A stretch of DNA of 64,000 nt from positions 1 through 64,000 of the forward strand of contig JAPWUD010000001.1 in NCBI GenBank assembly GCA_028275705.1, in the 5' to 3' direction. The notes below the pieces were generated by a model. The model was given only the letters and a program-made list of their open reading frames with translations, made no database searches and had not been told where the DNA came from. Below are positions 1 to 64,000 of this stretch, one piece after another (position 1 is the first letter of the stretch; the number at the start of each line of letters is the position of its first letter). A program made the position numbers and the translations under genes. Source of the stretch: Desulfurococcaceae archaeon. Lineage in GTDB: Archaea; Thermoproteota; Thermoprotei_A; Sulfolobales; Desulfurococcaceae.

Positions 1-214
1 AGTGGTCTCCAACTGGAAGCATTGTAGTTAGTAAACTAAATGCAGCTACACATAAGTCTCCACGCTTCGTGATAGTCTTAGCTGTGTTTAACAATTCCTC
101 CTCGCTCTCAGCAAGAATTACATAAACTTGGCTTAATTTATCCAGGGAAGCAACTAGTGCATTCACACTATACCTAGTATCCTTTCTATATTGAAATACT
201 ACTCCCACCCTCAA
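1..214 (-). CDS. Radical SAM protein, N-terminal part only (runs off the window)
   Basis: The minus strand is open from a TTG at 214 to the window edge, giving 71 residues that begin LRVGVVFQYRKDTRYSVNAL. The segment looks like the N-terminal B12-binding-like domain found before a radical SAM domain, most like the archaeal MJ_1487 family as I remember it. The CxxxCxxC motif would lie outside the window, so the enzymatic call is an inference. Only five bases separate this start from the edge of repeat copy A, so the repeat has replaced or supplies its upstream region. Confidence 0.5.
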   Translation of the reverse strand, partial: MRVGVVFQYRKDTRYSVNALVASLDKLSQVYVILAESEEELLNTAKTITKRGDLCVAAFSLLTTMLPVGDH

Positions 215-218
215 CGTG

Positions 219-626
219 CTACCGTTTCTCGGCAGATGGTAATTCATAGCCATCCATGTTTACTGTTTTTAGGGCTCCTCACCATCTGCCTCTCAACGGC
301 TTTATCTCCCCGACCACTCTACGGGAGTTGTTCACCCCTAGTCGCCTAGGGGACATCCACTCCCCTCAAGTAATCAGGGTTCACGGATTGTTCATCAACC
401 TCAAGGCTTCATCGGCTTCGAATTTCTACCACTATTACTGTATTTGAAGATGGTTTAAAAACCTATTGTAATAAATGTAAACCCAGTATACTCTTCAATA
501 GATACATTCGGAGTAGCACTAACACTAGGACTAGATAAACACGTTGCATCAGCACACCTCATAGCATTAAGAGGTCTAAGACATCAATGGAAATAAGTAT
601 TACAAATGATCATGAAAACTCAAGCC
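219..626. mobile_element. Decayed repeat element, copy A
   Basis: This stretch shares a block of about 140 nt (281-420) with 17679-17820, at roughly 93-95% identity with two one-base indels, plus shared arms and right end. It starts with an imperfect inverted repeat: 221-240 pairs with 281-299 around a loop of about 40 nt. It then has a perfect 7-bp hairpin, cccctag-tcgc-ctagggg, at 336-353. The right part keeps a TnpB-like protein tail (477-596). The indels shift the reading frame between copies, so the conserved block is probably RNA or DNA structure rather than protein. I read it as the remnant of an IS200/IS605-type element. The rest of the gene-free stretch (627-752) holds only an AT-rich upstream region for the next gene. 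Confidence 0.6.
477..596 (+). pseudogene. TnpB-like transposase C-terminal fragment
   Basis: A 39-codon open frame starts VNPVYSSIDTFGVALTLGLD, continues KHVASAHLIALRGLRHQ and ends in WK plus TAA. Archaeal TnpB/OrfB-like proteins often end with a comparable pattern: VNPxYxS, then G, then H-x-A-A with I and R residues. There is no start codon or upstream coding part, so this is a relic. Copy B keeps only the last eleven codons (HLTALKDLRHQ). The family assignment rests on pattern memory. Confidence 0.4.
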
Positions 627-752
627 ACTACCCACATCTAGAGCCGGTGTAGACCGTGAATCCATAAATTAGAATTGTTAGATTGGGCTTAAACCAATAA
701 ATACCCTTATACAGGTTATAAGTACCTAAGAACTATAGATGGGTATGAAGAG

Positions 753-1058
753 GTGCTTAGATTGAAGCCGGGATCTAGTTTAGACCCCATCGAAATACAA
801 GAGTTAGCTCGAAGAGTTAGGTTAAAGATACTGCATGAAGATAGTGATGTTGTTTTAGTAACTGCTCCAAATGATGAAGAGCTTGCAGGTATTGTAAAAG
901 AACTCTTAAGTATACGCTCACTGAGTCTTAAGGAAATTCACCAGGTTCTCTCAGGTATTGCAAGCGAGGATAAAATAAGGAAGGCACTAAACACTCTACT
1001 AGAGCGCGGCGAGATCTATATCAATAACAACGGCAAGTACGTAGCGACAAGTATTTAA
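753..1058 (+). CDS. Small winged-helix-like protein
   Basis: A 101-residue protein with a GTG start. Residues of about 50-98 read as a helix-turn-helix with wing: SLKEIHQVLSG, then IRKALNTLLERGEI, then YINNNGKYVATSI. That suggests DNA binding or a winged-helix interaction module. The N-terminal half is a mixed alpha/beta segment that I do not recognise. It runs into the HAD hydrolase tail to tail, with the stop codons overlapping by four bases. Function unknown; possibly a regulator. Confidence 0.6.
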   Translation: MLRLKPGSSLDPIEIQELARRVRLKILHEDSDVVLVTAPNDEELAGIVKELLSIRSLSLKEIHQVLSGIASEDKIRKALNTLLERGEIYINNNGKYVATSI

Positions 1059-1774
1059 GCTAAGAAACCATTCTGACTCAGTAAAACAAGAACTTCGTAG
1101 AAGTCCCTAGCTAGCATTTTTACTCCGGCTTTCTCCAATTCACTATTCCTCTCACTATACTTATTTAATCCAATGAATACTCCGCCAATCGATATACAGC
1201 TATAGTAGTCGGTAACATAGTCGCCTATACACACCACTCCACTACTTACTCCATGTTTTCTCAGTGCATACTTAATTAACCCGGATTTATCAAATAAAAA
1301 ACTCTCTTCTAAGCCGAGGCAGGCCATATCATTCAGTGTTAACACGTCATCAATAAACTCCATTAATCCATGTCTATTTAAATCCCATACTATATACCAA
1401 CTAGGTGTTTCACGACCAGAGACAACAATTATCTTTACATTAAAAGCCTTCATTAACACAAGAAACTCCCTCACACCAGGCTGGAGGCTTGAATGCCTCG
1501 ACAAATAGAGTCTTCTAAAAACCCTGAAGAACTCCTCGGGGCTGACTCCTCTCGGTATCGCTCGATCAAGATTGTTAGTTCGCAACAGCTCTAAGAAGTC
1601 ATTAAACAACAAGCAGCTCGTCCCATAATACCTCATAGCCCCGCAGTAGGCTTCGTAAAAATCTACGGTATTATCTACAAGTGTCTGATCATAGTCTAAA
1701 ACAATTACCCGGAGCCTTTGCTTGTCGTTTTGATTTTCATGTAGCTCTATATCGACTAATGTATGCTCTGTCAT
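1055..1774 (-). CDS. HAD-superfamily hydrolase
   Basis: A 239-residue predicted phosphatase. HAD motif I is LDYDQT (residues 26-31, nucleophile D27 and acid D29). Motif II is VVSGRE with its serine. A lysine in LFDKSGLIKYALRKH fits motif III, and CIGDYVTDYYSC fits the acidic motif IV. The cap is the small helical insertion after motif I (C1 type). The substrate cannot be told. The ATG is preceded by the box C/D sRNA gene on the same strand about 120 nt upstream. Confidence 0.8.
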   Translation of the reverse strand: MTEHTLVDIELHENQNDKQRLRVIVLDYDQTLVDNTVDFYEAYCGAMRYYGTSCLLFNDFLELLRTNNLDRAIPRGVSPEEFFRVFRRLYLSRHSSLQPGVREFLVLMKAFNVKIIVVSGRETPSWYIVWDLNRHGLMEFIDDVLTLNDMACLGLEESFLFDKSGLIKYALRKHGVSSGVVCIGDYVTDYYSCISIGGVFIGLNKYSERNSELEKAGVKMLARDFYEVLVLLSQNGFLA

Positions 1775-1887
1775 TCAATAACACCAATTGCGGACTCGAG
1801 AAGTAATTCAACGAGAACACATAGTACATTGAGAAGCCTGTGTATGTTAATATAAAAGCCCTTATTGACGCTGCACTCTCTCAATTT

Positions 1888-1950
1888 AATCCCCTCAGTT
1901 TTCGGGAGTTTCTTCACGTATCTGTCTTCGGCAAATTCATCATCAAGGTA
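1888..1950 (-). ncRNA. Box C/D sRNA (2'-O-methylation guide)
   Basis: On the minus strand the boxes follow exactly: C ATGATGA (1943-1937), 12-nt guide ATTTGCCGAAGA, D' CAGA (1924-1921), 3-nt spacer TAC, C' GTGAAGA (1917-1911), 12-nt guide AACTCCCGAAAA, D CTGA (1898-1895). The 7+12+4+3+7+12+4 layout is the normal archaeal architecture, binding L7Ae, Nop5 and fibrillarin. By the D+5 rule the modified nucleotide would be the C in UCUUCGGCAAAU for D' and the C in UUUUCGGGAGUU for D. The targets are not identified. Outer ends are approximate. Confidence 0.75.
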
Positions 1951-2045
1951 TTTGAAAACACCATTGATAAAGCTAATACATATTTTTCTTATATCCTTTT
2001 CGGATTTTAGAGAGCACTAGACATGAAGACTTGGTGAGTTGAGCA

Positions 2046-2540
2046 TTGTTTATTAAGTGCATTAAAAAGGAGGAAATTTCGTGTACGGGGGAGGGCTACG
2101 AGGTATTATCCAATAATGTTGTTAGGTTAATTACCGAATATCCATCAACCTTATCGATAACTCATAGCCCCAACGAGTGCACCATTTGTACAGGCCTTTC
2201 ATTCCAAGTCCTTGTGTGGGGGGATAGAAAACACACACTATGGTATATGGGGGCAGGTGAAAACTACTGTGTAGTCCTTAGTAATTGTTTTCTAGATTTT
2301 TGCAGTAGTGAGTTATACGTAGTTTCTAATTCCCCTCATGCGTGTAGAGAGCTTGAATTGTCAAACTGCGAGATGGATTTATATGATTTACTCAAATCCC
2401 ACTATGGAAAGCCCTTGTTTGTATGCATTGATCACAAAGAGTGCCTACAACAATTAATCCACAATGTTGTTTACCACGGGCTCGAAGATGATTGCCTTGG
2501 AAAACTCAATAAAATTAAAAGAGAGATTATCCATGCATGA
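2046..2540 (+). CDS. Cysteine-rich protein of unknown function
   Basis: A 164-residue protein starting at TTG behind a GGTGAG site. It contains twelve cysteines, including an NECTIC pair near residue 45, which is high for a cytosolic hyperthermophile protein. Disulfides or metal binding are both possible. There is no signal peptide or membrane segment. The TatD-family gene starts 13 nt after the stop, so the two are probably cotranscribed. I do not recognise the family. Confidence 0.65.
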   Translation: MFIKCIKKEEISCTGEGYEVLSNNVVRLITEYPSTLSITHSPNECTICTGLSFQVLVWGDRKHTLWYMGAGENYCVVLSNCFLDFCSSELYVVSNSPHACRELELSNCEMDLYDLLKSHYGKPLFVCIDHKECLQQLIHNVVYHGLEDDCLGKLNKIKREIIHA

Positions 2541-2552
2541 TGAGGGTGTATT

Positions 2553-3287
2553 GTGTTGATTGTAGATGCACACGTACACTGTGCTGAACTCAAAGATCTA
2601 TCACTATTCCTAAAAGGGGACATCACTGCGGCATGCGTTTCAGACGACCCCTCTAGTGCTGAGAGAATAATTCATCTTGCAAAGACTTCTAATTATATAG
2701 TACCATGCGTGGGAATACATCCATGGGTTGTCCACGAGTACGAATTGAGAGAAGCCATAGACCTAGTTGAAAAAGCAGTAACGAGACATGGTATTAATTG
2801 CCTCGGCGAAATAGGCCTAGATAAGAGATTTAAAGCTGAGACTCTTGAGAAGCAGAGAGAATTCTTTAAGATATTCATTAAGTTTGGGAGGGAATACGAC
2901 CTCGTCTTAAACCTACACGCAGCGGGTGCTTGGAGGGAGGTATTTGACATTGTCTATGGAAGTGATATAAGCCGTGCATACTTCCACTGGTATACGGGTC
3001 CACTTGACTTACTCCAAGAAATCACGTCTATTGGATACTATATCGGTGTAAACCCCGCAGTCGAGGTGCAGGAAAAACATAAAGACGTGGTTGAATACGT
3101 TGACTTAAAGTATATTATTACAGAGAGTGATGCCCCTTACGAATATAGAGGTCTAAAATTAACTCCTGAATTAGTGAAAAAACTCATATACTATATTGGA
3201 GAGTTGAAGTCCGTTGACGTATTGCTCGTGGAAAACACCGTATACTCCAATTTCAATAAGTTATTTAGACCTAGGATAACTCACTGA
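2553..3287 (+). CDS. TatD-family metal-dependent hydrolase
   Basis: A 244-residue amidohydrolase-fold protein. Metal-binding and family motifs appear in order: IVDAHVH at the N-terminus, CVGIHPW (about 50-56), LGEIGLDKRF (about 88), a His in LNLHAAGAW, and the final acidic motif TESDAPY (about 210). TatD proteins are Mg-dependent DNases or related hydrolases. The GTG start follows a GAGGGTG site. The last 17 bases overlap the convergent HTH gene. Confidence 0.85.
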   Translation: MLIVDAHVHCAELKDLSLFLKGDITAACVSDDPSSAERIIHLAKTSNYIVPCVGIHPWVVHEYELREAIDLVEKAVTRHGINCLGEIGLDKRFKAETLEKQREFFKIFIKFGREYDLVLNLHAAGAWREVFDIVYGSDISRAYFHWYTGPLDLLQEITSIGYYIGVNPAVEVQEKHKDVVEYVDLKYIITESDAPYEYRGLKLTPELVKKLIYYIGELKSVDVLLVENTVYSNFNKLFRPRITH

Positions 3288-3972
3288 GTAATTTAATAGT
3301 ATTTTCAAGAATACTCTTAACTTCTCTCACTTTTTCTACTAGTGTGGAGTATTTGGCATTCAACTCATCTCTATCTTTAATAGTCTTCTCAAGCTCTGCC
3401 CTGATAGACTTCAGCTCTGCATCAATACTTGTGAGCTTCTCCTCCCTCTCGCTTAAGGCTACCTTAAGTGCATCCCTCTCCTTTCTTAGTTGTTCAACTT
3501 CCTCTTCAAGGCTTCTTACTCTCTCTCTGAGCTTCTCTATCTCACTCCTCAAAGCCTTCACTTCTTCTTCCCTACCTGCTACTGGTACTTTGACAAAGGG
3601 GAAGAGTAGTTTTAATTGCCCACTCTTTATCTTCTCATAAGTCTCTTGAACTAGTTTTCCAGCTTTTGTTTTTCCAGCTAAATGACTCCTAATACTTGCC
3701 TCTGATCTCCCAAGCTCTTCTGCAATCTGGGACACCGGTATTCCTGCCTTATGTCTAGCAAATGCCGCGGCTGCTATAGCTAGGCTATCCATCCATGTTG
3801 ATCGCTCAATAGGGTCTCTTATCAACTCCAGAATTTCCGGCCTATAGAGCGTCCCAATGATCAATGCTATTTCAAGCTGACTTATCTCTTTCTTACCAAT
3901 TGGTTTTAAGGGTATGTTTGCTAAGTCTATGTAAACCTCCTCGGGAAAAGGGCTAGTAGTGGGCTCGCTCAT
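3271..3972 (-). CDS. HTH protein with long C-terminal coiled coil
   Basis: The N-terminal half is helical and holds a helix-turn-helix, QIAEELGRSEASIRSHLAGK (about residues 100-120). From about residue 145 to the end it is a continuous charged heptad-type coiled coil (EEEVKALRSEIEKLRERV and onward). This suggests a dimeric DNA-binding protein, either a regulator or a chromosome-organising factor; I cannot say which. ATG 3972 is preferred because GGTGA lies five bases before it; an ATG at 3984 is also in frame. It is encoded opposite the TatD gene. Confidence 0.7.
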   Translation of the reverse strand: MSEPTTSPFPEEVYIDLANIPLKPIGKKEISQLEIALIIGTLYRPEILELIRDPIERSTWMDSLAIAAAAFARHKAGIPVSQIAEELGRSEASIRSHLAGKTKAGKLVQETYEKIKSGQLKLLFPFVKVPVAGREEEVKALRSEIEKLRERVRSLEEEVEQLRKERDALKVALSEREEKLTSIDAELKSIRAELEKTIKDRDELNAKYSTLVEKVREVKSILENTIKLLSELS

Positions 3973-4118
3973 AGTGTTCACCATGATGCCTCAATAGAAT
4001 TTAATGAGTAAGCCCCTTTAAATCCATGCCATGATCCGTGGTTGATTGAAAATAAAAATTATTGATCACAATGTACACTAATAGTTGTCTCAAAAAATCT
4101 CGAGAATTTGTTTATTCA

Positions 4119-5705
4119 TTATAAGAGTGCATTTAGAAATCCAAGATATACCTTGCTGGGATTGAGGGGTTTACTATTGAATTCAGGGTGGAATTGTACT
4201 CCAAAAAAGAACACTCTGTCCTTGAGCTCTATTATCTCTGAGTAACCCTCCTCACTATATCCAGAAACCTTGAGACCCGCGCTCTCAAGCAGGCTAATGT
4301 ACTTTGAATTAATAGTATACCTATGCCTATGCCTCTCATAGACTTCTCTAGTCCCATATATCCTCCAGGCTAGTGTACCTGGCTCTATGAGTATTCTACG
4401 GGAGCCAAGTATTAAAGTACCTCCATATCCACGTTTTAGATCCTGACTAGGAGCTAGCGCCACAACAGGGTGTTTAGTCTCAGGATCGAGCTCTTGGCTA
4501 TTAGCTCCCTCTAATCCAGCCATGTTTCTAGCGATTTCAACAGCCATTAACTGCATACCGAAGCATATGCCTAGAACCGGCTTACTACTCTCCCTAAGCT
4601 TTTTTATTGCCGCAATTTTTCCCTCAGCCCCTCTCTTCCCAAATCCTGGGAGTATTATTGCCCCATCTACCCCCTCTAGTCTACTCAATATACTTGAATC
4701 AACCTCTATGTCCGTTGACTCTATCCACTCCAACTGGGGTTTTACACCGAGCCAGGCAGAGGCGTGAGTAAGGGCTTCAATTATACTCACATAGCTATCA
4801 CGGAGTTTTGTGTACTTACCTATCATTGCTACTTTCACGGCTCTACTGCGTTGATCTAGTTTATCTATGAAATTCTGCCACGTGCTTAAATCGGGTGATC
4901 TATTAGGTAGATCTAGTCTTTCATACAGGTACTTCGTAAAACCCTGCTCTTGGAGTATTAGTGGGATCTTGTATGGAGTGTCAATGTATGGGCAACTAAA
5001 GACCCCTTCTATGGGTACGTTTCCATATAGTGATAGCTTTCTCCTAGCTTCCTCGTCGAGCATCTTCTGCGATCTAGCGATAATAACATCTGGCTGTATA
5101 CCAATTCTCCGGAGTTCTTGCACACTATGCTGTATCGGCTTAGTCTTCAACTCTCCTGAGGGAAGTATAGGTGCTAGAGCTACGTGCACGTAGAATGTGT
5201 TTTTAACTCCTTCCTCAAACCTCATTTGCCTAGCTGCCTCGAGGAATGGAAGACCTTCAATATCCCCCACGGTTCCACCAATCTCGACTGTAACTACGTC
5301 TGCACTATACTCTCTTGCAATATCCCTAATGGTGTTTTTTATCTCATCCACGACGTGTGGTATGAACTGCACACACTGCCCGAGATACTCACCTCTCCTC
5401 TCTTTTGTTAAGACAGAGTAGTATATCTGCCCAGATGTAATGTTGTTTCTCCGTGATAGATTAACATGTAGGAACCTCTCATAGTGCCCTATATCCATAT
5501 CTGTTTCTCCACCATCCTCCGTCACAAACACCTCTCCATGTGCATAGGGACTCATCGTGCCTGCATCGACGTTTAAGTATGGATCTATTTTTATCGCGGT
5601 AACTCTATACCCAGTACTCTTCACTAATAGCCCTATAGAGGCGGAAATTATCCCCTTGCCAAGCCCGGATAAAACACCGCCAGTTACAAATACGTATTTT
5701 GGCAA
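4119..5705 (-). CDS. pyrG: CTP synthase
   Basis: A 528-residue enzyme that makes CTP from UTP, ATP and glutamine in pyrimidine synthesis. The N-terminal synthetase domain starts with a TTG-initiated PKYVFVTGGVLSGLGKGI, the family signature, and includes YLNVDAGTMSPYAHGEVFV. The C-terminal class I glutamine amidotransferase domain has the nucleophile Cys in GICFGMQLM and the catalytic His/Glu in FHPEF. Length is normal. It is divergent from a phosphoribosyltransferase across 64 nt with a shared TATA-like box. Confidence 0.97.
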   Translation of the reverse strand: MPKYVFVTGGVLSGLGKGIISASIGLLVKSTGYRVTAIKIDPYLNVDAGTMSPYAHGEVFVTEDGGETDMDIGHYERFLHVNLSRRNNITSGQIYYSVLTKERRGEYLGQCVQFIPHVVDEIKNTIRDIAREYSADVVTVEIGGTVGDIEGLPFLEAARQMRFEEGVKNTFYVHVALAPILPSGELKTKPIQHSVQELRRIGIQPDVIIARSQKMLDEEARRKLSLYGNVPIEGVFSCPYIDTPYKIPLILQEQGFTKYLYERLDLPNRSPDLSTWQNFIDKLDQRSRAVKVAMIGKYTKLRDSYVSIIEALTHASAWLGVKPQLEWIESTDIEVDSSILSRLEGVDGAIILPGFGKRGAEGKIAAIKKLRESSKPVLGICFGMQLMAVEIARNMAGLEGANSQELDPETKHPVVALAPSQDLKRGYGGTLILGSRRILIEPGTLAWRIYGTREVYERHRHRYTINSKYISLLESAGLKVSGYSEEGYSEIIELKDRVFFFGVQFHPEFNSKPLNPSKVYLGFLNALL

Positions 5706-5737
5706 GTGTGCCCGTTTATGAATTAGTATAAGACCTG

Positions 5738-5745
5738 TTTAAATA
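5738..5745. promoter_or_regulatory. Shared TATA box between pyrG and the phosphoribosyltransferase
   Basis: TTTAAATA is centred 29 nt before the phosphoribosyltransferase ATG and about 36 nt before the pyrG TTG. Its near-symmetry allows either direction. The first spacing fits a leaderless archaeal transcript. Confidence 0.5.
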
Positions 5746-5750
5746 CCATC

Positions 5751-5768
5751 GATTAGATAAAACTAATC
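5751..5768. promoter_or_regulatory. Operator-like inverted repeat
   Basis: gattag-ataaaa-ctaatc is a perfect 6-bp inverted repeat with a 6-bp spacer. It ends one base before the ATG of the phosphoribosyltransferase and lies between that start and the TATA box, the usual place for an archaeal repressor. The regulator is unknown. Confidence 0.4.
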
Positions 5769-5769
5769 T

Positions 5770-6306
5770 ATGGCGGAGAACAAACCACATGTAAAAACAA
5801 GGTTTGTTTCGTGGAGTGAGATTCAACAAGCTATCTTCACTCTAGGTAATAGAGTAGTTAAATCGTTCAAACCAGATGTGATTATCGCTATTGCTAAGGG
5901 TGGATTAATACCGGCGAGGATTCTATCAGATGTCCTCATGATGGATGAAGTTGGCTATATAGAGGTTAAATTCTACAAAGGGGTTGGAGTCCGAGGTGAA
6001 AAGCCATTTATAAAATACCTCGCAATACCCCCACTCAAAGATAAAAACGTACTCATAGTAGATGACGTTGTTGATAGTGGACGCACAATTCAGTTAGTTA
6101 TTGATACACTATCTGTTCACGCCCCTAGAATAATGAAAACTCTTGTCATATACCTCAAGCCGTGGAGTACCTATATCCCTGATTACTACTACGAGGTGAC
6201 GAACGAGTGGATAGTCTTTCCATGGGAGATATGTGAAACCATTAAGGAGGGTGTAGTACTAGATGTAAGGGAGTTCCAAGAACTAGGTGGAAAATGCGTT
6301 ATTTAA
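5770..6306 (+). CDS. Phosphoribosyltransferase (purine salvage type)
   Basis: A 178-residue type I phosphoribosyltransferase. The PRPP-binding motif [14 protein letters not shown] is at about residues 96-109, and the PPi loop precedes it in [12 protein letters not shown]. The family resembles archaeal Gpt/Hpt-like enzymes that convert a purine base plus PRPP to a nucleotide; the base cannot be read from sequence. It is divergent from pyrG, consistent with nucleotide metabolism, and its stop overlaps the convergent KaiC-like gene by four bases. Confidence 0.85.
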
Positions 6307-7049
6307 ACCCTACTTGTTTTCAACACTTTGTCAGGGTATACTACTATTCCCTTGTCAGTGATGTCGAATATGTGCCTCTTCATGCTGTGACTAGTTCCCC
6401 TCATCTTCCAAATCACTAAACTCCTCACTAATTCACCGTTTATTTCATCTAGATCAAGCCTCACTATTCCATCTGCAGCGTGCTCTACACCTGGGCCTCC
6501 AAAACCCCTCTCAGTTACTGAAACTTGTGAAACAAGAATACTCGTCGTACCCATACCAGATAGAATCTTCTTTAACTGCAACACAGTGCTTCTCGCTAGA
6601 GACGGCTTTGTAAGGTACAGTGTTGATACACTATCAACAACTACTCGCTGCGCATTGACCTCTCTAATAGCAGTCCTCAATACATCAACAAGCTCCTCAA
6701 CACTATCAGGGTCTTTAACAACGTATTTCTCTCTCTTAGCGGCTTCACCAACACCCGCTGTAAAAGCATCAACGACAGCGAATTTACCATCATGCTCATA
6801 CTGCTTAACATCCCATCCAAAATTCCTCATATTTATCCTCACTTGAACAGGGTGCTCTTCAAGAGCTACATATATACCGGGCTCACCCATTTGTAGGCCA
6901 TTCCATAGGAACTGCATTGAGAATATACTCTTACCTGTACCTGGGCCACCACTTAGTAATATAACATTCCTCTTTGGAATACCGCCATTAAGTATTTCGT
7001 CAAAACCCGGAATACCTGTTTTAACTCTCTCAACCACTTTAACCACCAA
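6303..7049 (-). CDS. KaiC-like RecA-superfamily ATPase
   Basis: A 248-residue single-domain ATPase. It opens with the KaiC/RadA-type [18 protein letters not shown], then Walker A GGPGTGKS (about 34-41), the catalytic EE of YVALEEHP, and Walker [11 protein letters not shown]. Archaeal proteins of this kind often act in signalling or motility control; the exact role is unknown. It starts with TTG (or the next GTG). Upstream TATA-like sequences (GTTATAAAAG on the minus strand) support its own promoter. Confidence 0.85.
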
Positions 7050-7185
7050 GATCCATGATAGTGCCGAGTACTTTTATAACCCTTTTATACCAATGCCCTA
7101 TACTATAGTGGCCACGTAGCGTAGTTAAAGATAATAGGTCTTATAAACCCAGTTTACATTAAATCAATTAGAGGTATCCACGTAG

Positions 7186-7195
7186 TTTATTAAAA
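7186..7195 (+). promoter_or_regulatory. TATA box of the Cdc48 gene
   Basis: TTTATTAAAA lies 22-31 nt before the ATG at 7217. There is no clear ribosome binding site between them, which suggests a leaderless mRNA. A second TATA-like TTATAAAC sits at 7141. Confidence 0.45.
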
Positions 7196-7216
7196 CCACG
7201 TTAAAGTTGAGTTTTT

Positions 7217-9463
7217 ATGACTCAAACTCAAAACCGAAGTGATAAAATCGTTAAGTTAAGGGTTGCTGAGGCTAGAGCGAGAGATGTAGGACGTAAGATA
7301 GCGAGAATAGATCGCGAGTCTATGAGGAGGCTTGGAGTAGAAGCTGGAGACTTCGTGGAGGTCGCGGGTTCTAGGGGTAGAGAAGTGGTTAAGGTATGGC
7401 CGGGGTATCCCGAAGATGAGGGTATGGGTGTTATAAGGATAGACGGCACAGTTAGAAAGGCTATTGGAGCATCACCGGGAGACTACGTCACAGTTAGACC
7501 CATCAAGGTTGATCCCGCTTCACGCATAGTCGTTGCACCAGCTGAGAACATGCCGAGAATCAATGCTGATCCCGAGTACTTTGCGCAACTAGTGAAGAAA
7601 AACCTTATTGGTAGCCCAGTTAAGCGTGGGGACGTTATCGACATACCACTCTATGGAATATTATTGAGATTTATAGTTACAAGTGTCCAGCCATCTGCAG
7701 TAGTCTATGTCACAGACGATACTACTGTGGAGGTTAGATTGCAGCCAACTAAAGGCGTTCTCGGTGAAGGAGTGCCTCTCGTTACGTGGGAGGATATAGG
7801 CGATCTCGAAGAAGTCAAGCAGAAGATTAGAGAGATCGTTGAGCTACCTCTTAGACACCCAGAACTCTTCGAGAGACTTGGCATTGAGCCACCAAAGGGT
7901 ATTCTACTATACGGGCCGCCTGGCACTGGTAAAACACTGCTTGCAAAAGCCCTGGCAAACGAGATCGGGGCTTACTTTATCACCATCAATGGACCCGAGA
8001 TAATGAGTAAATTCTATGGTGAGTCCGAGGAGAGGCTTAGGAGGATCTTTGATGAAGCCCAAGCCAATGCCCCTGCAATAATCTTCATAGATGAAATCGA
8101 TAGTATAGCGCCCAAGAGAGAGGAAGTGGTCGGCGAGGTGGAGAAGAGAGTTGTTTCACAGCTATTAACCCTCATGGATGGCTTGAAGGAGAGGGGTAAA
8201 GTAATAGTTATTGGAGCAACTAATAGGCCTGAAGCACTAGACCCTGCTTTAAGGAGGCCTGGAAGATTCGATAGAGAAATTGAAATTCCACCACCAGATA
8301 AGAGAGCTAGGCGTGAGATCCTCGCAGTACACACTAGAAACATGCCTCTAGCTGAAGACGTGGACCTCGATAAAATAGCGGATGTTACCCACGGATATAC
8401 TGGTGCAGACATAGCAGCACTCGTTAAAGAAGCGGCAATGAATGCTATGAGGCGCTTTATACAACAAGAGAACATTGATTTAAACCAGCCAATACCAGCT
8501 GAGAAATTAGAGAAAGTTAGAGTCACTATGGAGGATTTCCTAGCCGCGATGAAGTCTATACAGCCATCACTCATGAGAGAAGTAATTGTTGAAATACCCG
8601 AGGTACGCTGGAGCGATGTAGGTGGATTAGACGATGTTAAACAGGAATTGAGAGAGAGCATTGAGTGGCCTATGAGATACCCACATGTATTTGAGAAAAT
8701 GGGTGTAGAGCCTCCGAAAGGAATACTACTTTTCGGTCCGCCTGGCACTGGTAAAACACTACTAGCTAAAGCTGTGGCAACTGAGAGTGGTGCAAACTTC
8801 ATAGCAATCCGTGGACCCGAAGTACTCAGCAAGTGGGTTGGTGAATCGGAGAAAGCGATACGACAGATCTTTAGACGTGCAAGAATGGTTGCACCAGCGG
8901 TTGTATTCTTCGACGAGATAGACTCTATTGCTGGCGTTAGAGGAAGTGATCCAAGCGGGGTAATTGACAGAATAGTAAATCAACTACTAACGGAACTCGA
9001 TGGAATCCAGCCGCTTAGAAGAGTAGTTGTTGTAGCTGCAACAAATAGACCAGACCTACTAGACCCAGCCCTACTTAGACCCGGTAGATTCGATAAACTC
9101 ATATATGTACCACCACCCGATTTAAAGGCTCGGATTGAAATATTCAAGGTACACACGAGAAAACTACCCCTCGCCGAAGACGTAAACCTCGAAGAGCTGG
9201 CTAGAAAGACAGATGGATATACTGGTGCAGATATAGCAGCAGTCTGTAAAGAAGCAGCAATGCTCGCTCTACGCGAAGTATTCAGTAAGAGCGGGTCTCT
9301 ACAAGTAACGAAGATTGAATTAAGGCACTTCCTTGAAGCAATGAATAAGATACCGCCAAGCCTGAGTAGAACTGACATCGAGTTATATGAAAAACTCGCA
9401 CGTGAAGTCAAGAAAGCTGGTACTAGTGGTGGATTTAGGAGAATACCAACTACGTTCGCCTAG
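7217..9463 (+). CDS. Cdc48/p97 (VAT) AAA+ ATPase
   Basis: A 748-residue homohexameric unfoldase that extracts and unfolds proteins, probably feeding the proteasome. Residues 1-190 form the double-psi barrel N-domain. Two AAA+ modules follow, each with Walker A GPPGTGKT (about 230 and 510), Walker B FIDEID and FFDEID, and arginine-rich [10 protein letters not shown] / [10 protein letters not shown] segments. Length is typical. The C-terminus ends [10 protein letters not shown], with no obvious HbYX proteasome-docking tail. It is transcribed alone from a leaderless-type promoter. Confidence 0.96.
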
Positions 9464-9511
9464 AAACACCTCCACCTTACTATTATTGTTTTTACCAATG
9501 GTGTTTAGTAG

Positions 9512-11962
9512 TTGCCGGGGTCCAGCAATGTAGTTGTTCCCTCCTCATTTAATAGATTTGTACGGGATGTGGGTAAGTTAACAGATGTTCTTGTTAAGTC
9601 AAGAATTCGAGCACTAGTGGTGATCTCTGGTTCTGATCCAGTAAAACTAGGCATTTATGCATCGAAACTAGTAGATCACTATGTCAATAAATGGTTTAAA
9701 GTAGACAAGAGGGGGTTTAACGGCCTTTACATATACCACGATGAATTTCCAGAGGCTGTGAAAATAAGGGAGGTATTCGAGGAGAAAATCCATGAGAACA
9801 AGAAAATAGAGTTTGAATATGCAGTATATGAGAAGAGTGAGAAGTATCTAGGTATAACAACACAAATGCTCATACTTGACTTAACAAGAGACCTCAAACC
9901 AAACGATATTGGGAGATTAGTTGGTATTGTTGAAGGAGGGGGGTTAATTGTTTTCCTCACACCAAGTTGGGATTTATGGGATTCCTTCAACACGATCTTC
10001 AAAGAAACCCTCACCGTACCACAATTCCCAGAGCCTCGACACGTATTTATATCGTGGTTTAAGAGGAAGCTTCTCGAACACGATGGAGTGGGTATTTACG
10101 ATGCAGACAACAATGTAGTGATCAAGAAGCTTAAACTAGAGAGGGAGATTAAAGAGTACTCAAAGAACATTAAGATACCGGAGTCGAAGATCTTCCCAAT
10201 AGAGATCTATAAACATGCACTAACAATGGATCAAGTCAACGTATTGAGGATCTTAGAGCGTTTCTATGAGAAACCAAGTAGAGAGGGGAAAAAAGTCCTT
10301 GTATTAACTGCTGATAGAGGACGTGGTAAAAGCTGTGCAATTGGTATTGGCTTAGTTGGATTACTCCACTTGCTTAGAAAAATCAAGCCTAAGTTTAGAG
10401 CACTCGTAACTTCGCCTTCTCCAAGTAATGTACAGTCTCTAATGACACTCGCATCAATTGTACTCGACTCTCTCGGCTATAAATACGATGTTGTAAAGAA
10501 GTCTGGAAACATCATTGAGATCCGCGGTGAGAAATTCAGTATTGAATACTGGGAGCCAATAGTGATCCCTAAGTTAAAGGGAGACATCGTTGTCGTGGAC
10601 GAGGCAGCAGGCATACATGTACCACTATTATACAAGATACTAGAAGAACACAAGAGACTGGTATTCTCATCAACAATACACGGGTATGAAGGAGCTGGAC
10701 GGGGTTTTTCAGTTAGATTCTTAAAGAGATTAAAGAGTATGGAGAACATTGAGCTATACGAGTACGAAATGACCGAGCCTATTAGGTACAATTACAATGA
10801 CCCAGTTGAAGAATGGCAATTCAAGACGTTACTACTAGATGCTGAACCCGCAGAGCTCGATGAAAAAGACCTAGAGGACGTTGAAGTCAAGAGGCTGATC
10901 TATGTAAAATATGATCCCAGGGAATTATTTGAAAACGAGGAAGAGTTAAGGCAGTTGTTTGGGATATATGTATTGGCACATTATAGAAATGAACCAGACG
11001 ACTTAGGGATGCTTGCAGATGCGCCACATCACTTCATAAGGGCAGTTAAAACAACTAGTGGAAAAATAGTGTGCGCTATACAGATTGCTCAAGAGGGGCC
11101 CATTGATGAGAAAATTGTTGATGAACTTCTCCGCGGAGGCAAAATACCGGGAAACATCATTCCAGATAGATTTCTCAAACACGCTAGACTAGTTGACTTC
11201 GCCTCTACAATTGGGTGGAGAATAGTTCGGATCGCAACTCATCCATCAGTACAGGGAAAAGGAGTTGGAAGCTGGGCTTTAGAGAAAATATATGAGGAAG
11301 TTAGAGAGAAGGGGATGGATTGGCTTGGATCAGGATTTGGGGTTACAGAGGAGTTATTGAGATTTTGGATTAAGAACGGGTTTAGCGTTGTCCACATAAG
11401 CCCTGATAGAAACCCTGTAAGCGGGGAGTACACAGTACTAGTATTGAAGCCTATTAGTGAGAGAGCGCGGAGACTAGTGGATCTAGCAAGATACGAGTTT
11501 AAACTAAAGATACTAAATAGCCTTGGCATAAACTATAGAGAGCTCGAGCCCGGTGTAGCACGTTTACTCCTCGTTGACGAGCCCTACGTATACGCTGGGA
11601 AACCTATAGGGGTTTTATCGCCAATATCTTTAGATAGGCTATGGACTTACTGCAAAGGGCCGATGACGTTTGAAGCTGCTGCTGATTTAATGCACATTAT
11701 AGCCAGGGTGTATTGGCTGACGCGTAGAGAGGAGAGACCGCCTTTAAGCGAGCTACACGAATTAATCCTTATAACAAAGGCTCTACAGGGGTTAACGTGG
11801 GAGGAGGTCTCAGAGATCACTGGAAAACCCATTAAAGTACTGCAGGAAATGGGGCATGAGATTGCCTGTATATTCTTCGAATACTTTACGGGGATTAAGC
11901 AAGACAATTATACTCCAGGCGTTAAGTCGTCTAATTATAAAATGGGATACATTACTACTTGA
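9512..11962 (+). CDS. tRNA(Met) cytidine acetyltransferase TmcA/NAT10-type
   Basis: An 816-residue protein with the TmcA/Kre33/NAT10 arrangement. An N-terminal domain is followed by an RNA-helicase-like ATPase with Walker A TADRGRGKS (about residues 266-274) and Walker B VVVDEAAG. A GNAT acetyltransferase domain then shows RIATHPSVQGKGVGSWAL (about 572-589). It makes N4-acetylcytidine in RNA from acetyl-CoA and ATP; in hyperthermophiles this is widespread in rRNA and tRNA. It starts at TTG behind a GGTG site. Confidence 0.93.
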   Translation: MPGSSNVVVPSSFNRFVRDVGKLTDVLVKSRIRALVVISGSDPVKLGIYASKLVDHYVNKWFKVDKRGFNGLYIYHDEFPEAVKIREVFEEKIHENKKIEFEYAVYEKSEKYLGITTQMLILDLTRDLKPNDIGRLVGIVEGGGLIVFLTPSWDLWDSFNTIFKETLTVPQFPEPRHVFISWFKRKLLEHDGVGIYDADNNVVIKKLKLEREIKEYSKNIKIPESKIFPIEIYKHALTMDQVNVLRILERFYEKPSREGKKVLVLTADRGRGKSCAIGIGLVGLLHLLRKIKPKFRALVTSPSPSNVQSLMTLASIVLDSLGYKYDVVKKSGNIIEIRGEKFSIEYWEPIVIPKLKGDIVVVDEAAGIHVPLLYKILEEHKRLVFSSTIHGYEGAGRGFSVRFLKRLKSMENIELYEYEMTEPIRYNYNDPVEEWQFKTLLLDAEPAELDEKDLEDVEVKRLIYVKYDPRELFENEEELRQLFGIYVLAHYRNEPDDLGMLADAPHHFIRAVKTTSGKIVCAIQIAQEGPIDEKIVDELLRGGKIPGNIIPDRFLKHARLVDFASTIGWRIVRIATHPSVQGKGVGSWALEKIYEEVREKGMDWLGSGFGVTEELLRFWIKNGFSVVHISPDRNPVSGEYTVLVLKPISERARRLVDLARYEFKLKILNSLGINYRELEPGVARLLLVDEPYVYAGKPIGVLSPISLDRLWTYCKGPMTFEAAADLMHIIARVYWLTRREERPPLSELHELILITKALQGLTWEEVSEITGKPIKVLQEMGHEIACIFFEYFTGIKQDNYTPGVKSSNYKMGYITT

Positions 11963-11982
11963 GTTTTTGAGAGTGCTCATCC

Positions 11983-13044
11983 TTGACGATCATACTAAAG
12001 ACCGATCCCAATAACCCAGACCCCTTAATTCTAGATAAGGCAGCTAAAATCCTTCGGAGTGGAGGTATCGTCGCCTTTCCCACAGAGACAGTCTACGGTT
12101 TAGGTGGTGTAGTTTACAATGAGGATGCAGTAAAAAAGATCTTTTGGGCTAAGAAGAGGCCTATTGACAATCCACTAATAGTACATGTATCAAGTCTCTC
12201 TATGCTTGAAGAGGTTGCAGTGAGTATCCCGGAGAAAGCTTATCTATTAATAGAGAGGTTTTGGCCGGGCCCACTAACGCTTATACTCCCAAGAAATCCA
12301 AAAGTGCCGAGAATTGTTACTAGTGGATTAGACATTGTAGCTGTTAGAATGCCTGCACACCCGGTTGCACTTGGATTAATTAAAAAAACCGAGTCCCCTA
12401 TTGCCGCTCCAAGCGCTAATCTAGCCGGTAGACCGAGTCCTACTTCCGCAGAGCACGTTATTAGGGATCTCTATGGACGCGTAGATGCCATTATAGATGC
12501 GGGGGAAACAATTTATGGTGTTGAATCAACAATAATAAACATTCTAACAAAGCCACCTACATTGCTGAGACCGGGTGCATTTGCTGTTGAGGATCTCGAG
12601 CGCGTACTGGGCGAGAAAATATACATTCCGAGTTTCGCTAGAGGCCTGGGAGAAGCTGAGCACGCTATTGCGCCCGGCATGAAGTACTTACACTATGCTC
12701 CCGAGGCATCGATCATACTTGTTGAGCCAGCCTCGCAGAACATTGAAAGTATGGTTGAGAAAATAAAAACACTAGCATCCAGCTACTTGGAGAAGGGGGT
12801 GAGAGTCTGTGTTGTAGCCTCCACGGAGACCATTGAAAAATACACTAGTTTAAAAATCCCTATTCTCAACATAGGGTCGAGAAGTAACATGTTCGAAGTC
12901 GCTCGAAATCTTTTTAAAACCCTGAGAAAGCTCGATGACTTAGGATGTATTATAGCGATCATAGAGGGGTTTGAGGAGAGGGGACTTGGGTTGGCGGTTA
13001 TGAATAGACTTAGGAAGGCATCCAGAGAAATAATCCATGTATAG
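11983..13044 (+). CDS. Threonylcarbamoyl-AMP synthase, two-domain Sua5
   Basis: A 353-residue enzyme making threonylcarbamoyl-AMP from threonine, bicarbonate and ATP, the first step of tRNA t6A37 synthesis. The YrdC domain has FPTETVYGLGGVV (about 25-37), KKRPIDNPLIVHV and PSANLAGRPSPT. The C-terminal Sua5 domain follows after about residue 230, so this is Sua5 rather than short TsaC. It starts at TTG shortly after tmcA. The partners Kae1, Bud32 and Pcc1 lie 43-48 kb downstream. Confidence 0.94.
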   Translation: MTIILKTDPNNPDPLILDKAAKILRSGGIVAFPTETVYGLGGVVYNEDAVKKIFWAKKRPIDNPLIVHVSSLSMLEEVAVSIPEKAYLLIERFWPGPLTLILPRNPKVPRIVTSGLDIVAVRMPAHPVALGLIKKTESPIAAPSANLAGRPSPTSAEHVIRDLYGRVDAIIDAGETIYGVESTIINILTKPPTLLRPGAFAVEDLERVLGEKIYIPSFARGLGEAEHAIAPGMKYLHYAPEASIILVEPASQNIESMVEKIKTLASSYLEKGVRVCVVASTETIEKYTSLKIPILNIGSRSNMFEVARNLFKTLRKLDDLGCIIAIIEGFEERGLGLAVMNRLRKASREIIHV

Positions 13045-13053
13045 TGTGATGGT

Positions 13054-13329
13054 ATGCTTCCACGTGGGATTAATGTAAAGGTGTTAAATAGGCTTGTAGA
13101 GGACATGAAAAAGAGTGGTTTAATAGCTGAGAGGCATTCATACAGTATAAGGATCATGTATAGGAGCCACATTGTTGCAAGTATCCATCTCTATCCCGGA
13201 TATGATAATGCTGTGGTGAAATTGTATGGTGATGAAGAAGCTAACAGAGTAGTACTGGAGACAACAGTAGAGTTGTTGAAAAAGCACCTACCTGGGTTTA
13301 AAGTAGAGTTTCAAGTTATAACCCACTAA
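13054..13329 (+). CDS. Small conserved-looking hypothetical protein
   Basis: A 91-residue protein starting at ATG nine bases after sua5, probably in the same transcript. It has an alternating helix-strand pattern: LNRLVEDMKKSGLI, then IRIMYRSHIVASIHLYP, then VVLETTVELLKKHLPG, like a small alpha/beta RNA- or protein-binding fold. I considered Pcc1 because of size and neighbourhood, but its residues do not match. Function unknown. Confidence 0.6.
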   Translation: MLPRGINVKVLNRLVEDMKKSGLIAERHSYSIRIMYRSHIVASIHLYPGYDNAVVKLYGDEEANRVVLETTVELLKKHLPGFKVEFQVITH

Positions 13330-13341
13330 TTTAAATAATAT

Positions 13342-13403
13342 ATTGGGATGATAACGCTCTGAAGGTCTGAAGCGTGATGACCCCGCGCAGGGATGACCAC
13401 AAT
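13342..13403 (+). ncRNA. Box C/D sRNA (2'-O-methylation guide)
   Basis: Boxes in order: C-like ATGATAA (13348-13354), 12-nt guide cgctctgaaggt, D' CTGA (13367-13370), spacer agc, C' GTGATGA (13374-13380), 12-nt guide ccccgcgcaggg, D-like ATGA (13393-13396). The flanks attggg and ccacaat can pair as a terminal stem. C and D are each one base off consensus, but the spacing is exact. Predicted target sites by the D+5 rule are the second U of ACCUUCAGAGCG and the G of CCCUGCGCGGGG. Targets unassigned. Confidence 0.7.
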
Positions 13404-13514
13404 TTACTTACAGTCTACCACTGTTTATTGAAGAATGTTTATTAACGATGTTTCGATATCAACATATTGGTATAGAGAATTGAAAACAAGTAGAAGAATA
13501 CTGGGTGCTAATTG

Positions 13515-13919
13515 ATGAAGAAGGAGTTTTCTGGATCCTATAGAACTCGACCCACTCCACCATCAAGGGGCCCTAGACCCCCACCCCCGGAAGGTATTGA
13601 TAGAGAGAGAAGAGTTCTACCACAACCGATTGGAGATAAATGTAATCCACTATGCCCATTATTCGTCTGTACTAGAAACGCACTTTTCATTGCAAACAAG
13701 CCTATTAAAGGTAGAATTGTAAAAACCGCTCAATGTAGGCTCACGGGTGGAGACTGTATAGGGGGAGAATGCCAGTATGCATCTTGTAAAATCAACGCCT
13801 TGCTACCAGATGGTAGATGCGCTAAAGCGCTTGAAAAGAAGTTCTCGAGGCCGCCCGATGAGGAGTTCTTCAGGGAGATGCTTAGAGTCGAAGAGTACGA
13901 TACATCCGACTTTAGGTAA
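13515..13919 (+). CDS. Cysteine-rich hypothetical protein
   Basis: About 134 residues. The first 30 are basic and proline-rich (TRPTPPSRGPRPPPPEG), likely disordered. The core carries nine cysteines, starting CNPLCPLFVC and ending in a cluster with QC, DC, EC, SC and RC, consistent with Zn or Fe-S binding. ATG 13515 follows GGGTG by seven bases; a TTG three bases earlier is equally possible. I do not recognise the family. It faces endA across 24 nt containing a duplicated actataaatt. Confidence 0.65.
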   Translation: MKKEFSGSYRTRPTPPSRGPRPPPPEGIDRERRVLPQPIGDKCNPLCPLFVCTRNALFIANKPIKGRIVKTAQCRLTGGDCIGGECQYASCKINALLPDGRCAKALEKKFSRPPDEEFFREMLRVEEYDTSDFR

Positions 13920-13943
13920 TACTATAAATTACTATAAATTTCA

Positions 13944-14522
13944 TTAGGGCTTCCACCAATCTAGGAGAACATATCTAACTCTCTCTTTACTAGAATCAGA
14001 GATCGCTAAAACTAGTTTTTTTCTCACGGAGTGTAGTAGACGTCCAGCGCGTACGAGCTCTATTGGATCTATTTCCTCGCCCTCGACGTATATTAATACT
14101 CCAAAAGGAGCGTGATCTATTCCAGGACCATGCCTATACACGAGGTAATCGCACCCGAATTTCAATCCACGCCTCACTATAAAGCCTCTTCTCCGTAGAT
14201 CTTTGTATACATTATACAAAGCTATAAACCTATTCACTCTCGCTTTACCTACCTCAATTAATTCATCGAGGCTTAATCTGCGTTGAGCCTCTTTAACCTC
14301 TATTAACTCCCTATCAACGAGGTACGCAGCTTCAACAATAGAGAGCTCGAGAGGTGCTTTTACATCTTTAGTCCTAGGCTTGGGTACTCCGAGGAAAGTG
14401 CCGTAGTAGCCGTTCCAATATATTTTATTTGCACACTCATAGTCGAAGACAACTACTCTATTTCCCAGTAGAAAAGACTCGCATTGCCCATTAGGCTTTA
14501 AGTCCTTCTCGCCAATGCTAGG
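13944..14522 (-). CDS. endA: tRNA-splicing endonuclease EndA, with no canonical start codon
   Basis: Enzyme that cuts the bulge-helix-bulge of pre-tRNA introns. The reading frame gives about 190 residues with the usual N-terminal motif LLGNRVVVFD and YWNGYYGTFLG. The catalytic triad is Tyr in YLVYRHGPG, His in DHAPFGVL and Lys in SVRKKLVLA. The frame is intact over the whole family length but has no ATG, GTG or TTG between its upstream stop and a GTG at 14237, which would lose the N-terminal half. ATA 14522 (nine bases after GGTGA) or ATT 14516 are the best starts. It overlaps the preceding DUF47/PhoU-like gene by about 20 nt. Confidence 0.85.
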   Translation of the reverse strand, partial: PSIGEKDLKPNGQCESFLLGNRVVVFDYECANKIYWNGYYGTFLGVPKPRTKDVKAPLELSIVEAAYLVDRELIEVKEAQRRLSLDELIEVGKARVNRFIALYNVYKDLRRRGFIVRRGLKFGCDYLVYRHGPGIDHAPFGVLIYVEGEEIDPIELVRAGRLLHSVRKKLVLAISDSSKERVRYVLLDWWKP

Positions 14523-15157
14523 TATCGTAGCTCTTCACCAGTGTTTTTGAGAAAGTCGCTTATTTCCTCGAGGTGCTCAAATATGTCTTTGAGTATCAAT
14601 AAAGCTGTAATATAGCCTGAGTACTTGGCGTATACTTCGAAGAGGCTTTTCCTGTATATGGAGTCTATTTCCTCCTCTACACTAAACACTGTTTCCAGTT
14701 TATCTAGAACAACCTTTGGTGAAAGCCTTATTTTGGATAAGGCTTCTTCTATACCCTGAACTTGCTTACTCTCTAGACTTATGATCCCTAGGAAAGTGTC
14801 TACTACGTTCTTATCGATGACTATGTTGTTCTCCCTGGCTAAATAGATCCTGTAGGCTACAGCGTCTGCTTGCTGTATAATTTTATCGAGGTTTCTCACG
14901 ATGTTAATATAGATCGGGACATAGAGTGCTACCTCACTGCTTTTAACTAGGTATTGCATTACCCTAATGTAATTCTCCTCTCCCTTATTCTTGATCTCTC
15001 TTACTCTCTCATATAGCTTACCCAATTCTACACCCTCACTATGATATCTCCTCAGCATCTCCGCTAAGCCACCTAACTCGTCTCCCACAATTCTACAAAT
15101 ATTGATTATCTCCTCGATGGCCGTCATTTCGATTAATGCTCCGCTCTCCTCGCTCAT
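14498..15157 (-). CDS. DUF47/PhoU-like protein
   Basis: About 219 residues, almost entirely helical, with the repeated-helix look of the DUF47 (PhoU-related) family, usually linked to Pit-type phosphate transporters. No transporter lies nearby. It is encoded upstream of endA and overlaps its 5' end, so the two are probably translationally coupled. The ATG at 15157 is chosen; a GTG at 15166 is also possible. No clear ribosome binding site is seen; a TTTTTAAAA box lies about 45 nt upstream. Confidence 0.65.
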   Translation of the reverse strand: MSEESGALIEMTAIEEIINICRIVGDELGGLAEMLRRYHSEGVELGKLYERVREIKNKGEENYIRVMQYLVKSSEVALYVPIYINIVRNLDKIIQQADAVAYRIYLARENNIVIDKNVVDTFLGIISLESKQVQGIEEALSKIRLSPKVVLDKLETVFSVEEEIDSIYRKSLFEVYAKYSGYITALLILKDIFEHLEEISDFLKNTGEELRYLALARRT

Positions 15158-15234
15158 AGCTATCACTACAGTGGGTACTCGGGCATTAATTATGAGCTAA
15201 GAGGGTTTTAAAAATATAGCTTTCTAAGAGGTGG

Positions 15235-16830
15235 GTGTTGCTGAATATTTGTGTTATAGACGCTCTGGCGAGAGCTGCAGGAACTCGATACTCAACCTTT
15301 GATGTTGTAGGCGCAGGGCCACGTGTAGTTGCTGGAATCGCTGAGAAATATGGACAAACGGCATTCTATACATATGAAGATGCAATTAAAAGAGTTTCAA
15401 GACTACTAAGTTACGATGTTTTAATGATATCTGCTATGTCTAGCGATTATGGTGCAGTCAAGAAACTCTTAACTACCGCTCGATCAAGGGGTTTTAGGGG
15501 AAAAATCATTATTGGCGGACCCATAAGCTTCGAGTACAGTAAACTATTGAGTAATTTACCTATAGACTATGTTGTTGTCGGGGAGGGAGAAATCCCCCTC
15601 ACTAAGTTACTATCAATGCTCTCCACGAACTCTATAAAAATCTCTGAGATCCCAGCAATAGCTTACGTGGAGGAAGGCGTGGTTAAAGTAACTAGTGGAC
15701 ATATATACACACCGGTAGAAGTACTTAATTCTATATTACCGTGGTCTCGCGTAGATGAGGCCTTCAAACACCCACAGATCTATAGGTTCTACGTCGAAGT
15801 AGTAAGAGGTTGCAGTAATTACCACAGACCCCGGATTAAGACATCAAAGTTCACGTGTATAGACTGCAGTAAATGCTACAGTCCCACTCTAGAGGAGAGA
15901 TTGACTTGCCCCATTGGAATACCCCCAGGCTGCGGATTCTGCAGTGTACCATACATGTTCGGACCCCCGAGAAGTAGGAGTATTGAGTCCATTAAGAGGG
16001 AAGTTGAGGAATTAATAGCCCATGGGGCAAGAAGAATAGTTCTCAGCGGGCCCGATTTCCTAGACTACATGAGGGAGAAGCTCGTGGGTAAAGTATTAAC
16101 AGACCCGTGCTACCCACCTGCAAATATAGATGCTATTGAGCAATTACTCAACGAGTTGTTTAGTATTAGTGAGGTGAAAAACGGTAGAGTGGTGATTATG
16201 GTTGAGAACATTAAAGCATGCCTCGTAAATGAGGAAGTAGCGAGTGTGCTTGGAAAATACCTAAAAGGAACAACTATACATATAGGCCTTGAGACGGGGA
16301 GTAAATGGTTTAACGAGGTAGTCCTTGGAAAACCAATTTTTACAGAGGACGTTGTAAAAGCCTCTAAATTACTCTCGTGTCAAGGCCTGCGTCCATATAT
16401 ATACTTAATATATGGACTCCCCTTCACCACACGTGAGGTATACCGAGACACTATTGAGGCTGTAGAGCTACTAAAGCTGAGTGGTGTTGAGAAAATAACA
16501 CTTTACAAATTCATTAACCTCCCTGCAACAGCCTTTGAAGACTTAAAACCCAATGTAGATGAATTCAGAGATGCCATTAGAGAGCTCAGGCAGCTAGTCG
16601 ATAAATACAATATGGTTGCTAAGAGAAAACTACTTGGTGCGCGTATTGAAGCATGGCTTTATGAGTCTAAGGGACGTATCTACGGGTATCCAGTAAATCA
16701 TGGACCTGTGATATTCGTTGAACACAAGGGGAAAGCGATGGTAAGTGGCTGCAGGGGATTAATAGAGATAACCGACATAGGTACTAGGTTTGCTAGGGGA
16801 AGACTTATTTCGATTTTAGAGTGTCCATGA
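15235..16830 (+). CDS. B12-binding/radical SAM protein
   Basis: A 531-residue protein. Residues 1-130 look like a cobalamin-binding Rossmann domain (VISA MSSDY, then GGPISFEYSKLLS and VVGEGEIPL). The radical SAM core shows CPIGIPPGCGFCSVPY (about 225-240), a spaced cysteine motif, plus further cysteines in CIDCSKC just before it. It resembles the archaeal MJ_0865 family. Substrate unknown. GTG start after AGGTGG. The 3' end overlaps the convergent 129-residue gene by 26 nt. Confidence 0.8.
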   Translation: MLLNICVIDALARAAGTRYSTFDVVGAGPRVVAGIAEKYGQTAFYTYEDAIKRVSRLLSYDVLMISAMSSDYGAVKKLLTTARSRGFRGKIIIGGPISFEYSKLLSNLPIDYVVVGEGEIPLTKLLSMLSTNSIKISEIPAIAYVEEGVVKVTSGHIYTPVEVLNSILPWSRVDEAFKHPQIYRFYVEVVRGCSNYHRPRIKTSKFTCIDCSKCYSPTLEERLTCPIGIPPGCGFCSVPYMFGPPRSRSIESIKREVEELIAHGARRIVLSGPDFLDYMREKLVGKVLTDPCYPPANIDAIEQLLNELFSISEVKNGRVVIMVENIKACLVNEEVASVLGKYLKGTTIHIGLETGSKWFNEVVLGKPIFTEDVVKASKLLSCQGLRPYIYLIYGLPFTTREVYRDTIEAVELLKLSGVEKITLYKFINLPATAFEDLKPNVDEFRDAIRELRQLVDKYNMVAKRKLLGARIEAWLYESKGRIYGYPVNHGPVIFVEHKGKAMVSGCRGLIEITDIGTRFARGRLISILECP

Positions 16831-17194
16831 GGGATTCATACATATTAATTGCTTCTTTGACTTCAACAACCCCTGTAATATACCCCTTCCTATCCAGTAG
16901 GTTCATCGCCTCCTCCATGACCTCTAGTGTATAAGGTATACTTACATATACGAGCATTCTATAGAACACATTTATGTACTTTACTAATTTATCTCCTTCA
17001 CTATGTTCGTTTAAAACCTCTCTTACACTAGGAAGAATTAATTGTACACGCTCCATTAGGCTCCTAGCCCCATTAATAAACACTATAACGGACTCTACAT
17101 CCTCTGTTTTAACTGCTAGTTTACCCTTATCTATTACCTCCTCGTAGTCGTCTACTAGGTTTTTCAACGAAGACAAAATATCATGTAGGCTCAT
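16805..17194 (-). CDS. Helical hypothetical protein
   Basis: 129 residues predicted almost all helical (LHDILSSLKNLVDDYEEVI, then VFINGARSLMERVQLIL). No cysteines, signal peptide or membrane segment. Its ATG shares a base with the stop of the AbrB-like gene upstream, so the two form one unit. The role is unknown; a partner of the AbrB-like protein is the natural guess from context alone. Confidence 0.65.
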   Translation of the reverse strand: MSLHDILSSLKNLVDDYEEVIDKGKLAVKTEDVESVIVFINGARSLMERVQLILPSVREVLNEHSEGDKLVKYINVFYRMLVYVSIPYTLEVMEEAMNLLDRKGYITGVVEVKEAINMYESLMDTLKSK

Positions 17195-17574
17195 TATTGC
17201 ACCCTGGCCTTCCTTATAGTGGCAATGCTATTATCCGCTACTCCTTGTTTTTCCAGCTCCACGGGATAGACTACCACAGTGTTCTCAGTTGATTCAACCA
17301 CCTCCGCTGTAAATGTCGTTTTCCTCTTACCAGCAACTACTACCTCGACGACGTCTCCATTTTTAATACCAAGCTCGGAGGCTATCCACGCCGGTATCTT
17401 AGCTATTGGCTTATCAATTGATCTATCGTACTTTATACGTATTCTCTTCTCAGATAGAGTTTTCTTCGCTCCCCTCAGTTCCGATGCTGGTGGAATAATG
17501 GCAAGCAACTTGGAGATATCTACTTTTTTAGATTCCTCTTGCTGACTACCCTCCGACTTATCAATCTCTGACAC
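17194..17574 (-). CDS. AbrB/SpoVT-like protein
   Basis: 126 residues. The first 35 are acidic and probably disordered. Residues of about 40-85 read as a swapped-hairpin AbrB-type strand pattern: IRIKYDRSIDKPIAKIPAWI, then ELGIKNGDVVEVVVAGKRK. Such domains bind DNA or act as barrel modules. It is followed, with a one-base overlap, by the 129-residue helical gene. Repeat copy B starts 41 nt upstream of its start. Confidence 0.55.
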   Translation of the reverse strand: MSEIDKSEGSQQEESKKVDISKLLAIIPPASELRGAKKTLSEKRIRIKYDRSIDKPIAKIPAWIASELGIKNGDVVEVVVAGKRKTTFTAEVVESTENTVVVYPVELEKQGVADNSIATIRKARVQ

Positions 17575-17614
17575 GAAACCACCATTTAATTCTCACTTTA
17601 ATACGCTTAAATAA

Positions 17615-17938
17615 CTACCGTTTCTCGGTAGATGGTGGTTCATTGCCATTTATATTTTCATTGTTTTCATGGCTCCCCACCATCTGCCTCTCAACGGCTT
17701 TTATCTCCCCGACCACTCTACGGGAGTTGTTCACTCCTAGTCGCCTAGGGGATCATCCACTCCCCTCGAGTAATCGGGGTTCATGGATTGTTCATCAACC
17801 TCAAGGCCTCATCGGCTTCGGGATTCCGCAACTACTACAATATCTCAGTGTGGTTTATAAACACACCTCACAGCCCTGAAAGACCTTAGACACCAATAAA
17901 TGTAAACACCACAAGCGATTATGAAAAACGAAGCAGCC
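17615..17938. mobile_element. Decayed repeat element, copy B
   Basis: Second copy of the element at 219-626, in the same orientation. Shared parts are the hairpin arms (17617-17636 and 17679-17697), the block 17679-17820 and the right end with gattatgaaaaacgaagc. Relative to copy A it lacks about 90 nt of the TnpB-like part and keeps only HLTALKDLRHQ plus TAA (17864-17899). It fills the whole gap between the AbrB-like gene and the 3' end of glyS. No target-site duplication is evident. Confidence 0.6.
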
Positions 17939-17941
17939 TTG

Positions 17942-19693
17942 TTAAATAAGGAACTCTAATCCAATTTTCTCTACGAGGTATTTTTCAAGCTCGTTTATCT
18001 TAACACGCACTTGCATTGTTGTATCCCTATCTCGAACTGTAACAGTATTGTCATCGAGAGTTTGATGGTCGACTGTAACTGCGAATGGTATGCCTATTTC
18101 ATCAGATCTTGCATACCTCCTACCAATACTGCCCTCTTCATCATATAGTGCTCTAAAACCTCTCCCCACGAGGTTTCTATAGATAGATCTAGCAACTTCA
18201 ACCATTTTCACGTGTTCAGGCTTCTTACCAGTCATTAGTGGAAATACCGCGACATGGTAGGGTGCAAGATATGGTGGGAGTCTAAGGACTACTTTATCCT
18301 CTCTCTCCATGTAGGAGTATTCGAGGATCACATATAGTAACCGCTCGAGCCCAAAAGAAGGCTCAACAACGTGGGGGTATATTTTCTCACCATGTAATTT
18401 AACCTCCTCAGTCTTTAAGTAGAAGCAGCTACTGGGTAGCTTAATGCCTGCTAACTCTACAAATCCTTTTTCTCTGAGTTCTCTAGCCACCTCTTCGGGT
18501 TTACGTTGGTATAGCGATTGCAGTAACTCCTTTAACTTATCACCACTAATGATCTTTGAGATCTCGCCGGGATTTGGATAAGCCTTTTCCTCCTTTACGA
18601 CAACTGGTTCTTTAAATCTCTTAAATACTGTGAAATCCGCACCACTAAGCTCTGCATGTCTCTCAACATCGTAGCTTGTTCTATATGCATACCCAGCGAC
18701 TTCTATCCAGCCAAATCTCTCAGTATACACCTCCTGGTCGAATGTTTGAGCAGAGTAGTGAGCCCTCTCATGTGTAAGCTTCTCGAGAAACCTAATTTTA
18801 TCACCCGGTATACCCATGCTTTTTACATACTTGTTCCCAATACCCATCCAGTATGCTAGCCAAGGCGTCTTTACAATTCTCTTCTCAATTAACTCCTTGA
18901 CAGTGTATTCAATGGGTTCTTCAACTCCTTTAATTCTCTCTTCAGCTGTTACAACTCTCACTTTTTCATCCTCAACCTCTCCAATTACTTCATAGACCTC
19001 CCTCTCAGCCTCGGCAGGGTCGAAGAAGAATTCAACCTCCATAATGTTGAATTCCCTTAGCCGCAGTAATCCCTGCCTAGGCGAGATCTCGTTTCTAGCG
19101 ACTCTACCCACTTGAGCAATGCCTAGTGGAAGAGTACTCCTCATTATCTTGAATAAATGAGGAAAATTAATGAACATCCCCTGTGCATGCTCTGGTTTAA
19201 GATATGCAGTCTCACCCTTGTATGGACCAATTTGAGTTGTAAATAGAAGTAAAGCATTGAATGCTGATTCGAACTCTCCACCACACTCAGGGCACTTCAA
19301 TCCTTTTTCTCTAACTAACTTCGTTATTTCACCTGGAGACCACCCCTCCACATTCACGCCTATTACATCCTTGATCAAGTGGTCAGCTCTGTAAACTCTA
19401 CCACACTTACTACACACGAGAACGGGGTCTGTAAAGTGCTCCTCGTGGCCGCTTGCCCTAAAAACTACTCGAGGGTTCACAATGGGTGTTTCAACCTCGA
19501 TTATATTTTCCCTAGAATATACAAAATACTTCAACCATTGATTCATTATATTCCTCTTAATTAAAACCCCAATAGGCCCAAAATCATAGAAGCCCGCTAC
19601 ACCACCATATATTTCAAAGGACACCCAGAATATGCCTCTACGCTTAGCTAGGTCAACTATCTTATCGTATAATCCCCTCCCAGATACACTCAT
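17942..19693 (-). CDS. glyS: Glycyl-tRNA synthetase
   Basis: A 583-residue class II alpha2-type synthetase charging tRNA-Gly. It begins YDKIVDLAKRRGIFWVSFEI and GFYDFGPIGVLIKRN, with a Zn-binding pair CSKCGRVYRAD and CPECGGEF in the insertion (about 90-140). It continues with NEISPRQGLLRLREF and a C-terminal anticodon-binding domain (GRRYARSDEIGIPFAVTVD). Length is normal. The ATG is preceded by AGAGGGGG. It ends next to repeat copy B. Confidence 0.97.
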   Translation of the reverse strand: MSVSGRGLYDKIVDLAKRRGIFWVSFEIYGGVAGFYDFGPIGVLIKRNIMNQWLKYFVYSRENIIEVETPIVNPRVVFRASGHEEHFTDPVLVCSKCGRVYRADHLIKDVIGVNVEGWSPGEITKLVREKGLKCPECGGEFESAFNALLLFTTQIGPYKGETAYLKPEHAQGMFINFPHLFKIMRSTLPLGIAQVGRVARNEISPRQGLLRLREFNIMEVEFFFDPAEAEREVYEVIGEVEDEKVRVVTAEERIKGVEEPIEYTVKELIEKRIVKTPWLAYWMGIGNKYVKSMGIPGDKIRFLEKLTHERAHYSAQTFDQEVYTERFGWIEVAGYAYRTSYDVERHAELSGADFTVFKRFKEPVVVKEEKAYPNPGEISKIISGDKLKELLQSLYQRKPEEVARELREKGFVELAGIKLPSSCFYLKTEEVKLHGEKIYPHVVEPSFGLERLLYVILEYSYMEREDKVVLRLPPYLAPYHVAVFPLMTGKKPEHVKMVEVARSIYRNLVGRGFRALYDEEGSIGRRYARSDEIGIPFAVTVDHQTLDDNTVTVRDRDTTMQVRVKINELEKYLVEKIGLEFLI

Positions 19694-19821
19694 AGTATCC
19701 TACCCCCTCTGAAACACCATGAATTACATTGTTTATATCTAGAAATTAATTAAAAACAAAAATGCCACAAAATTATGCATAAAATGGAGAGTATGCATTA
19801 CAGCGAGATAGCTCTATAATA

Positions 19822-20598
19822 CTACTTCATCCCAGCTGGAATGGATATAACGGGTATTATTGCTAGTGCAGCTGCTACATTGCTTCTACCGCAGAGACTT
19901 CGAATACTCTGTTTCTCTACATATAGCTTTAAGTTATCCACGTAGTATAAGAATACTCTCCCATTGCCACCACTACACACTATTCTCCAATACCTCTTCA
20001 CATCTTTTTTAACTAATCCAAGTCTTTCACCCAGCACTTTGCTTAGTTCACCACTAGAGCAGTTCTCAATAGCTCTGAGAGCTGTTGTTATTGAGTATTC
20101 ATACATGTCTAGTACTGTGTAGTCGGCAATCCTCATGTGTAGCTTCCAGTCATTTAAACTTAGTTCTCTACAAGTCTTTATGTTTTCAACACTCAACTTA
20201 CTTAAGTTATTCTCATACCTCTTACCAATAACCATTGCAGGAGATATATAAATCGATGAGAAAACCAATAACTCCCCTAGCTCAGGATCCACCCCCAGGG
20301 AATTAGAGAACTCCCCTGTAAATAATTCAAGTTCTTGAAGGGGATGGGTGAGAAGTCTAAACGGCTTTCCACCCATGTATTTCTCGAGTTTATCTTTGTA
20401 TTTACTATGAATAATAGGCGTTATACCTAAGTTACGGTATTTAAATCTATTAATAAGCCACTTCACGGTATCCCAGGATCCCTCCTCCCCCAGATCAAAT
20501 AACACTACACCACGTAGATTCTTAACTATAGCAGCATAATTTGCAAACAAATTACATAACCCCTGCCTTAACTCTATAGATTTATATCGGGTATTCAT
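19822..20598 (-). CDS. Hypothetical protein
   Basis: 258 residues without a motif I recognise. The N-terminal part includes VVLFDLGEEGSWDTVKWLI, suggesting an alpha/beta (Rossmann-like) segment; the C-terminus includes a hydrophobic stretch VAAALAIIPVISIPAG that could be a buried helix or weak membrane anchor. It is a monocistronic gene between glyS and a divergent agmatinase-like gene. Composition looks like its neighbours. Confidence 0.6.
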   Translation of the reverse strand: MNTRYKSIELRQGLCNLFANYAAIVKNLRGVVLFDLGEEGSWDTVKWLINRFKYRNLGITPIIHSKYKDKLEKYMGGKPFRLLTHPLQELELFTGEFSNSLGVDPELGELLVFSSIYISPAMVIGKRYENNLSKLSVENIKTCRELSLNDWKLHMRIADYTVLDMYEYSITTALRAIENCSSGELSKVLGERLGLVKKDVKRYWRIVCSGGNGRVFLYYVDNLKLYVEKQSIRSLCGRSNVAAALAIIPVISIPAGMK

Positions 20599-20669
20599 AA
20601 AAATACTAATTAATACGCGTCTAAGCGGTTATTTTGATTACTTAGCATTATTAACATGGAGGGGTATTC

Positions 20670-21533
20670 ATGGCGTGGAAGACTATGCTTACAACACAGG
20701 TATTTGGATGCGTAGAGAATCCATCATCTCCCTTCGCCATAATAGGAGTTCCACTAGACCATACAAGTACCTACCGTCCTGGAACAAGGTTTGCTCCACA
20801 GAGGATTAGAGAGGCTGCTTGTAATCTTGAGCTATATAGTTTGACCGCTAACATAGTCCTGGAGGAAGTAGGGTTTAAAGACTATGGAGACCTACTCTTA
20901 CAACCCAATAACGTGGAAAACGCGCTTGGAAGAATAGAGCTCGCATTGAAAAACCTCCTCGAGGAACACAGGGGGTTAGTAATAGTACTTGGTGGGGAAC
21001 ACTTAGTTACATACCCAGGTATAAGAGCCTCTATTAGCGAAATAGATACTCTCATAGTGTTTGATGCACACCTCGACATGAGGGACGAGTACATGGGCTC
21101 TAGATTAAACCATGCTACATTCCTACGTAGAGTCCTAGAGGAGCAAGACATTAACGTTGTTCACATTGGCTCTAGGGCATATAGTAAGGGAGAGCTAGAA
21201 TATGCTGAGAGAAGCGGGGTCAAAGTCTATAATATCCTAGACGTGTACAAAGGGGGTGTAACCATAGAACAAGCTAATAGAGTGTATGTAAGTGTGGATG
21301 TTGACGTATTTGATCCATCAATAGCCCCAGGAGTCGGAAACCCAGAGCCTCCAGGTATTACTCTTCCCCAATTCCTAGATCTACTGGGAAGGATATTTGA
21401 GAGTGCTGAGAGTGTACGTATGGTTGATATTGTTGAGGTAAACCCCTTAGTAGACCATGGAGATGTAACAAGTGTATTAGCTGCAAAGATAGGTGTTGAA
21501 GCATCTGGATTATATTATGCAAAGAGGATCTAG
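20670..21533 (+). CDS. Agmatinase/arginase-family ureohydrolase
   Basis: A 287-residue binuclear Mn ureohydrolase. Metal ligands appear in LGGEHL, FDAHLDMRDE and VSVDVDVFDPSIAPG, with the loop NHATFLRRV for substrate binding. The family includes agmatinase (agmatine to putrescine plus urea), the likely activity in archaeal polyamine synthesis; arginase or formimidoglutamase activity cannot be excluded. ATG start behind GGAGGGG. Rpo12 lies convergent just downstream. Confidence 0.88.
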   Translation: MAWKTMLTTQVFGCVENPSSPFAIIGVPLDHTSTYRPGTRFAPQRIREAACNLELYSLTANIVLEEVGFKDYGDLLLQPNNVENALGRIELALKNLLEEHRGLVIVLGGEHLVTYPGIRASISEIDTLIVFDAHLDMRDEYMGSRLNHATFLRRVLEEQDINVVHIGSRAYSKGELEYAERSGVKVYNILDVYKGGVTIEQANRVYVSVDVDVFDPSIAPGVGNPEPPGITLPQFLDLLGRIFESAESVRMVDIVEVNPLVDHGDVTSVLAAKIGVEASGLYYAKRI

Positions 21534-21539
21534 TAGACT

Positions 21540-21689
21540 CTACACTGCTCTAACAATCCTATATGTTCTCGCAACCTTATAGACTATCTCATACATGCAC
21601 TTTGGGCATCTAACCTGCCTACCGTAAGTTTTAACCATTTCTTCGTAGTCAAATACATAGCCACATTTCCCACACTTGTACTTTACCAA
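21540..21689 (-). CDS. rpoP: RNA polymerase subunit Rpo12 (RpoP)
   Basis: A 49-residue zinc-ribbon subunit of archaeal RNA polymerase. It reads VKYKCGKCGYVFDYEEM, then RCPKCMYEIVYKVAR, with all four zinc-binding cysteines (CxxC...CxxC) and the basic C-terminal VARTYRIVRAV typical of the family. The TTG start at 21689 follows GGGGGTG by six bases; a GTG at 21698 is in frame. It is convergent with the agmatinase-like gene and divergent from aIF1. Confidence 0.93.
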   Translation of the reverse strand: MVKYKCGKCGYVFDYEEMVKTYGRQVRCPKCMYEIVYKVARTYRIVRAV

Positions 21690-21781
21690 TTCACGCACCC
21701 CCGCTTAGAAATCTCAAAATAGGTTTTTAAGTCTTGATTACAAATATCTACTTGAATACGTGCTCGGTGATGTAAAAAATC

Positions 21782-22096
21782 ATGCCTAGGCAGGTGTGCG
21801 GGGAGGAAATACCGGCGGAGCTATGTGAGCAATTAATAGTGGAGCAGCCATTGATAAAGATAAAGCTTGACGTTAGAAAATTTGGAAAACCCGTAACAGT
21901 CATTGATGGATTTCCAAACAATAAGGATTTACTAAAACACCTAGCAAGGTTCTTTAAAACAAAGCTCGCAGCTGGTGGAACATATAGAGAGGATGAAGGT
22001 AGGATCGAGCTTCAAGGCGATCACAGGCAGAGAGTGAGGCAAATACTAATAGAGGATCTTGGAGTAAATCCAGAAAACATTATTGTAATGAGCTAG
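21782..22096 (+). CDS. Translation initiation factor aIF1 (SUI1)
   Basis: A 104-residue SUI1-domain protein that monitors start-codon selection on the small ribosomal subunit. Family features are GKPVTVIDGFPNNKDLLKHL, then KLAAGGTYRED and IELQGDHRQRV. Length is normal. The ATG follows CGGTGATG. It is monocistronic and convergent with the TFB gene. Confidence 0.94.
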   Translation: MPRQVCGEEIPAELCEQLIVEQPLIKIKLDVRKFGKPVTVIDGFPNNKDLLKHLARFFKTKLAAGGTYREDEGRIELQGDHRQRVRQILIEDLGVNPENIIVMS

Positions 22097-22132
22097 TTGA
22101 AAGCAGTAAAAGCATACATAGTAGGTTTTTAA

Positions 22133-23104
22133 TTACTCCTCAACCTCCATACTTAGAACCTGCATTAACTCTCTAACTCTATTCCTAACAGTCACTTCAG
22201 TGACGCCTGCCACATTTGCAATCTCCTTTTGAGACCTTTCTTCACCCAGCTTCTCGCAGGCGAGGTAAACGGCTGCAGCCGCTATTCCAACAGGGTCTTT
22301 GCCTCCAAGTAGGCCTGCATCCCTCGCTTTATTAAGGATCTCTACAGCCGTTCTCACAACAGCCCCAGAAAGCCCGAGTGCATGTGCAATCCTTGGAACG
22401 AAGTCTCCAGGATCAGTTGTTGTGACCTTTATACTTAGCTCTCTAAGGAGTAGACGGTAACATCTTGCAATCTCTTTCCTATTAACTCTCGAATACTCCT
22501 CGATCTCATCGAGCGTCCTGGGGAGCTTCCTCAGCCTACAAGCAAGGTAGACGGCTGCCGCGATCACGCTTTCAATACTCCTACCTCTAACCAATCCTTT
22601 TTCAACAGCCTCTCTATATATCTTGGCAGCCTCCTCGCGTATGTATGATGGGAGATTGAGTAGATCTGCTAGCCTATCAAGCTCGTTCATTGCCTGTGCT
22701 AAATTCCTCTCTACACTAGTTAAAATCCTTGTTCTAGCTTGCCATTTCCTGAGCTTATATAACTGATACTTCTTACTGACTAATGCGTGTCCAGAGGCAT
22801 CTCTATCAGAGTAATCTATAGCGGTTGTAAACCCCATATCGTGAACTGTTGGTGTTATTGGACCACCAGTTCTAGCCCTCCTCTCCCTCTCCTCTGGAGT
22901 AAATGCACGCCACTCAGCTCTGTCATCTATAACTCTATCTTCAATAACTTCACCGGTTTCTAAGCAGACAAACTCCGCCTTTGAAGGATCATAAACAATC
23001 TTGTCTTGTGGACACTTGGACTTCCTCTCCCCACTCCCACTCGTACTTGAATCCGAGGTTGAAGAAGCATTCTGAGAATTAGTTATATTATCCTCAAGAA
23101 TCAT
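22133..23104 (-). CDS. tfb: Transcription initiation factor TFB
   Basis: A 323-residue TFIIB homologue that bridges TBP-TATA and RNA polymerase. The N-terminal ribbon reads CPQDKIVYD...VCLETGEV, keeping only two of four zinc cysteines. The B-reader/linker EWRAFTPEERERR is followed by two cyclin-fold repeats (about 120-215 and 220-315) ending in an HTH, GVTEVTVRNRVREL, that binds BRE. The first 28 residues are a Ser/Thr-rich extension. ATG after GGGTGTAATTCTC. A minus-strand TTTATAAGG box precedes it. Confidence 0.96.
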   Translation of the reverse strand: MILEDNITNSQNASSTSDSSTSGSGERKSKCPQDKIVYDPSKAEFVCLETGEVIEDRVIDDRAEWRAFTPEERERRARTGGPITPTVHDMGFTTAIDYSDRDASGHALVSKKYQLYKLRKWQARTRILTSVERNLAQAMNELDRLADLLNLPSYIREEAAKIYREAVEKGLVRGRSIESVIAAAVYLACRLRKLPRTLDEIEEYSRVNRKEIARCYRLLLRELSIKVTTTDPGDFVPRIAHALGLSGAVVRTAVEILNKARDAGLLGGKDPVGIAAAAVYLACEKLGEERSQKEIANVAGVTEVTVRNRVRELMQVLSMEVEE

Positions 23105-23267
23105 GAGAATTACACCCCAACACCCTATTTAGACTTGTTTAAACCCCTTATAAACTTAACGCAAGATTTAAAAACCTCCACGTGGAAAGAGCTTTTAAAC
23201 CCCAAGATTTTCAAACCCATTGAAAAACTTATTAAGCATGAGAAGAAAATACGAAATAAGTGGAGAA

Positions 23268-23355
23268 AGCCGGGTCGTCTAGCGGCCAAGGATGCGGGGC
23301 TTTGGCCTAGCATGGAGGAAACCCCGAGACCGGGGTTCGAATCCCCGCCCGGCTA
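23268..23355 (+). tRNA. tRNA-Gln (TTG), with a 15-nt intron
   Basis: Acceptor AGCCGGG/CCCGGCT with discriminator A; D arm with GTC...GAT; anticodon stem CGGGG/CCCCG; T arm CGGGG-TTCGAAT-CCCCG. The mature loop is CTTTGG plus A, so the anticodon is TTG. The intron 23306-23320 sits after position 37 and forms a bulge-helix-bulge: bulge GGC, 4-bp helix CTTT/GAGG, bulge AAA. The last three bases are also the complement of the pckG stop codon. Confidence 0.92.
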
Positions 23356-25245
23356 CTTCCTATCAAGTTTAAATGGACTTATCTCAGGTCCATACTTATT
23401 CTTTGCATCTTCCAATCTACGTTTCTGCTCAGTGAGTATTTCGAAGAATCTCTTAGGTGTATCTGGGATTTTAGAGTAGATTTTCCATATTCTCTCGTAT
23501 TTTGCAAGGAGGTTTTCTACTCTAATAGTGAAAAGCCTCTCGTATAGATTCTCGTGGAATTCTTTACCAAGCTCTTTCTCGAATAATTCAGCTAGATCAC
23601 TATATATAGGGATAAAGCCTGTTGGCGTTGCAATAGCGTCAACATCGTTGTTTACCCTTAGCTCCATCCACTTCAGCCACACTCTCTTATCTACTTTCTC
23701 AGTTAAGTACCTCCCTCTCTCGTCGCGTAAGAAGTAGTTTACACTAAATATCCTGGGTTTTTCATCGAGTTTCTCTCCGAATCTAAAGTGTAGGTCAACG
23801 AATCTACCTGGAGATATCGGTAGGAAGTCGAGTATAGCAAATGGATTGAACTCCATAACACCCACTGCCCCAAGAGTAGCAGCTGTTTTCTCCGACTCTA
23901 GTGATGCACCCTTAGTTACAACACCATGTTCCCAATCAAGAGACTCCTCGACGGGAACCCATGTATTTGGATCTCTACCACCAAATATCATGCCCTTAAC
24001 TGGTACTCCATATGGATCATTAATTCTAGGGTCTACCTTCTCGAGGTAGAATATACTCGTTGTAAACCTAGCATTGGGGTGTGATGGAGGTATTTCAATG
24101 CCTTTCTCGTCTTTCTTACCCGGCCACCATTTACCAGCATAGTTTACACCGGGTTTAGGCGGAGTTGGCTTACCATTCCACCATACCTCTCCATCCTCAG
24201 TCAACAAAACATTCGCAAATATAACCTCTGTGTCTCTACGGGTTAGGATATCGTATATCTCCGGATCATCCACGGGGTTTACCCCATCAATTATTCCAAA
24301 CATCCCGATTTCAGGGTTTACCGCGTGGGCTTTACCATTAAGATCCCTAATTATAGCTAGGTCGTCTCCTACTACTGTGTCTGCTATTAGTGCAGTCGAG
24401 GTCTTACCACATCCAGCTGGGAAAGCACCAGTGAAGTATGTTATTCTATCAGCAGGCCCCTTTACACCAACTATAAACATGTGTTCGCAGAGCCAGGACT
24501 CCCTATCACCCTTATCTACGCATAGCCTTAGAGAGAGCTTCTTTAATCCAACAGTGTTCCCCGCGTACTGGGTGTTTACACTATACACTACTCTGTCCTC
24601 CAAGTCAATGTATATCCTCCTCCTTGCAATATCTCGCGACCATCCGTTTTCATCACGGGGTCCCGTACTATGTAGAAACCTCATGTATTCTATGTCGTCT
24701 CTAGATGTAAATACATCATAGCATATTCTATACAGTATATTACTACTATGGGCAACATAGGCTGAGTCGGTGACCTGTACGCCATATAGCGAGAAAGGCG
24801 AATTCTTTGGTCCATAACAATATAGTCCAATATATAGTTCTTTGCCCTTCATTATACCATTAAAGTACTCTAAGACCTCTCTTAAAGCCTCATTCCTCTC
24901 CTTTGTATTAATCATAGGGATTTCAACGCCAGCTGGGACAAGGATTCTCGTGTTCTCCCTATCACGTGCAAGGTCACGTGGTCCATCAAAGTGAACTGTG
25001 TGTCTAGGGTTAAATCGAGAGGGGATCTCCTCTTTATTCTCAATAGCTTTACTCTTTATGTATTCAATGTCTTGCTCCGAGTCTGTAATGATGAATATTC
25101 TTGAAGGTTTCGTTAATTCAGCAATATATACTATCCACTTAAGTAAATTAATGCTCTTAATACGTGACAATTTGTCTAGGTTGTATCGATCTGTATACTT
25201 AGCGAGAGCGCTTAAAACCTCTTCTCTTCCTTCAACTATACCCAT
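23353..25245 (-). CDS. pckG: Phosphoenolpyruvate carboxykinase (GTP)
   Basis: About 630 residues, converting oxaloacetate plus GTP to PEP for gluconeogenesis (or the reverse). The P-loop/kinase-1a motif PAGCGKTSTAL is at about 288-298, the metal-binding VVGDDLAII follows, and FGGRDPNTWVP is present. Length is normal for the GTP class. ATG 25245 is chosen; a GTG at 25263 is in frame. The gene ends inside the 3' end of tRNA-Gln on the other strand. Confidence 0.95.
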   Translation of the reverse strand: MGIVEGREEVLSALAKYTDRYNLDKLSRIKSINLLKWIVYIAELTKPSRIFIITDSEQDIEYIKSKAIENKEEIPSRFNPRHTVHFDGPRDLARDRENTRILVPAGVEIPMINTKERNEALREVLEYFNGIMKGKELYIGLYCYGPKNSPFSLYGVQVTDSAYVAHSSNILYRICYDVFTSRDDIEYMRFLHSTGPRDENGWSRDIARRRIYIDLEDRVVYSVNTQYAGNTVGLKKLSLRLCVDKGDRESWLCEHMFIVGVKGPADRITYFTGAFPAGCGKTSTALIADTVVGDDLAIIRDLNGKAHAVNPEIGMFGIIDGVNPVDDPEIYDILTRRDTEVIFANVLLTEDGEVWWNGKPTPPKPGVNYAGKWWPGKKDEKGIEIPPSHPNARFTTSIFYLEKVDPRINDPYGVPVKGMIFGGRDPNTWVPVEESLDWEHGVVTKGASLESEKTAATLGAVGVMEFNPFAILDFLPISPGRFVDLHFRFGEKLDEKPRIFSVNYFLRDERGRYLTEKVDKRVWLKWMELRVNNDVDAIATPTGFIPIYSDLAELFEKELGKEFHENLYERLFTIRVENLLAKYERIWKIYSKIPDTPKRFFEILTEQKRRLEDAKNKYGPEISPFKLDRK

Positions 25246-25313
25246 CGAATCCCCGTTAATCACCTATAATTAATGGTTAATAAAAAGGCTGTTCTCAGCG
25301 GTGTAGTAAGTGT

Positions 25314-25358
25314 CTGACCTCCTCCCCGCCCTTAAAAGGCGAGGCTTATAGTTGTAAA
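25314..25358 (-). repeat. Palindromic IS200/IS605-type end, copy 1
   Basis: On the minus strand it reads tttacaactataagcctcgc, then cttttaagggcggggagg, then aggtcag. It folds as CCTCGCC...GGCGGGG. A second copy is at 60341-60384. Such GC-rich hairpins mark IS200/IS605 ends and TnpB guide RNAs, but no transposase gene lies here. The stop codon of the DUF99 gene is inside the hairpin. Confidence 0.5.
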
Positions 25359-25910
25359 CGTAGACGCTATCTTATGTGCTATTCTCAATGGCTCTGGTGT
25401 TGGACTATATATACATGTCTCCCGTAGAATGGTAAATGCCCTCTCTCGATCAAGCATTTCTACGTACACTCTTATTGGTCTCCACGGCGTGTTGAAGTAT
25501 ATGGAGTTAGTGTAGACTCTCTCTATTACACTATATCTCTCACTCCAATCCTCGAAGTGCTTTATCAACGCTGCCTTTATTTTTTGGAGATTTAGTGGGT
25601 ACAAGAGCACTACTATTACGCCTTTTCCAGTCTTAGAGGCTACTTCAGCTGGGTCAACTACATCGAAGCCTGCATAAGTTACTCCATCTAGCAATACGAC
25701 TTCTCCATTAAACAACTTGGAGATATCAATAATTGCCTCCATAGAAGTGTTCAAATCAACTCTAACACTCTTAAAACCAATTCTATTTACCTGGAGATCA
25801 CTGTCTAATTCAACCCCCACTATTAACGTCTCCCCTCTACCCCCCTTATATGAAGCGGGGAAAAACCCATCGTCATATGCTTCAATTGTTTTAACACTAA
25901 GTGTCTGCAA
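25332..25910 (-). CDS. DUF99-family protein
   Basis: About 192 residues. DUF99 proteins are archaeal relatives of the endonuclease V fold with unknown role. The sequence shows VKTIEAYDDGFFP, then LIVGVELD, GEVVLLDGVTYAGFDVVD and a C-terminal HKIASTFTTISLAF. TTG 25910 fits the family start; TTGs at 25922 and 25934 are in frame. It overlaps the end of orc1/cdc6, so they are cotranscribed. Its last residues are encoded inside a repeat palindrome, so the tail may have been altered by insertion. Confidence 0.75.
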   Translation of the reverse strand: MQTLSVKTIEAYDDGFFPASYKGGRGETLIVGVELDSDLQVNRIGFKSVRVDLNTSMEAIIDISKLFNGEVVLLDGVTYAGFDVVDPAEVASKTGKGVIVVLLYPLNLQKIKAALIKHFEDWSERYSVIERVYTNSIYFNTPWRPIRVYVEMLDRERAFTILRETCIYSPTPEPLRIAHKIASTFTTISLAF

Positions 25911-27090
25911 GAGCCTTCTCAACCAATTTTGCAACTTCCTCCTTAACCCTTATTACTTTTGTAAGACCATGTCTACCCATGCTCCTAACCTCTGCAATTA
26001 AAATACCCATCATGTCTAGTTGGGATAGTACCTGACTCACACTCCTCTGTGAGAGTGGTTCAAGACCCCTTCTCCTAGCTTCTTCTAAGTACACGCTGTA
26101 AACTTCTCCTGTAGTAGTGTACCCCCTCCTAGTCGCTAGATTAACCGCGACCTTTAAGACTAGTTTTTGCTGAAGTGGAAGAGTTGCAATAACCTGGTTC
26201 ACCCTCCCCTCCTCAACCTCTGCAAGTGCTTTTTTCACGTGCTCCGTGCTAATGACTAGTGCATTTTCTCTCTCAGCTACTTCACCAGCTACTCTCAGTA
26301 AATCAAGAGCTCTCCTCGCATCTCCATTCTCCCTTGCCGCTAAGGCGGCACAATACGATATCACAGAGTCGTCTATGACTCCGGGGTGGAATGCCTTCTC
26401 GGCTCTCTGCTTTAATATAGTATATAGTTGCTCTGCATTATATGGTGGAAAGAATATTTCCTCTTCTCCTAAACTAGACCTGACCCTGGGATCTAGGTTT
26501 TCCACGAAGTACAGGTTATTCGTTATACCAATTATTGATACTCTAGATTTCGATAAGTCCTCGTTTATTCTGAGGAGTTTGTATAAGAGGTCGTCTCCAT
26601 TTCTCTTAACAAAGTAGTCTAGCTCGTCTAGTATTACAATGTGTAATCCACTCCAGTTTTCAAGGGCATTAATATACTTCCTATATACTTCACTAATAGC
26701 GAGGCCTGTGTATGGTATTCTAAGACCTAGACTAGACGCTATAGACGCTAGCACCTTGTAAGGCGTATCAAGCTTCCTAGTGTTTACATATGCATAGCCT
26801 AAATTAGAGCCAATAGAAGACGCCTTCTCCACGAGTTTCTTAACAACATACTTACTTACTACAGTTTTACCTGTCCCCGTTAAACCATATAGTAAAACAT
26901 TACTTGGTTTCTCACCCTTCGCTGATACAACGAGTATTTCAGCTAGTTTCTTAATTTCACCCTCCCTATGGGGTAGAACATCTGGTACGTAATCAGGATG
27001 TAGAATCTCTCTATTAGCGAAAATCCTAGAGGCTACACCGCGCTTTTTAATAATCTCCTCTATAACGTCAAAACCCTTAGATTCATTCAA
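25897..27090 (-). CDS. Orc1/Cdc6 replication initiator
   Basis: About 397 residues. An AAA+ ATPase domain has Walker A LYGLTGTGKT (about 70-79), Walker B VILDELDYF, sensor 1 IGITNNLYF and sensor 2 ENGDARRALDLLRVAG. A C-terminal winged helix (about 305-395) binds origin DNA. The protein marks origins and loads MCM. TTG 27090 follows GGGTG by six bases; GTG 27099 is also possible. I could not find a clear ORB repeat in the 120 nt upstream, so a neighbouring origin is unproven. Confidence 0.94.
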   Translation of the reverse strand: MNESKGFDVIEEIIKKRGVASRIFANREILHPDYVPDVLPHREGEIKKLAEILVVSAKGEKPSNVLLYGLTGTGKTVVSKYVVKKLVEKASSIGSNLGYAYVNTRKLDTPYKVLASIASSLGLRIPYTGLAISEVYRKYINALENWSGLHIVILDELDYFVKRNGDDLLYKLLRINEDLSKSRVSIIGITNNLYFVENLDPRVRSSLGEEEIFFPPYNAEQLYTILKQRAEKAFHPGVIDDSVISYCAALAARENGDARRALDLLRVAGEVAERENALVISTEHVKKALAEVEEGRVNQVIATLPLQQKLVLKVAVNLATRRGYTTTGEVYSVYLEEARRRGLEPLSQRSVSQVLSQLDMMGILIAEVRSMGRHGLTKVIRVKEEVAKLVEKALADT

Positions 27091-27212
27091 AACTAACACC
27101 CATTAGTAAACACGAGTCGAGTTATAATACTGGTACTTTTCAACCCTCCACTCAATGAATAGATTGTGAAACACTTTTAAGCCCATAAAGTAAATCAAAA
27201 ATCGGTGAGAGT

Positions 27213-27300
<88 letters not shown>

Positions 27301-27377
27301 CAACTTGCCTCCCCTAGAGACTTTGTTTTATTCAACTTCTACCACTAATTGTTTAATCGATGGCAAGCACTTGAAAC

Positions 27378-27387
27378 AGTATTTAAG
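27378..27387 (+). promoter_or_regulatory. TATA box of the rpoH-rpoB-rpoA operon
   Basis: agtatttaag sits about 60 nt before the rpoH ATG. With transcription starting about 25 nt downstream, it would leave a short leader carrying the GAGGGTG ribosome binding site. Confidence 0.5.
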
Positions 27388-27442
27388 CCCCTATACGCTT
27401 GGAGATATTGAGATATGCATATTGCTTAGGTAGAGGGTGTTT

Positions 27443-27700
27443 ATGAGGGAGGAAATAAACATCCTTGAACACGAGTTGGTTCCGAGGCATGAAGTAGTCC
27501 CACCTCGCGAGGCGTTGGAGCTACTTAGAAAACTAGGTATAGAGCCGTGGCAACTACCATGGATATCTGCAGACGACCCCGTTGTAAAGGCTATTGGTGC
27601 AAAACCTGGAGACATTATTAGGATTATTAGGAAAAGCCCAACAGCTGGAGAGTTCGTTGCGTATAGATATGTAGTCGTAGAGGTGACTAAGAAGTCTTGA
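27443..27700 (+). CDS. rpoH: RNA polymerase subunit Rpo5 (RpoH)
   Basis: About 85 residues, the archaeal homologue of the RPB5 C-terminal domain. Family motifs are [19 protein letters not shown], then [20 protein letters not shown] and ARxYRYVVV-like [12 protein letters not shown] 27443 follows GAGGGTG; a GTG at 27437 is in frame. The rpoB TTG overlaps its stop, starting the standard rpoH-rpoB-rpoA1-rpoA2 operon. Confidence 0.96.
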
Positions 27701-30700
27701 CATCTGAGCTTACACACGAGGATCTATGGGTCGTTGCTAAAAAATACCTAGAGGAAAAAGGCTTAGTTAGACAGCATTTAGATAGCTACAATAGATTCGT
27801 CAGAGAAATACTACCATCAATCATCGAGGAGTTCAACGTAGTTCCAGTAACGGAGAATATATCACTATACATTGAAAAACCCCGTATTGGGCAACCACAA
27901 TGGGTTGAAGTGGATGGTACCCCACAGTACAAAACACCTCTTGAATGCAGAATTAGAAATCTAACATACATGGCTCCTGTGGACGTCACAGTTAGATTGG
28001 AGGGGGATGGTGTATATAAGGAGGCAGTCTTAAGGCTTATGGAACTACCAGTTATGTTGAAATCGGAAATAGATCCACTAAGTAAGCTAACACCAGAGGA
28101 AATTGTTGAGAGAGGAGAGGATCCCAATGACCCAGGTGGTTACTTCATTATAAATGGAAGTGAGAAAGTACTTGTTGCCCAGGAGGACTTAGCGAGCAAC
28201 ACAATCCTCGTAGACTATGGGCAGGAAGGTAGTGGTATTACGCACACAGCTAAAGTGGTGAGTGCTGCTAGAGGACGTAGATCACAGTTGATAATAGATA
28301 GGAGAAAAGATGGTATATTCTACGCTAATTTCCAGGGTCATAGAATACCCGCAGTAATACTCATGATCGCCCTCGGGTTAGATACACGTGAAGTACTATA
28401 TGCTGTAAGCCCTGACCCTGCATACCATACATATGTTTTGCCATCCATTCTACAAGCGGAGCAAGTGCTCCCGAAACTAGAGGTCCCTCAGGGGTTAAGT
28501 GATGAAGAGTTAAGGCAATATATAGAGGAGTATAGGAAGAAACTAGTTGAAGAAGCACTAGACTACATTGGCTCAAGGTTTGCTATTGGAAGACCAAGAG
28601 TGGAGAGAGTGGAGAGAGCGCGTAGACTACTAGATGAGAGACTACTACCTCATATTGGAACAGACTCGAGTCGTGAAACCCGAGTACTCAAAGCAGTCTT
28701 CATTGGTCAAATGATCGCGAGAATAATTGAGCTCATGCTTGGACGTAGGCAGCCGGATGACAAGGACCACTACAGGAATAAAAGACTTAGACTCGCTGGA
28801 GACTTACTAGCAACCCTCGTGAGAACAGCTCTTGTTTCATTTACAAGGGAGGTTAGAGCAGAGCTAGAGAAGCAGCTCTCTAAGTCCCGTAAAATCGAGT
28901 TGAAGGCTGCGTTTAAACACAGTATTATTACTGATAGAATACTGCACGCTATGGCTACTGGAAACTGGCCTGGAGGTAGAACTGGTGTAAGTCAATTACT
29001 CGATAGAACAAACATGGTTAGTACACTCAGCCACTTGAGGAGAGTTGTATCTCCACTTGCTCGTGGACAACCACACTTCGAGGCTAGAGAACTACATGGA
29101 ACACAGTGGGGTAGGATTTGCCCATTTGAAACACCTGAAGGGGCAAATATCGGCTTAGTCAAGAACCTCGCGTTATTAGTAAATGTCAGTGTTGGCATAG
29201 ATGATAAACCAGTAGAGGAGGTACTATATGAACTCGGCACAATACCTGTGGTTACGAGGAAGATCAAGGGGAGAGTAATTAAAGGCTACTTGGACGACGT
29301 AGTTGAGAAGCTCGAGAAGGAGGAGTTAACCGGTGAAGAGTATGCTGGCTGGAGTAGGGTATTCCTCAATGGTAAGCTCATAGGCTACCATCCAAACGGT
29401 GGACAACTCGTAGAAACCCTGAGAAACTTGAGAAGGCAGAGTAAGCTGCCATTTAAAGCATCTGAGTTAAATGTTACACACGTACATACAGAGTTCTTTG
29501 ATGAGGTAATAGTGAGCACTGATCCAGGTAGAATCCGCAGACCCCTAATAGTAGTTGAAAACGGCAAGCCAAAGCTAACAAGAGAACATGTTGAGAAGTT
29601 GAAAACGGGGGAGTTGTCATTTGAAGACCTTGTAAGAATGGGTGTAGTCGAGTACCTCGACCCAGACGAGGAGGAAAATGCTTTGATCGCGCTAACCCCG
29701 AATCAATTAACCCCCGAGCACACGCACTTAGAGCTATGGCTACCAGGAATCTTTGGCATAACAGCCTCTCTCATACCATACCCCGAGCACAATCAAAGCC
29801 CTAGAAACATGTATCAGGCAGCCATGGCAAAGCAAGCACTGGGTTTAAACTCTGCTAACTTCCAACGCCGCGTAGATACACGTGGACACCTACTACACTA
29901 CCCGCAGAAACCACTAGTAACAACACGAGCTATCAATGTAATTGGGTATAATGAAAGACCGTCGGGACAAAACTTTGTCGTGGCGGTATTAACATTGACT
30001 GGCTACAACATAGAGGATGCAGTTATTCTGAACAAGAGTAGTGTTGAGAGGGGGTTGGCGCGATCAACTTTCTTCAGGCTTTACTCTACTGTTGAGTACA
30101 AGTATCCAGGTGGAATACAAGATGAAATCACTAAACCACCTCCGAGCGCTAGGGGTTACCGTGGGCAAAGAGCATACGAGCTACTGGAAGATGATGGAAT
30201 CATAGCACCAGAAACCCCCGTATCTGGAGGAGATGTCCTAGTAGGAAAAGTTAGTCCACCACGTTTTATTAGTGCACAGGAATACGCAGTTGGAGGCATT
30301 ACGCGCCAAGATACTAGTGTCGCTGTAAGACATGGCGAGAAAGGAGTAGTAGATGTAGTTATATTGAGTATGGATGATGAAGGGAATAAGTTAATAAAAG
30401 TGAAAGTGAGAGACCTTAGAATACCAGAGCTAGGCGATAAGTTCGCATCGAGACACGGGCAAAAAGGTGTTGTCGGACTATTGATCCCACAGTACGACAT
30501 GCCTTTCACCGAGGAAGGAGTCACACCCGACTTAATTATAAATCCACACGCATTCCCAAGTAGAATGACTGTTGGGCAATTACTTGAGTCCATCGCTGGG
30601 AAGGCAGCTGCACTTAAAGGAGAAGTTGTTGATGCAACGCCATTCTACAAGGAGAACATTGAGAGCCTTAAACTCGTGTTAAAGAAGTATGGGTATTCAC

Positions 30701-31176
30701 CATCTAATGAAGAAGTAATGTATGATGGCAGAACAGGTGAAATACTTGAGGGAATGGTGTTTATTGGCATAGTATACTACCAGAAACTACACCACATGGT
30801 TAGTGATAAAATACACGCGAGGGCGAGGGGGCCCGTGCAGATATTGACAAGGCAGCCTACACAGGGTCGTTCGAGAGCAGGTGGTTTAAGGTGGGGGGAA
30901 ATGGAGGTTGACTGCCTCGTTGGACACGGCTCAGCCCTACTCCTAAGGGAGACTATGAGGGAGAGAAGCGACTTGGCGAGGATTTATGTCTGCGAGGAGT
31001 GTGGGTTTATAGGATACTATGATAGAAACAAGGGGAAGCTTGTTTGTCCAGTGCACAAGGACAAGGCAACGCTAAAGCCCGTTGATGTCAGTTATGCGTT
31101 TAAGTTATTAATTCAGGAGTTAATGAGTATGGGGATTAGGCCTAGGCTTATCGTTGAAGACTTACTCAAAGGGTGA
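27697..31176 (+). CDS. rpoB: RNA polymerase subunit Rpo2 (RpoB), unsplit
   Basis: 1159 residues, the second-largest catalytic subunit in one piece, as in crenarchaea. It shows the fork and hybrid-binding parts ([19 protein letters not shown]), the active-site-facing [12 protein letters not shown] and a C-terminal zinc-binding segment [11 protein letters not shown]...CPVH, ending in [15 protein letters not shown] start overlapping the rpoH stop. rpoA1 begins four bases after its stop. Confidence 0.98.
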
Positions 31177-31180
31177 TACT

Positions 31181-33829
31181 TTGAGCAACGTGCTTACTAC
31201 TAGAGTATCCAGGGTAAAATTCGGTATAATGTCTCCTGATGAAATAAGGAAAATGAGTGTTACAACAGTCGTGACCACGGATGTCTACGATAACGATGGA
31301 TTGCCAATAGATGGGGGAGTGATGGATAAGCGTATGGGTGCTATAGAGCCCGGTGAAACATGCCCTATTTGCGGAAACACTAGGGATAGTTGTCCAGGCC
31401 ACTTTGGACACATTGAACTAGCTAAACCAGTAGTCCACGTGAGCTTTGTAAAGCATATTTTAGTGTATTTAAAGACCACGTGTGAATCATGTGGTAGAAT
31501 AAAAATCCCCGAGGAGGAAAGACAAGAGTATCTGAAACTCCTCAGAGACCTAGAGGAACTAGGCCTTATATACCTTAAAAAGAGGCTTCACGAGTATATT
31601 AGGAGAAAAGCTGCCTCTACAGCCGCATGTCCACACTGTGGGGCTCCATCAAAAAAGATTAAACTCGAAAAACCATACTCCTTCTACGTACAGACAGAGA
31701 CTGAGCTTAGAAGGCTAACACCAAGCGAGATACGTGAAAGGCTAGAGAAAATAAGTGACGAGGACGTTGCCTTACTAGGTGGAGACCCAAGAGATGCAAG
31801 ACCGGAATGGATGGTTTTAACAGTTCTACCCGTCCCGCCGAGAACTGCCAGGCCCTCTATCACGCTGGAAACAGGTATTCGCAGTGAAGATGACTTAACA
31901 CACAAACTAGTAGACATTGTTAGAGTTAATAATAGGTTGAAGGAACACGTGGAGAGCGGTGCACCAAGAGCGATAATTGAGGAGGAATGGGAGTTACTGC
32001 AATACCACGTAGCTACATACATAGATAACGAGGTATCCGGAATACCTGTCGCAAGACATAGGAGTGGAAAAGTCCTTAAGGGGATTGCACAGAGGCTTAA
32101 GGGAAAGGAAGGAAGGTTCCGTGGAGACCTAAGAGGTAAAAGAGTGGACTTCTCAGCTAGAACAGTCATAAGCCCTGATCCAAGCCTTGGCGTGAACGAA
32201 GTAGGGGTCCCCGAGGATATAGCAAAGATCTTAACTATCCCAGAGCGTGTAACCCCGTGGAATATAGAGTTCCTCCGTAAACTGGTATTAAATGGCCCGG
32301 AGAAATGGCCTGGAGCAAACTATGTTACACGACCCGATGGGAGGAAGATTAGTTTAAAATATGTCGATAGAAAAGCAGTTGCAGAATCCCTTGAACCTGG
32401 TTTCATAGTTGAAAGACATATACTCGATGGTGATATAGCGTTATTCAATAGGCAGCCATCACTACACAGGATCTCTGTAATGGCCCACGTTGTCAGGGTA
32501 CTGCCCTATAAGACGCTTAGGCTGAATCCACTTGTCTGTCCACCATATAACGCTGACTTTGATGGGGATGAAATGAACCTCCACATACCACAGAGTGAGG
32601 AGGCTAGGGCTGAGGCTAGACTACTAATGCTTGTTGAAAAACACATACTGACGCCAAGATATGGCGGGCCAGTTATAGGTGGATTACAGGATTATATCAG
32701 CGGAGCCTACTTACTAACTGTTAAATCAACTATTCTAACAAAGGAGAAGGCTGCAACACTGCTGGCTACTACAGGCTATAAAGGCGATCTTCCAGAGCCG
32801 GCTATATTGAAGCCCAACGAGTACTGGACGGGTAAGCAATTAGTATCGTTATTCTTACCAAGAGACTTTAATTACAAAAGAAACTCTAAACTTGGAAGTG
32901 CATCTGCACTTAGATGCATTGACGAAGACTGCCCACACGACAGCCTAGTAATTATAAAGAAGGGTGTTCTCTTAGAAGGTGTATTGGATAAGGCTAGTAT
33001 TGGAAGGGAGGAGCCTGAGAGCTTAGTGCACTGGCTTATTAAAGACTATGGAGAAGACTTTGGAAGATACTTTATGGACAGCGTCTACAAGATGTTTGTA
33101 CGCACCTGCGAAATGCATGGCTTTACGATGAGCTACGATCACTTAATTGTAAGCAAGGATGCACGCCTTTCAATAGATAAATTAATCGGTGAGGAGTTAA
33201 AAGAAGCTGAAGAGCTTATACAGCTCTATAGAGAGGGAAAGTTAACTCCCAGACCTGGTAAGACTCTTGAGGAGAGCTTGGAAGACGAGATCATTGACAC
33301 TCTTTCAAAGAAACTACTCGACAAAGTAGCTGAGGTTATAACACAGTACTTTAAATTGAGCAACCCAGTGGTAATAATGGCGAGGACGGGGGCGCGTGGA
33401 AACCCAGTTAACTTAACACAAATGTCTGGTCTACTTGGACAACAAACTGTTAGAGGAAAGAGATTGGTTAGGGGTTATCAAGGGAGAATGCTACCGCACT
33501 TTAAACCTGGCGATATAGGTGCTGAGGCGAGAGGTTTTATTAAATCAGGATTCGTGGATGGACTGGATCCACTAGAATTATTCTTCCACGCTGCTGCTGG
33601 TAGAGAGGGACTTATAGATACAGCTGTTAGAACAAGTCAATCAGGCTACATGCAGAGAAGGTTGATCAACGCGCTCCAAGATCTCAGAGTATTCTATGAC
33701 GGGACTGTTAGAACTGCGAGTGGTGAGATAGTGCAACTGCTGTATGGCGAAGATGGTGTTGACCCAATGAAGAGTGATCATGGAAAGGCAGTAAACGTAG
33801 ATAGAGTTATTGAGAAATTCTTGGGGTGA
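31181..33829 (+). CDS. rpoA1: RNA polymerase subunit Rpo1N (RpoA1, A')
   Basis: About 882 residues, the N-terminal part of the largest subunit. Zinc ligands are in [20 protein letters not shown] and [13 protein letters not shown]. The catalytic Mg-binding motif [14 protein letters not shown] is at about 457-470. The TTG at 31181 follows GGGTGATAC and gives the normal N-terminus [18 protein letters not shown]. Split from A'' as in archaea generally, with rpoA2 starting five bases after the stop. Confidence 0.98.
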
Positions 33830-33833
33830 GAAA

Positions 33834-35054
33834 ATGCAGGGTTATTTGAGTGATGAGGAAATAGACGCGTTACTCGAGGAGTACAAGGAGTTGTTTACAC
33901 CACAATTAAAGCATGAGCTTTCAATTAAATTAAAGAATGCTGCGAGGAAGCGGGGAGTTACGAGAGAGGATGTTATTAAGATAATTGAGTTCGCAGCGAA
34001 GAACTATCACCAGGCTCTCATAGACCCTGGTGAAGCTGTAGGAACCATTACAGCACAGAGTATTGGAGAACCCTCAACCCAGATGACTCTCAGGGTATTC
34101 CACTATGCTGGTGTTAGAGAGTATAATGTTACCCTCGGCTTACCCCGCTTAATAGAAATCGTTGATGCTAGAAAACAGCCAGAGACTCCTATAATGGAGA
34201 TCTATCTATCCGAAGACGTTAAACACGATTTAGAGAGAGTAAAGGCTATCGCGAGACAAATAGAGTCTACTCTAGTAGAGAATGTAACTAGGGAGTTCAC
34301 AATAGACTACACTGAGGGATTAGTAACTGTAATGCTGGATCCGGATATGTTGCAGGATAAGGGTGTGTCTGTAGAGCAGGTAGTGGAAGTATTGAAGAAT
34401 CTTGAGGTCGGAGAAGTGGAGGTATCTAGTGAAAACCCATATGAATTAAGAGTATTGCTTAGTGAGGAATACTTAGACCCCGTTAAAGTGGAGAAATTGA
34501 GGACAAAAATACTTCAAGCACATGTTAAGGGATTATACGGCATAAAGAAGACGATTATACAGAGGCGTGGAGACGAATACGTAATTATAGCTGAGGGGAG
34601 TAATCTCGAGGAGGTAATGAGGATCCCTGGTGTGGATTGGAGGAGAATATACACTAATAATATACATGAAGTGGAGAAAGTACTAGGTATAGAGGCAGCG
34701 AGATCAGCTATAATTAGAGAAATAAAGAATACTCTAGACGATCAGGGATTAGATGTAGATATAAGGCACATTATGCTACTAGCAGATATGATGACTTGGA
34801 CTGGCCACGTCAGGCAAGTGGGTAGAATGGGTATAGCTGGTGAAAAACCAAGTGTTTTAGCGAAAGCAACGTTTGAGACAACTATTCAAAAACTAGTTGA
34901 GAGCGCAGTTTCGGGTGAAGAGGATAAATTACCTAGTATAACAGAAAACATTATAATAGGTCAAATAATACCAGTTGGAACGGGTCTTGTCCAGGTTTAT
35001 ATGAACCCCCAGCTTATTAAGAAAGGAGAGAGCGAGTTAATTGATTCGAGGTGA
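33834..35054 (+). CDS. rpoA2: RNA polymerase subunit Rpo1C (RpoA2, A'')
   Basis: About 406 residues, the C-terminal part of the largest subunit, containing the bridge-helix/trigger-loop region: [20 protein letters not shown], then [13 protein letters not shown]. The C-terminal jaw and clamp include [22 protein letters not shown] 33834 behind GGGGTGAG is preferred; an upstream TTG at 33810 would overlap rpoA1. Confidence 0.98.
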
Positions 35055-35062
35055 TGGAGTAG

Positions 35063-35392
35063 TTGAATAAAGGAATACCTAAGCCAGAGTTGATAAAAGC
35101 TCTTCAAACAGCTTCAAGAACAGGCGAAATTGTCTACGGCTCCAGGGAGGTTGTTAAACTTGTTCTTCACGGTAAGGCAAAACTCGTTGTTTTATCTGCT
35201 AATGCACCACCAGAGGTTAAAAGAGATATAATGTACTACTCCAAGTTGAGCCGTATTCCAGTAGTTGTATTCGATGGAACAAACATAGAACTTGGTGGCG
35301 TTATTGGGAGACCACATAGTGTCTCAGCACTTGCAATAATTGACCCAGGGCAGTCGAAAATACTGGATCTCATACAGGTGAGTAGTGAGTGA
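35063..35392 (+). CDS. rpl30e: Ribosomal protein eL30 (L30e)
   Basis: 109 residues of the L7Ae/L30e K-turn-binding fold. Motifs: ELIKALQTASRTGEIVYGSR, then AKLVVLSANAPPEVKRDI and ALAIIDPGQSKIL. TTG start nine bases after the rpoA2 stop. This position between rpoA2 and nusA is standard in archaea. Confidence 0.96.
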   Translation: MNKGIPKPELIKALQTASRTGEIVYGSREVVKLVLHGKAKLVVLSANAPPEVKRDIMYYSKLSRIPVVVFDGTNIELGGVIGRPHSVSALAIIDPGQSKILDLIQVSSE

Positions 35393-35838
35393 GTAATAGG
35401 GATAAGGGACACGCGAAGATAACGCCCGAGGAATTTAGATACATGGCTTTACTGAGCGAATTGACGAATACCTCTGTTAGAGACTGTATAATAGACGAGG
35501 AGAATAATAGAATAATATTCCTAGTAAACCCAGATGAAGTTGGAAAAGCTATTGGAGCACGTGGTTTCTACGTTCAGCAGCTACGTAAAATCCTCAATAA
35601 AAACATAGAGATTGTGGGATATAGCGATAAACTAGAGGAGCAAGTAAAGCTAGCGCTAGCTCCTGCACGAGTAACAGATATGAAGCTCGTAACTAGGTCT
35701 GATGGAGCGAGAATACTGTACGTAGCAGTAGAACCCACAGATAAAGCACTAGCTATTGGGAAGGGAGGAAGGAATATCCAGAGGCTTAAGTTGATTTTAA
35801 AAAGACATTTTGGAGTAGACTCTGTTGTAATAGCCTAG
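35389..35838 (+). CDS. NusA-like KH-domain transcription factor
   Basis: 149 residues with two KH domains: VGKAIGARGFYVQQLRKIL (about 46-64) and LAIGKGGRNIQRLKLILKR (about 122-140), each with a GxxG loop. Archaeal NusA-related proteins lack the N-terminal and S1 domains of bacterial NusA and probably bind nascent RNA. GTG start overlapping the L30e stop by four bases. Confidence 0.93.
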   Translation: MSNRDKGHAKITPEEFRYMALLSELTNTSVRDCIIDEENNRIIFLVNPDEVGKAIGARGFYVQQLRKILNKNIEIVGYSDKLEEQVKLALAPARVTDMKLVTRSDGARILYVAVEPTDKALAIGKGGRNIQRLKLILKRHFGVDSVVIA

Positions 35839-35896
35839 GGAATATTTTTAAGCAAATTATTTAATGATAATCCAAGCTAGAGCAAGGGTGCTTACT

Positions 35897-36343
35897 TTGC
35901 CCGGTAAAAAGGGACCTAATGGCTTATACGCCGCTAGAAGACTAGAGGAGAAGAGGCAGAAGTTTAGGTGGTATCAGCGGGAATACAAGTGGAGAATGCT
36001 GAGGAAACTTGGATTAAGAACAGACCCGTTAGAAGGAGCCCCAATGGCTAGGGGCATAGTCTTAGAGAAGGTTGGAGTGGAATCACGTAAACCTAACTCA
36101 GCCCTTAGGAAATGCGTGAGAGTTCAATTAGTTAAAAATGGTAAAGTAGTTACTGCTTTTGTACCATGGGATGGCGGAGTAAATTACATCGATGAACACG
36201 ATGAGGTAATAATAGAGGGTATTGGTGGTACTCTAGGAGGCGCGATGGGTGATATCCCTGGTGTTAAGTACCGAGTAGTAATGGTTAATGGTGTATCGCT
36301 TAAAGCCCTCTGGCTTGGTAAGAAGCAGAAACCAGTGAGATAG
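35897..36343 (+). CDS. rps12: Ribosomal protein uS12
   Basis: 148 residues from the TTG at 35897, giving the usual [18 protein letters not shown]. The decoding-site motif is [18 protein letters not shown], followed by [26 protein letters not shown] lies seven bases before the TTG; an open frame extends upstream to an ATG at 35864 but family length argues against it. Confidence 0.97.
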
Positions 36344-36353
36344 GTGTTTATAG

Positions 36354-36950
36354 TTGACTGAGCAGAGTTCATATATGCTCGCAGTAAAAGAAATACTTCT
36401 ATTCGGAAAGTGGAGTTATGACTTCATTGACGTCAAAGACCCTAGTTTAAAGAAGTATATTTGCCTAAAGCCCGTTAGACTACCCCACACTAGTGGACGC
36501 CACGAGCATAGAAAGTTTGGCAAAGCAGAGGTTCCAATAGTGGAGAGATTAATTAATAAACTAATGATGCCGGGTAAAAACGCTGGAAAGAAGCATTTAG
36601 CATACAATATAGTGAAGAAGGCATTCGAGTTAATACACTTGAAAACAGGTGAGAATCCAATCCAAGTGCTTGTCCGAGCCATTGAGAACTCTGCCCCACG
36701 CGAAGATACTACGAGGATCATGTATGGTGGGATAGTATACCATGTATCAGTAGATATATCTCCTCTGAGGAGAATAGATGTTGCACTTAAATACCTAACT
36801 GAGGGGGCTAGACTGAAGGCATTCAATAACCCAACGCCCATAGAGGAGGCACTAGCCGATGAAATAATACTCGCAGCTAATAATGACCCTAAGAGCTATG
36901 CTATACAGAGGAAGGAAGAAATAGAGAGAATAGCGCTGAGTAGCAGGTAG
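36354..36950 (+). CDS. rps7: Ribosomal protein uS7
   Basis: 198 residues, the head-nucleating 16S-binding protein. Features: [19 protein letters not shown], then [20 protein letters not shown], and the beta-hairpin region [23 protein letters not shown] start behind GGTGTTTATAG. It ends the rpo operon; EF-1A follows under a separate promoter. Confidence 0.97.
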
Positions 36951-37050
36951 TACCGAGGGTTTTATAAAAACAATTTCTTGCACATACTACTCATTGATCA
37001 CATAGTAATGAGCGGTAGACTTACCTCTTATTAAATCACCTTAAGTAATC

Positions 37051-37057
37051 TTTATAA
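37051..37057 (+). promoter_or_regulatory. TATA box of the EF-1A gene
   Basis: tttataa (in taatctttataagtg) lies 45-51 nt before the ATG. Transcription would start near 37080, leaving a leader of about 20 nt with an AGGTG ribosome binding site. Confidence 0.55.
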
Positions 37058-37101
37058 GTGTGATTTTTTATCTACGTTGAAAAGGTGTAGGTGATTAGAA
37101 G

Positions 37102-38418
37102 ATGAGTGTTCCGCAAAAGCCGCATTTGAACTTAATAATAATAGGCCACGTAGACCATGGAAAAAGCACAATGACTGGGCATATTTTATACCGTCTAGGG
37201 TACTTCGACGAGAAGACGATGAAGGAAATAGAGGAGCAAGCTAAGAAGATGGGAAAAGAGAGCTTTAGATTCGCGTGGCTACTGGACAGAATGAAGGAGG
37301 AGAGAGAGCGTGGACTCACAATATCGCTATCATACATGAGGTTCGAGACAAAGAAATACTTCTTCACAATAATTGACGCCCCAGGACATAGAGACTTCGT
37401 TAAAAACATGATTACTGGCGCTAGCCAAGCTGATGCTGCAATACTCGTTGTTAGTGCTAGGAAAGGTGAATTCGAGGCTGGAATGAGCGCTGAAGGACAG
37501 ACTAGAGAGCACGCGCTTCTCGCTAGAACTATGGGTATAAATCAATTAATCGTTGCAGTGAATAAAATGGATGTTACAGATCCTCCATACAGTGAGAAGA
37601 GGTATAAGGAGGTTGTAGAGATACTCAGTAAGTTTTTGAAGAGTATTGGATACGATGTTAGCAAGATTCCATTTATACCAATATCTGCTTGGACCGGTGA
37701 AAACTTAATCGAGAGATCTCCATTGATGCCTTGGTATAATGGGCCAACACTTGTAGAATCACTAGACCTCTTGGAGATTCCGCCAAAGCCTATTGAGAAA
37801 CCGCTAAGGCTACCAGTTCAAGATGTTTACTCAATCTCGGGTGTTGGAACAGTAGCGGTTGGCAGAGTTGAAACAGGTGTGCTAAAGACTGGCGATAGAG
37901 TTGCCATTACTCCACCTGGACTTGTAGCTGAGGTGAAGTCTATTGAGACTCACCACGTTAGAATAGAGAAAGCTGAGCCAGGAGACAATATTGGAGTTAA
38001 CTTGAAGGGTATTGAAAAGAAAGACATTAAGAGAGGAGACGTCATCGGACCCTTAGATTCCCCGCCAACGGTGGCAGACGAATTCACTGCTAGAATAATG
38101 ATTGTCTGGCATCCAACAGCCATAGCGAGTGGATATACTCCAGTCATACATATACATACTGCTAGCATCGCCTGTAGAATAACAGAGATCACTGCAAAGA
38201 TCGATCCGAGAACCGGTAAGGAAGTTGAAAAGAATCCACAGTTCTTAAAGCAGGGAGACTTCGCGATAGTGAAGTTCAAGCCAATCAAGCCCCTGGTAGC
38301 TGAGAAGTACGCTGATTTCCCACCACTGGGAAGATTCGCTATGAGAGATATGGGTAAAACTGTCGGTATCGGACAAGTACTAGATGTAAAGCCTGCTCAA
38401 GTAACGATTAAGAAGTAG
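37102..38418 (+). CDS. tuf: Elongation factor EF-1A (aEF-1 alpha)
   Basis: 438 residues, the GTPase that delivers aminoacyl-tRNA to the ribosome. G1 GHVDHGKSTMTG, the switch I/effector ERERGLTISLSYM, G3 DAPGHRDF, G4 NKMD and the later barrel domains are all present, ending in QVLDVKPAQVTIKK. Length is normal. It has its own promoter and lies between uS7 and uS10, the usual archaeal str-type order. Confidence 0.98.
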   Translation: MSVPQKPHLNLIIIGHVDHGKSTMTGHILYRLGYFDEKTMKEIEEQAKKMGKESFRFAWLLDRMKEERERGLTISLSYMRFETKKYFFTIIDAPGHRDFVKNMITGASQADAAILVVSARKGEFEAGMSAEGQTREHALLARTMGINQLIVAVNKMDVTDPPYSEKRYKEVVEILSKFLKSIGYDVSKIPFIPISAWTGENLIERSPLMPWYNGPTLVESLDLLEIPPKPIEKPLRLPVQDVYSISGVGTVAVGRVETGVLKTGDRVAITPPGLVAEVKSIETHHVRIEKAEPGDNIGVNLKGIEKKDIKRGDVIGPLDSPPTVADEFTARIMIVWHPTAIASGYTPVIHIHTASIACRITEITAKIDPRTGKEVEKNPQFLKQGDFAIVKFKPIKPLVAEKYADFPPLGRFAMRDMGKTVGIGQVLDVKPAQVTIKK

Positions 38419-38497
38419 ATCTCCTCAACACTAAAGAATATGGGTTTTTCAATCTACTTAGTTAAATAGCGCTTACACCTAGGAAGTGGGGATATAA

Positions 38498-38809
38498 TTG
38501 TCGATGCAGAGAATGGTTAAAATCAAGATGTGGAGTACAAATGTAAGGGTATTAGAAGACTTTGCATCAAGACTAGTAGATATAGCGAAGAAGAGCGGTG
38601 TGAAGATCAGCGGTCCAATACCGCTTCCAACGAAAAAACTCACTATTAGAACACTCAAACTGCCACACGGTGAGGGCAAGAAAAAGTATGAAAAGTGGCA
38701 GATGAGGGTACATAAGAGGCTACTATACGTCGCCGAAGACGAGAGAGTTATGAAGCAGTTGATAAGAGTGAGAGTTCCACCGGAAGTATGGATTGAGGTA
38801 GAACTCTAG
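38498..38809 (+). CDS. rps10: Ribosomal protein uS10
   Basis: 103 residues. Motifs: VRVLEDFASRLVDIAKKSGV, then ISGPIPLPTKKLTIRTLK and HKRLLYVAEDERVMKQLI. TTG 38498 is seven bases after GTGGGG; an ATG at 38504 is in frame. It follows EF-1A by 79 nt. Confidence 0.96.
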   Translation: MSMQRMVKIKMWSTNVRVLEDFASRLVDIAKKSGVKISGPIPLPTKKLTIRTLKLPHGEGKKKYEKWQMRVHKRLLYVAEDERVMKQLIRVRVPPEVWIEVEL

Positions 38810-38865
38810 AGTATTCATTATAAAATAAGTAATTTAAACCCTTATACATAGATTTTTTCCTAGAA

Positions 38866-38966
38866 GCCGGGGTGCCCGAGCGGCCTAAGGGGCTGGCCTG
38901 GAGTACCTAACCTGGAGAGCCAGTGGGGGTTAATCCCCCGCGCGGGTTCGAATCCCGCCCCCGGCG
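38866..38966 (+). tRNA. tRNA-Ser (GGA), with a 14-nt intron
   Basis: Acceptor GCCGGGG/CCCCGGC with discriminator G, D arm CCC...GGG, anticodon stem CTGGC/GCCAG, a long class II variable arm (GGGGG TTAAT CCCCC) and T arm GCGGG-TTCGAAT-CCCGC. Loop exons CTGGAG and A give anticodon GGA. The intron 38904-38917 follows position 37, with helix CTGG/CTGG and bulges AGT and AGA. A tttaaa box lies about 30 nt upstream. Confidence 0.92.
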
Positions 38967-39039
38967 CTTGTATTTAAACCCCTATTTTTAATTAGTTTTA
39001 AAAGCTTGATTAACCCTAATATGATAGGCAGTGGATTAT

Positions 39040-39048
39040 CTATAAAAA
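39040..39048 (+). promoter_or_regulatory. TATA box of the S13 operon
   Basis: ctataaaaa sits 22-30 nt before the GTG start of uS13, close enough that the transcript may start at or near the codon; GGTGG between them could still be used. Confidence 0.45.
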
Positions 39049-39069
39049 TAATGCTTATGGTGGCTTTGA

Positions 39070-39549
39070 GTGAGTATGGCTAGAGAGTTTCGTAGGATAG
39101 TTAGGGTCTTAGATACAGATATAGATGGAGAACTACCACTAGTGTATGGGTTGTCAGTAGTGAAGGGTATAGGCTACACTTTCTCCCTTGCAGTTTGTAG
39201 AGTTCTCGGATTAGATCCATACATGAAGCTCGGCTATTTAACCGATGAAGAAGTTAAAAACATCGAGGCTGTTGTAAGAGAGCCTTTGAAATACCATATT
39301 CCAGACTGGTATTATAACAGGAGGAAGGACTATACTACAGGTGAAAACATCCACTTAACAGGAGCCACTCTACTATTTCACGTTAAAGAAGATATTGAGC
39401 GCGAGAAGAAAATTAAGAGTTGGCGTGGAGTAAGACACATATATGGATTAAAAGTCAGAGGACAGAGGACGAGAACCACGGGGCGTACTGGTATTACAGT
39501 GGGAGTGAAGAGAAAGAGGACTCAGCAGCAACAACAAAAGAAACAATAG
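39070..39549 (+). CDS. rps13: Ribosomal protein uS13
   Basis: 159 residues. The head protein shows YGLSVVKGIGYTFSLAVCRV, then YTTGENIHLTGATLLFHVKE and the C-terminal RGVRHIYGLKVRGQRTRTTG. The tail is a Lys/Gln-rich run. GTG 39070 follows GGTGG; ATG 39076 is in frame. First gene of the S13-S4-S11-rpoD-L18e-L13-S9-rpoN-S2 operon. Confidence 0.97.
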   Translation: MSMAREFRRIVRVLDTDIDGELPLVYGLSVVKGIGYTFSLAVCRVLGLDPYMKLGYLTDEEVKNIEAVVREPLKYHIPDWYYNRRKDYTTGENIHLTGATLLFHVKEDIEREKKIKSWRGVRHIYGLKVRGQRTRTTGRTGITVGVKRKRTQQQQQKKQ

Positions 39550-39558
39550 GTGGTTTTA

Positions 39559-40077
39559 ATGGGGGATCCAAAGAAATCTAGAAGGTTATGGGAGGGTCCA
39601 CGTACTCCGTGGAGGAGGGATAGACTCCTCGAGGAATCTAGACTACTAGGTGTATATGGACTTAGAAACAAGAGAGAGTTGTGGAAAGCAACTACTATTG
39701 TGAGGTATTTTAGACATAGAGCGAGAGCGCTTCTCGCTGCACCAGTTGAAGTTAGAGAGAGGGAGGAAAAGAAGCTTGTAGAGAAGCTCATAGAGCTTGG
39801 GCTTTTAAAGGAGGGGGCTAAACTAGACGATGTATTAAACCTACGTGTAGAAGACTTACTTGAGCGGAGACTACAGACCATTGTATACAAGAAGGGATTA
39901 GCTAAGACAGTCTATGAGGCGAGACAGTTGATAGTTCACGGCCACATAGCCATCGCTGGTAGGAGAATAACTTCCCCAAGCTATATTGTACCAAGAGATG
40001 AGGAGAACCTTATAGGGTTCTATCATAAGAGCCCACTGGCTCATAGAGCTATAACCCTGCAGGAAGAGGGTTCATAG
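39559..40077 (+). CDS. rps4: Ribosomal protein uS4
   Basis: About 172 residues, a primary 16S-binding protein. The N-terminal [20 protein letters not shown] is typical for archaea, and the S4 RNA-binding domain is at about 105-165 ([20 protein letters not shown]). ATG 39559 follows GGTGG; a GTG at 39550 is in frame. Confidence 0.97.
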
Positions 40078-40096
40078 CACTCAATGGTGGTAAGAA

Positions 40097-40498
40097 ATGG
40101 CGTTCGCGTTTAGAGAGCTTAAATGGGGAATAGCACACATTTACAGTAGCTCAAACAACACAATCATACATATAACAGACTTGTCAGGCGCTGAAACCGT
40201 AAGCATGTGGAGTGGTGGAAAAGTAGTTAAAGCAGATAGAGAAAAACCAAGCCCCTACGCAGCAATGCTGGCCTCATCTAAAGCCGCTACAGAGGCGATG
40301 GAGAAGGGTGTTGCAGCCCTCCATATAAGAGTAAGAGCACCTGGAGGACACGGTCCTAAAACCCCTGGGCCCGGTGCACAAGCTGCCATTAGAGCTCTCG
40401 CAAGGTCTGGTTTTATCATTGGGAGAATCGAGGACGTTACACCAATACCACACGACACCACTAGGAGGCCTGGTGGAAGAAGGGGTAGAAGACTATAG
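40097..40498 (+). CDS. rps11: Ribosomal protein uS11
   Basis: 133 residues. Motifs: [20 protein letters not shown], then [20 protein letters not shown] and the basic C-terminus [15 protein letters not shown]. It sits between uS4 and rpoD, the standard archaeal order. ATG behind GGTGG. Confidence 0.97.
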
Positions 40499-40513
40499 GT
40501 AGGTGTAGTTATT

Positions 40514-41350
40514 TTGGAGATCCAGGTGTTAGAGAAGACTCCTTTCTCCCTTAAATTACTCATTAAAGGAATATCACTACACACATTGAACTCTATTAGA
40601 AGGGCAGTGTTAAGTGAAGTATCCACGATGGCTGTAGATTACGTTATATTCATAGAGAACTCTAGTGTATTCTACGACGAGTACCTAGCCCATAGACTTG
40701 GACTTATCCCGCTTAAAAGCGATAATGCATACGAGAAATACAAATCTCCTGAGGAATGTGCTGAAGCCGGTGAGAAAAGGGTTTTTTCAGCTGATTGCTT
40801 TGCAAAATTCGACTTAGAAGCGGAGGGGCCTGATTCAGGGGTTTTAGTTATATATAGCAGGGATCTCGTTCCAAGCGACCCCGATATAGTGCCTGTTTTC
40901 GACAATATACCGCTCCTCAAGTTGATCAAGGGGCAGAGAGTGAAACTCGAAGCTTTCGCGAGACTTGGACGAGGAAAAGAGCATGCTAAATGGAGCCCCG
41001 TCTCAGTCGCTACACATAAGTATGTTCCAAGAATCGATGTAAACACAAATGCTTGCACAGGGTGCGGTAAGTGTATAGATGCCTGCCCAAGAGGAGTACT
41101 CGGGCTTCAAAATGGCAAAGCATTTGCAAAGAACGAGAAAATACTTGACTGCAATTTATGCCGACTCTGCGAACAAGTGTGTGAAGCAAGGGCTATAAAG
41201 ATCTCGCGTGTCGAGAACGAGTTCATTCTATTCCTAGAGTTCACAGGGGCTTTAAGCCCCAAGAAAACACTTATAGAGGCTTCAAATATTCTTATAAAGA
41301 AACTAGATGAATTCGAGGAGAAGTTGAAGTCTATGGGTGTTTTGCAGTGA
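40514..41350 (+). CDS. rpoD: RNA polymerase subunit Rpo3 (RpoD) with ferredoxin-like domain
   Basis: 278 residues, an RPB3/alpha-like assembly platform that pairs with Rpo11. The alpha motif is LNSIRRAVLSEVSTMAVD (about 25-42). An inserted ferredoxin-like domain at about 185-240 has two complete cysteine sets, CTGCGKCIDACPRG and CNLCRLCEQVCEAR, so it should bind two [4Fe-4S] clusters. TTG start. The eL18 GTG overlaps its stop. Confidence 0.97.
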   Translation: MEIQVLEKTPFSLKLLIKGISLHTLNSIRRAVLSEVSTMAVDYVIFIENSSVFYDEYLAHRLGLIPLKSDNAYEKYKSPEECAEAGEKRVFSADCFAKFDLEAEGPDSGVLVIYSRDLVPSDPDIVPVFDNIPLLKLIKGQRVKLEAFARLGRGKEHAKWSPVSVATHKYVPRIDVNTNACTGCGKCIDACPRGVLGLQNGKAFAKNEKILDCNLCRLCEQVCEARAIKISRVENEFILFLEFTGALSPKKTLIEASNILIKKLDEFEEKLKSMGVLQ

Positions 41351-41712
41351 TTAAGCTTAGCAGAAAGACAAATCTAGTCTTAAGAGAGCTCATTGAGACT
41401 CTAGATAGTTACTCGAGGAAATATAATGCAGGTATATGGCGTGCAGTAGCTGAAGAACTCGCAAAGCCCTCAAGGCAGAGAAGAGCCGTTAATGTGAGCA
41501 GGATCAATAGGTATACAGAGCCTGGCGACACAATAGTTGTCCCCGGGAAAGTCCTAGGTGCTGGAAACCTAGACCACCCAGTAACAGTTGCTGCCTTAAG
41601 CTTTTCTAAGACAGCTCTAGAGAAGATAAAGAGAACTGGGGGGAGAGCGATAAGTATTTTTGAGCTTCTACGTGAGAACCCTAGTGGGGGCAGAGTAAAG
41701 ATCATTGGGTGA
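41347..41712 (+). CDS. rpl18e: Ribosomal protein eL18 (L18e)
   Basis: 121 residues. Motifs: NLVLRELIETLDSYSRKYNA, then RQRRAVNVSRINRYTEPGDT and VVPGKVLGAGNLDHPVTVAA. GTG start overlapping the rpoD stop by four bases. Confidence 0.95.
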   Translation: MIKLSRKTNLVLRELIETLDSYSRKYNAGIWRAVAEELAKPSRQRRAVNVSRINRYTEPGDTIVVPGKVLGAGNLDHPVTVAALSFSKTALEKIKRTGGRAISIFELLRENPSGGRVKIIG

Positions 41713-41716
41713 TTGA

Positions 41717-42172
41717 ATGCAGCAGGAAAAAACCATACTCTACATTGATGCATCAAACCACATACTAGGTAGACTAGCTAGTATAGTTGCAAAGAAACTA
41801 CTAGAAGGCTATAGAGTCTACGTCTTCAACGTAGAGAAAGCAGTTTTAAGTGGTGAGAAACGAAGAATTATTGAAGGCTACAAACTACTCCTCACCGTTA
41901 AAACACACACTAATCCAGAGAAGTCTGGTATTAGGAGGCCGAGGAGCCCTGTGAATATATTCAAGCGAGCTGTTAGAGGAATGCTACCAATGGATAAACC
42001 ACATGGAAGAGAGGCTTATAAAAGACTTAGAGCATTTACTGGTCTACCAGTAGAGTACGCAAATATAGAGCTCACACGCTTCCCCGAAGCCATGTCGAGT
42101 AGACTTCGTGGAGGATACATAAGCGTCGAGGAGGTTTCTAAAGCACTTGGTTGGAGAGGTGGTGGAAAGTGA
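41717..42172 (+). CDS. rpl13: Ribosomal protein uL13
   Basis: 151 residues. Motifs: IDASNHILGRLASIVAKKLL, then RRPRSPVNIFKRAVRGMLP and RLRAFTGLPVEYAN. The last bases overlap the GTG of uS9. ATG start behind GGGTGATTGA. Confidence 0.96.
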   Translation: MQQEKTILYIDASNHILGRLASIVAKKLLEGYRVYVFNVEKAVLSGEKRRIIEGYKLLLTVKTHTNPEKSGIRRPRSPVNIFKRAVRGMLPMDKPHGREAYKRLRAFTGLPVEYANIELTRFPEAMSSRLRGGYISVEEVSKALGWRGGGK

Positions 42173-42594
42173 GTCAGGAGTCTAAGAGTATTAAAATCGT
42201 GGTTTCAACAGGTAAGAGAAAGACCAGTATTGCAAGAGCTGTTATTAAACCAGGGAGAGGGAGAGTCTGGATCAATAATATACCGCTAGAAGCATACCCA
42301 ATCGAAGTGGCCAGGGAGAAAATAGCAGAGCCTTTGTACCTAGTTGGAGACCTTGCAAACCAAGTTGATATAAAAATCAACGTTATGGGCGGAGGAGTGA
42401 TGAGCCAGGCTGAAGCATGTAGAATAGCTATAGCTAGAGGACTAGTAGAGTACTTCACTCAAAACCGTGGTGAGTTAACTAAGATATTTAAAGAATACGA
42501 TAGACACTTACTAAGTGGAGACCCCAGGCAAACAGAGCCCGAGAAGTGGGGTAGGTATAGTGCTAGGAGGAGGTGGCAGAAGAGCTATAGGTGA
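42169..42594 (+). CDS. rps9: Ribosomal protein uS9
   Basis: 141 residues from GTG 42169, which overlaps the uL13 stop. Motifs: [20 protein letters not shown], then [20 protein letters not shown], and the conserved C-terminal [12 protein letters not shown] that reaches the P-site tRNA. An upstream in-frame TTG at 42151 is less likely. Confidence 0.97.
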
Positions 42595-42800
42595 CTTCAT
42601 TGCTGTTCCCAGTTAGATGTTTCACCTGTGGGAGACCAATTGGTCATTTATGGGAGGAGTACATTAAGCGGGTTAGGCAAGGAGAGCACCCTGCTAAAGT
42701 ACTTGACGATCTTGGCGTTAAGAGGTATTGTTGTAGAAGAATGTTTTTATCCCATGTAGAGATAGCAGATGAAATACTCCACTTCCCAAGAATCTCTTAG
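42591..42800 (+). CDS. rpoN: RNA polymerase subunit Rpo10 (RpoN)
   Basis: 69 residues, the RPB10 homologue. Zinc ligands are in [17 protein letters not shown] and [14 protein letters not shown], with the atypical CFTCG...YCCRR arrangement characteristic of the family. GTG start overlapping the uS9 stop. Confidence 0.97.
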
Positions 42801-42810
42801 AGGTGGAATA

Positions 42811-43434
42811 GTGTCTGACGAGGTAAAACCACAAATAACCATAGAGCTACTTGTCCCAATAGACAAGTATCTACAAGCTGGAGTCCACATAGGGACGCAT
42901 ATATGTACAAAGTTTGCAGAGCCCTTTGTATATAGGATTAGATCTGATGGAGTCTACATACTAGACGTGAGGAAGATAGATGAGAGATTAAGAATAGCTG
43001 GTAAATTCCTCGCGGGCTTTGAACCAGTAAAAATAGCAGTTGTTTCTGCACGCCTATATGGTAGGAAACCCGTGGAGAAGATGTGTAAATACCTACAGTG
43101 CAAACCCTATACAGGTAGATTTCTACCAGGGACGTTTACAAACCCCACGTTAAAGTGGTACTTTGAACCAGATGTTGTTGTTTTAACAGATCCTAGAGCA
43201 GACTCCCAGGCTCTAAAAGAAGCTGCTGAAATCGGCATACCTGTAGTGGGATTCATAGACACAGATAACAAGACAGAGTTCATAGACTTAGCAATACCTG
43301 GAAACAATAAGGGGAGAAAGAGTTTAGCACTACTATACTGGATACTAACAAGGCAGGTTCTCAGAGAACGCGGGATAATACCTCAAAACGCAGAGCTGCC
43401 GGAATCCCCCTCAGAGTTTGAAACACCAATATAG
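42811..43434 (+). CDS. rps2: Ribosomal protein uS2
   Basis: About 207 residues from GTG 42811 (behind GAGGTGG). Motifs: [20 protein letters not shown], then [32 protein letters not shown] and [20 protein letters not shown]. An in-frame upstream ATG at 42769 lies inside rpoN and is less likely. It closes the S13 operon. Confidence 0.96.
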
Positions 43435-43543
43435 TTTTTCACTCTACACTAGTTTTACTTCATTTACTTTATTCAATAGAACTATCACTGTAGAGAAGTA
43501 TTAATAACGCATATGACGATAAAGAGCAATATAGGTGTAGATA

Positions 43544-44398
43544 TTGAAGAAAGTGCGGAAACCGGTTGTTGCGGGTTATTTCTACCCAAGTAGGAGGCAG
43601 GAGCTAATTGACTCCATAGAGTGGTCGTTTAAACACAGGCTTGGACCCGGGGGTATTCCAAGGGTTTATCCAAGTAGAGTTAAAGGCGTTATAGGGTATG
43701 TTGTACCTCATGCAGGCTATATATATAGTGGACCTATAGCCGCACACGCATACTACGATATGGCTAGTTATGGTAAGCCCGAGACGGTATTAATTATTGG
43801 CACAAACCACACTGGACTAGGCTCCCCTATCTCTATTTACCCCGGTGGTGTATGGGAGACACCACTTGGAGTCCTCCAAGTAGATGAAGAACTGGGGAAA
43901 GCGATTGCAGAGAAGTCTGATCTAGCGGATCTAGATGTATACGCACACCTCGAAGAACACTCGGTTGAAGTGCAATTACCCTTCATTCAATACTTATTCG
44001 GAGACACCGTGAAAATTCTCCCATTGGTTATGGGTATTCACACTCCTGAGGCTGCTAGAGAGCTCTCAAGATCAATTGTAGCGGGTATTACCGAGTTAAA
44101 GAGAGATGTCTTAATAATGGCAAGCAGTGATTTCAACCACTACGAGCCACACGATGTTACAATTAAAAAAGACATGGAGGCGATTGAGAGAATAATTAAC
44201 CTAGATACAGAGGGGTTTTACCAAGTAGTATTGAGGGATAACATCAGTATTTGTGGTCCAGGTGGAGTAATGACTCTAATTGAAGTAACAAAGAATCTAG
44301 GTGGAAAATCACAACTATTAAAACACGCAACTAGTGGAGATGTATCAGGGGATAAATCAGCTGTAGTAGGCTACGCTAGCATAAAATTCCACCTATAG
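43544..44398 (+). CDS. MEMO-family protein
   Basis: 284 residues of the MEMO1/AMMECR-associated family, a dioxygenase-like fold of uncertain activity. Motifs: RKPVVAGYFYPSRRQELIDS, then GYVVPHAGYIYSGPIAAHAY, GTNHTGLGSPISIYPGG, EEHSVEVQLPFIQYLFGD and ASSDFNHYEPHDVT, where conserved His residues would bind metal. TTG start behind AGGTG. It precedes fni, a neighbourhood common in archaea. Confidence 0.88.
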   Translation: MKKVRKPVVAGYFYPSRRQELIDSIEWSFKHRLGPGGIPRVYPSRVKGVIGYVVPHAGYIYSGPIAAHAYYDMASYGKPETVLIIGTNHTGLGSPISIYPGGVWETPLGVLQVDEELGKAIAEKSDLADLDVYAHLEEHSVEVQLPFIQYLFGDTVKILPLVMGIHTPEAARELSRSIVAGITELKRDVLIMASSDFNHYEPHDVTIKKDMEAIERIINLDTEGFYQVVLRDNISICGPGGVMTLIEVTKNLGGKSQLLKHATSGDVSGDKSAVVGYASIKFHL

Positions 44399-44442
44399 CC
44401 TTTGAATAATCATGAACTCTCACAAATCATGGTGTTTAAGTA

Positions 44443-45570
44443 TTGAGTATTACTAAGCGAAAGTTTGAGCATATAGAGATCAGTATGAGGGAGGATGTTG
44501 TTTATCCCGGCAATTGTAGAGAGCTATATGAAGAGATCACTTTAATTCATCAATCCCTTCCAGGCATATCGCACAGTGATCTAGATACATCTACAGTGTT
44601 CCTTGGGTATAGACTCAACTACCCAATAGTAATCGAGGCAATGACCGGGGGACACCCAGACCTCAAGCCAATAAATGAAAAACTAGCTAAGCTAGCGAGT
44701 CAATACCGTATAGCTATTGGTGTTGGAAGCCAGAGACCAATCATTAAGTCAAGGTTTAACAAAGAGATTGTAGAGTCATACAGCATTGTTAGGGAAACTG
44801 CGGTAGATGTCCCAGTTATAGGGAATATTGGTATTGCACAGCTCAATGAGTTAAGCATCGATGATGTTAAGAAACTAGTCGAAGTTATTGAAGCAGATGC
44901 CCTTGCAATACACTTAAACCCCGCACAGGAGATGATACAGCCTGAGGGAGACGTGAACTTCAGAGATGATCTATTATCGAAGATCAAAATGCTCGTTAAA
45001 GAGCTAGACGTACCCATAATCATAAAGGAAGTTGGCAATGGGTTGTCGATGGAGACTGTGGCTAAATTCAGAGAATTAGAGATAAAAATATTCGACGTAG
45101 CCGGCTCCTGTGGAACAGACTGGGTTAAGATAGAGGCTCTTAGAAACCCTGAAAATAGTGTTTCGAGAGTGGTGGGTTTTACACTATCCGAGGCTAAGTG
45201 GGGTATTCCAACACCATTATCCCTAATTGAAGCCCGCTATGCAGCCCCAGATGCTACGATAGTTGCTAGTGGTGGAGTGTGGAGTGGTGTGATAGCCGCT
45301 AAACTAATAGCTCTTGGAGGAGATTTAGTTGGTGCTGCTCGTCCATTTCTAAAAGCCCTGTTAGAGCATGGAGAGGAGGGGCTTAGGAGCTTTTTAGACA
45401 AGTATATTGGTGAGTTGAAAGCAGTGATGTTTTTGACGGGTTCTAGGACGCTTAGAGAACTAAGGTACAAACCCATAGTGCTGGGATTATCGGTGAGGAA
45501 TTACCTAGAGCAACGGGGTATTAATGTATACAAGTACCTTGAAATCTATAGACGTGGAGTGGTAGCTTGA
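44443..45570 (+). CDS. fni: Isopentenyl-diphosphate delta-isomerase, type 2
   Basis: 375 residues, the FMN- and NADPH-dependent isomerase of IPP and DMAPP in isoprenoid lipid synthesis. Motifs: RKFEHIEISMREDVVYPG, then IEAMTGGHPDLKPINEKL, AIGVGSQRP, the substrate segment ALAIHLNPAQEMIQPEGD, and the FMN-phosphate part VASGGVWSGVIAAKLIALGG. TTG start. The DUF2118 gene overlaps its end. Other mevalonate-pathway genes are not in the window. Confidence 0.94.
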   Translation: MSITKRKFEHIEISMREDVVYPGNCRELYEEITLIHQSLPGISHSDLDTSTVFLGYRLNYPIVIEAMTGGHPDLKPINEKLAKLASQYRIAIGVGSQRPIIKSRFNKEIVESYSIVRETAVDVPVIGNIGIAQLNELSIDDVKKLVEVIEADALAIHLNPAQEMIQPEGDVNFRDDLLSKIKMLVKELDVPIIIKEVGNGLSMETVAKFRELEIKIFDVAGSCGTDWVKIEALRNPENSVSRVVGFTLSEAKWGIPTPLSLIEARYAAPDATIVASGGVWSGVIAAKLIALGGDLVGAARPFLKALLEHGEEGLRSFLDKYIGELKAVMFLTGSRTLRELRYKPIVLGLSVRNYLEQRGINVYKYLEIYRRGVVA

Positions 45571-46073
45571 AAGTAGACTATGTTTTCCCAGAAGCCTATG
45601 TCGAGGGTGTGGAGAGTCATAAATATCTCTGCAGCTTGGACGACTCATACATAGTCACTACTACTAGTTACAAAGATTTGAATTGTAAGAAACTATATGG
45701 ACTTGTACCATACGAGAAAACCATGGAATACATTGACCTTGTTGAAGCGTATACAAAGAGATCAATTGCTATATTGTGGAGTGATAAATCTAAAGGAGGC
45801 TACACAGGGTATTTACTAGGGGAGAAAACACCCCTCTGCCTACAGGAGGTGAGGGGTAGTAGCATATATGTGCCACGTAGAGAAGGAGATACTATTAGAG
45901 TAGGCGAGTATGTTGCTTACACCGTGTCTGGAAAAATGGAGGTTAGAAAGGTGAAGTCTAAGTGCGAGGGTTTAATTGCATTAATAATAGATCGACCATG
46001 GGAGGAGCCAAGGAGGACACTACTGGTGGTTGTGAGTGAGTATAGAGAAATCAATGCTGGAGAAAATACGTGA
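45567..46073 (+). CDS. DUF2118-family protein
   Basis: 168 residues. The C-terminal part resembles a biotinyl/lipoyl-like beta module: EGDTIRVGEYVAYTVSGKME with Lys in SGKMEV, like the swinging-arm motif. This matches the archaeal DUF2118 family, whose function is not known to me. TTG start overlaps fni and the gene overlaps gltX by 38 nt, so all three are cotranscribed. Confidence 0.7.
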   Translation: MKVDYVFPEAYVEGVESHKYLCSLDDSYIVTTTSYKDLNCKKLYGLVPYEKTMEYIDLVEAYTKRSIAILWSDKSKGGYTGYLLGEKTPLCLQEVRGSSIYVPRREGDTIRVGEYVAYTVSGKMEVRKVKSKCEGLIALIIDRPWEEPRRTLLVVVSEYREINAGENT

Positions 46074-47793
46074 AGTAGCGTATAAACATGCATTGATAAA
46101 CGCCGTTAAACACAGCGGTAGAGCTGATTTAAAAGCCGTTGTTTCAAAAATCGCTGCAGAGATTCCCGAGGCGCGTAAGAACCTAAGAGAGTACATGGAA
46201 TACATTAAGTCAATAGTTGAGGAAGTAAATAAGTTAACACTCGAGGAGCAGTTAAAAATAGTTTCGTCAAACTGGCCTGAAGTACTCGAAGAGAAGACCC
46301 AGGAGTTTAAGAAAGAACTTCCACCACTACCAAACGCTATTGAAGGCAATGTAGTTACAAGACTAGCCCCAAACCCCGATTTCTCACTACACCTCGGCAA
46401 TGCAAGACCGGCTCTCCTAAACTACTGGTATGCAGTTATGTATAAAGGTAAAATGATCCTTAGGTTTGAAGACACTGATCCCCGCTTAAAGGCCCCTTAT
46501 CCAGATACATACATAGCTATTAAGAGAGATTTAGAGTGGCTTGGAGTATCTTGGAGTGAGGAGTACATTCAAAGTCTCAGACTACCAATATTCTACGATA
46601 TTGCGAGAAAACTCATTGAGAAGGGAGGGGCCTACGTTGACTTATGTAGCGATAAGGCGTTTAAGTCGCTTAGAAACAAGGGGAAGCCCTGCCCACACAG
46701 GGATAGATCCCCCGCAGAGAACCTTGAAGAATTCGACAAAATGCTTGAGGGGAAGTATGGGGAGGGGGAAGCTGTTGTTAGAGTTAAAACAGACCTACAA
46801 CACCCAGATCTAAGCGTCCGGGACTGGGTTGCATTTAGGATAATTGATACTAGTAAAACCCCTCACCCAGTAACGGGTGAGAAGTACATTGTTTGGCCTA
46901 CATACAATTTCGCCGCGGCCGTTGACGATCACTTAATGGGAGTAACACATATACTGAGAGCCAAGGAACACGTTACTAACACCATTAAACAGAGATACCT
47001 CTACGACCACATGGGTTGGAAGTACCCCGAGACTATTCACTTCGGTAGATTATCACTAGAGGGTGTTATATTGAGTAAGTCTAAAACTAAGAAGTTGATT
47101 GCTGAGAGGGGGTTAGAGAGTTATGCTGACCCTCGGCTCGGCACTATTCAGGGTCTCCGTAGGCGTGGCATTGTACGAGAGGCTGTTTGGAGAATTATAA
47201 AGGACGTGGGAATTAAGGGTATCGATGCGAAGATCAGTTTAGCGAATCTCTACGCTATAAATAGGGTAATTGTAGACCCTATAGCCAATAGATACATGGC
47301 TGTGAAATCCCCAGTTCCAGTTGTCATTAGAGGGTTGAGAGATGAGGTCAAGGCATTAATACCTATCCACCCATCGCGGAGAGAAACCTACACCTACACG
47401 ATCACTGATGGAGCGAGGATTTACTTATCCCGCGAAGACTTCAACATGGTTAAAAACTCTGTGTTTAGGCTACTAGGTATGGCTAACTTCGAGATTAAGG
47501 GTATTGAGGAAGTTAATGGTATACTCCACTACATCGCTGTATTTCATAGCCTTGAACACGATGTTGCAAAGAAGCTTAATGCTCCAATAATCCAGTGGGT
47601 TATAGAAGGTGAATACGTGAAGTCAACTATGTTGAAGCCCATTGGATTAGACTTACTCGAGGAGGAGTTACTTGTTGAGAAGAGAATTGTGTCCGAGAGA
47701 GTAGACTCTATTATTCAATTATACAGAATCGGGTTTGCTAGAATAGATGAATTGAGAGAAGACAGCGTCGTATTGGTTTTTGCCCATGAATAG
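46036..47793 (+). CDS. gltX: Glutamyl-tRNA synthetase
   Basis: 585 residues, class I synthetase of the archaeal/eukaryotic GlxRS type. HIGH-like motif NPDFSLHLGNARPALLNYWY (about 112-131), KMSKS-like ILSKSKTKKLIAERG (about 340), and a beta-barrel anticodon-binding C-terminus. In archaea it usually charges both tRNA-Glu and tRNA-Gln, the latter being amidated afterwards; the tRNA-Gln(TTG) in this window would be a substrate. GTG start inside DUF2118. Confidence 0.96.
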   Translation: MSIEKSMLEKIREVAYKHALINAVKHSGRADLKAVVSKIAAEIPEARKNLREYMEYIKSIVEEVNKLTLEEQLKIVSSNWPEVLEEKTQEFKKELPPLPNAIEGNVVTRLAPNPDFSLHLGNARPALLNYWYAVMYKGKMILRFEDTDPRLKAPYPDTYIAIKRDLEWLGVSWSEEYIQSLRLPIFYDIARKLIEKGGAYVDLCSDKAFKSLRNKGKPCPHRDRSPAENLEEFDKMLEGKYGEGEAVVRVKTDLQHPDLSVRDWVAFRIIDTSKTPHPVTGEKYIVWPTYNFAAAVDDHLMGVTHILRAKEHVTNTIKQRYLYDHMGWKYPETIHFGRLSLEGVILSKSKTKKLIAERGLESYADPRLGTIQGLRRRGIVREAVWRIIKDVGIKGIDAKISLANLYAINRVIVDPIANRYMAVKSPVPVVIRGLRDEVKALIPIHPSRRETYTYTITDGARIYLSREDFNMVKNSVFRLLGMANFEIKGIEEVNGILHYIAVFHSLEHDVAKKLNAPIIQWVIEGEYVKSTMLKPIGLDLLEEELLVEKRIVSERVDSIIQLYRIGFARIDELREDSVVLVFAHE

Positions 47794-47870
47794 GGTTATT
47801 CGTCAATAAACTATATTAGCCACATCTATCCTAGACTAGACTGGGACGACTAAGGGAGGAGGATGACCGT

Positions 47871-48257
47871 ATGTCTAAGCAGTTTTATATAAAATTCGAG
47901 GTACCACAGGACCTCGCCGAGAAAACACTCGAAGCTATTAAAAAAGCTAGGGAAACCGGTGGAAAAGTCAAGAAGGGTACAAATGAAACTACAAAAGCCG
48001 TTGAGAGAGGAGCTGCTAAGCTAGTTGTAATAGCTATGGATGTAGATCCACCAGAGATCGTGGCACACCTACCAATACTTTGCGACGAGAAGAAAGTACC
48101 ATACACTTATGTTCCGAGTAAGAAGCAACTCGGTGAAGCAGCAGGGATCGAAGTGGCAGCGGCTTCAGTGGCTATCATCGACCCAGGTGGGGCAAAAGAC
48201 CTAGTAGATGAAATCATTAAGCAAGTGCAAGAGATTAGAGCAAAGAGTGGAGCGTGA
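47871..48257 (+). CDS. rpl7ae: Ribosomal protein eL8/L7Ae
   Basis: 128 residues. The K-turn-binding protein of the 50S subunit, box C/D and H/ACA RNPs and RNase P. Motifs: [20 protein letters not shown], then [20 protein letters not shown] and [20 protein letters not shown]. Strong GGGAGGAGG site ten bases before the ATG. It serves the two box C/D sRNAs found in this window. Confidence 0.97.
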
Positions 48258-48272
48258 GGAATATATAAGTAC

Positions 48273-48278
48273 TTTTTT
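48273..48278 (+). terminator. T-run behind L7Ae
   Basis: Six T residues followed by ctcct about 15 nt after the L7Ae stop; this fits an archaeal oligo-T terminator. No hairpin is required or seen. Confidence 0.35.
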
Positions 48279-48504
48279 CTCCTACTACATATCTCGATCC
48301 TAGTGAGGAGACCTCTATTACATTGATTAGAGCATTAGACTTCTTAACTTTACTAGTTTTTCATGGTTGTTCAGGATGGCGATCTCTCGAGGAACAAATT
48401 AGTACCGTAGGGAACAGAGATGACATATTGGAGAGTTGAGTGGTTTAAGCTTTTGTCTATATAAATCGCGGAGTGTGGAATCTAGTGTGAAAAATATCTC
48501 CACG

Positions 48505-48777
48505 TTATTTCCTTGTTGTTAGTTTGCGTGCTTCCCTCTCTGTTTCACGTAGTATGACTATGTCGCCAACTCTAACTGGTCCCTTTATGTTTCTAGTTAT
48601 GACTCTTCCCTTATCTCTTCCCTCTAAGATCCTCACTCTAACCTGTGTTATCTCCCCGGTTACGCCAGTTCTTCCAAGTATCTGTATTACCTCCGCGGGG
48701 AAACCTATTTCCTCAACTATGTTTATTTTGGGTGGTTCAAGCAAGATCTTCTCTACTCTTCCACCTTCACTACTCAA
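48505..48777 (-). CDS. rps28e: Ribosomal protein eS28 (S28e)
   Basis: 90 residues with an OB-like fold. Motifs: [20 protein letters not shown], then [20 protein letters not shown] and [23 protein letters not shown] start behind GGTGAAGTA. In many archaea S28e follows L7Ae on the same strand; here it points the other way. Confidence 0.96.
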
Positions 48778-48871
48778 TGCTACTTCACCACATCGTACTA
48801 GACTTAGTGAGAAATAGTTTTTAAAGGCTTTTAAAATTGTAGAGTGGTTAGTTTATTGGAGAGTGTTGAAT

Positions 48872-49057
48872 ATGCCGAGAACAAGCACTTGTACATTTTG
48901 TGGAAACTTAATAGAGCCCGGAACAGGCTTAATGTATGTGTTAAACGATGGGACAATATTGTGGTTTTGCAGTAGAAAGTGCTTTAGAAGCTACCAGTTG
49001 AAGAGAGATCCTAGGAGGCTGAAGTGGACTAGGAAGTATGGTATGGAGGCAAAATAG
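48872..49057 (+). CDS. rpl24e: Ribosomal protein eL24 (L24e)
   Basis: 61 residues. Zinc-binding [13 protein letters not shown]...[10 protein letters not shown] and the basic tail [17 protein letters not shown] 48872 gives the usual start [10 protein letters not shown]; a GTG at 48863 is in frame. It is divergent from S28e; the 85-95 nt between them contain ttttaaag and cttttaaaatt promoter-like boxes. Confidence 0.96.
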
Positions 49058-49066
49058 TCTATTCCA

Positions 49067-50884
49067 CTACGTTGATTGTTGAAATATAAAGCCGTAGAGT
49101 GGATCACTCTTCCTCTTAACCTTGATTATTTCATCTAGTACTGTTTTCTCGTCATCCCTTAACTCGCCATGGTGCTTAGTGAGCCAGACGATGACGTGTT
49201 CTTTAGGTATATCTGTGTACAGTATATCTCCTTCATCAATTTGCCTCCCCACCATCACCTTGCCCTTGATACTAATAGCTACTCTCTGGCCAACAACCGC
49301 TTGCTTTAACACGTTGTCTCTATCCCTGATCTGCATGACACTGCCTACTTCAAATCCATCATCTCTAATCAATGGATAACCAGGCTTAATGGTTCCACCT
49401 AAAACCTCAATTCCCACTATTGCTGGGTCGCTTCGGCGAAAGACATAGCCTGGTATAATCCTTATTTTCCCTGGTCTAACAAGAGACTCTAATTCCCTTA
49501 ACTTCTCCTGCTCTCTAAACTCCTTCAACCACTTCAAGTAATCCTCGATCAGCTGATATATTACGTTATTAGTGAATACTTTAATGCCCTCTTTCTCAAT
49601 GATCTCCATTGCCTCAGGCAATATCTTAGTGTTGAATACAAGTATAACCCCGTACTCGGGACTCGACTTCTTCACTACTTCAGCCTCTACAACATCGTTC
49701 TTAGAGACTGGGCCCACGTCAGCGAGCCTTATTGGTATATTCTCCCTCTTCAACGCCTCAACTAGCGCCTCTAGTGAGCCAAGTGTGTCAGCCTTTACCA
49801 CTACTCCATCACTCTCCCCCTTAACAATTACTTGTCTCACCTCCTCCAACACTAATTTCCCAAACTCCTCTACTGGTTTATCCGGTGGGACAACGTATAG
49901 TGGAGACCCTGCAATAACGTCTTCTAAGTCTGGAGCCGCTATTTTCACACCTGCAGCGGCTGCTGCGATATCTACTTGGATGAATCTCCCCTCATGCATT
50001 CTCATGTCTTGTAGAGGCCTTGGTAGTAGAATAGCTCTCACTTTAGTAACTCTGTAGTTTCCCCTAGTTGCGAGTACTATTGTATCGCCTTTCTTTAGTA
50101 CACCATCATATAGTATTACATCTAGTGTTGCACCTAAGCCTGGCTCTTCCCTAACCTCGAGTACAATTCCCTTACCCGGCTCATCTCCAGTAATTAACTT
50201 CTTCTTCATGAATTGCTGTGAAAGCCCTGCAATTAAGGCTAGTAGCTCAGATACACCCTCACCGGTCTTAGCTGAGACTGGAACTATGGCGACTGTTCTC
50301 CTATAATCCCTAACTCTATCGAACCTCTCCGCTTCATACCCATACTCATAGATCTGAGATACTAGCGTGTATATTCTCTCATCTAGCTCCTCAATGGTTT
50401 TTAAGCTCTGCTTCTGAATTGTCTCAAGGAATGGCGCGTCGGGGTTTGGCCTCCAGCCATTTATTTTATCTATTTTATTAGCAGCAATCACGAATGGAAC
50501 CCTCCTCTCCTTCAAGAGATTTAACGCCTCACGCGTCTGTGGTTTAATACCCTCAATAATGTCAACGACGAGGATAGCCATGTCTGCCACACTACCACCA
50601 CGCCTTCTCAAACTAGCGAAGAGTTCGTGACCTGGTGTATCGATAAACAGCAATCCCGGTATCTCTATTTTCAGCCTTGGAAAGAACTTTTTAAGAGGCT
50701 CTGCAAGCTTCTCCAGAACACTAGCTGGCACTATGCTTGCTCCAATATGTTGTGTTATCTCTCCCGGCTCCTTCTTGGCGACGGCTGTTCCACGAATTTT
50801 ATCCAGTAGGGTAGTCTTCCCGTGATCCACATGCCCCAAAACCGTAATTATCGGCTGCCTAATCCAAGTCTTACCGGTACTCAT
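49067..50884 (-). CDS. infB: Translation initiation factor aIF5B (IF2-like)
   Basis: About 605 residues, a GTPase promoting subunit joining. G1 LGHVDHGKTTLLDKIRGT, G3 DTPGHELFASLRRRGG, G4 NKID, then domains II-IV typical of eukaryotic/archaeal IF5B (KILPEAMEIIEKEGIKV, GTIKPGYPLIRDDG). ATG 50884 follows GGTGGTGCTT. The in-frame start at 50929 would add an unlikely hydrophobic lead. Convergent with L24e. Confidence 0.96.
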   Translation of the reverse strand: MSTGKTWIRQPIITVLGHVDHGKTTLLDKIRGTAVAKKEPGEITQHIGASIVPASVLEKLAEPLKKFFPRLKIEIPGLLFIDTPGHELFASLRRRGGSVADMAILVVDIIEGIKPQTREALNLLKERRVPFVIAANKIDKINGWRPNPDAPFLETIQKQSLKTIEELDERIYTLVSQIYEYGYEAERFDRVRDYRRTVAIVPVSAKTGEGVSELLALIAGLSQQFMKKKLITGDEPGKGIVLEVREEPGLGATLDVILYDGVLKKGDTIVLATRGNYRVTKVRAILLPRPLQDMRMHEGRFIQVDIAAAAAGVKIAAPDLEDVIAGSPLYVVPPDKPVEEFGKLVLEEVRQVIVKGESDGVVVKADTLGSLEALVEALKRENIPIRLADVGPVSKNDVVEAEVVKKSSPEYGVILVFNTKILPEAMEIIEKEGIKVFTNNVIYQLIEDYLKWLKEFREQEKLRELESLVRPGKIRIIPGYVFRRSDPAIVGIEVLGGTIKPGYPLIRDDGFEVGSVMQIRDRDNVLKQAVVGQRVAISIKGKVMVGRQIDEGDILYTDIPKEHVIVWLTKHHGELRDDEKTVLDEIIKVKRKSDPLYGFIFQQST

Positions 50885-51044
50885 AAGCACCACCATTAAC
50901 ACACAATATTCAAATACCTTAATTAGCAATCAATACAGCGGTCTATTGATTAACGCGGCTTCATTAAGTCCTCATACCCACGGTCCCCGAAAACTCTTCA
51001 ACATAGAATCTTAGGTAATAATCCCTGCTATGGATATGAATAAA

Positions 51045-51054
51045 GTATAAAAGG
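51045..51054 (+). promoter_or_regulatory. TATA box of the S6e gene
   Basis: gtataaaagg lies about 55 nt before the S6e ATG. The leader would contain two short inverted repeats (gtggtgaacccac and caccgggcaactggtg) around the GGTGG ribosome binding site, which might modulate translation. Confidence 0.45.
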
Positions 51055-51104
51055 ACATGATTTCATAACAGTGGTGAACCCACCGGGCAACTGGTGGTTG
51101 AAGT

Positions 51105-51755
51105 ATGCCGGATTTTAAAATAGTAGTAAATGACCCAGAAGCATATAAGTCATTGAAAGTAGTCAAGGTTAAAGTCGTGGGGGACGGAGATATACCATTC
51201 ACTGATAAAGTAAAAGAGCAGTTCGAGTTACCAGTAGCTAAAGTGAATAGTAAATTGTATAGCGAGCTGGGTGCAGTGTATGGTGTCGTTGTAGTTAGAA
51301 TGAGGCGCCCCGATACTGGTGACAAGGTCAAATTAACGTGTAGACTGGAAGTGGATGATAGAGTGCCGGAAAACACTGTAAAGGTGAGTTTAACCAGGTT
51401 AATTGACTTAACTGGAACCCATGAACTCGATGGAGAAGTATTTAGAGCTCCTGCTTGGCAGATTAGAGTGAGTGATGAGAGAACAAGTGCATTCCTAGGT
51501 TTAAAAATAGGGGATGAGGTGTCAGGTGAGGTTATCGGCTTAAAGAATGTAAAACTCGTTATAACTGGTGGGAGTGATATTAGTGGTTTTCCAATGAGAC
51601 CCGATATCCCAGGACCCGTTAAGAAACGCGCACTACTCTCTGCCCCACCAGGCTTCCACCCAAGGGAGGATGGTGAGAGGAGGAGGAAAACTGTTAGAGG
51701 TAACACTATAGCGCCAGATATTACACAGATAAATACTAAAATAAAGCGTATTTAA
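51105..51755 (+). CDS. rps6e: Ribosomal protein eS6 (S6e)
   Basis: 216 residues. The S6e core MPDFKIVVNDPEAYKSLKVV gives way to KIGDEVSGEVIGLKNVKLVI and SDISGFPMRPDIPGPVKKRA, then GFHPREDGERRRKTVRGNTI. It is longer at both ends than short archaeal S6e proteins because an extra domain (about 45-100) is present. ATG after GGTGG. It heads a cluster with aIF2gamma. Confidence 0.93.
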   Translation: MPDFKIVVNDPEAYKSLKVVKVKVVGDGDIPFTDKVKEQFELPVAKVNSKLYSELGAVYGVVVVRMRRPDTGDKVKLTCRLEVDDRVPENTVKVSLTRLIDLTGTHELDGEVFRAPAWQIRVSDERTSAFLGLKIGDEVSGEVIGLKNVKLVITGGSDISGFPMRPDIPGPVKKRALLSAPPGFHPREDGERRRKTVRGNTIAPDITQINTKIKRI

Positions 51756-51779
51756 TCCATTATTAAACTAGGTGATTTA

Positions 51780-53039
51780 TTGCCTATTAAGATAAAACCA
51801 CCCGAAGTAAATATCGGTGTTGTTGGACACGTAGACCATGGCAAAACCACTCTCGTCCAAGCTCTCACGGGGATTTGGACAGCTAGGCATAGCAAGGAGA
51901 TCGAGCGTGGAATGACCATATTCCTCGGCTATGCTGATGGAAACATAGCTACATGTCCATCACTAAACCCTCCAGACTCCTATACAACCGAGCTAGTGTG
52001 CCCTGACGGTAGTGAGGCCCATTTAATACGTAGAGTAAGCTATGTGGATGCGCCAGGTCACGAAGCGTACATGACAACTATGCTGAGCGGTGCGATGATC
52101 GTGGATGGCGCTATACTCGTAGTTGCAGCGAATGAGCCGTGTCCACAACCGCAAACAATAGAGCACCTCACAGCACTAGAGATTCTTGGGGTAAAAAACA
52201 TTGTAATAGTACAGAACAAAGTCGACGTGGTCTCAAGGGAGAAAGCCCTTAAGAACTACGAGGAAATCAAGAACTTCGTTAAGGGAACAATAGCTGAAAA
52301 CGCCCCTATAATACCCATTAGTGCATTACACAAAGTCAACATCGACGTCCTCTTACAGGCAATACAGGAGGTTATTCCAACACCACAACGCGACTTCTCA
52401 AAACCACCATTAATGTACGTTGTAAGAAGTTTTGATATCAATAGACCTGGGACACCGCACCACATGATCCAAGGTGGAGTTGTGGGCGGGACACTACTAC
52501 AGGGAAAACTAAGACTAGGGCAGGAGATAGCGATTCTACCCGGGGTAAAGGTACCGAGAGAGACCGGTAAAACAAAGACATATAGTTATGAACCAGTTGT
52601 AACAACCATAGAGGAGATTAGGTATGGAGACTTAGAAGTCGAAGAGGCGACACCAAGTGGTTTAATAGCCATAAGGACTAATCTAGATCCTTCACTAACG
52701 AAAGCAGACCAAATGGTTGGCTCTCTAGTTACAATACCGGGTAATAAAATCCCCGTTACTACGTCCATAGAGATCACCTACCACGAGCTCGAGAGAGTTG
52801 TTGGAGTGAGAGGTCAACCGACTAAACTCCCCCCACTCCAAGTGAATGAAAAGGTAATAGTCGCTGTTGGCGCAGCAACGAGGATTGCATCTATCAAGTC
52901 GCTTAGAAAGGATAGAGTTGAGTTGAAACTAGAAGAGCCAGTTGCTACGTGGAAGGGGTCGCGGGTAGCTCTTGGAAGAAGAGTAATGGCGAGGTGGAGG
53001 CTTGCAGGCTGGGGAATCATCGAGAACGTCTACGAGTAG
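51780..53039 (+). CDS. eif2g: Translation initiation factor aIF2 gamma
   Basis: 419 residues, the GTPase core that brings Met-tRNAi to the small subunit. G1 GVVGHVDHGKTTLVQALTG, effector ERGMTIFLGYAD, G3 DAPGHEAYM, G4 NKVD, then two beta-barrel domains. The zinc-knuckle region reads CPSLNPPDSYTTELVCPDGS, with only two of the four usual cysteines. TTG start. The PIN gene overlaps its 3' end. Confidence 0.97.
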   Translation: MPIKIKPPEVNIGVVGHVDHGKTTLVQALTGIWTARHSKEIERGMTIFLGYADGNIATCPSLNPPDSYTTELVCPDGSEAHLIRRVSYVDAPGHEAYMTTMLSGAMIVDGAILVVAANEPCPQPQTIEHLTALEILGVKNIVIVQNKVDVVSREKALKNYEEIKNFVKGTIAENAPIIPISALHKVNIDVLLQAIQEVIPTPQRDFSKPPLMYVVRSFDINRPGTPHHMIQGGVVGGTLLQGKLRLGQEIAILPGVKVPRETGKTKTYSYEPVVTTIEEIRYGDLEVEEATPSGLIAIRTNLDPSLTKADQMVGSLVTIPGNKIPVTTSIEITYHELERVVGVRGQPTKLPPLQVNEKVIVAVGAATRIASIKSLRKDRVELKLEEPVATWKGSRVALGRRVMARWRLAGWGIIENVYE

Positions 53040-53445
53040 TAGGCGCCCAATAGTAGTACTCGATACAAACATATTAATGCTATTAGCTCACGGAGTCAGA
53101 GTATTTGATGATATTAGCGAAGCCCTAGAGGCAAAACCACGCTTTGTAGTTATTAAGCCTGTTTACAATGAACTACGAAAACTCGCTAATAGCTCAGAGG
53201 CTAAGACTAGGAGAAACGCTGAGTTTGTTCTCAGTGTAGTTGAGAAGCTCTGCGAGGTTGTGGACTACATGGCTAAAAACGGGGAAACTGTGGATGATGC
53301 AATTATTCGATACGCACTAGAGAATAATGCAATAGTAGCTACTAATGATAGAGAATTGAGAAGAAGGCTTAGAAGCCTCAATATCCCAGAAGCTTATCTA
53401 AGAGAGGAATCAATGAGGATTCACGTTGAAGGATATTATAAATAA
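53002..53445 (+). CDS. PIN-domain protein (Fcf1/Utp24-like)
   Basis: 147 residues. A PIN nuclease fold with VVLDTNILML (first Asp), acidic residues around YNELRKL, and ATNDRELRRRLRS. Proteins of this family next to aIF2gamma are usually taken as archaeal relatives of Fcf1/Utp24, which process pre-rRNA. TTG 53002 is the only usable start and has GAGGTGGAGG just before it; it lies inside aIF2gamma, implying translational coupling. Confidence 0.8.
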   Translation: MQAGESSRTSTSSRRPIVVLDTNILMLLAHGVRVFDDISEALEAKPRFVVIKPVYNELRKLANSSEAKTRRNAEFVLSVVEKLCEVVDYMAKNGETVDDAIIRYALENNAIVATNDRELRRRLRSLNIPEAYLREESMRIHVEGYYK

Positions 53446-53496
53446 CCCTGATTTTTATTAGGAACAAGGTCGTGGATTAAATAGGTGCTTTCACCA

Positions 53497-54060
53497 ATGT
53501 TCGCTCTCGTCGAAGTAAAGGACTATGTGAGAATCCCACCATCAAAGTTTGGCAGACCACTAGAGGAAGTTGCCCATGAAGAACTCAGGAATAAGTATGA
53601 AGGAGCCTTGATCGCTGTTGAAACTGAGGGGAAGAAGCCTAGTTTAGGCATAGTAGTATCGATCACGGAAGCTAATTGTGACCCATTGGGGATGATAATA
53701 CCGGGTGATGGGGCTTCATACCATAAAGTAACATTTAATGCACTAGTATTCATGCCTTTTGAAAAAGAAGTTGTTGAAGGACAAGTAGTTTCAGTGACTA
53801 GAGCAGGGCTATATGTAAATCTCGGTGTGTTAGATGGATTCATACACATTAACCAAGTAGCAGATGAAAGAGTAGTCTTTGACGCTGCAAGAGGCTCACT
53901 ACTACTAGAGGAGTCGCGGAGATACATTGAGAAAGGAGATGATGTTAGAGCCAGAATATATGTAGTTAGCACTCTACCAGGAAAGGGACTTAGAATACAC
54001 ATGACGATGAGGCAGCCGTGGCTTGGTAAACTCGAGTGGATAACGAAGAAGGAGGGGTGA
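53497..54060 (+). CDS. rpoE1: RNA polymerase subunit Rpo7 (RpoE1)
   Basis: About 187 residues, the RPB7-like stalk subunit that binds emerging RNA with Rpo4. The N-terminal tip domain is FALVEVKDYVRIPPSKFGRP, followed by an S1 domain from about residue 84 (EGQVVSVTRAGLYVNLGVLD). ATG 53497 gives the usual start; GTG 53485 is in frame. spt4 follows in eight bases. Confidence 0.96.
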   Translation: MFALVEVKDYVRIPPSKFGRPLEEVAHEELRNKYEGALIAVETEGKKPSLGIVVSITEANCDPLGMIIPGDGASYHKVTFNALVFMPFEKEVVEGQVVSVTRAGLYVNLGVLDGFIHINQVADERVVFDAARGSLLLEESRRYIEKGDDVRARIYVVSTLPGKGLRIHMTMRQPWLGKLEWITKKEG

Positions 54061-54068
54061 ATGCATAA

Positions 54069-54281
54069 ATGAGTAGTAAATCTAGAGGTAAGCCATTTAA
54101 AGCGTGTAGATCGTGTAGAGCCTTGGTTGATAAAGAAGTAGAGGTTTGCCCTGTCTGTGGATCAAGGGACTTCACAGATGAATGGAGTGGAGTGGTTGTC
54201 ATTTTAAACCCCGAGGAATCAGAAATCGCTAAGCTACTCAATTTAAAGAACAAGGGTAGGTTTGTTGTCAAAATCGAGTAG
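54069..54281 (+). CDS. spt4: Transcription elongation factor Spt4 (RpoE2)
   Basis: 70 residues, partner of Spt5. Zinc ribbon ACRSCRALVDKEVEVCPVCG with all four cysteines, then DEWSGVVVILNPEESEIAKL. It follows Rpo7 as in most archaea and overlaps the next gene by 20 nt. Confidence 0.95.
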   Translation: MSSKSRGKPFKACRSCRALVDKEVEVCPVCGSRDFTDEWSGVVVILNPEESEIAKLLNLKNKGRFVVKIE

Positions 54282-54747
54282 TATAGCAATCCCAGTTCTC
54301 CAGCTCCCCGTTGAATATAGGAGAGAACTCTCTATTCCCCAGGGAACACTCCACATATCCAAGAACAGGGGGGTTATTCAAGGTCTAAGAGGAGACGCCA
54401 CCGTAGGCGATGTAGTCTCTGAAAGACACTTCTCAAGCCTAAAGATCGTGGATTACAAAACTAAGAGGCTTAGGCTCCTAGGCTCGGTGGAGCAGTGCAG
54501 CCAAGTAGTATTAAATCCCCCAGGATCTATTAGTTTAAACAGCATTACTATATTACAAGCTCGCACAGAGGGCGTTATCTGCGTTATAGGTGAAGAAGAC
54601 CTCTTAGTTATTCCACTACTTAAAAAAGTGGGTAATGTAATTATCTATGGACAACCAGATACGGGGGTTGTAGAGGTAGTGGCATTAGAGGAAGCGGCTT
54701 TAAAGGCATTTAAAATACTAATACCAGCTATAGTAAACATGGTTTAG
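54262..54747 (+). CDS. GTP-dependent dephospho-CoA kinase (DUF359)
   Basis: 161 residues of the DUF359 family, shown in other archaea to phosphorylate dephospho-CoA to CoA with GTP. Motifs: GDATVGDVVSERHF, then VDYKTKRLRLLGSVEQ and VICVIGEEDLLVIPLL, ending in a segment with GQPDTGVVEVV. TTG start in the end of spt4. Its place between spt4 and S24e is common in archaea. Confidence 0.9.
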   Translation: MLSKSSSIAIPVLQLPVEYRRELSIPQGTLHISKNRGVIQGLRGDATVGDVVSERHFSSLKIVDYKTKRLRLLGSVEQCSQVVLNPPGSISLNSITILQARTEGVICVIGEEDLLVIPLLKKVGNVIIYGQPDTGVVEVVALEEAALKAFKILIPAIVNMV

Positions 54748-54765
54748 TGCTAATGGTGTTTTACA

Positions 54766-55110
54766 ATGGGTAAACACGTGAAGTTACTAGATAAATATGA
54801 TGGAGAAGTAATTGAGGAGAAGTATAATGGGATTATAGAGAGGTATGAAGTGAAAATAAGGATCATGCATTTGGGAGAGGGAACTCCGAGTAGAGGCTTA
54901 TTGAAAACAGGGATTGCAAAGCTCTACAATAAAGATCCATCTCTGGTGTTCATAAGGAGAGCGGAGACGAAGTATGGTTCGCCCGAGACAATTATCGAGG
55001 CACATATCTATAATAGCCTAGATAGAGCAAAGCTATTTGAACCAGAACACCTCATTAAAAGAGATGAGGAGTCATATAAGAAGATAATGGAGACTCAGAC
55101 CCAACAATAA
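54766..55110 (+). CDS. rps24e: Ribosomal protein eS24 (S24e)
   Basis: 114 residues. Motifs: NGIIERYEVKIRIMHLGEGT, then SRGLLKTGIAKLYNKDPSLV and FIRRAETKYGSPETIIEAHI. ATG start. S27ae follows after 14 nt, the standard archaeal pair. Confidence 0.95.
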   Translation: MGKHVKLLDKYDGEVIEEKYNGIIERYEVKIRIMHLGEGTPSRGLLKTGIAKLYNKDPSLVFIRRAETKYGSPETIIEAHIYNSLDRAKLFEPEHLIKRDEESYKKIMETQTQQ

Positions 55111-55124
55111 CTGGTGATCAGGAG

Positions 55125-55292
55125 ATGCCATATATTCACAAACTATATGAGGTAGACTACAAGAATTGGACTATTAAGAGGAAGAATAAAACATGCCCTA
55201 GATGCGGGTCCTTTATGGCTTTCCACAAGCAACCAGCTCCTAGGTGGCATTGTGGAAAATGCAGTTATGTCGAGTACGTTAAGAAATACTGA
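55125..55292 (+). CDS. rps27ae: Ribosomal protein eS31 (S27ae)
   Basis: 55 residues. Zinc finger TCPRCGSFMAFH...HCGKCSYVEYVKKY with the family's Cys set. ATG behind AGGAG. In eukaryotes it is fused to ubiquitin; here it stands alone, as usual in archaea. It leads into kae1 six bases later. Confidence 0.95.
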   Translation: MPYIHKLYEVDYKNWTIKRKNKTCPRCGSFMAFHKQPAPRWHCGKCSYVEYVKKY

Positions 55293-55297
55293 TCCAC

Positions 55298-56386
55298 ATG
55301 AGTGGATATATGTCTCTTTTAAACAAAGAATATGAACTCTACGTCTCAGTTAAGCCAGTTGGAAGAGAGATAAGAGTCTTAGGTATAGAGTCTACAAGTC
55401 ACACTTTCGGAGTTGGAATTGTAGAATACAGTGGTGGCAAAGTAAAATTCCTTGCAAACACGTACAGCCAGTATAAGCCAACTAGCGGTGGCATACATCC
55501 CCGCGAGTCTTTTCTACACCATGTAAACAACGCAGCCAGTGTATTAAGAAAAGCACTTGAATTAGCCAAGCTAGGAATCAAAGGAGTAGACGCTATAGCT
55601 GTGGCTGTTGGCCCTGGTCTAGGGCCATGCCTAAGAGTTGGCGCTAGCTTAGCCCGCTTTCTCTCCACTTACTATGGAAAACCCATAGCGGCTGTAAACC
55701 ACGCAGTAGCCCACATAGAGATCGGGAAGCTCGTCAGCGGGTTTGCAGACCCCGTGATCGTATATGTATCAGGGGGGAATACCATGATACTCGTCCAGAA
55801 GAATAAAAGGTATAGAGTTATAGGTGAAACGCTAGATATACCACTAGGCAACCTACTAGATACTTTCGCTAGAGAAGCGGGTATTGCACCACCCTATGTT
55901 GTAGAGGGGAAGCATGCTGTTGACATTTGCGCTGAGTGGAGTCGAGAGTATATAGCCTTACCCTACACTGTTAAAGGCTGCGACTTAAGCTTCTCAGGGT
56001 TGTTAACCGCGGCTTTAAAGATTGTGCGGGAAACCCGCGGGGATAAGGAGAAACTAGGAGTTGTGTGTAGGAGTCTCCGTGAAACGGCCTTCAATATGCT
56101 CGTTGAAGTAACTGAGAGAACTCTTATGCTAACTAGTAAAAATAGTATTCTATTAGTGGGGGGTGTTGCCTCAAATACAGAGTTACGGAGGAAATTTGAG
56201 TATATTGCAGAGCACTATGGAGTAGGCTTCTATGGTACTCCACCAGAGATTGCTGGAGATAATGGACTCATGATAGCTTACACAGGCTTACTGCACTACT
56301 TGTATGGATTGATCAAGGAGCCCAACAGCGTATTTATAAAACAAAGGTATAGACTCGACGAGGAGGAATATCCATGGCTACCATAG
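55298..56386 (+). CDS. kae1: KEOPS subunit Kae1 (TsaD)
   Basis: 362 residues, the ASKHA-fold catalytic subunit that transfers threonylcarbamoyl to A37 of ANN-decoding tRNAs. The core begins VLGIESTSHTFGVGIVEY. Metal ligands are in AVNHAVAHIEIG (HxxxH type) and a C-terminal GDNGLMIAYTGL. About 27 residues precede the usual start, with no ATG/GTG/TTG closer than ATG 55310. The 3' end overlaps bud32 by 13 nt. Confidence 0.96.
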   Translation: MSGYMSLLNKEYELYVSVKPVGREIRVLGIESTSHTFGVGIVEYSGGKVKFLANTYSQYKPTSGGIHPRESFLHHVNNAASVLRKALELAKLGIKGVDAIAVAVGPGLGPCLRVGASLARFLSTYYGKPIAAVNHAVAHIEIGKLVSGFADPVIVYVSGGNTMILVQKNKRYRVIGETLDIPLGNLLDTFAREAGIAPPYVVEGKHAVDICAEWSREYIALPYTVKGCDLSFSGLLTAALKIVRETRGDKEKLGVVCRSLRETAFNMLVEVTERTLMLTSKNSILLVGGVASNTELRRKFEYIAEHYGVGFYGTPPEIAGDNGLMIAYTGLLHYLYGLIKEPNSVFIKQRYRLDEEEYPWLP

Positions 56387-57063
56387 AGGGTCAGAACACT
56401 ATTTTACTGTCACGTGGTGCAGAGGCGGAAGTGTACATAGTGGACTTCTTTGGACTTAGAGCCGTTATGAAGAAAAGAATTAGTAAAAAGTATAGAGCGA
56501 AACTATTCGACGAGGTTTTTATAAGAAATAGAACGAGGGTGGAGGCTAGAGTACTCAGTGAACTATACGAAGCCGGTTTAAGTGTTCCAAGCATTTTATT
56601 CGTTGACGAGGAGAACGGTGTCCTCATAGTTGAGTATATTGAGGGGGTTAGGGCTTCAGAGAGCTTTGAGAAGTTTGATCTAGGGAAAGCTACTTCTATA
56701 TCGCGTAGAATCGGGGGGTTTGCCGCTAGAATGCATAGTCTGGGTATTTATCATGGAGACTACACCCTTGCAAATGTCTTACTAAGGGAGAGTGAAGTAT
56801 ATGTCATAGACTTTGGATTATCTGGCTATAGCTCAGACGTTGAGGAATATGCTATAGACCTACACTTAATGGCTAGAAGTATAAAGGCGAGTAGACCACT
56901 CGATGCAGAGGTATTAATCAAAGCCATGCTGGATGAGTATGGAAGCCACTATAGGGGGGATTACAGAGAAGTACTAAATAGAATGAAGGAGATTAGCGTG
57001 AGGGGTAGATATATTGATAGAGAACTACGTAAAAGCATTATGAGGGAGCGCTATATTGCTTAA
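56374..57063 (+). CDS. bud32: KEOPS kinase/ATPase Bud32
   Basis: 229 residues of the small RIO-like kinase that activates Kae1. Motifs: LSRGAEAEVYIVDF (P-loop), the catalytic Lys in VMKKRISKKYR, HGDYTLANVLL and the metal-binding VIDFGLSGYS. Many archaea fuse it to Kae1; here it is a separate gene overlapping kae1. The itpA-type gene overlaps its end. Confidence 0.96.
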   Translation: MATIEGQNTILLSRGAEAEVYIVDFFGLRAVMKKRISKKYRAKLFDEVFIRNRTRVEARVLSELYEAGLSVPSILFVDEENGVLIVEYIEGVRASESFEKFDLGKATSISRRIGGFAARMHSLGIYHGDYTLANVLLRESEVYVIDFGLSGYSSDVEEYAIDLHLMARSIKASRPLDAEVLIKAMLDEYGSHYRGDYREVLNRMKEISVRGRYIDRELRKSIMRERYIA

Positions 57064-57619
57064 AATATGTCTTGCAACCAGCAATGAACATAAACTACGA
57101 GAAGTTAGAGCGGTTGGAGGAGAATTCGGAGTAGTAGTTGAGCAATGCCCAGCACCCAAAGTAGAGATACAGAGTGAGTCAATAGAGGAAATAGTCTTAA
57201 AATCAGCTATGCTTGCCTACTTCTACCTAAATAAACCCGTACTCGTAGAAGACGCTGGCTTATATATAAATGCGCTAGGTGGATTTCCGGGACCATACAG
57301 TAGCTACGTATATAAAACCATTGGGATAAACGGCGTATTGAAGCTACTGAGAGATACCCCAGATCGAAGGGCTTGCTTCAAGTCAGCTGTCGCCTTAGTC
57401 CTAGGCGATGTATTGTTAACGGCTACTGGTGAAGTATGTGGATATATAGCCAACGAACCGCGGGGTACTAAGGGATTTGGCTTCGACCCAATATTCATAC
57501 CTGATGGAGAGACACGCACTTTTGGAGAAATGGAGTTAGAGGAGAAAAACAAGTATAGTCATAGAGCTATCGCAGTGAGGCGTGTCTTCCAGAAGCTACT
57601 ATCCCTACGTAGTTATTAG
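57056..57619 (+). CDS. XTP/dITP diphosphatase (HAM1/RdgB)
   Basis: 187 residues, clearing deaminated purine nucleotides. Motifs: ATSNEHKLREVRAV, then VEDAGLYINALGGFPGPYSS, and GTKGFGFDPIFIPDG with EKNKYSHRAIA. TTG start overlapping bud32, a pairing seen in other archaea. Confidence 0.94.
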   Translation: MLKICLATSNEHKLREVRAVGGEFGVVVEQCPAPKVEIQSESIEEIVLKSAMLAYFYLNKPVLVEDAGLYINALGGFPGPYSSYVYKTIGINGVLKLLRDTPDRRACFKSAVALVLGDVLLTATGEVCGYIANEPRGTKGFGFDPIFIPDGETRTFGEMELEEKNKYSHRAIAVRRVFQKLLSLRSY

Positions 57620-57669
57620 GTTTATAAGCTGGATTAAGTATCACAAGTGATAATGACTAGGTGCTTTCT

Positions 57670-58155
57670 ATGAATAAGAAGCGGGATAAGGGGCAATCCC
57701 ACTCAACTAGGCCGGCTAGAGCTGGGCCTCCGAGATGGCTAAAGCTAGACATGAGTCCGAGCGATATAGAGCTACTCGTAGTAGAGCTGGCTAAGAAGGG
57801 CTATTCACCCTCAATGATAGGTATTATACTTAGAGACCAGTTTGGAATACCACTCGTGAAGCAAATTATTGGGAAGAAAATCGAGCATATCCTTGAGAAA
57901 CACGGTATTAGAGTAGTTGTCCCAGAAGACGTCTTTAATTTAATGAAGAGAGCTGTAAACCTTAGGAGACACCTAGATGAACACCCTAAGGATATGCATA
58001 GTAAGCGTGGCTTGATAGAAATAGAGTCGAAAATACATAGACTCGTCAAATACTATAAGAGAATTGGAAAACTCCCAGCGGATTGGAAGTATGATCCCGA
58101 GACTGCAAAACTCATAGTCTCCACTGGTATATATAAATTCCAGGAGGCTGCATAG
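57670..58155 (+). CDS. rps15: Ribosomal protein uS15
   Basis: 161 residues. The archaeal N-terminal extension precedes [20 protein letters not shown], then [20 protein letters not shown], and the bacterial-type core [22 protein letters not shown] 57670 follows AGGTG by six bases; GTG 57661 is in frame. Confidence 0.96.
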
Positions 58156-58189
58156 CTTTTTGCCCTAGACCTCAGCCACTGGTGGTTTA

Positions 58190-59326
58190 TTGAGTGAAAA
58201 GGCATTAGCTGAGTTTATCGAGAAGTACCGGAGCCTCGTGATAATACCGGATACTTCGCTAGACTCACTACTATCAGCCTCAATAATGTATAAGAAGCTA
58301 CTAGAACACGGGTTAGATGTAAAAGTATCGATCAATCATAGAATAATCCTCGACTACCCCGACGACCCCGCAATATTATTAAATCTCCCAGGCTTAAACA
58401 GTAGTAAGCACTTATCAATTACTAGACTCGATGAAAGATCCTCTACAGCGGCAACAGTAGTCTCCATACTCGACAAGCTTGTAGGAGTGGATAAATGGGA
58501 TAAACTACTCGCAGTAATCGCCGGTCTCTACCACGGCCTCTACGATTTCAAAAATGGATTATTTCGAGGTATTGAAGACAAGTATGCTAAAGACCTTGTA
58601 AATGAAAAAATTCTAGTTGAAGTACCTGGCTTGCGGCTGTGGGGAGCTAGAAGACTCAGTCTACCGGCTTCACTCGCAAGGACTCTAATGCCCTTCATTC
58701 CGGGGCTAACGGGGAATCTTGATAAAGCAATAAAACTAGTCTCAGAGGTTTTCAAAGTACATGACGCTACTCAAGTAAGGGTGAAAGAGTTAAGAATCGA
58801 AGAGAACAAGGACTCGGTTTTACAGTTAATAAAGAACTTAGCGGAGATTGAGAGAGACCCCCATTTCGCCTTTAAGCTACTTGGAGACTTCTACATAAAT
58901 CTACAAGACCCCAGTGGAGTATTAGATGTTGAAGCCCAGGAGTTTATTGGAGCCCTTATAGTCTATAATAGCCTATGCCGCAAGTGCCCTGAAGACATCC
59001 TCGTGAGCACTATTGATAAGTCTATTTTCACCCAGATACTTACAATCTATGATGGCAGTATAGATGTAGTTGCACGTGAAATAGCTCAATCCATAGATGT
59101 AGTTAGACGTGGAGGAGTAGTTAGTGGATTATCTACTATAGAGCGCCCCGACGTACTTGTAGATATTCTTGCTTACATGGAGTGGCTTCCGAGAGATAGA
59201 GTTGTTAAATTAACTGGGGATAGCGGGGTTTACACTGTTCTCAGAGAATTGCTTCGAGTTGGTGTTAAACCTCTAGATGCTTATTCATCGTGTGGAGAGG
59301 ACCAGGTTTGCACAGTAAAGTCATAG
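58190..59326 (+). CDS. RecJ/Cdc45-like DHH-fold protein, probably inactive
   Basis: 378 residues. The fold is suggested by VIIPDTSLDSLLSASIMYKK, resembling DHH motif I with two Asp, but the DHH/DHHE triad is not visible where expected (SITRLDERSSTAAT). It resembles the catalytically dead RecJ-like/Cdc45 protein that binds GINS in crenarchaea. Position between S15 and Pcc1-S3ae agrees with that gene. TTG start after GGTGG. Confidence 0.8.
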   Translation: MSEKALAEFIEKYRSLVIIPDTSLDSLLSASIMYKKLLEHGLDVKVSINHRIILDYPDDPAILLNLPGLNSSKHLSITRLDERSSTAATVVSILDKLVGVDKWDKLLAVIAGLYHGLYDFKNGLFRGIEDKYAKDLVNEKILVEVPGLRLWGARRLSLPASLARTLMPFIPGLTGNLDKAIKLVSEVFKVHDATQVRVKELRIEENKDSVLQLIKNLAEIERDPHFAFKLLGDFYINLQDPSGVLDVEAQEFIGALIVYNSLCRKCPEDILVSTIDKSIFTQILTIYDGSIDVVAREIAQSIDVVRRGGVVSGLSTIERPDVLVDILAYMEWLPRDRVVKLTGDSGVYTVLRELLRVGVKPLDAYSSCGEDQVCTVKS

Positions 59327-59586
59327 GGGCATTAGAGTTAAAGTCTAGTGATTGCATTGTTTTGGAGTCGATTAAGAGATCACTAGCTCCCGACAATACT
59401 GTTACGCCAAGGGACATGTTCATTAGAGATGTATTTGAAAGAGCAAAAGACTCGTGTATTTATAAATTAGAAGTCGAGGTAGAAGGAGACCTTGCCCACG
59501 CGTTGAAGAGATCTTCATCGACAGTGAACGAAGTGCTTTTAATAATTAAGTCTATTCTACGGGCATATGAAGAACTCGAGAGATAA
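59308..59586 (+). CDS. pcc1: KEOPS subunit Pcc1
   Basis: About 92 residues. Matches Pcc1 in size and pattern: IKRSLAPDNTVTPRDMFIRD, then YKLEVEVEGDLAHALKRSSS and TVNEVLLIIKSILRAYEEL, the dimerisation helix. Its position between the RecJ-like gene and S3ae is standard. TTG 59308 follows GGAGAGGACC; GTG 59290 is in frame. With Kae1 and Bud32 it would make the KEOPS core; Cgi121 is not in the window. Confidence 0.9.
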   Translation: MHSKVIGALELKSSDCIVLESIKRSLAPDNTVTPRDMFIRDVFERAKDSCIYKLEVEVEGDLAHALKRSSSTVNEVLLIIKSILRAYEELER

Positions 59587-59684
59587 GCATTTATGGTTCG
59601 TGAAGCAATATGTTTTTAAAGGATTATCCTTTTTAAGTGATTAGTGGTTTAACATAGGTGTACTATAAGAGGTGCTTAATTAGC

Positions 59685-60329
59685 GTGGCATCGCGCCCAG
59701 TAGTGAAAGATAAGTGGAAGATGAAGAAGTGGTATGATGTAGTGGCTCCAGAGTCTTTCGGAGGTATTAGTCTAGGTACTATACCCTCAGACGATCCAGA
59801 TAAACTCATTGGGAGAGTCCTAGAGACTACTATGTATGATTTAACAGGGGACATTACACAAGTTCATGTAAAACTATACTTCCAAATAGTCAAGGTGGAA
59901 GGGGATAAGGCATATACTAGGTTTAAAGGACATGAGCTAGCAAGAGACTACATGAAGAGCTTAGTGAGGAGGAAGAGTAGTAAAATACAGGGTATTTACA
60001 ATATTCAGACGAAGGATGGATACATTCTAAGAATAACTGTTGTCGCCTTGACAAGTTATAGGTGTAAGACAAGCCAGAAGAAAGCTATTAGTAGAATTAT
60101 GAGAGAATACGTATATCAAAAAGCATCAGAGTTGAACTTCAATGACCTCGTACAGGAAATACTAAAAGGAACTATTTCAAACGAGATAGCGGAGAGAGCG
60201 AGAAAGATCTATCCTATAAGGAGAGTGGAAGTCTACAAAACAAAACTACTTATGATACCATCACCTGAAGGACCTAAACCTGCAGTCGTAATTTCTCCAA
60301 TACAATTAAAGAAGTCTATTGTAAAGTAG
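59685..60329 (+). CDS. rps3ae: Ribosomal protein eS1 (S3ae)
   Basis: About 214 residues. Starts ASRPVVKDKWKMKKWYDVV, then PESFGGISLGTIPSDDPD, VHVKLYFQIVKVEGDKAYTR and RRVEVYKTKLLMIPSPEG. GTG 59685 gives the family start and follows GAGGTG; the longer frame to GTG 59658 is less likely. A TATA-like gtttttaaagg lies about 75 nt upstream. Confidence 0.95.
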   Translation: MASRPVVKDKWKMKKWYDVVAPESFGGISLGTIPSDDPDKLIGRVLETTMYDLTGDITQVHVKLYFQIVKVEGDKAYTRFKGHELARDYMKSLVRRKSSKIQGIYNIQTKDGYILRITVVALTSYRCKTSQKKAISRIMREYVYQKASELNFNDLVQEILKGTISNEIAERARKIYPIRRVEVYKTKLLMIPSPEGPKPAVVISPIQLKKSIVK

Positions 60330-60340
60330 CACTAGTACTT

Positions 60341-60384
60341 TTTACAACTGTAAGCCTCGCCTTTCAAGGCGGGGAGGAGGTCAG
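60341..60384 (+). repeat. Palindromic IS200/IS605-type end, copy 2
   Basis: tttacaactgtaagcctcgc, then ctttcaaggcggggagg, then aggtcag: the same element as 25358-25314 on the minus strand, with about five differences including one indel. The stem CCTCGCCTT/AAGGCGGGG is kept. It lies 12 nt after the S3ae stop, in the same orientation to the preceding gene as copy 1. Confidence 0.5.
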
Positions 60385-60454
60385 TCCTCTCACGTAGAAA
60401 TAATTAATTGCTTTGTATTTAATAAAATTGTATTTGATGAAAATGGTGGATGCA

Positions 60455-61702
60455 TTGGTAAAGGCTATTGTACTTGCCGCTGGTGAGGGAACGCGCCTTA
60501 GACCAATCACGGAGAGTAGGCCTAAATCCATGATCCCTATTTTATGCCGGCCAATAATTGATTGGCATTTGGGTAATTTACTTAAAGCAGGAGTTGAAGA
60601 AGTCTACGTTGTTGTCGGCCACATGAAGGAGCATGTTGTAAAGTACATTGAGAGTAGAGGATATAGTGGAGTGAAAATAGTTGATCAGGGGGAGCTGCGG
60701 GGAACGGGGGACGCTATTATCAAGGCTAGTGAAAGAATTGGTTATGGAGAAGATGTCTTAGTTGTATACGCAGACATCTTCCTCGAAGAATGGGGCATTT
60801 ACAGGAGACTCGTGGAGGAATCCGGCTACTTTATAGTCGGGGTGGAAGTCCCCAAACCGGAGGATTATGGAGTCATCTACGTTAAGGATCAATACCTGTA
60901 TAGGGTAGTGGAGAAGCCCCAAAAGCCAGAGTCAAACCTCGTTAATGCAGGCATATATAAGTTAAATACAGGCGACATATTGGAGAATAGGGATTTACCA
61001 GTTAGCCCAAGAGGGGAGATCGAGGCAACGGACTTAGTTACTAAGATAGCTTCTCGTAGGGCAGTTAGGGTCTTAGCTTATGGGAAGAAGTGGGTGGATG
61101 TAGGTAAACCCTGGCATGTAATAGATGTAAATAAAGTAGCTCTTGACAGTATTAGCGGTGAAGTTAGAGGCGAGGTCAAAGACCCTGTATACATTAAAAA
61201 CAAGAGTAGAGTCTACATTGGTGAGAATAGCACAATATATCCATTCACTACAATAGAGGGCCCAGTGTACATTGGAGAAAGAGTAGAGGTGGGTCCCAAT
61301 GCATACATAAGACCATACAGTGTTATATGTAGTGGATCAAAAATAGGGTTTTCAGTAGAGGTAAAAGAGAGCGTTCTCTTCGAGAATGTTCATGCACACC
61401 ACTTAGCATACATAGGGGATAGCGTTATATGTGAAAACGTAAATCTAGGTGCTGGTACAGTACTTGCAAATCTAAGACATGACAATGCCACAGTGAAAAT
61501 GACTATTAAAGGAGTGAGAGAAGATACTGGTAGGTTAAAACTCGGCGCAATAATAGGAGCAGGCGTCAAGACAGGTGTAAACGTCTCAATTATGCCGGGG
61601 GTTAAAATAGGGTCAAATACCTGGATACTGCCAGGAGTTGTTGTCTATAGAGATGTACCGAGTAATAGTATATATCCCCCAAGAGAGAAAATAGTATATT
61701 GA
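60455..61702 (+). CDS. Bifunctional sugar-1-phosphate nucleotidylyltransferase/acetyltransferase
   Basis: About 415 residues. The N-terminal nucleotidylyltransferase has VKAIVLAAGEGTRLRPITES, then PKSMIPI and Asp-containing VVYADIF. From about residue 255 there are left-handed beta-helix hexapeptide repeats (VYIGERVEVGPNAYIRP, LGAGTVLANLRHDN), as in archaeal GlmU-like enzymes such as the Sulfolobus ST0452 type. It probably makes UDP-GlcNAc or a related sugar for glycans. TTG 60455 has GGTGG four bases before it; ATGs at 60437 and 60443 are in frame. Confidence 0.9.
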   Translation: MVKAIVLAAGEGTRLRPITESRPKSMIPILCRPIIDWHLGNLLKAGVEEVYVVVGHMKEHVVKYIESRGYSGVKIVDQGELRGTGDAIIKASERIGYGEDVLVVYADIFLEEWGIYRRLVEESGYFIVGVEVPKPEDYGVIYVKDQYLYRVVEKPQKPESNLVNAGIYKLNTGDILENRDLPVSPRGEIEATDLVTKIASRRAVRVLAYGKKWVDVGKPWHVIDVNKVALDSISGEVRGEVKDPVYIKNKSRVYIGENSTIYPFTTIEGPVYIGERVEVGPNAYIRPYSVICSGSKIGFSVEVKESVLFENVHAHHLAYIGDSVICENVNLGAGTVLANLRHDNATVKMTIKGVREDTGRLKLGAIIGAGVKTGVNVSIMPGVKIGSNTWILPGVVVYRDVPSNSIYPPREKIVY

Positions 61703-61712
61703 GTGACGAAGA

Positions 61713-62102
61713 ATGAGCTCTGAATACGATGTAGAGGATTTTAAGAAGAAGTATCCACGATTAGCAGATGAACTACTACGGGGTAAAACTAAGCACTTAA
61801 AGCTTAAAGTTGAGTTAATAGACCCGTGGAGGGGCTATGTCCCCACAGTTGTTGACTATATTAGAAGGTGTAAGAGTATTGAGGAAGCTAATGAAGTCTT
61901 AGACTACCTAGTTAAGAGAAGTGAATTAACCATTGAGGAAGCAGAGAAATATAGAGAGACATTGAGAAACGGGGGTATTGAGGCCTTTGGGGGGAGAAAG
62001 GAGGATAACTACTACTATAAAGAAGCTAGGAGGTTCTGGAGTAGAATTAGGAGAGAGCAGATTAAGAGCGAATTAGAGCCAGGCGAGGAAGAACCTACTT
62101 AG
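61713..62102 (+). CDS. DUF2095-family protein
   Basis: 129 residues, highly charged and helical: YDVEDFKKKYPRLADELLRG, then DPWRGYVPTVVDYIRRCKSI and RRFWSRIRREQIKSELEPG. Matches the archaeal DUF2095 family by its N-terminal pattern; function unknown. It follows the nucleotidylyltransferase by ten bases and ends overlapping ychF by eight. Confidence 0.7.
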   Translation: MSSEYDVEDFKKKYPRLADELLRGKTKHLKLKVELIDPWRGYVPTVVDYIRRCKSIEEANEVLDYLVKRSELTIEEAEKYRETLRNGGIEAFGGRKEDNYYYKEARRFWSRIRREQIKSELEPGEEEPT

Positions 62103-63327
62103 ACTTTGCGGCAACTATTTTAACTACATCATTGTCTTCGAGTATGTGGGATTCTCCTACTCGTCGTTTCAACTTTGCGTCGATCGCATATAGAAAGCTC
62201 TTCCCGAGATCCGTGTGCACCATATACGCTAGTTCTCTAGCCGTGGTTCCTTTCTCGACAATATAGGCGTCTGGCAGTATGTTCCCGTAGTGATCAGTGT
62301 ATTTGTTTTCATCTTCAACGGGGTATACGGTGATCATGTGGAGTTTCTCAAATACTGCTTTCCTCAGTAGTTCTTGAACCCCTGTAGAGCCGTAAACTCT
62401 CAATACGTTTTTATCAATGAGCTCTAGTGCTTTCAATTGCTCACTTGTAATACTCCTTGCTATTAATCGAAACTCCTTGTCACCAGGTAGGTAGTCTATA
62501 ACCCCTGATTGACTAGCCTTCCTTAGTATTAATTCAGCGAGAGCACTTACGGGGACTACGTTCTCCACACCGAATCTCTCTATTAGCTCCTTAATGTAAT
62601 CCCTCGACTCGGGGTAGTCTGCTTTATTAGCAGCTATTAGTATGGGTTTTGAAGCCTCTCTTAACTTAACTGCGAATTCATCGACATCGCTCTGACTCCA
62701 TAAACGCGGGTCTTTGTTCTCCAACCCCGCTGCCTTAATTGCTTCAATAACGTTTCTCTTCTTAATGCTGAGGCCTGTTAAGTTCTGGTAGATTACTTCT
62801 AGGGGGTTTTGACTAGTTGCAATAGCTCTTGATATTTTACTACTCCACACTCTCTGAACAACGCTCTTAAACCACTCATCAATCTCTCTTCTAATTAACT
62901 CTGCCTCTTCAACGGGGTTGTATGTACCTGGTTTGCCTTTATTCCCCTCGAGGTCTGTTGAACCAGAGGCGTCCACCACGTGTATTAATACATCTGCTTG
63001 CCTCAAGTCATCCATGAACTTATTTCCAAGACCTCTACCCTGGCTAGCTCCCGGTATTAAGCCAGCTACATCGATTACTTTAACTGGGATAAATCTGTCT
63101 CCTCGGGTGCAGAAGCCGCTTCTTGGATTGCACCCTGATAGTCCGAGCTCTACGTGGACGCACTTCTTCCTTAAGTATGCTACTCCCACGTTTGGCTCTA
63201 TGGTGGTGAACGGGTGATCGGCTATTTTAACCGGGATCATGGTTAAGGCAGCGAAAAGTGTTGACTTCCCTACATTTGTTTTTCCAACAACTCCAATTAT
63301 TTTCTCTGGTGGGGGCATTTCGAGCAT
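62095..63327 (-). CDS. ychF: Translation-associated ATPase/GTPase YchF (Ola1)
   Basis: 410 residues of the Obg-related YchF family. G1 [17 protein letters not shown]3-like [18 protein letters not shown]4 AANKAD, a coiled-coil insertion and a C-terminal TGS domain (about 325-410, [20 protein letters not shown]). Ends VKIVAAKSK. It binds ribosomes. ATG 63327 or 63318. It shares a promoter region with the divergent eL15 gene. Confidence 0.95.
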
Positions 63328-63350
63328 CCAGGTTATATAAACCCCTAGAT

Positions 63351-63361
63351 TTCTATTTAAG
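63351..63361. promoter_or_regulatory. Shared TATA box between ychF and L15e
   Basis: ttctatttaag is nearly symmetric around TTTAAA. Its centre is 27-30 nt from both the minus-strand ATG 63327 and the plus-strand GTG 63384, matching leaderless starts on both sides. Confidence 0.45.
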
Positions 63362-63383
63362 TAGGTTTGGTATGGTGTTTACA

Positions 63384-64000
63384 GTGGCTAAGAGCATGTA
63401 TCACTATTTAGCGGAGACATGGCGGGAAATATATGGAGGAGACATTAAACCACTACTTAGAGAGAGGTTAATTCAGTGGAGGCGTCAACCAAGCATTGTG
63501 AGAGTTGATAAACCAACAAGACTAGATAGAGCTAGAGCGCTAGGTTATAAGGCTAAAACGGGATTCATTGTTGTGAGAGTAAGAGTGCGTAAGGGAGGGC
63601 AGAGGAAGCCAAGGCCGAGGACGGGTAGAAGACCAAAGAGAATGGGTATATATGGGTATGCGCCGGCGAAGAGCCTAAAGCTTATAGCCGAGGAGAGAGC
63701 TGCTAGAAAGTATAGAAACATGGAGGTTCTAAATAGCTACTACGTAGGCGAAGACGGTAAATACAAGTGGTTTGAGGTAATACTAGTTGATAGAAGCCAT
63801 CCATCTATCTGCAGAGACCCCGAGATAAACTGGATCTGTGAACCCCAAAATAGAGGTAGAGCATTTAGGGCTTTAACGAGTGCTGGGAAGAAAATGAGGG
63901 GGTTGAGGAAGAGCAGGGGGTTGAGGGGGACTATATACTACAAGTGGAAGAGGAAGCAGAGGGAGAGAGAGTTGAGGAAACGCCATGAGGCTAGTAGAGG
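63384..64000 (+). CDS. rpl15e: Ribosomal protein eL15 (L15e), cut by the window end
   Basis: 205 codons are visible. Family motifs: [19 protein letters not shown], then [40 protein letters not shown] and [22 protein letters not shown] 63384 follows GGTG by six bases; ATG 63372 is in frame. The basic C-terminus ([18 protein letters not shown]) is still open at 64000, so only a few residues should be missing. Confidence 0.95.

What the first reader, a model, noticed from the sequence alone, without database searches (positions are those of the whole stretch)
219..626. Two-copy structured repeat with a transposase-like tail (copy A)
About 140 nt are nearly identical to a stretch 17 kb away, inside otherwise ordinary core genome. 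The block has a long inverted repeat, a perfect 7-bp hairpin and a conserved right end, but indels break the frame between copies. A TnpB-like tail (477-596) suggests an IS200/IS605-related origin. On the minus strand an alternative frame ending PLRGRW stops inside the hairpin, as TnpB genes do over their guide RNA. It could be a decayed insertion sequence, a mobile noncoding element, or a domesticated RNA.
Basis: partly seen in the sequence, partly recalled or inferred. Interest (0 to 1): 0.7.

Follow-up and report, generated by a model that had tools for sequence, protein, structure and literature searches.

The report
Mobile RNA from head-to-head TnpB element
The repeat is a small mobile DNA element that has lost most of its protein gene but keeps a folded RNA; in intact relatives across the archaea that RNA lies head-to-head with a shrunken CRISPR-like (TnpB) protein instead of at the end of its gene, a layout not described in the papers I could read.

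Summary
Window 222-628 is one of eight related insertions in this 1.47-Mb archaeal genome: seven internally deleted copies and one intact 1.5-kb element (contig C4). The intact element encodes a 355-aa TnpB-like protein with a predicted Cas12f/TnpB fold and no zinc ribbon; its RuvC-III catalytic Asp position is His. A structured RNA runs divergently from it, ending at the element's other end. Copy A keeps the RNA (minus strand, about 222-430) and a remnant of the tnpB 3' end (477-596, plus strand). The layout is conserved: an RNA model from 12 copies finds the RNA upstream on the opposite strand at 56 of 80 archaeal tnpB-like loci, and at Sulfolobales loci it coincides with Rfam family Sso133. 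The RNA's 3' hairpin shows strong covariation. Empty sites in a close relative show G-rich targets and no duplication; the ends match a genuine IS607 element in the same genome. Best reading: RNA-only, trans-mobilised derivatives of an IS607-ended TnpB element whose guide-RNA gene is divergent. Expression, RNA guiding and nuclease activity are inferred. The 'TnpB gene stopping over its guide RNA' idea is not supported. New variant of a known kind.

The parts
222..628 (.). Copy A: internally deleted mobile element, 407 bp; ends in RNA sense GTGGCTTGAG...GAGAAACGG
   Evidence: alignment of all copies and end definition; no empty site was found for this copy itself
222..430 (-). Structured RNA gene (putative guide RNA / omegaRNA); 3' end = element end, 5' end estimated from the TATA-like box
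   Evidence: RNA model R1: 222-413 minus, 151 bits, E 3e-43 (copy A is in the model, so partly by construction); at Sulfolobales loci model hits coincide with Rfam Sso133
222..299 (-). 3'-terminal hairpin of the RNA, lower stem CCGTT/AACGG, GAGA/GAGA internal loop (GAUGA/GA kink-turn-type in many relatives), at the element end
   Evidence: folds; covariation in relatives
308..379 (-). Central long stem: 308-319 pairs with 368-379; inner stem GGGAGT/ACTCCC; 7-bp hairpin 335-352 on top
   Evidence: folds and pair counts
452..462 (-). TATA-like box (GTTTTTAAACC in RNA sense) about 25-30 bp before the presumed RNA start
   Evidence: sequence and conservation between copies
477..596 (+). Remnant of the 3' end of the divergent tnpB-like gene (39 codons plus stop)
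   Evidence: 78% identity to a G003 frame, 73% over 22 aa to the C4 protein
597..628 (.). Conserved other end (LE in RNA sense), short spacer behind the tnpB stop
   Evidence: shared by the copies
17618..17938 (.). Copy B: second element in the window, 321 bp, with a different internal deletion shared with copies C (C15) and D (C17)
   Evidence: empty site in G006
17618..17813 (-). RNA gene of copy B (model extent)
   Evidence: R1 154 bits (in the model); weak Sso133 match 17705-17792, 28.2 bits, below its gathering score of 44

Best explanation
Copy A is an RNA-only, internally deleted member of a family of IS607-ended mobile elements. Intact members carry (1) a tnpB-like gene for a ~355-aa effector with Cas12f/TnpB fold, no zinc ribbon and a rearranged RuvC-III motif, usually preceded by a ~50-aa AbrB/MazE-like or ribbon-helix-helix protein, and (2) a divergently transcribed structured RNA whose 3' end is the element end. 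Likely working: a shared promoter region (TATA box often inside an inverted repeat, probably the operator of the small protein) drives the operon one way and the RNA the other. The RNA runs through the element end, so that flanking DNA becomes its guide. The effector-RNA complex recognises the empty site (G-rich TAM plus guide) and favours retention or spread of the element, while an IS607-type serine recombinase supplied in trans moves it. Deleted copies keep only what is needed in cis: both ends and the RNA. Shown: copies, ends, empty sites, divergent layout, RNA conservation and covariation, predicted protein fold. Inferred: transcription, guide function, TAM, cleavage, trans-mobilisation.
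For: Eight copies with common ends; intact copy G000:C4 with protein and RNA divergent. RNA on the strand opposite tnpB, upstream, at 56 of 80 loci, median 213 nt before the first matched codon, and at none of 16 canonical tnpB loci of the same genome. Covariation of the 3' hairpin: 93.7% of cells paired against 62.5% +/- 2.7 in shuffles, 7 of 9 pairs changed on both sides; directional control 19 of 49 against 0-2 of 49 (score 7 or more). AlphaFold2 pLDDT 88; best Foldseek hits Cas12f, Cas12k and ISFba1 TnpB, E 2e-10 to 9e-7; hhalign to canonical TnpBs E 1e-17. Empty sites for five copies in G006, G-rich and without duplication. Nearly the same ends in a tnpA+tnpB IS607 element of the genome. 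GG crossover and AG-rich TAMs are known for IS607 TnpBs (PMC10711439; PMC11061315). Copies B, C and D share one deletion, so the deleted form itself moved.
Against: No expression data. Left junctions differ from the G006 empty sites by 1-2 nt, so the exact IS607 crossover is not proven. The effector lacks a canonical RuvC triad. Copies A-D carry an RNA subtype whose intact tnpB parent was not found in this genome (nearest: G003, broken), so they may be relics. For copy A itself no empty site was found.
Confidence: 0.77

Rival explanations
1. RNA-guided DNA binder without cleavage: the effector, with His at the RuvC-III Asp position, only binds targets and represses, like TldR or Cas12m2; the AbrB-like protein tunes it.
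For: His341 in all 27 aligned homologues aligns with the catalytic Asp of canonical TnpBs. Cas12m2 with a non-canonical triad binds without cutting (PMC10442227).
Against: Asp208, Glu272, Asp339 and His341 are all invariant, which suggests selected metal coordination rather than loss; recent mobility with varied flanks argues against one fixed regulatory target.
Confidence: 0.3
2. Toxin-antitoxin-like module: the TnpB-like protein is a nuclease toxin, held in check by the MazE/AbrB-like protein and/or the RNA.
For: Operon of a small MazE/AbrB- or RHH-like protein with a nuclease-fold protein; operator-like inverted repeats around the TATA box.
Against: The RNA 3' end coincides with the element border and covaries right up to it, as expected for a guide scaffold; RNA-only copies have multiplied without the protein genes.
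Confidence: 0.08
3. The repeat is only a transposon end (DNA hairpins for a transposase); the 'RNA' is not transcribed.
For: It lies at the element end; HUH transposases use DNA hairpins.
Against: Covariation over both main stems including G-U pairs and a kink-turn-type loop, a TATA box at a fixed distance, and identity of place with Sso133, an RNA family described from Sulfolobus.
Confidence: 0.08
4. Chance neighbourhood or nested insertion of two unrelated elements.
For: Protein and RNA lie on opposite strands.
Against: Same layout at 56 of 80 loci from many archaeal lineages.
Confidence: 0.01

Closest known systems
IS607-family TnpB elements with reRNA (ISXfa1, ISFba1; PMC10711439, PMC11061315)
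   Same: GG at both ends, no target duplication, G/AG-rich site before the guide, TnpB fold, RNA running to the right end
   Different: No tnpA in the element, tnpB inverted relative to the RNA, RNA gene separate and divergent, no zinc ribbon, RuvC-III Asp to His, small DNA-binding partner gene
Rfam RF02814 Sso133 (Sulfolobus sRNA133)
   Same: Full-score hits lie at the divergent RNA of Sulfolobales homologues; model R1 finds the same place
   Different: Known to me only as a named Sulfolobus sRNA family; window copies score below its gathering score; the family here is much wider and includes the 3' hairpin
NCBIfam TIGR01765 / TIGR01766 TnpB-related proteins
   Same: 22 and 25 of 27 homologues match at E <= 0.01
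   Different: Window-genome protein is below every curated cut-off (27.9 of 100 bits for guided_TnpB); no Pfam match
HgcC (RF00062), canonical omegaRNA-like RNA of the same genomes
   Same: TnpB-associated RNA; several hits lie at the 3' end of canonical tnpB genes here
   Different: Same strand as tnpB, different sequence; canonical tnpB loci are not found by model R1
TldR and Cas12m2
   Same: Compact TnpB/Cas12-fold proteins with altered RuvC site
   Different: Different residue pattern; mobile element context here

Membership tests
TnpB (OMEGA) effectors | TnpB/Cas12f fold with RuvC domain | tested here: met
   predicted structure and profile comparison
TnpB (OMEGA) effectors | RuvC D-E-D catalytic residues | tested here: not met
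   D208 and E272 invariant; third position is H341, with D339 two residues before
TnpB (OMEGA) effectors | Zinc ribbon (CxxC...CxxC) | tested here: not met
   0 of 27 homologues; but several canonical TnpBs of this genome also lack it
TnpB (OMEGA) effectors | Guide RNA overlaps the 3' end of tnpB, same strand | tested here: not met
   RNA divergent and upstream at 56 of 80 loci
TnpB (OMEGA) effectors | RNA-guided DNA recognition or cleavage | not testable with these tools
   needs biochemistry
IS607 family | GG dinucleotide at both ends, no target duplication | tested here: met
   five empty sites, 1-2 nt uncertainty on the left
IS607 family | Element encodes a serine recombinase | tested here: not met
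   none in the C4 element; three in the genome, at other places
IS607 family | Ends shared with a genuine IS607 element | tested here: met
   C23 element GGGCTATTTCG...GACAAACGG against GGGCTGTTTCG...GAGAAACGG
IS200/IS605 family | Conserved TAM left of LE and Y1 transposase | tested here: not met
   no conserved motif other than GG left of LE; the two Y1 genes lie elsewhere in the genome
Sso133 RNA family | Score over the Rfam gathering cut-off | tested here: not met
   window copy B 28.2 of 44 bits; Sulfolobales homologues 52-92 bits
Kink-turn RNA | GAUGA/GA internal loop between covarying stems | tested here: inconclusive
   present in many relatives, replaced by GAGA/GAGA in the window copies; L7Ae binding untested

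The most novel reading that the evidence does not exclude
An archaea-wide, previously unrecognised RNA-guided system: a zinc-ribbon-less TnpB descendant with an Asp-Glu-His site, run from a bidirectional, AbrB-controlled promoter with a separate kink-turn guide RNA (L7Ae-type), whose RNA-only copies act in trans as dispersed guides to a shared effector, much as a dispersed CRISPR array would.
Probability: 0.3. Interest if true: 0.88.

Novelty: new variant of a known kind. Interest (0 to 1): 0.76.

Why it matters
In the TnpB systems described in the papers I could read, the guide RNA is tied to the 3' end of the tnpB gene, so protein and RNA cannot evolve apart. Here the RNA gene is free-standing and divergent, with its own promoter, as in CRISPR and tracrRNA loci. 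That gives a natural intermediate between transposon-borne guides and separate guide genes. It also gives an orphan Sulfolobus RNA family (Sso133) a likely role, offers a compact, presumably heat-stable effector with an unusual active site, and supplies mobile RNA-only elements with testable guides.

Tried and rejected
Minus-strand tnpB frame ending PLRGRW: the tnpB homology is on the plus strand. Rfam on window and copies: only sub-threshold Sso133. HgcC hit in L100 first looked like a link to the new RNA; it is a separate, canonical TnpB-associated RNA. Pfam and PDB sequence searches with the single protein: nothing of note. Plasmid search with the tail: nothing. Viral contigs: no relative. 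TAM conserved outside LE in IS605 manner: none. Literature: no paper found describing a divergent guide-RNA gene for TnpB, but the large TnpB census (PNAS 2023, 10.1073/pnas.2308224120) is not held, so prior mention cannot be excluded; from memory that census reports rearranged catalytic sites and exapted TnpBs.

Full report
WHAT IS THERE. The 219-626 block was searched against its own genome (G000, 42 contigs, window = C18:1-64000). It matched itself and eight further places: C18:17615 (86%), C15:28916, C17:1114 over the full 244 nt, three copies of a sister type (C27, C20, C16), C4:38402 and a 42-nt end at C34. Aligned in one orientation the copies share both ends: GGGCTGTTTC... on one side...GAGAAACGG on the other. 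In the window this gives copy A 222-628 and copy B 17618-17938. Copies B, C and D share one internal deletion, E and F another, so deleted forms themselves have multiplied (for B-D; for E-F).

THE INTACT ELEMENT. A search with the 39-aa tail found the same-genus genome G003 (78% identity) and the own genome at C4:37071. Locus L081 holds a complete element: ends as above, 1506 bp, a 355-aa TnpB-like reading frame towards one end, and the RNA block towards the other, on opposite strands, head to head. Copy A is this arrangement with most of the protein gene deleted: RNA on the minus strand, tnpB 3' remnant on the plus strand.

THE PROTEIN FAMILY. In the class, 70 of 229 genomes encode a relative at E <= 1e-10. 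A scan of GTDB representatives found 159 relatives; the best 80 are all archaeal: Desulfurococcales, Sulfolobales (Metallosphaera), Caldivirga, Vulcanisaeta, Thermofilaceae, and MAGs labelled Bathyarchaeota, Geoarchaeota, Nezhaarchaeota, Odinarchaeota, Baldrarchaeota, Archaeoglobales and Thermococci. No Pfam match for the C4 protein, and NCBIfam only below cut-off (guided_TnpB 27.9 of 100 bits). AlphaFold2 with 27 sequences gave pLDDT 88.2, pTM 0.80; Foldseek against PDB returned Cas12f, Cas12k, ISFba1 TnpB and RuvC. Profile comparison with canonical TnpBs of the same genome gave E 1e-17. Asp208, Glu272, Asp339 and His341 are invariant. In the profile alignment His341 lies on the canonical RuvC-III Asp (DRH against HRD). 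None of 27 has a CxxC pair, though some canonical TnpBs of this genome also lack one.

THE RNA. In nearly every homologous locus of the first set with enough upstream DNA a structured sequence lies upstream of tnpB on the other strand. I built a covariance model (R1) from 12 RNAs. On the 80 named loci it found the RNA upstream on the opposite strand at 56 loci (E <= 0.1; best 3e-48), median 213 nt from the first matched codon. About eight of these loci duplicate model members; the rest, such as Caldivirga L212 (101.6 bits), Bathyarchaeota L220 (114) and Baldrarchaeota L251 (59), are independent. It found none at 16 canonical tnpB loci of the own genome. In Sulfolobales loci R1 and Rfam Sso133 hit the same place (L107: R1 1083-1238, Sso133 1134-1207), so Sso133 appears to be the RNA of this system.

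STRUCTURE. The RNA has a long central stem and a 3'-terminal hairpin ending at the element border. For 21 terminal hairpins (loops removed; chosen because they pair, hence the controls) 93.7% of cells pair against 62.5% in shuffles, and 7 of 9 pairs change on both sides. The lower stem varies as ACCGT/ACGGT, GGAGT/ACTCT, AGGGG/CCCCT, AGCGT/ACGCT around an invariant ATGA/GA (mostly GAUGA/GA) loop, the consensus of a kink-turn (the kink-turn reading is from general knowledge). The same search on the other strand or downstream found 0-2 of 49 against 19 of 49. The central stem also covaries. Window copies have GAGA/GAGA instead of the kink-turn-type loop.

THE PARTNER AND PROMOTER. A 47-55-aa frame precedes or overlaps tnpB in most loci, MazE/AbrB-like (PF04014, 36 bits in one) or ribbon-helix-helix-like. 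Between it and the RNA lies a TATA box, often within an inverted repeat, e.g. CTACAGAAAATCTTATAAGTATTTCTGTAG; 18 of 48 loci exceed 95% of shuffles.

MOBILITY. The close relative G006 has the empty sites of copies B, D, F, G and H: ACAAGGG^TAGTT, CTAGGGA^TAATAAGG, CAGAGG^TGATT, GAGGGG^CTCTGG, CAGAGG^TTATTC. There is no target duplication; the elements are flanked by GG, with 1-2 nt differences at the left junction. Copy G interrupts a MATE-type transporter gene. A canonical IS607 element on C23 (serine recombinase plus TnpB) has nearly the same ends. IS607 elements cross over at GG (PMC10711439), and IS607 TnpBs use TAMs such as AGGAG and GAGGG (PMC11061315). Bases before the guide in the empty sites (AGAGG, AAGGG, AGGGG) fit that.

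JUDGEMENT. Shown: a mobile family, its ends and sites, the divergent layout, RNA conservation with covariation, predicted fold. Inferred: transcription, guide use of flanking DNA, homing, trans-mobilisation. Whether the effector cuts is open. I place it as a new variant of the TnpB/IS607 kind and not as a member in the strict sense, since triad, zinc ribbon and RNA position were tested and not met.

Noticed in passing
window 60311-60397 (+): HgcC-like RNA (RF00062, 28.7 of 50 bits, E 0.0016) between a ribosomal-protein-like frame and a sugar-nucleotidyltransferase gene; 20 such hits in the genome, several at canonical tnpB 3' ends, so HgcC appears to be a canonical TnpB omegaRNA and this one an orphan.
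   Followed up: partly
L007 (G000:C16:29665-29893): RNA-only copy G interrupts a MATE-family transporter gene that reads on without the insertion in G006 (L156).
   Followed up: partly
L058-L062 (G000 C15, C30, C42, C1, C28): A second TnpB group whose zinc-ribbon cysteines are lost (VNPAKTSKKSPNNRK) but whose RuvC-III Asp is kept.
   Followed up: no
L005-L007 (C27, C20, C16): Sister RNA subtype whose intact tnpB-bearing parents occur in G072 (L035) and G110 (L043) but were not found in this genome.
   Followed up: partly
L103-L110 upstream regions: Sulfolobales copies end in ACTC or CCCC rather than ACGG, so their crossover dinucleotide or transposase may differ.
   Followed up: no
G000:C40:77981-78076 (L298): Weak RNA model match (24.4 bits) next to an HgcC match at 78095; possibly a further degraded copy.
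   Followed up: no

What the first reader, a model, noticed from the sequence alone, without database searches (positions are those of the whole stretch)
219..626. Two-copy structured repeat with a transposase-like tail (copy A)
About 140 nt are nearly identical to a stretch 17 kb away, inside otherwise ordinary core genome. The block has a long inverted repeat, a perfect 7-bp hairpin and a conserved right end, but indels break the frame between copies. A TnpB-like tail (477-596) suggests an IS200/IS605-related origin. On the minus strand an alternative frame ending PLRGRW stops inside the hairpin, as TnpB genes do over their guide RNA. It could be a decayed insertion sequence, a mobile noncoding element, or a domesticated RNA.
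Basis: partly seen in the sequence, partly recalled or inferred. Interest (0 to 1): 0.7.

Follow-up and report, generated by a model that had tools for sequence, protein, structure and literature searches.

The report
Mobile guide-RNA remnant of TnpB-like transposon
The repeat is a small jumping element from a heat-loving archaeon that has lost its nuclease gene but kept a structured RNA gene; that RNA lies upstream of the nuclease gene and is read in the opposite direction, an arrangement I did not find described for RNA-guided TnpB transposons.

Summary
The repeat is real. Two non-autonomous insertions lie at 222-624 and 17618-17936; the genome holds about ten copies. Full-length relatives show what was lost: a 356-370 aa TnpB-like protein with RuvC D/E/D residues, no zinc finger and a Cas12f-like predicted fold.

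The conserved 200-nt block encodes a structured RNA on the MINUS strand, upstream of tnpB and divergent from it. A covariance model built without the window copies finds both (E 1e-20, 4e-19), and finds the RNA on the opposite strand in 63 of 69 independently collected tnpB loci, never only on the same strand. 37 of 39 pairs covary. The hairpin loop is GNRA only on the minus strand. The known Sulfolobus sRNA Sso133 maps to this strand in Sulfolobaceae homologues. A TATA box sits about 23 nt from the RNA start.

Best reading: a TnpB-type guide RNA (scaffold 5', guide 3' from flanking DNA) uncoupled from an inverted tnpB; the window copies are RNA-only satellites. Structure and strand are well supported; guide function is inferred.

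The parts
222..624 (+). Element copy A, non-autonomous (403 bp; the CC could instead be the one at 625-626); + is the direction of tnpB
   Evidence: shared ends over 30 complete elements, alignment of copies
222..432 (-). Structured RNA scaffold of copy A; 5' end about 432 inferred from the TATA box, 3' end at the element boundary; model match 221-385
   Evidence: covariance model E 1.1e-20, covariation, fold
198..221 (-). Predicted guide of copy A (flanking host DNA): TAGCACGTTGAGGGTGGGAGTAGT
   Evidence: inference from boundary and strand
222..299 (-). Terminal hairpin: P1 222-226/295-299, P2 231-240/281-290
   Evidence: direct sequence, covariation of helices 5 and 6
308..379 (-). Central domain: P3 308-319/368-379, P4 323-328/359-364; A and B differ at two P3 positions and keep pairing only on the minus strand
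335..352 (-). 7-bp hairpin with GNRA loop (GCGA on minus, 342-345)
   Evidence: loop is GNRA in 37 of 39 relatives
452..463 (.). Palindromic TATA-like box GGTTTAAAAACC
   Evidence: TATA-like box next to the RNA in 35 of 43 loci, 8.6 expected
459..596 (+). Remnant of the tnpB-like gene: last 45 codons and stop (overlaps the box; the true junction of the deletion is near 465)
   Evidence: translation, alignment with intact relatives
597..624 (+). Far end (right end) of copy A, diverged from GAAACAG to CTCAAG
17618..17936 (+). Element copy B, non-autonomous (319 bp)
17618..17829 (-). Structured RNA scaffold of copy B; model match 17617-17785
   Evidence: covariance model E 4.1e-19, fold
17594..17617 (-). 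Predicted guide of copy B: TAGTTATTTAAGCGTATTAAAGTG
   Evidence: inference
17848..17866 (.). Palindromic TATA box GTGTGGTTTATAAACACAC
   Evidence: direct sequence; for relatives
17861..17899 (+). Remnant of the tnpB-like gene: last 12 codons and stop (THLTALKDLRHQ*)
17900..17936 (+). Far end (right end) of copy B, ending GAAGCAG

Best explanation
Copies A and B are internal-deletion derivatives of an IS200/IS605-like transposon family of Thermoproteota whose conserved gene is a zinc-finger-less TnpB-like RuvC nuclease. Shown by comparison: the element carries a conserved structured RNA (about 130-210 nt) at the end upstream of tnpB, on the strand opposite to tnpB; a palindromic TATA box lies between the two; the window copies kept the RNA, the box and both ends and lost nearly all of tnpB. 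Inferred: the shared box transcribes tnpB one way and the RNA the other way; the RNA runs through its terminal hairpin across the element boundary, so its 3' end is flanking host DNA used as a guide; the TnpB-like protein, supplied in trans for A and B (for example by the intact copy on contig C4), cleaves the empty donor site, which on the RNA strand reads 5'-GGG (adjacent motif) then guide match, and so helps the element to be retained. On the RNA strand this is the canonical TnpB layout (adjacent motif, element, guide RNA, guide) with tnpB turned round. Likelihoods: mobile TnpB-derived element 0.97; minus-strand structured RNA 0.93; guide RNA working with the TnpB-like protein 0.7.
For: Shared ends and full-length relatives with tnpB between them. 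Protein family and fold: RuvC residues invariant, TnpB/Cas12f models, predicted structure and Cas12f/Cas12k/Fanzor2 matches, profile match to canonical TnpBs. RNA: model hits on held-out window copies, 34 and 37 of 39 pairs with compensatory changes. Strand: fold energies, G-U 120 against A-C 24 in P3 and P4 and GNRA loops, Sso133 strand. Architecture: 63 of 69 tnpB loci with the RNA upstream on the opposite strand, none on the same strand only; TATA spacing. Site: flank motif CCC(C) on the tnpB side and one clean empty site.
Against: No transcript or guide has been measured for these copies; Sso133 covers only the middle of the RNA in other genomes. The terminal hairpin shows no strand bias (33 against 33) and a per-pair sign test is not significant (17 against 14), so part of the conservation may serve DNA recognition by the transposase. 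Alignments were fitted to the model. Only one insertion site is clean. The far end of tnpB plus the right end (about 75 nt) is also retained in the window copies, so a canonical 3' guide RNA is not fully excluded. Several genomes hold many RNA copies but no detected tnpB-like gene.
Confidence: 0.7

Rival explanations
1. Ordinary miniature copies (MITEs) of an IS200/IS605 element: the hairpins are single-stranded DNA signals for a Y1 transposase acting in trans, and no functional RNA is involved.
For: The terminal hairpin abuts the boundary and has no strand bias; a Y1 transposase gene exists in the genome; short multi-copy elements with shared ends.
Against: Compensatory changes extend through the central domain 80-160 nt from the end; G-U bias and GNRA loops on one strand; a described sRNA maps there; a promoter-like box is conserved at the right distance.
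Confidence: 0.12
2. The structured RNA is a trans- or cis-acting regulatory RNA of the transposon (for example a repressor of tnpB or a binder of another protein), not a guide.
For: Divergent RNAs control transposase genes in other transposons (general knowledge); part of the family has a small AbrB-like frame between RNA and tnpB.
Against: The RNA does not overlap the tnpB message; it abuts the element boundary and faces outward; the protein belongs to a guide-RNA-dependent family; RNA-only copies keep it after losing tnpB.
Confidence: 0.12
3. The guide RNA sits at the canonical place: the 3' end of tnpB plus the right end, on the + strand, as in other TnpB elements; the upstream RNA does something else.
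For: The last 12-45 codons plus the right end are retained in the window copies and many tnpB tails persist in other genomes.
Against: The right end after the stop is only about 45 nt and no conserved hairpin was apparent there on reading the copies (inspection, no covariation test run); the upstream RNA carries the covarying structure. The tail may simply be the transposase's end signal.
Confidence: 0.05
4. A plus-strand leader or IscB-like RNA upstream of the gene, with the guide at its 5' end.
For: Position upstream of the nuclease gene, as in IscB (general knowledge).
Against: The TATA box lies between the structure and tnpB; strand tests favour minus; Sso133 is on the opposite strand; the protein is TnpB/Cas12-like, whose guides are 3'.
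Confidence: 0.03

Closest known systems
IS200/IS605 TnpB with its 3' guide RNA (OMEGA)
   Same: TnpB-family RuvC nuclease; structured RNA whose 3' end abuts the element boundary; short target motif on the other side; ends without long inverted repeats
   Different: tnpB is turned round, so the RNA is divergent from it and upstream, with a shared promoter region; zinc finger lost; RNA not part of the tnpB message
IscB with its upstream guide RNA
   Same: RNA at the end upstream of the nuclease gene
   Different: IscB RNA is on the same strand with a 5' guide and an HNH-containing protein; here opposite strand, 3' guide predicted, Cas12f-like protein
Rfam RF02814 Sso133 (Sulfolobus sRNA133)
   Same: Matches the central domain of Sulfolobaceae members of this element family, on the strand opposite to tnpB
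   Different: Covers only about 73 nt; not linked in Rfam's name to TnpB; window copies themselves do not reach its threshold
RNA-257 family of S. solfataricus (ISC1904-derived, PMC3674436)
   Same: Transposon-derived archaeal RNAs existing as separate loci
   Different: Homologous to the distal coding end of the transposase gene in sense direction (the canonical position), not to an upstream divergent RNA
MITEs / non-autonomous IS200/IS605 copies
   Same: Short copies with a terminal hairpin, mobilised in trans
   Different: These keep a whole structured RNA and a promoter-like box

Membership tests
IS200/IS605 TnpB element | TnpB-family protein with RuvC catalytic residues | tested here: met
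   D216, E280, D353 invariant in 15 members; TnpB/Cas12f models; fold
IS200/IS605 TnpB element | C-terminal zinc finger of TnpB | tested here: not met
   No cysteine pairs between RuvC-II and RuvC-III in any of 15 members; canonical TnpBs of the same genome have them
IS200/IS605 TnpB element | Guide RNA overlapping the 3' end of tnpB, same strand | tested here: not met
   Structured RNA is upstream on the opposite strand in 63 of 69 loci
IS200/IS605 TnpB element | Insertion next to a short motif without long target duplication | tested here: inconclusive
   CCC(C) flank over 30 elements and one clean empty site with a 2-nt CC ambiguity
IS200/IS605 TnpB element | Mobilised by a Y1 transposase | tested here: inconclusive
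   None inside the elements; a Y1 gene is elsewhere in the genome; link to these ends not shown
OMEGA guide RNA system | RNA-guided DNA cleavage by the protein with this RNA | not testable with these tools
   Needs biochemistry
OMEGA guide RNA system | RNA scaffold abutting the element boundary so that its 3' extension is flanking DNA | tested here: met
   Model end coincides with the boundary in copies with both ends; transcript end not measured
IscB system | IscB protein with split RuvC and HNH, RNA on same strand | tested here: not met
   Cas12f-like fold without HNH; opposite strand
Rfam Sso133 | Score above the family threshold | tested here: not met
   Not reached by the window; reached by L063, L065, L066
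Non-autonomous IS copy (MITE) | Short multi-copy element with the ends of an autonomous relative and no transposition gene | tested here: met

The most novel reading that the evidence does not exclude
A lineage of TnpB-like RNA-guided nucleases across Thermoproteota whose gene is inverted relative to its guide RNA: the guide RNA is transcribed divergently from a shared palindromic promoter instead of being cut from the tnpB message. Because it is uncoupled, the RNA spreads as RNA-only satellites, such as the two copies in this window, that depend on a TnpB-like protein in trans.
Probability: 0.6. Interest if true: 0.8.

Novelty: new variant of a known kind. Interest (0 to 1): 0.72.

Why it matters
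TnpB guide RNAs are thought of as products of the 3' end of the tnpB message. A widespread branch with a separate, divergently transcribed guide RNA would show how RNA and nuclease gene can be uncoupled, as they are in CRISPR-Cas12. It would also suggest a function for an orphan Sulfolobus small RNA (Sso133), explain families of RNA-only satellites in archaeal genomes, and point to small heat-stable nuclease candidates without a zinc finger. The main claims can be tested with existing Sulfolobus tools.

Tried and rejected
The minus-strand PLRGRW frame as a tnpB 3' end: rejected, copy B breaks the frame and the real tnpB remnant is on the other strand at the other end. A plus-strand leader or IscB-like RNA: rejected on strand and promoter evidence. 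L003 (radical SAM gene) and L007 (MATE gene) as clean empty-site tests: rejected, the first gene carries another frameshift and the second an inversion; L034 was used instead. RNA-257 as the same RNA: rejected, it derives from the 3' sense position of ISC1904 (PMC3674436). Empty site of copy A within the genus: flanks too divergent. Sequence search of the protein profile against the PDB gave only chance-level hits; the fold search settled the family. One query (protein 2) had a mistyped N-terminus; no conclusion rests on it. Literature searches found no divergent TnpB guide RNA, but two central papers were not held, so an earlier description cannot be excluded.

Full report
Observation. Copy A (222-624) and copy B (17618-17936) are 86% identical over 244 nt, with blocks up to 98%. 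Searching the window's own assembly (1.47 Mb, 42 contigs) gives nine BLAST matches; the later RNA model gives ten. Copies share one end beginning CC|GTTTCTC and, where complete, the other end finishing GAAACAG|CC.

What was lost. Full-length relatives keep the same ends with a gene between them: L008 in this genome (about 1.5 kb) and L039 in a related genome (about 1.3 kb). The gene encodes a 356-370 aa TnpB-like protein. Fifteen divergent members keep the three RuvC acidic residues and lack the zinc finger. NCBIfam models for a putative transposase (TIGR01765, best 4e-20), TnpB-related protein, Cas12f2 and RNA-guided TnpB match members of the set. A predicted structure (mean pLDDT 85.9) has Cas12f and Cas12k as its best solved matches, with Fanzor2 lower down. 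A profile comparison with canonical TnpBs of the same genome gives 97.8% probability. Copy A keeps the last 45 codons of such a gene on the + strand (459-596); copy B keeps 12. Both are therefore internal-deletion derivatives.

What was kept. The conserved 200-nt block lies outside the gene, on the side upstream of it. It folds into a terminal hairpin that abuts the element boundary and a central domain with a long helix, an inner helix and a tetraloop hairpin. Covariance model R1 was built from 16 homologous regions, none of them a window copy. It finds copies A and B at E 1.1e-20 and 4.1e-19 in the window, members in 53 of 147 genomes of the order, and members in further families of the phylum. 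In two sets of matches (65 and 69 sequences, partly overlapping with the training set) 34 and 37 of 39 pairs change on both sides. No shuffle of 500 reaches the observed values, and slid controls pair at roughly 36-64% against 90%. The alignments were fitted to the model, which inflates pairing somewhat, but not the number of compensatory changes seen.

Which strand. Six lines point to the strand opposite to tnpB (the minus strand of the window). (1) The consensus fold energy is -24.0 on minus and -9.6 on plus. (2) In the central helices P3 and P4, G-U pairs outnumber A-C mismatches 120 to 24 on the minus strand. (3) The tetraloop read on minus is GNRA (GCGA, GCAA, GTGA or GTAA) in 37 of 39 sequences. 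(4) After composition correction the minus strand is the more stable in 37 of 48 regions. (5) Rfam's Sulfolobus sRNA Sso133 matches the homologous region in three Sulfolobaceae elements, each time on the strand opposite to tnpB. (6) A TATA-like box is present next to the RNA in 35 of 43 loci (8.6 expected), starting a median of 23 nt from the RNA start, the usual archaeal distance (the distance rule is general knowledge). In the window itself, A and B differ at two positions of P3; both keep pairing on the minus strand (U-G against C-G), while on the plus strand copy A would have A-C mismatches there. Caveats: the terminal hairpin P2 has no strand bias (33 against 33), and a sign test over all pairs is not significant (17 against 14), so that hairpin may also act as DNA.

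Architecture. As a test independent of the RNA, 80 loci were collected with the protein alone from named genomes (Ignisphaera, Vulcanisaeta, Caldivirga, Aeropyrum, Pyrodictiaceae, Zestosphaera, a Thermococcus MAG and others). Of 69 with room upstream, 63 carry the RNA immediately upstream on the opposite strand and none on the same strand only. So tnpB and the RNA are divergent, with a palindromic TATA box between them in many cases (for example CTACAGAAATACTTATAAGATTTTCTGTAG in L057).

Ends and target. Over 30 complete elements the flank on the tnpB side starts CC (29/30), then C (26/30), then C (15/30), then is near random; the flank on the RNA side ends CC in 30/30. The site of one relative's insertion (L034, genome G006) is empty in this genome: TACCCCTCTC against TACC-element-CCCCTCTC. 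On the RNA strand the empty site reads GGGG followed by the flank that would become the guide, the order expected for a TnpB adjacent motif and its guide. Two other insertion sites were not usable because their genes were already rearranged.

Mechanism. The scaffold ends at the element boundary and reads outward, so any 3' extension is host DNA. TnpB and Cas12 proteins use a 5' scaffold and a 3' guide, with a motif 5' of the target (general knowledge). On the RNA strand the element thus has the standard TnpB arrangement, except that the nuclease gene is turned round and the RNA has its own direction of transcription. The most likely function is guide RNA for the TnpB-like nuclease, with the window copies as RNA-only satellites served in trans. 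Structure, strand and architecture are shown by comparison. Transcription of these copies, guide use and cleavage are inferred.

Relation to known systems. Papers available here place TnpB guide RNAs at the 3' end of tnpB in the sense direction (PMC12817955) and describe transposon-derived RNAs from that position (PMC3674436). I found no description of a divergent TnpB guide RNA, but two central papers were not held. I rate it a new variant of a known kind.

Noticed in passing
window 25325-25358 and 60341-60374 (inverted copies): A hairpin motif (CCCCGCCTTTAAAAGGCGGGG-type followed by TTATAGTTGTAAA) with about 40 matches in the genome, several next to canonical zinc-finger TnpB genes and several in pairs about 250 nt apart; probably ends of a canonical TnpB element and its short derivatives.
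   Followed up: partly
L008 (G000 contig C4) and relatives L055-L057: In one subfamily a small frame resembling an AbrB-type DNA-binding protein (VPEEYVFHARVSKTSHGLLCIYIPKEL...) lies between the TATA palindrome and tnpB; it could be an autoregulator binding that palindrome.
   Followed up: no
genomes G116, G123, G142, G026: Eight to fourteen RNA copies each but no tnpB-like match in the protein search: a more distant partner protein, a missing contig, or satellites without a helper.
   Followed up: no
L009 (G000 contig C34) and L045 (G047): The terminal hairpin motif occurs next to an unrelated canonical-looking hairpin with the same 12-nt left flank in two genomes; possibly a hybrid or another element type.
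   Followed up: no
L007 (G000 contig C16): A MATE transporter gene intact in G006 is broken by an inversion here, with an element inside the inverted half.
   Followed up: partly
window 1-127: Identical to the end of contig C2 of the same assembly, so the window starts at a contig end that overlaps C2; copy A lies about 220 bp from that end.
   Followed up: no
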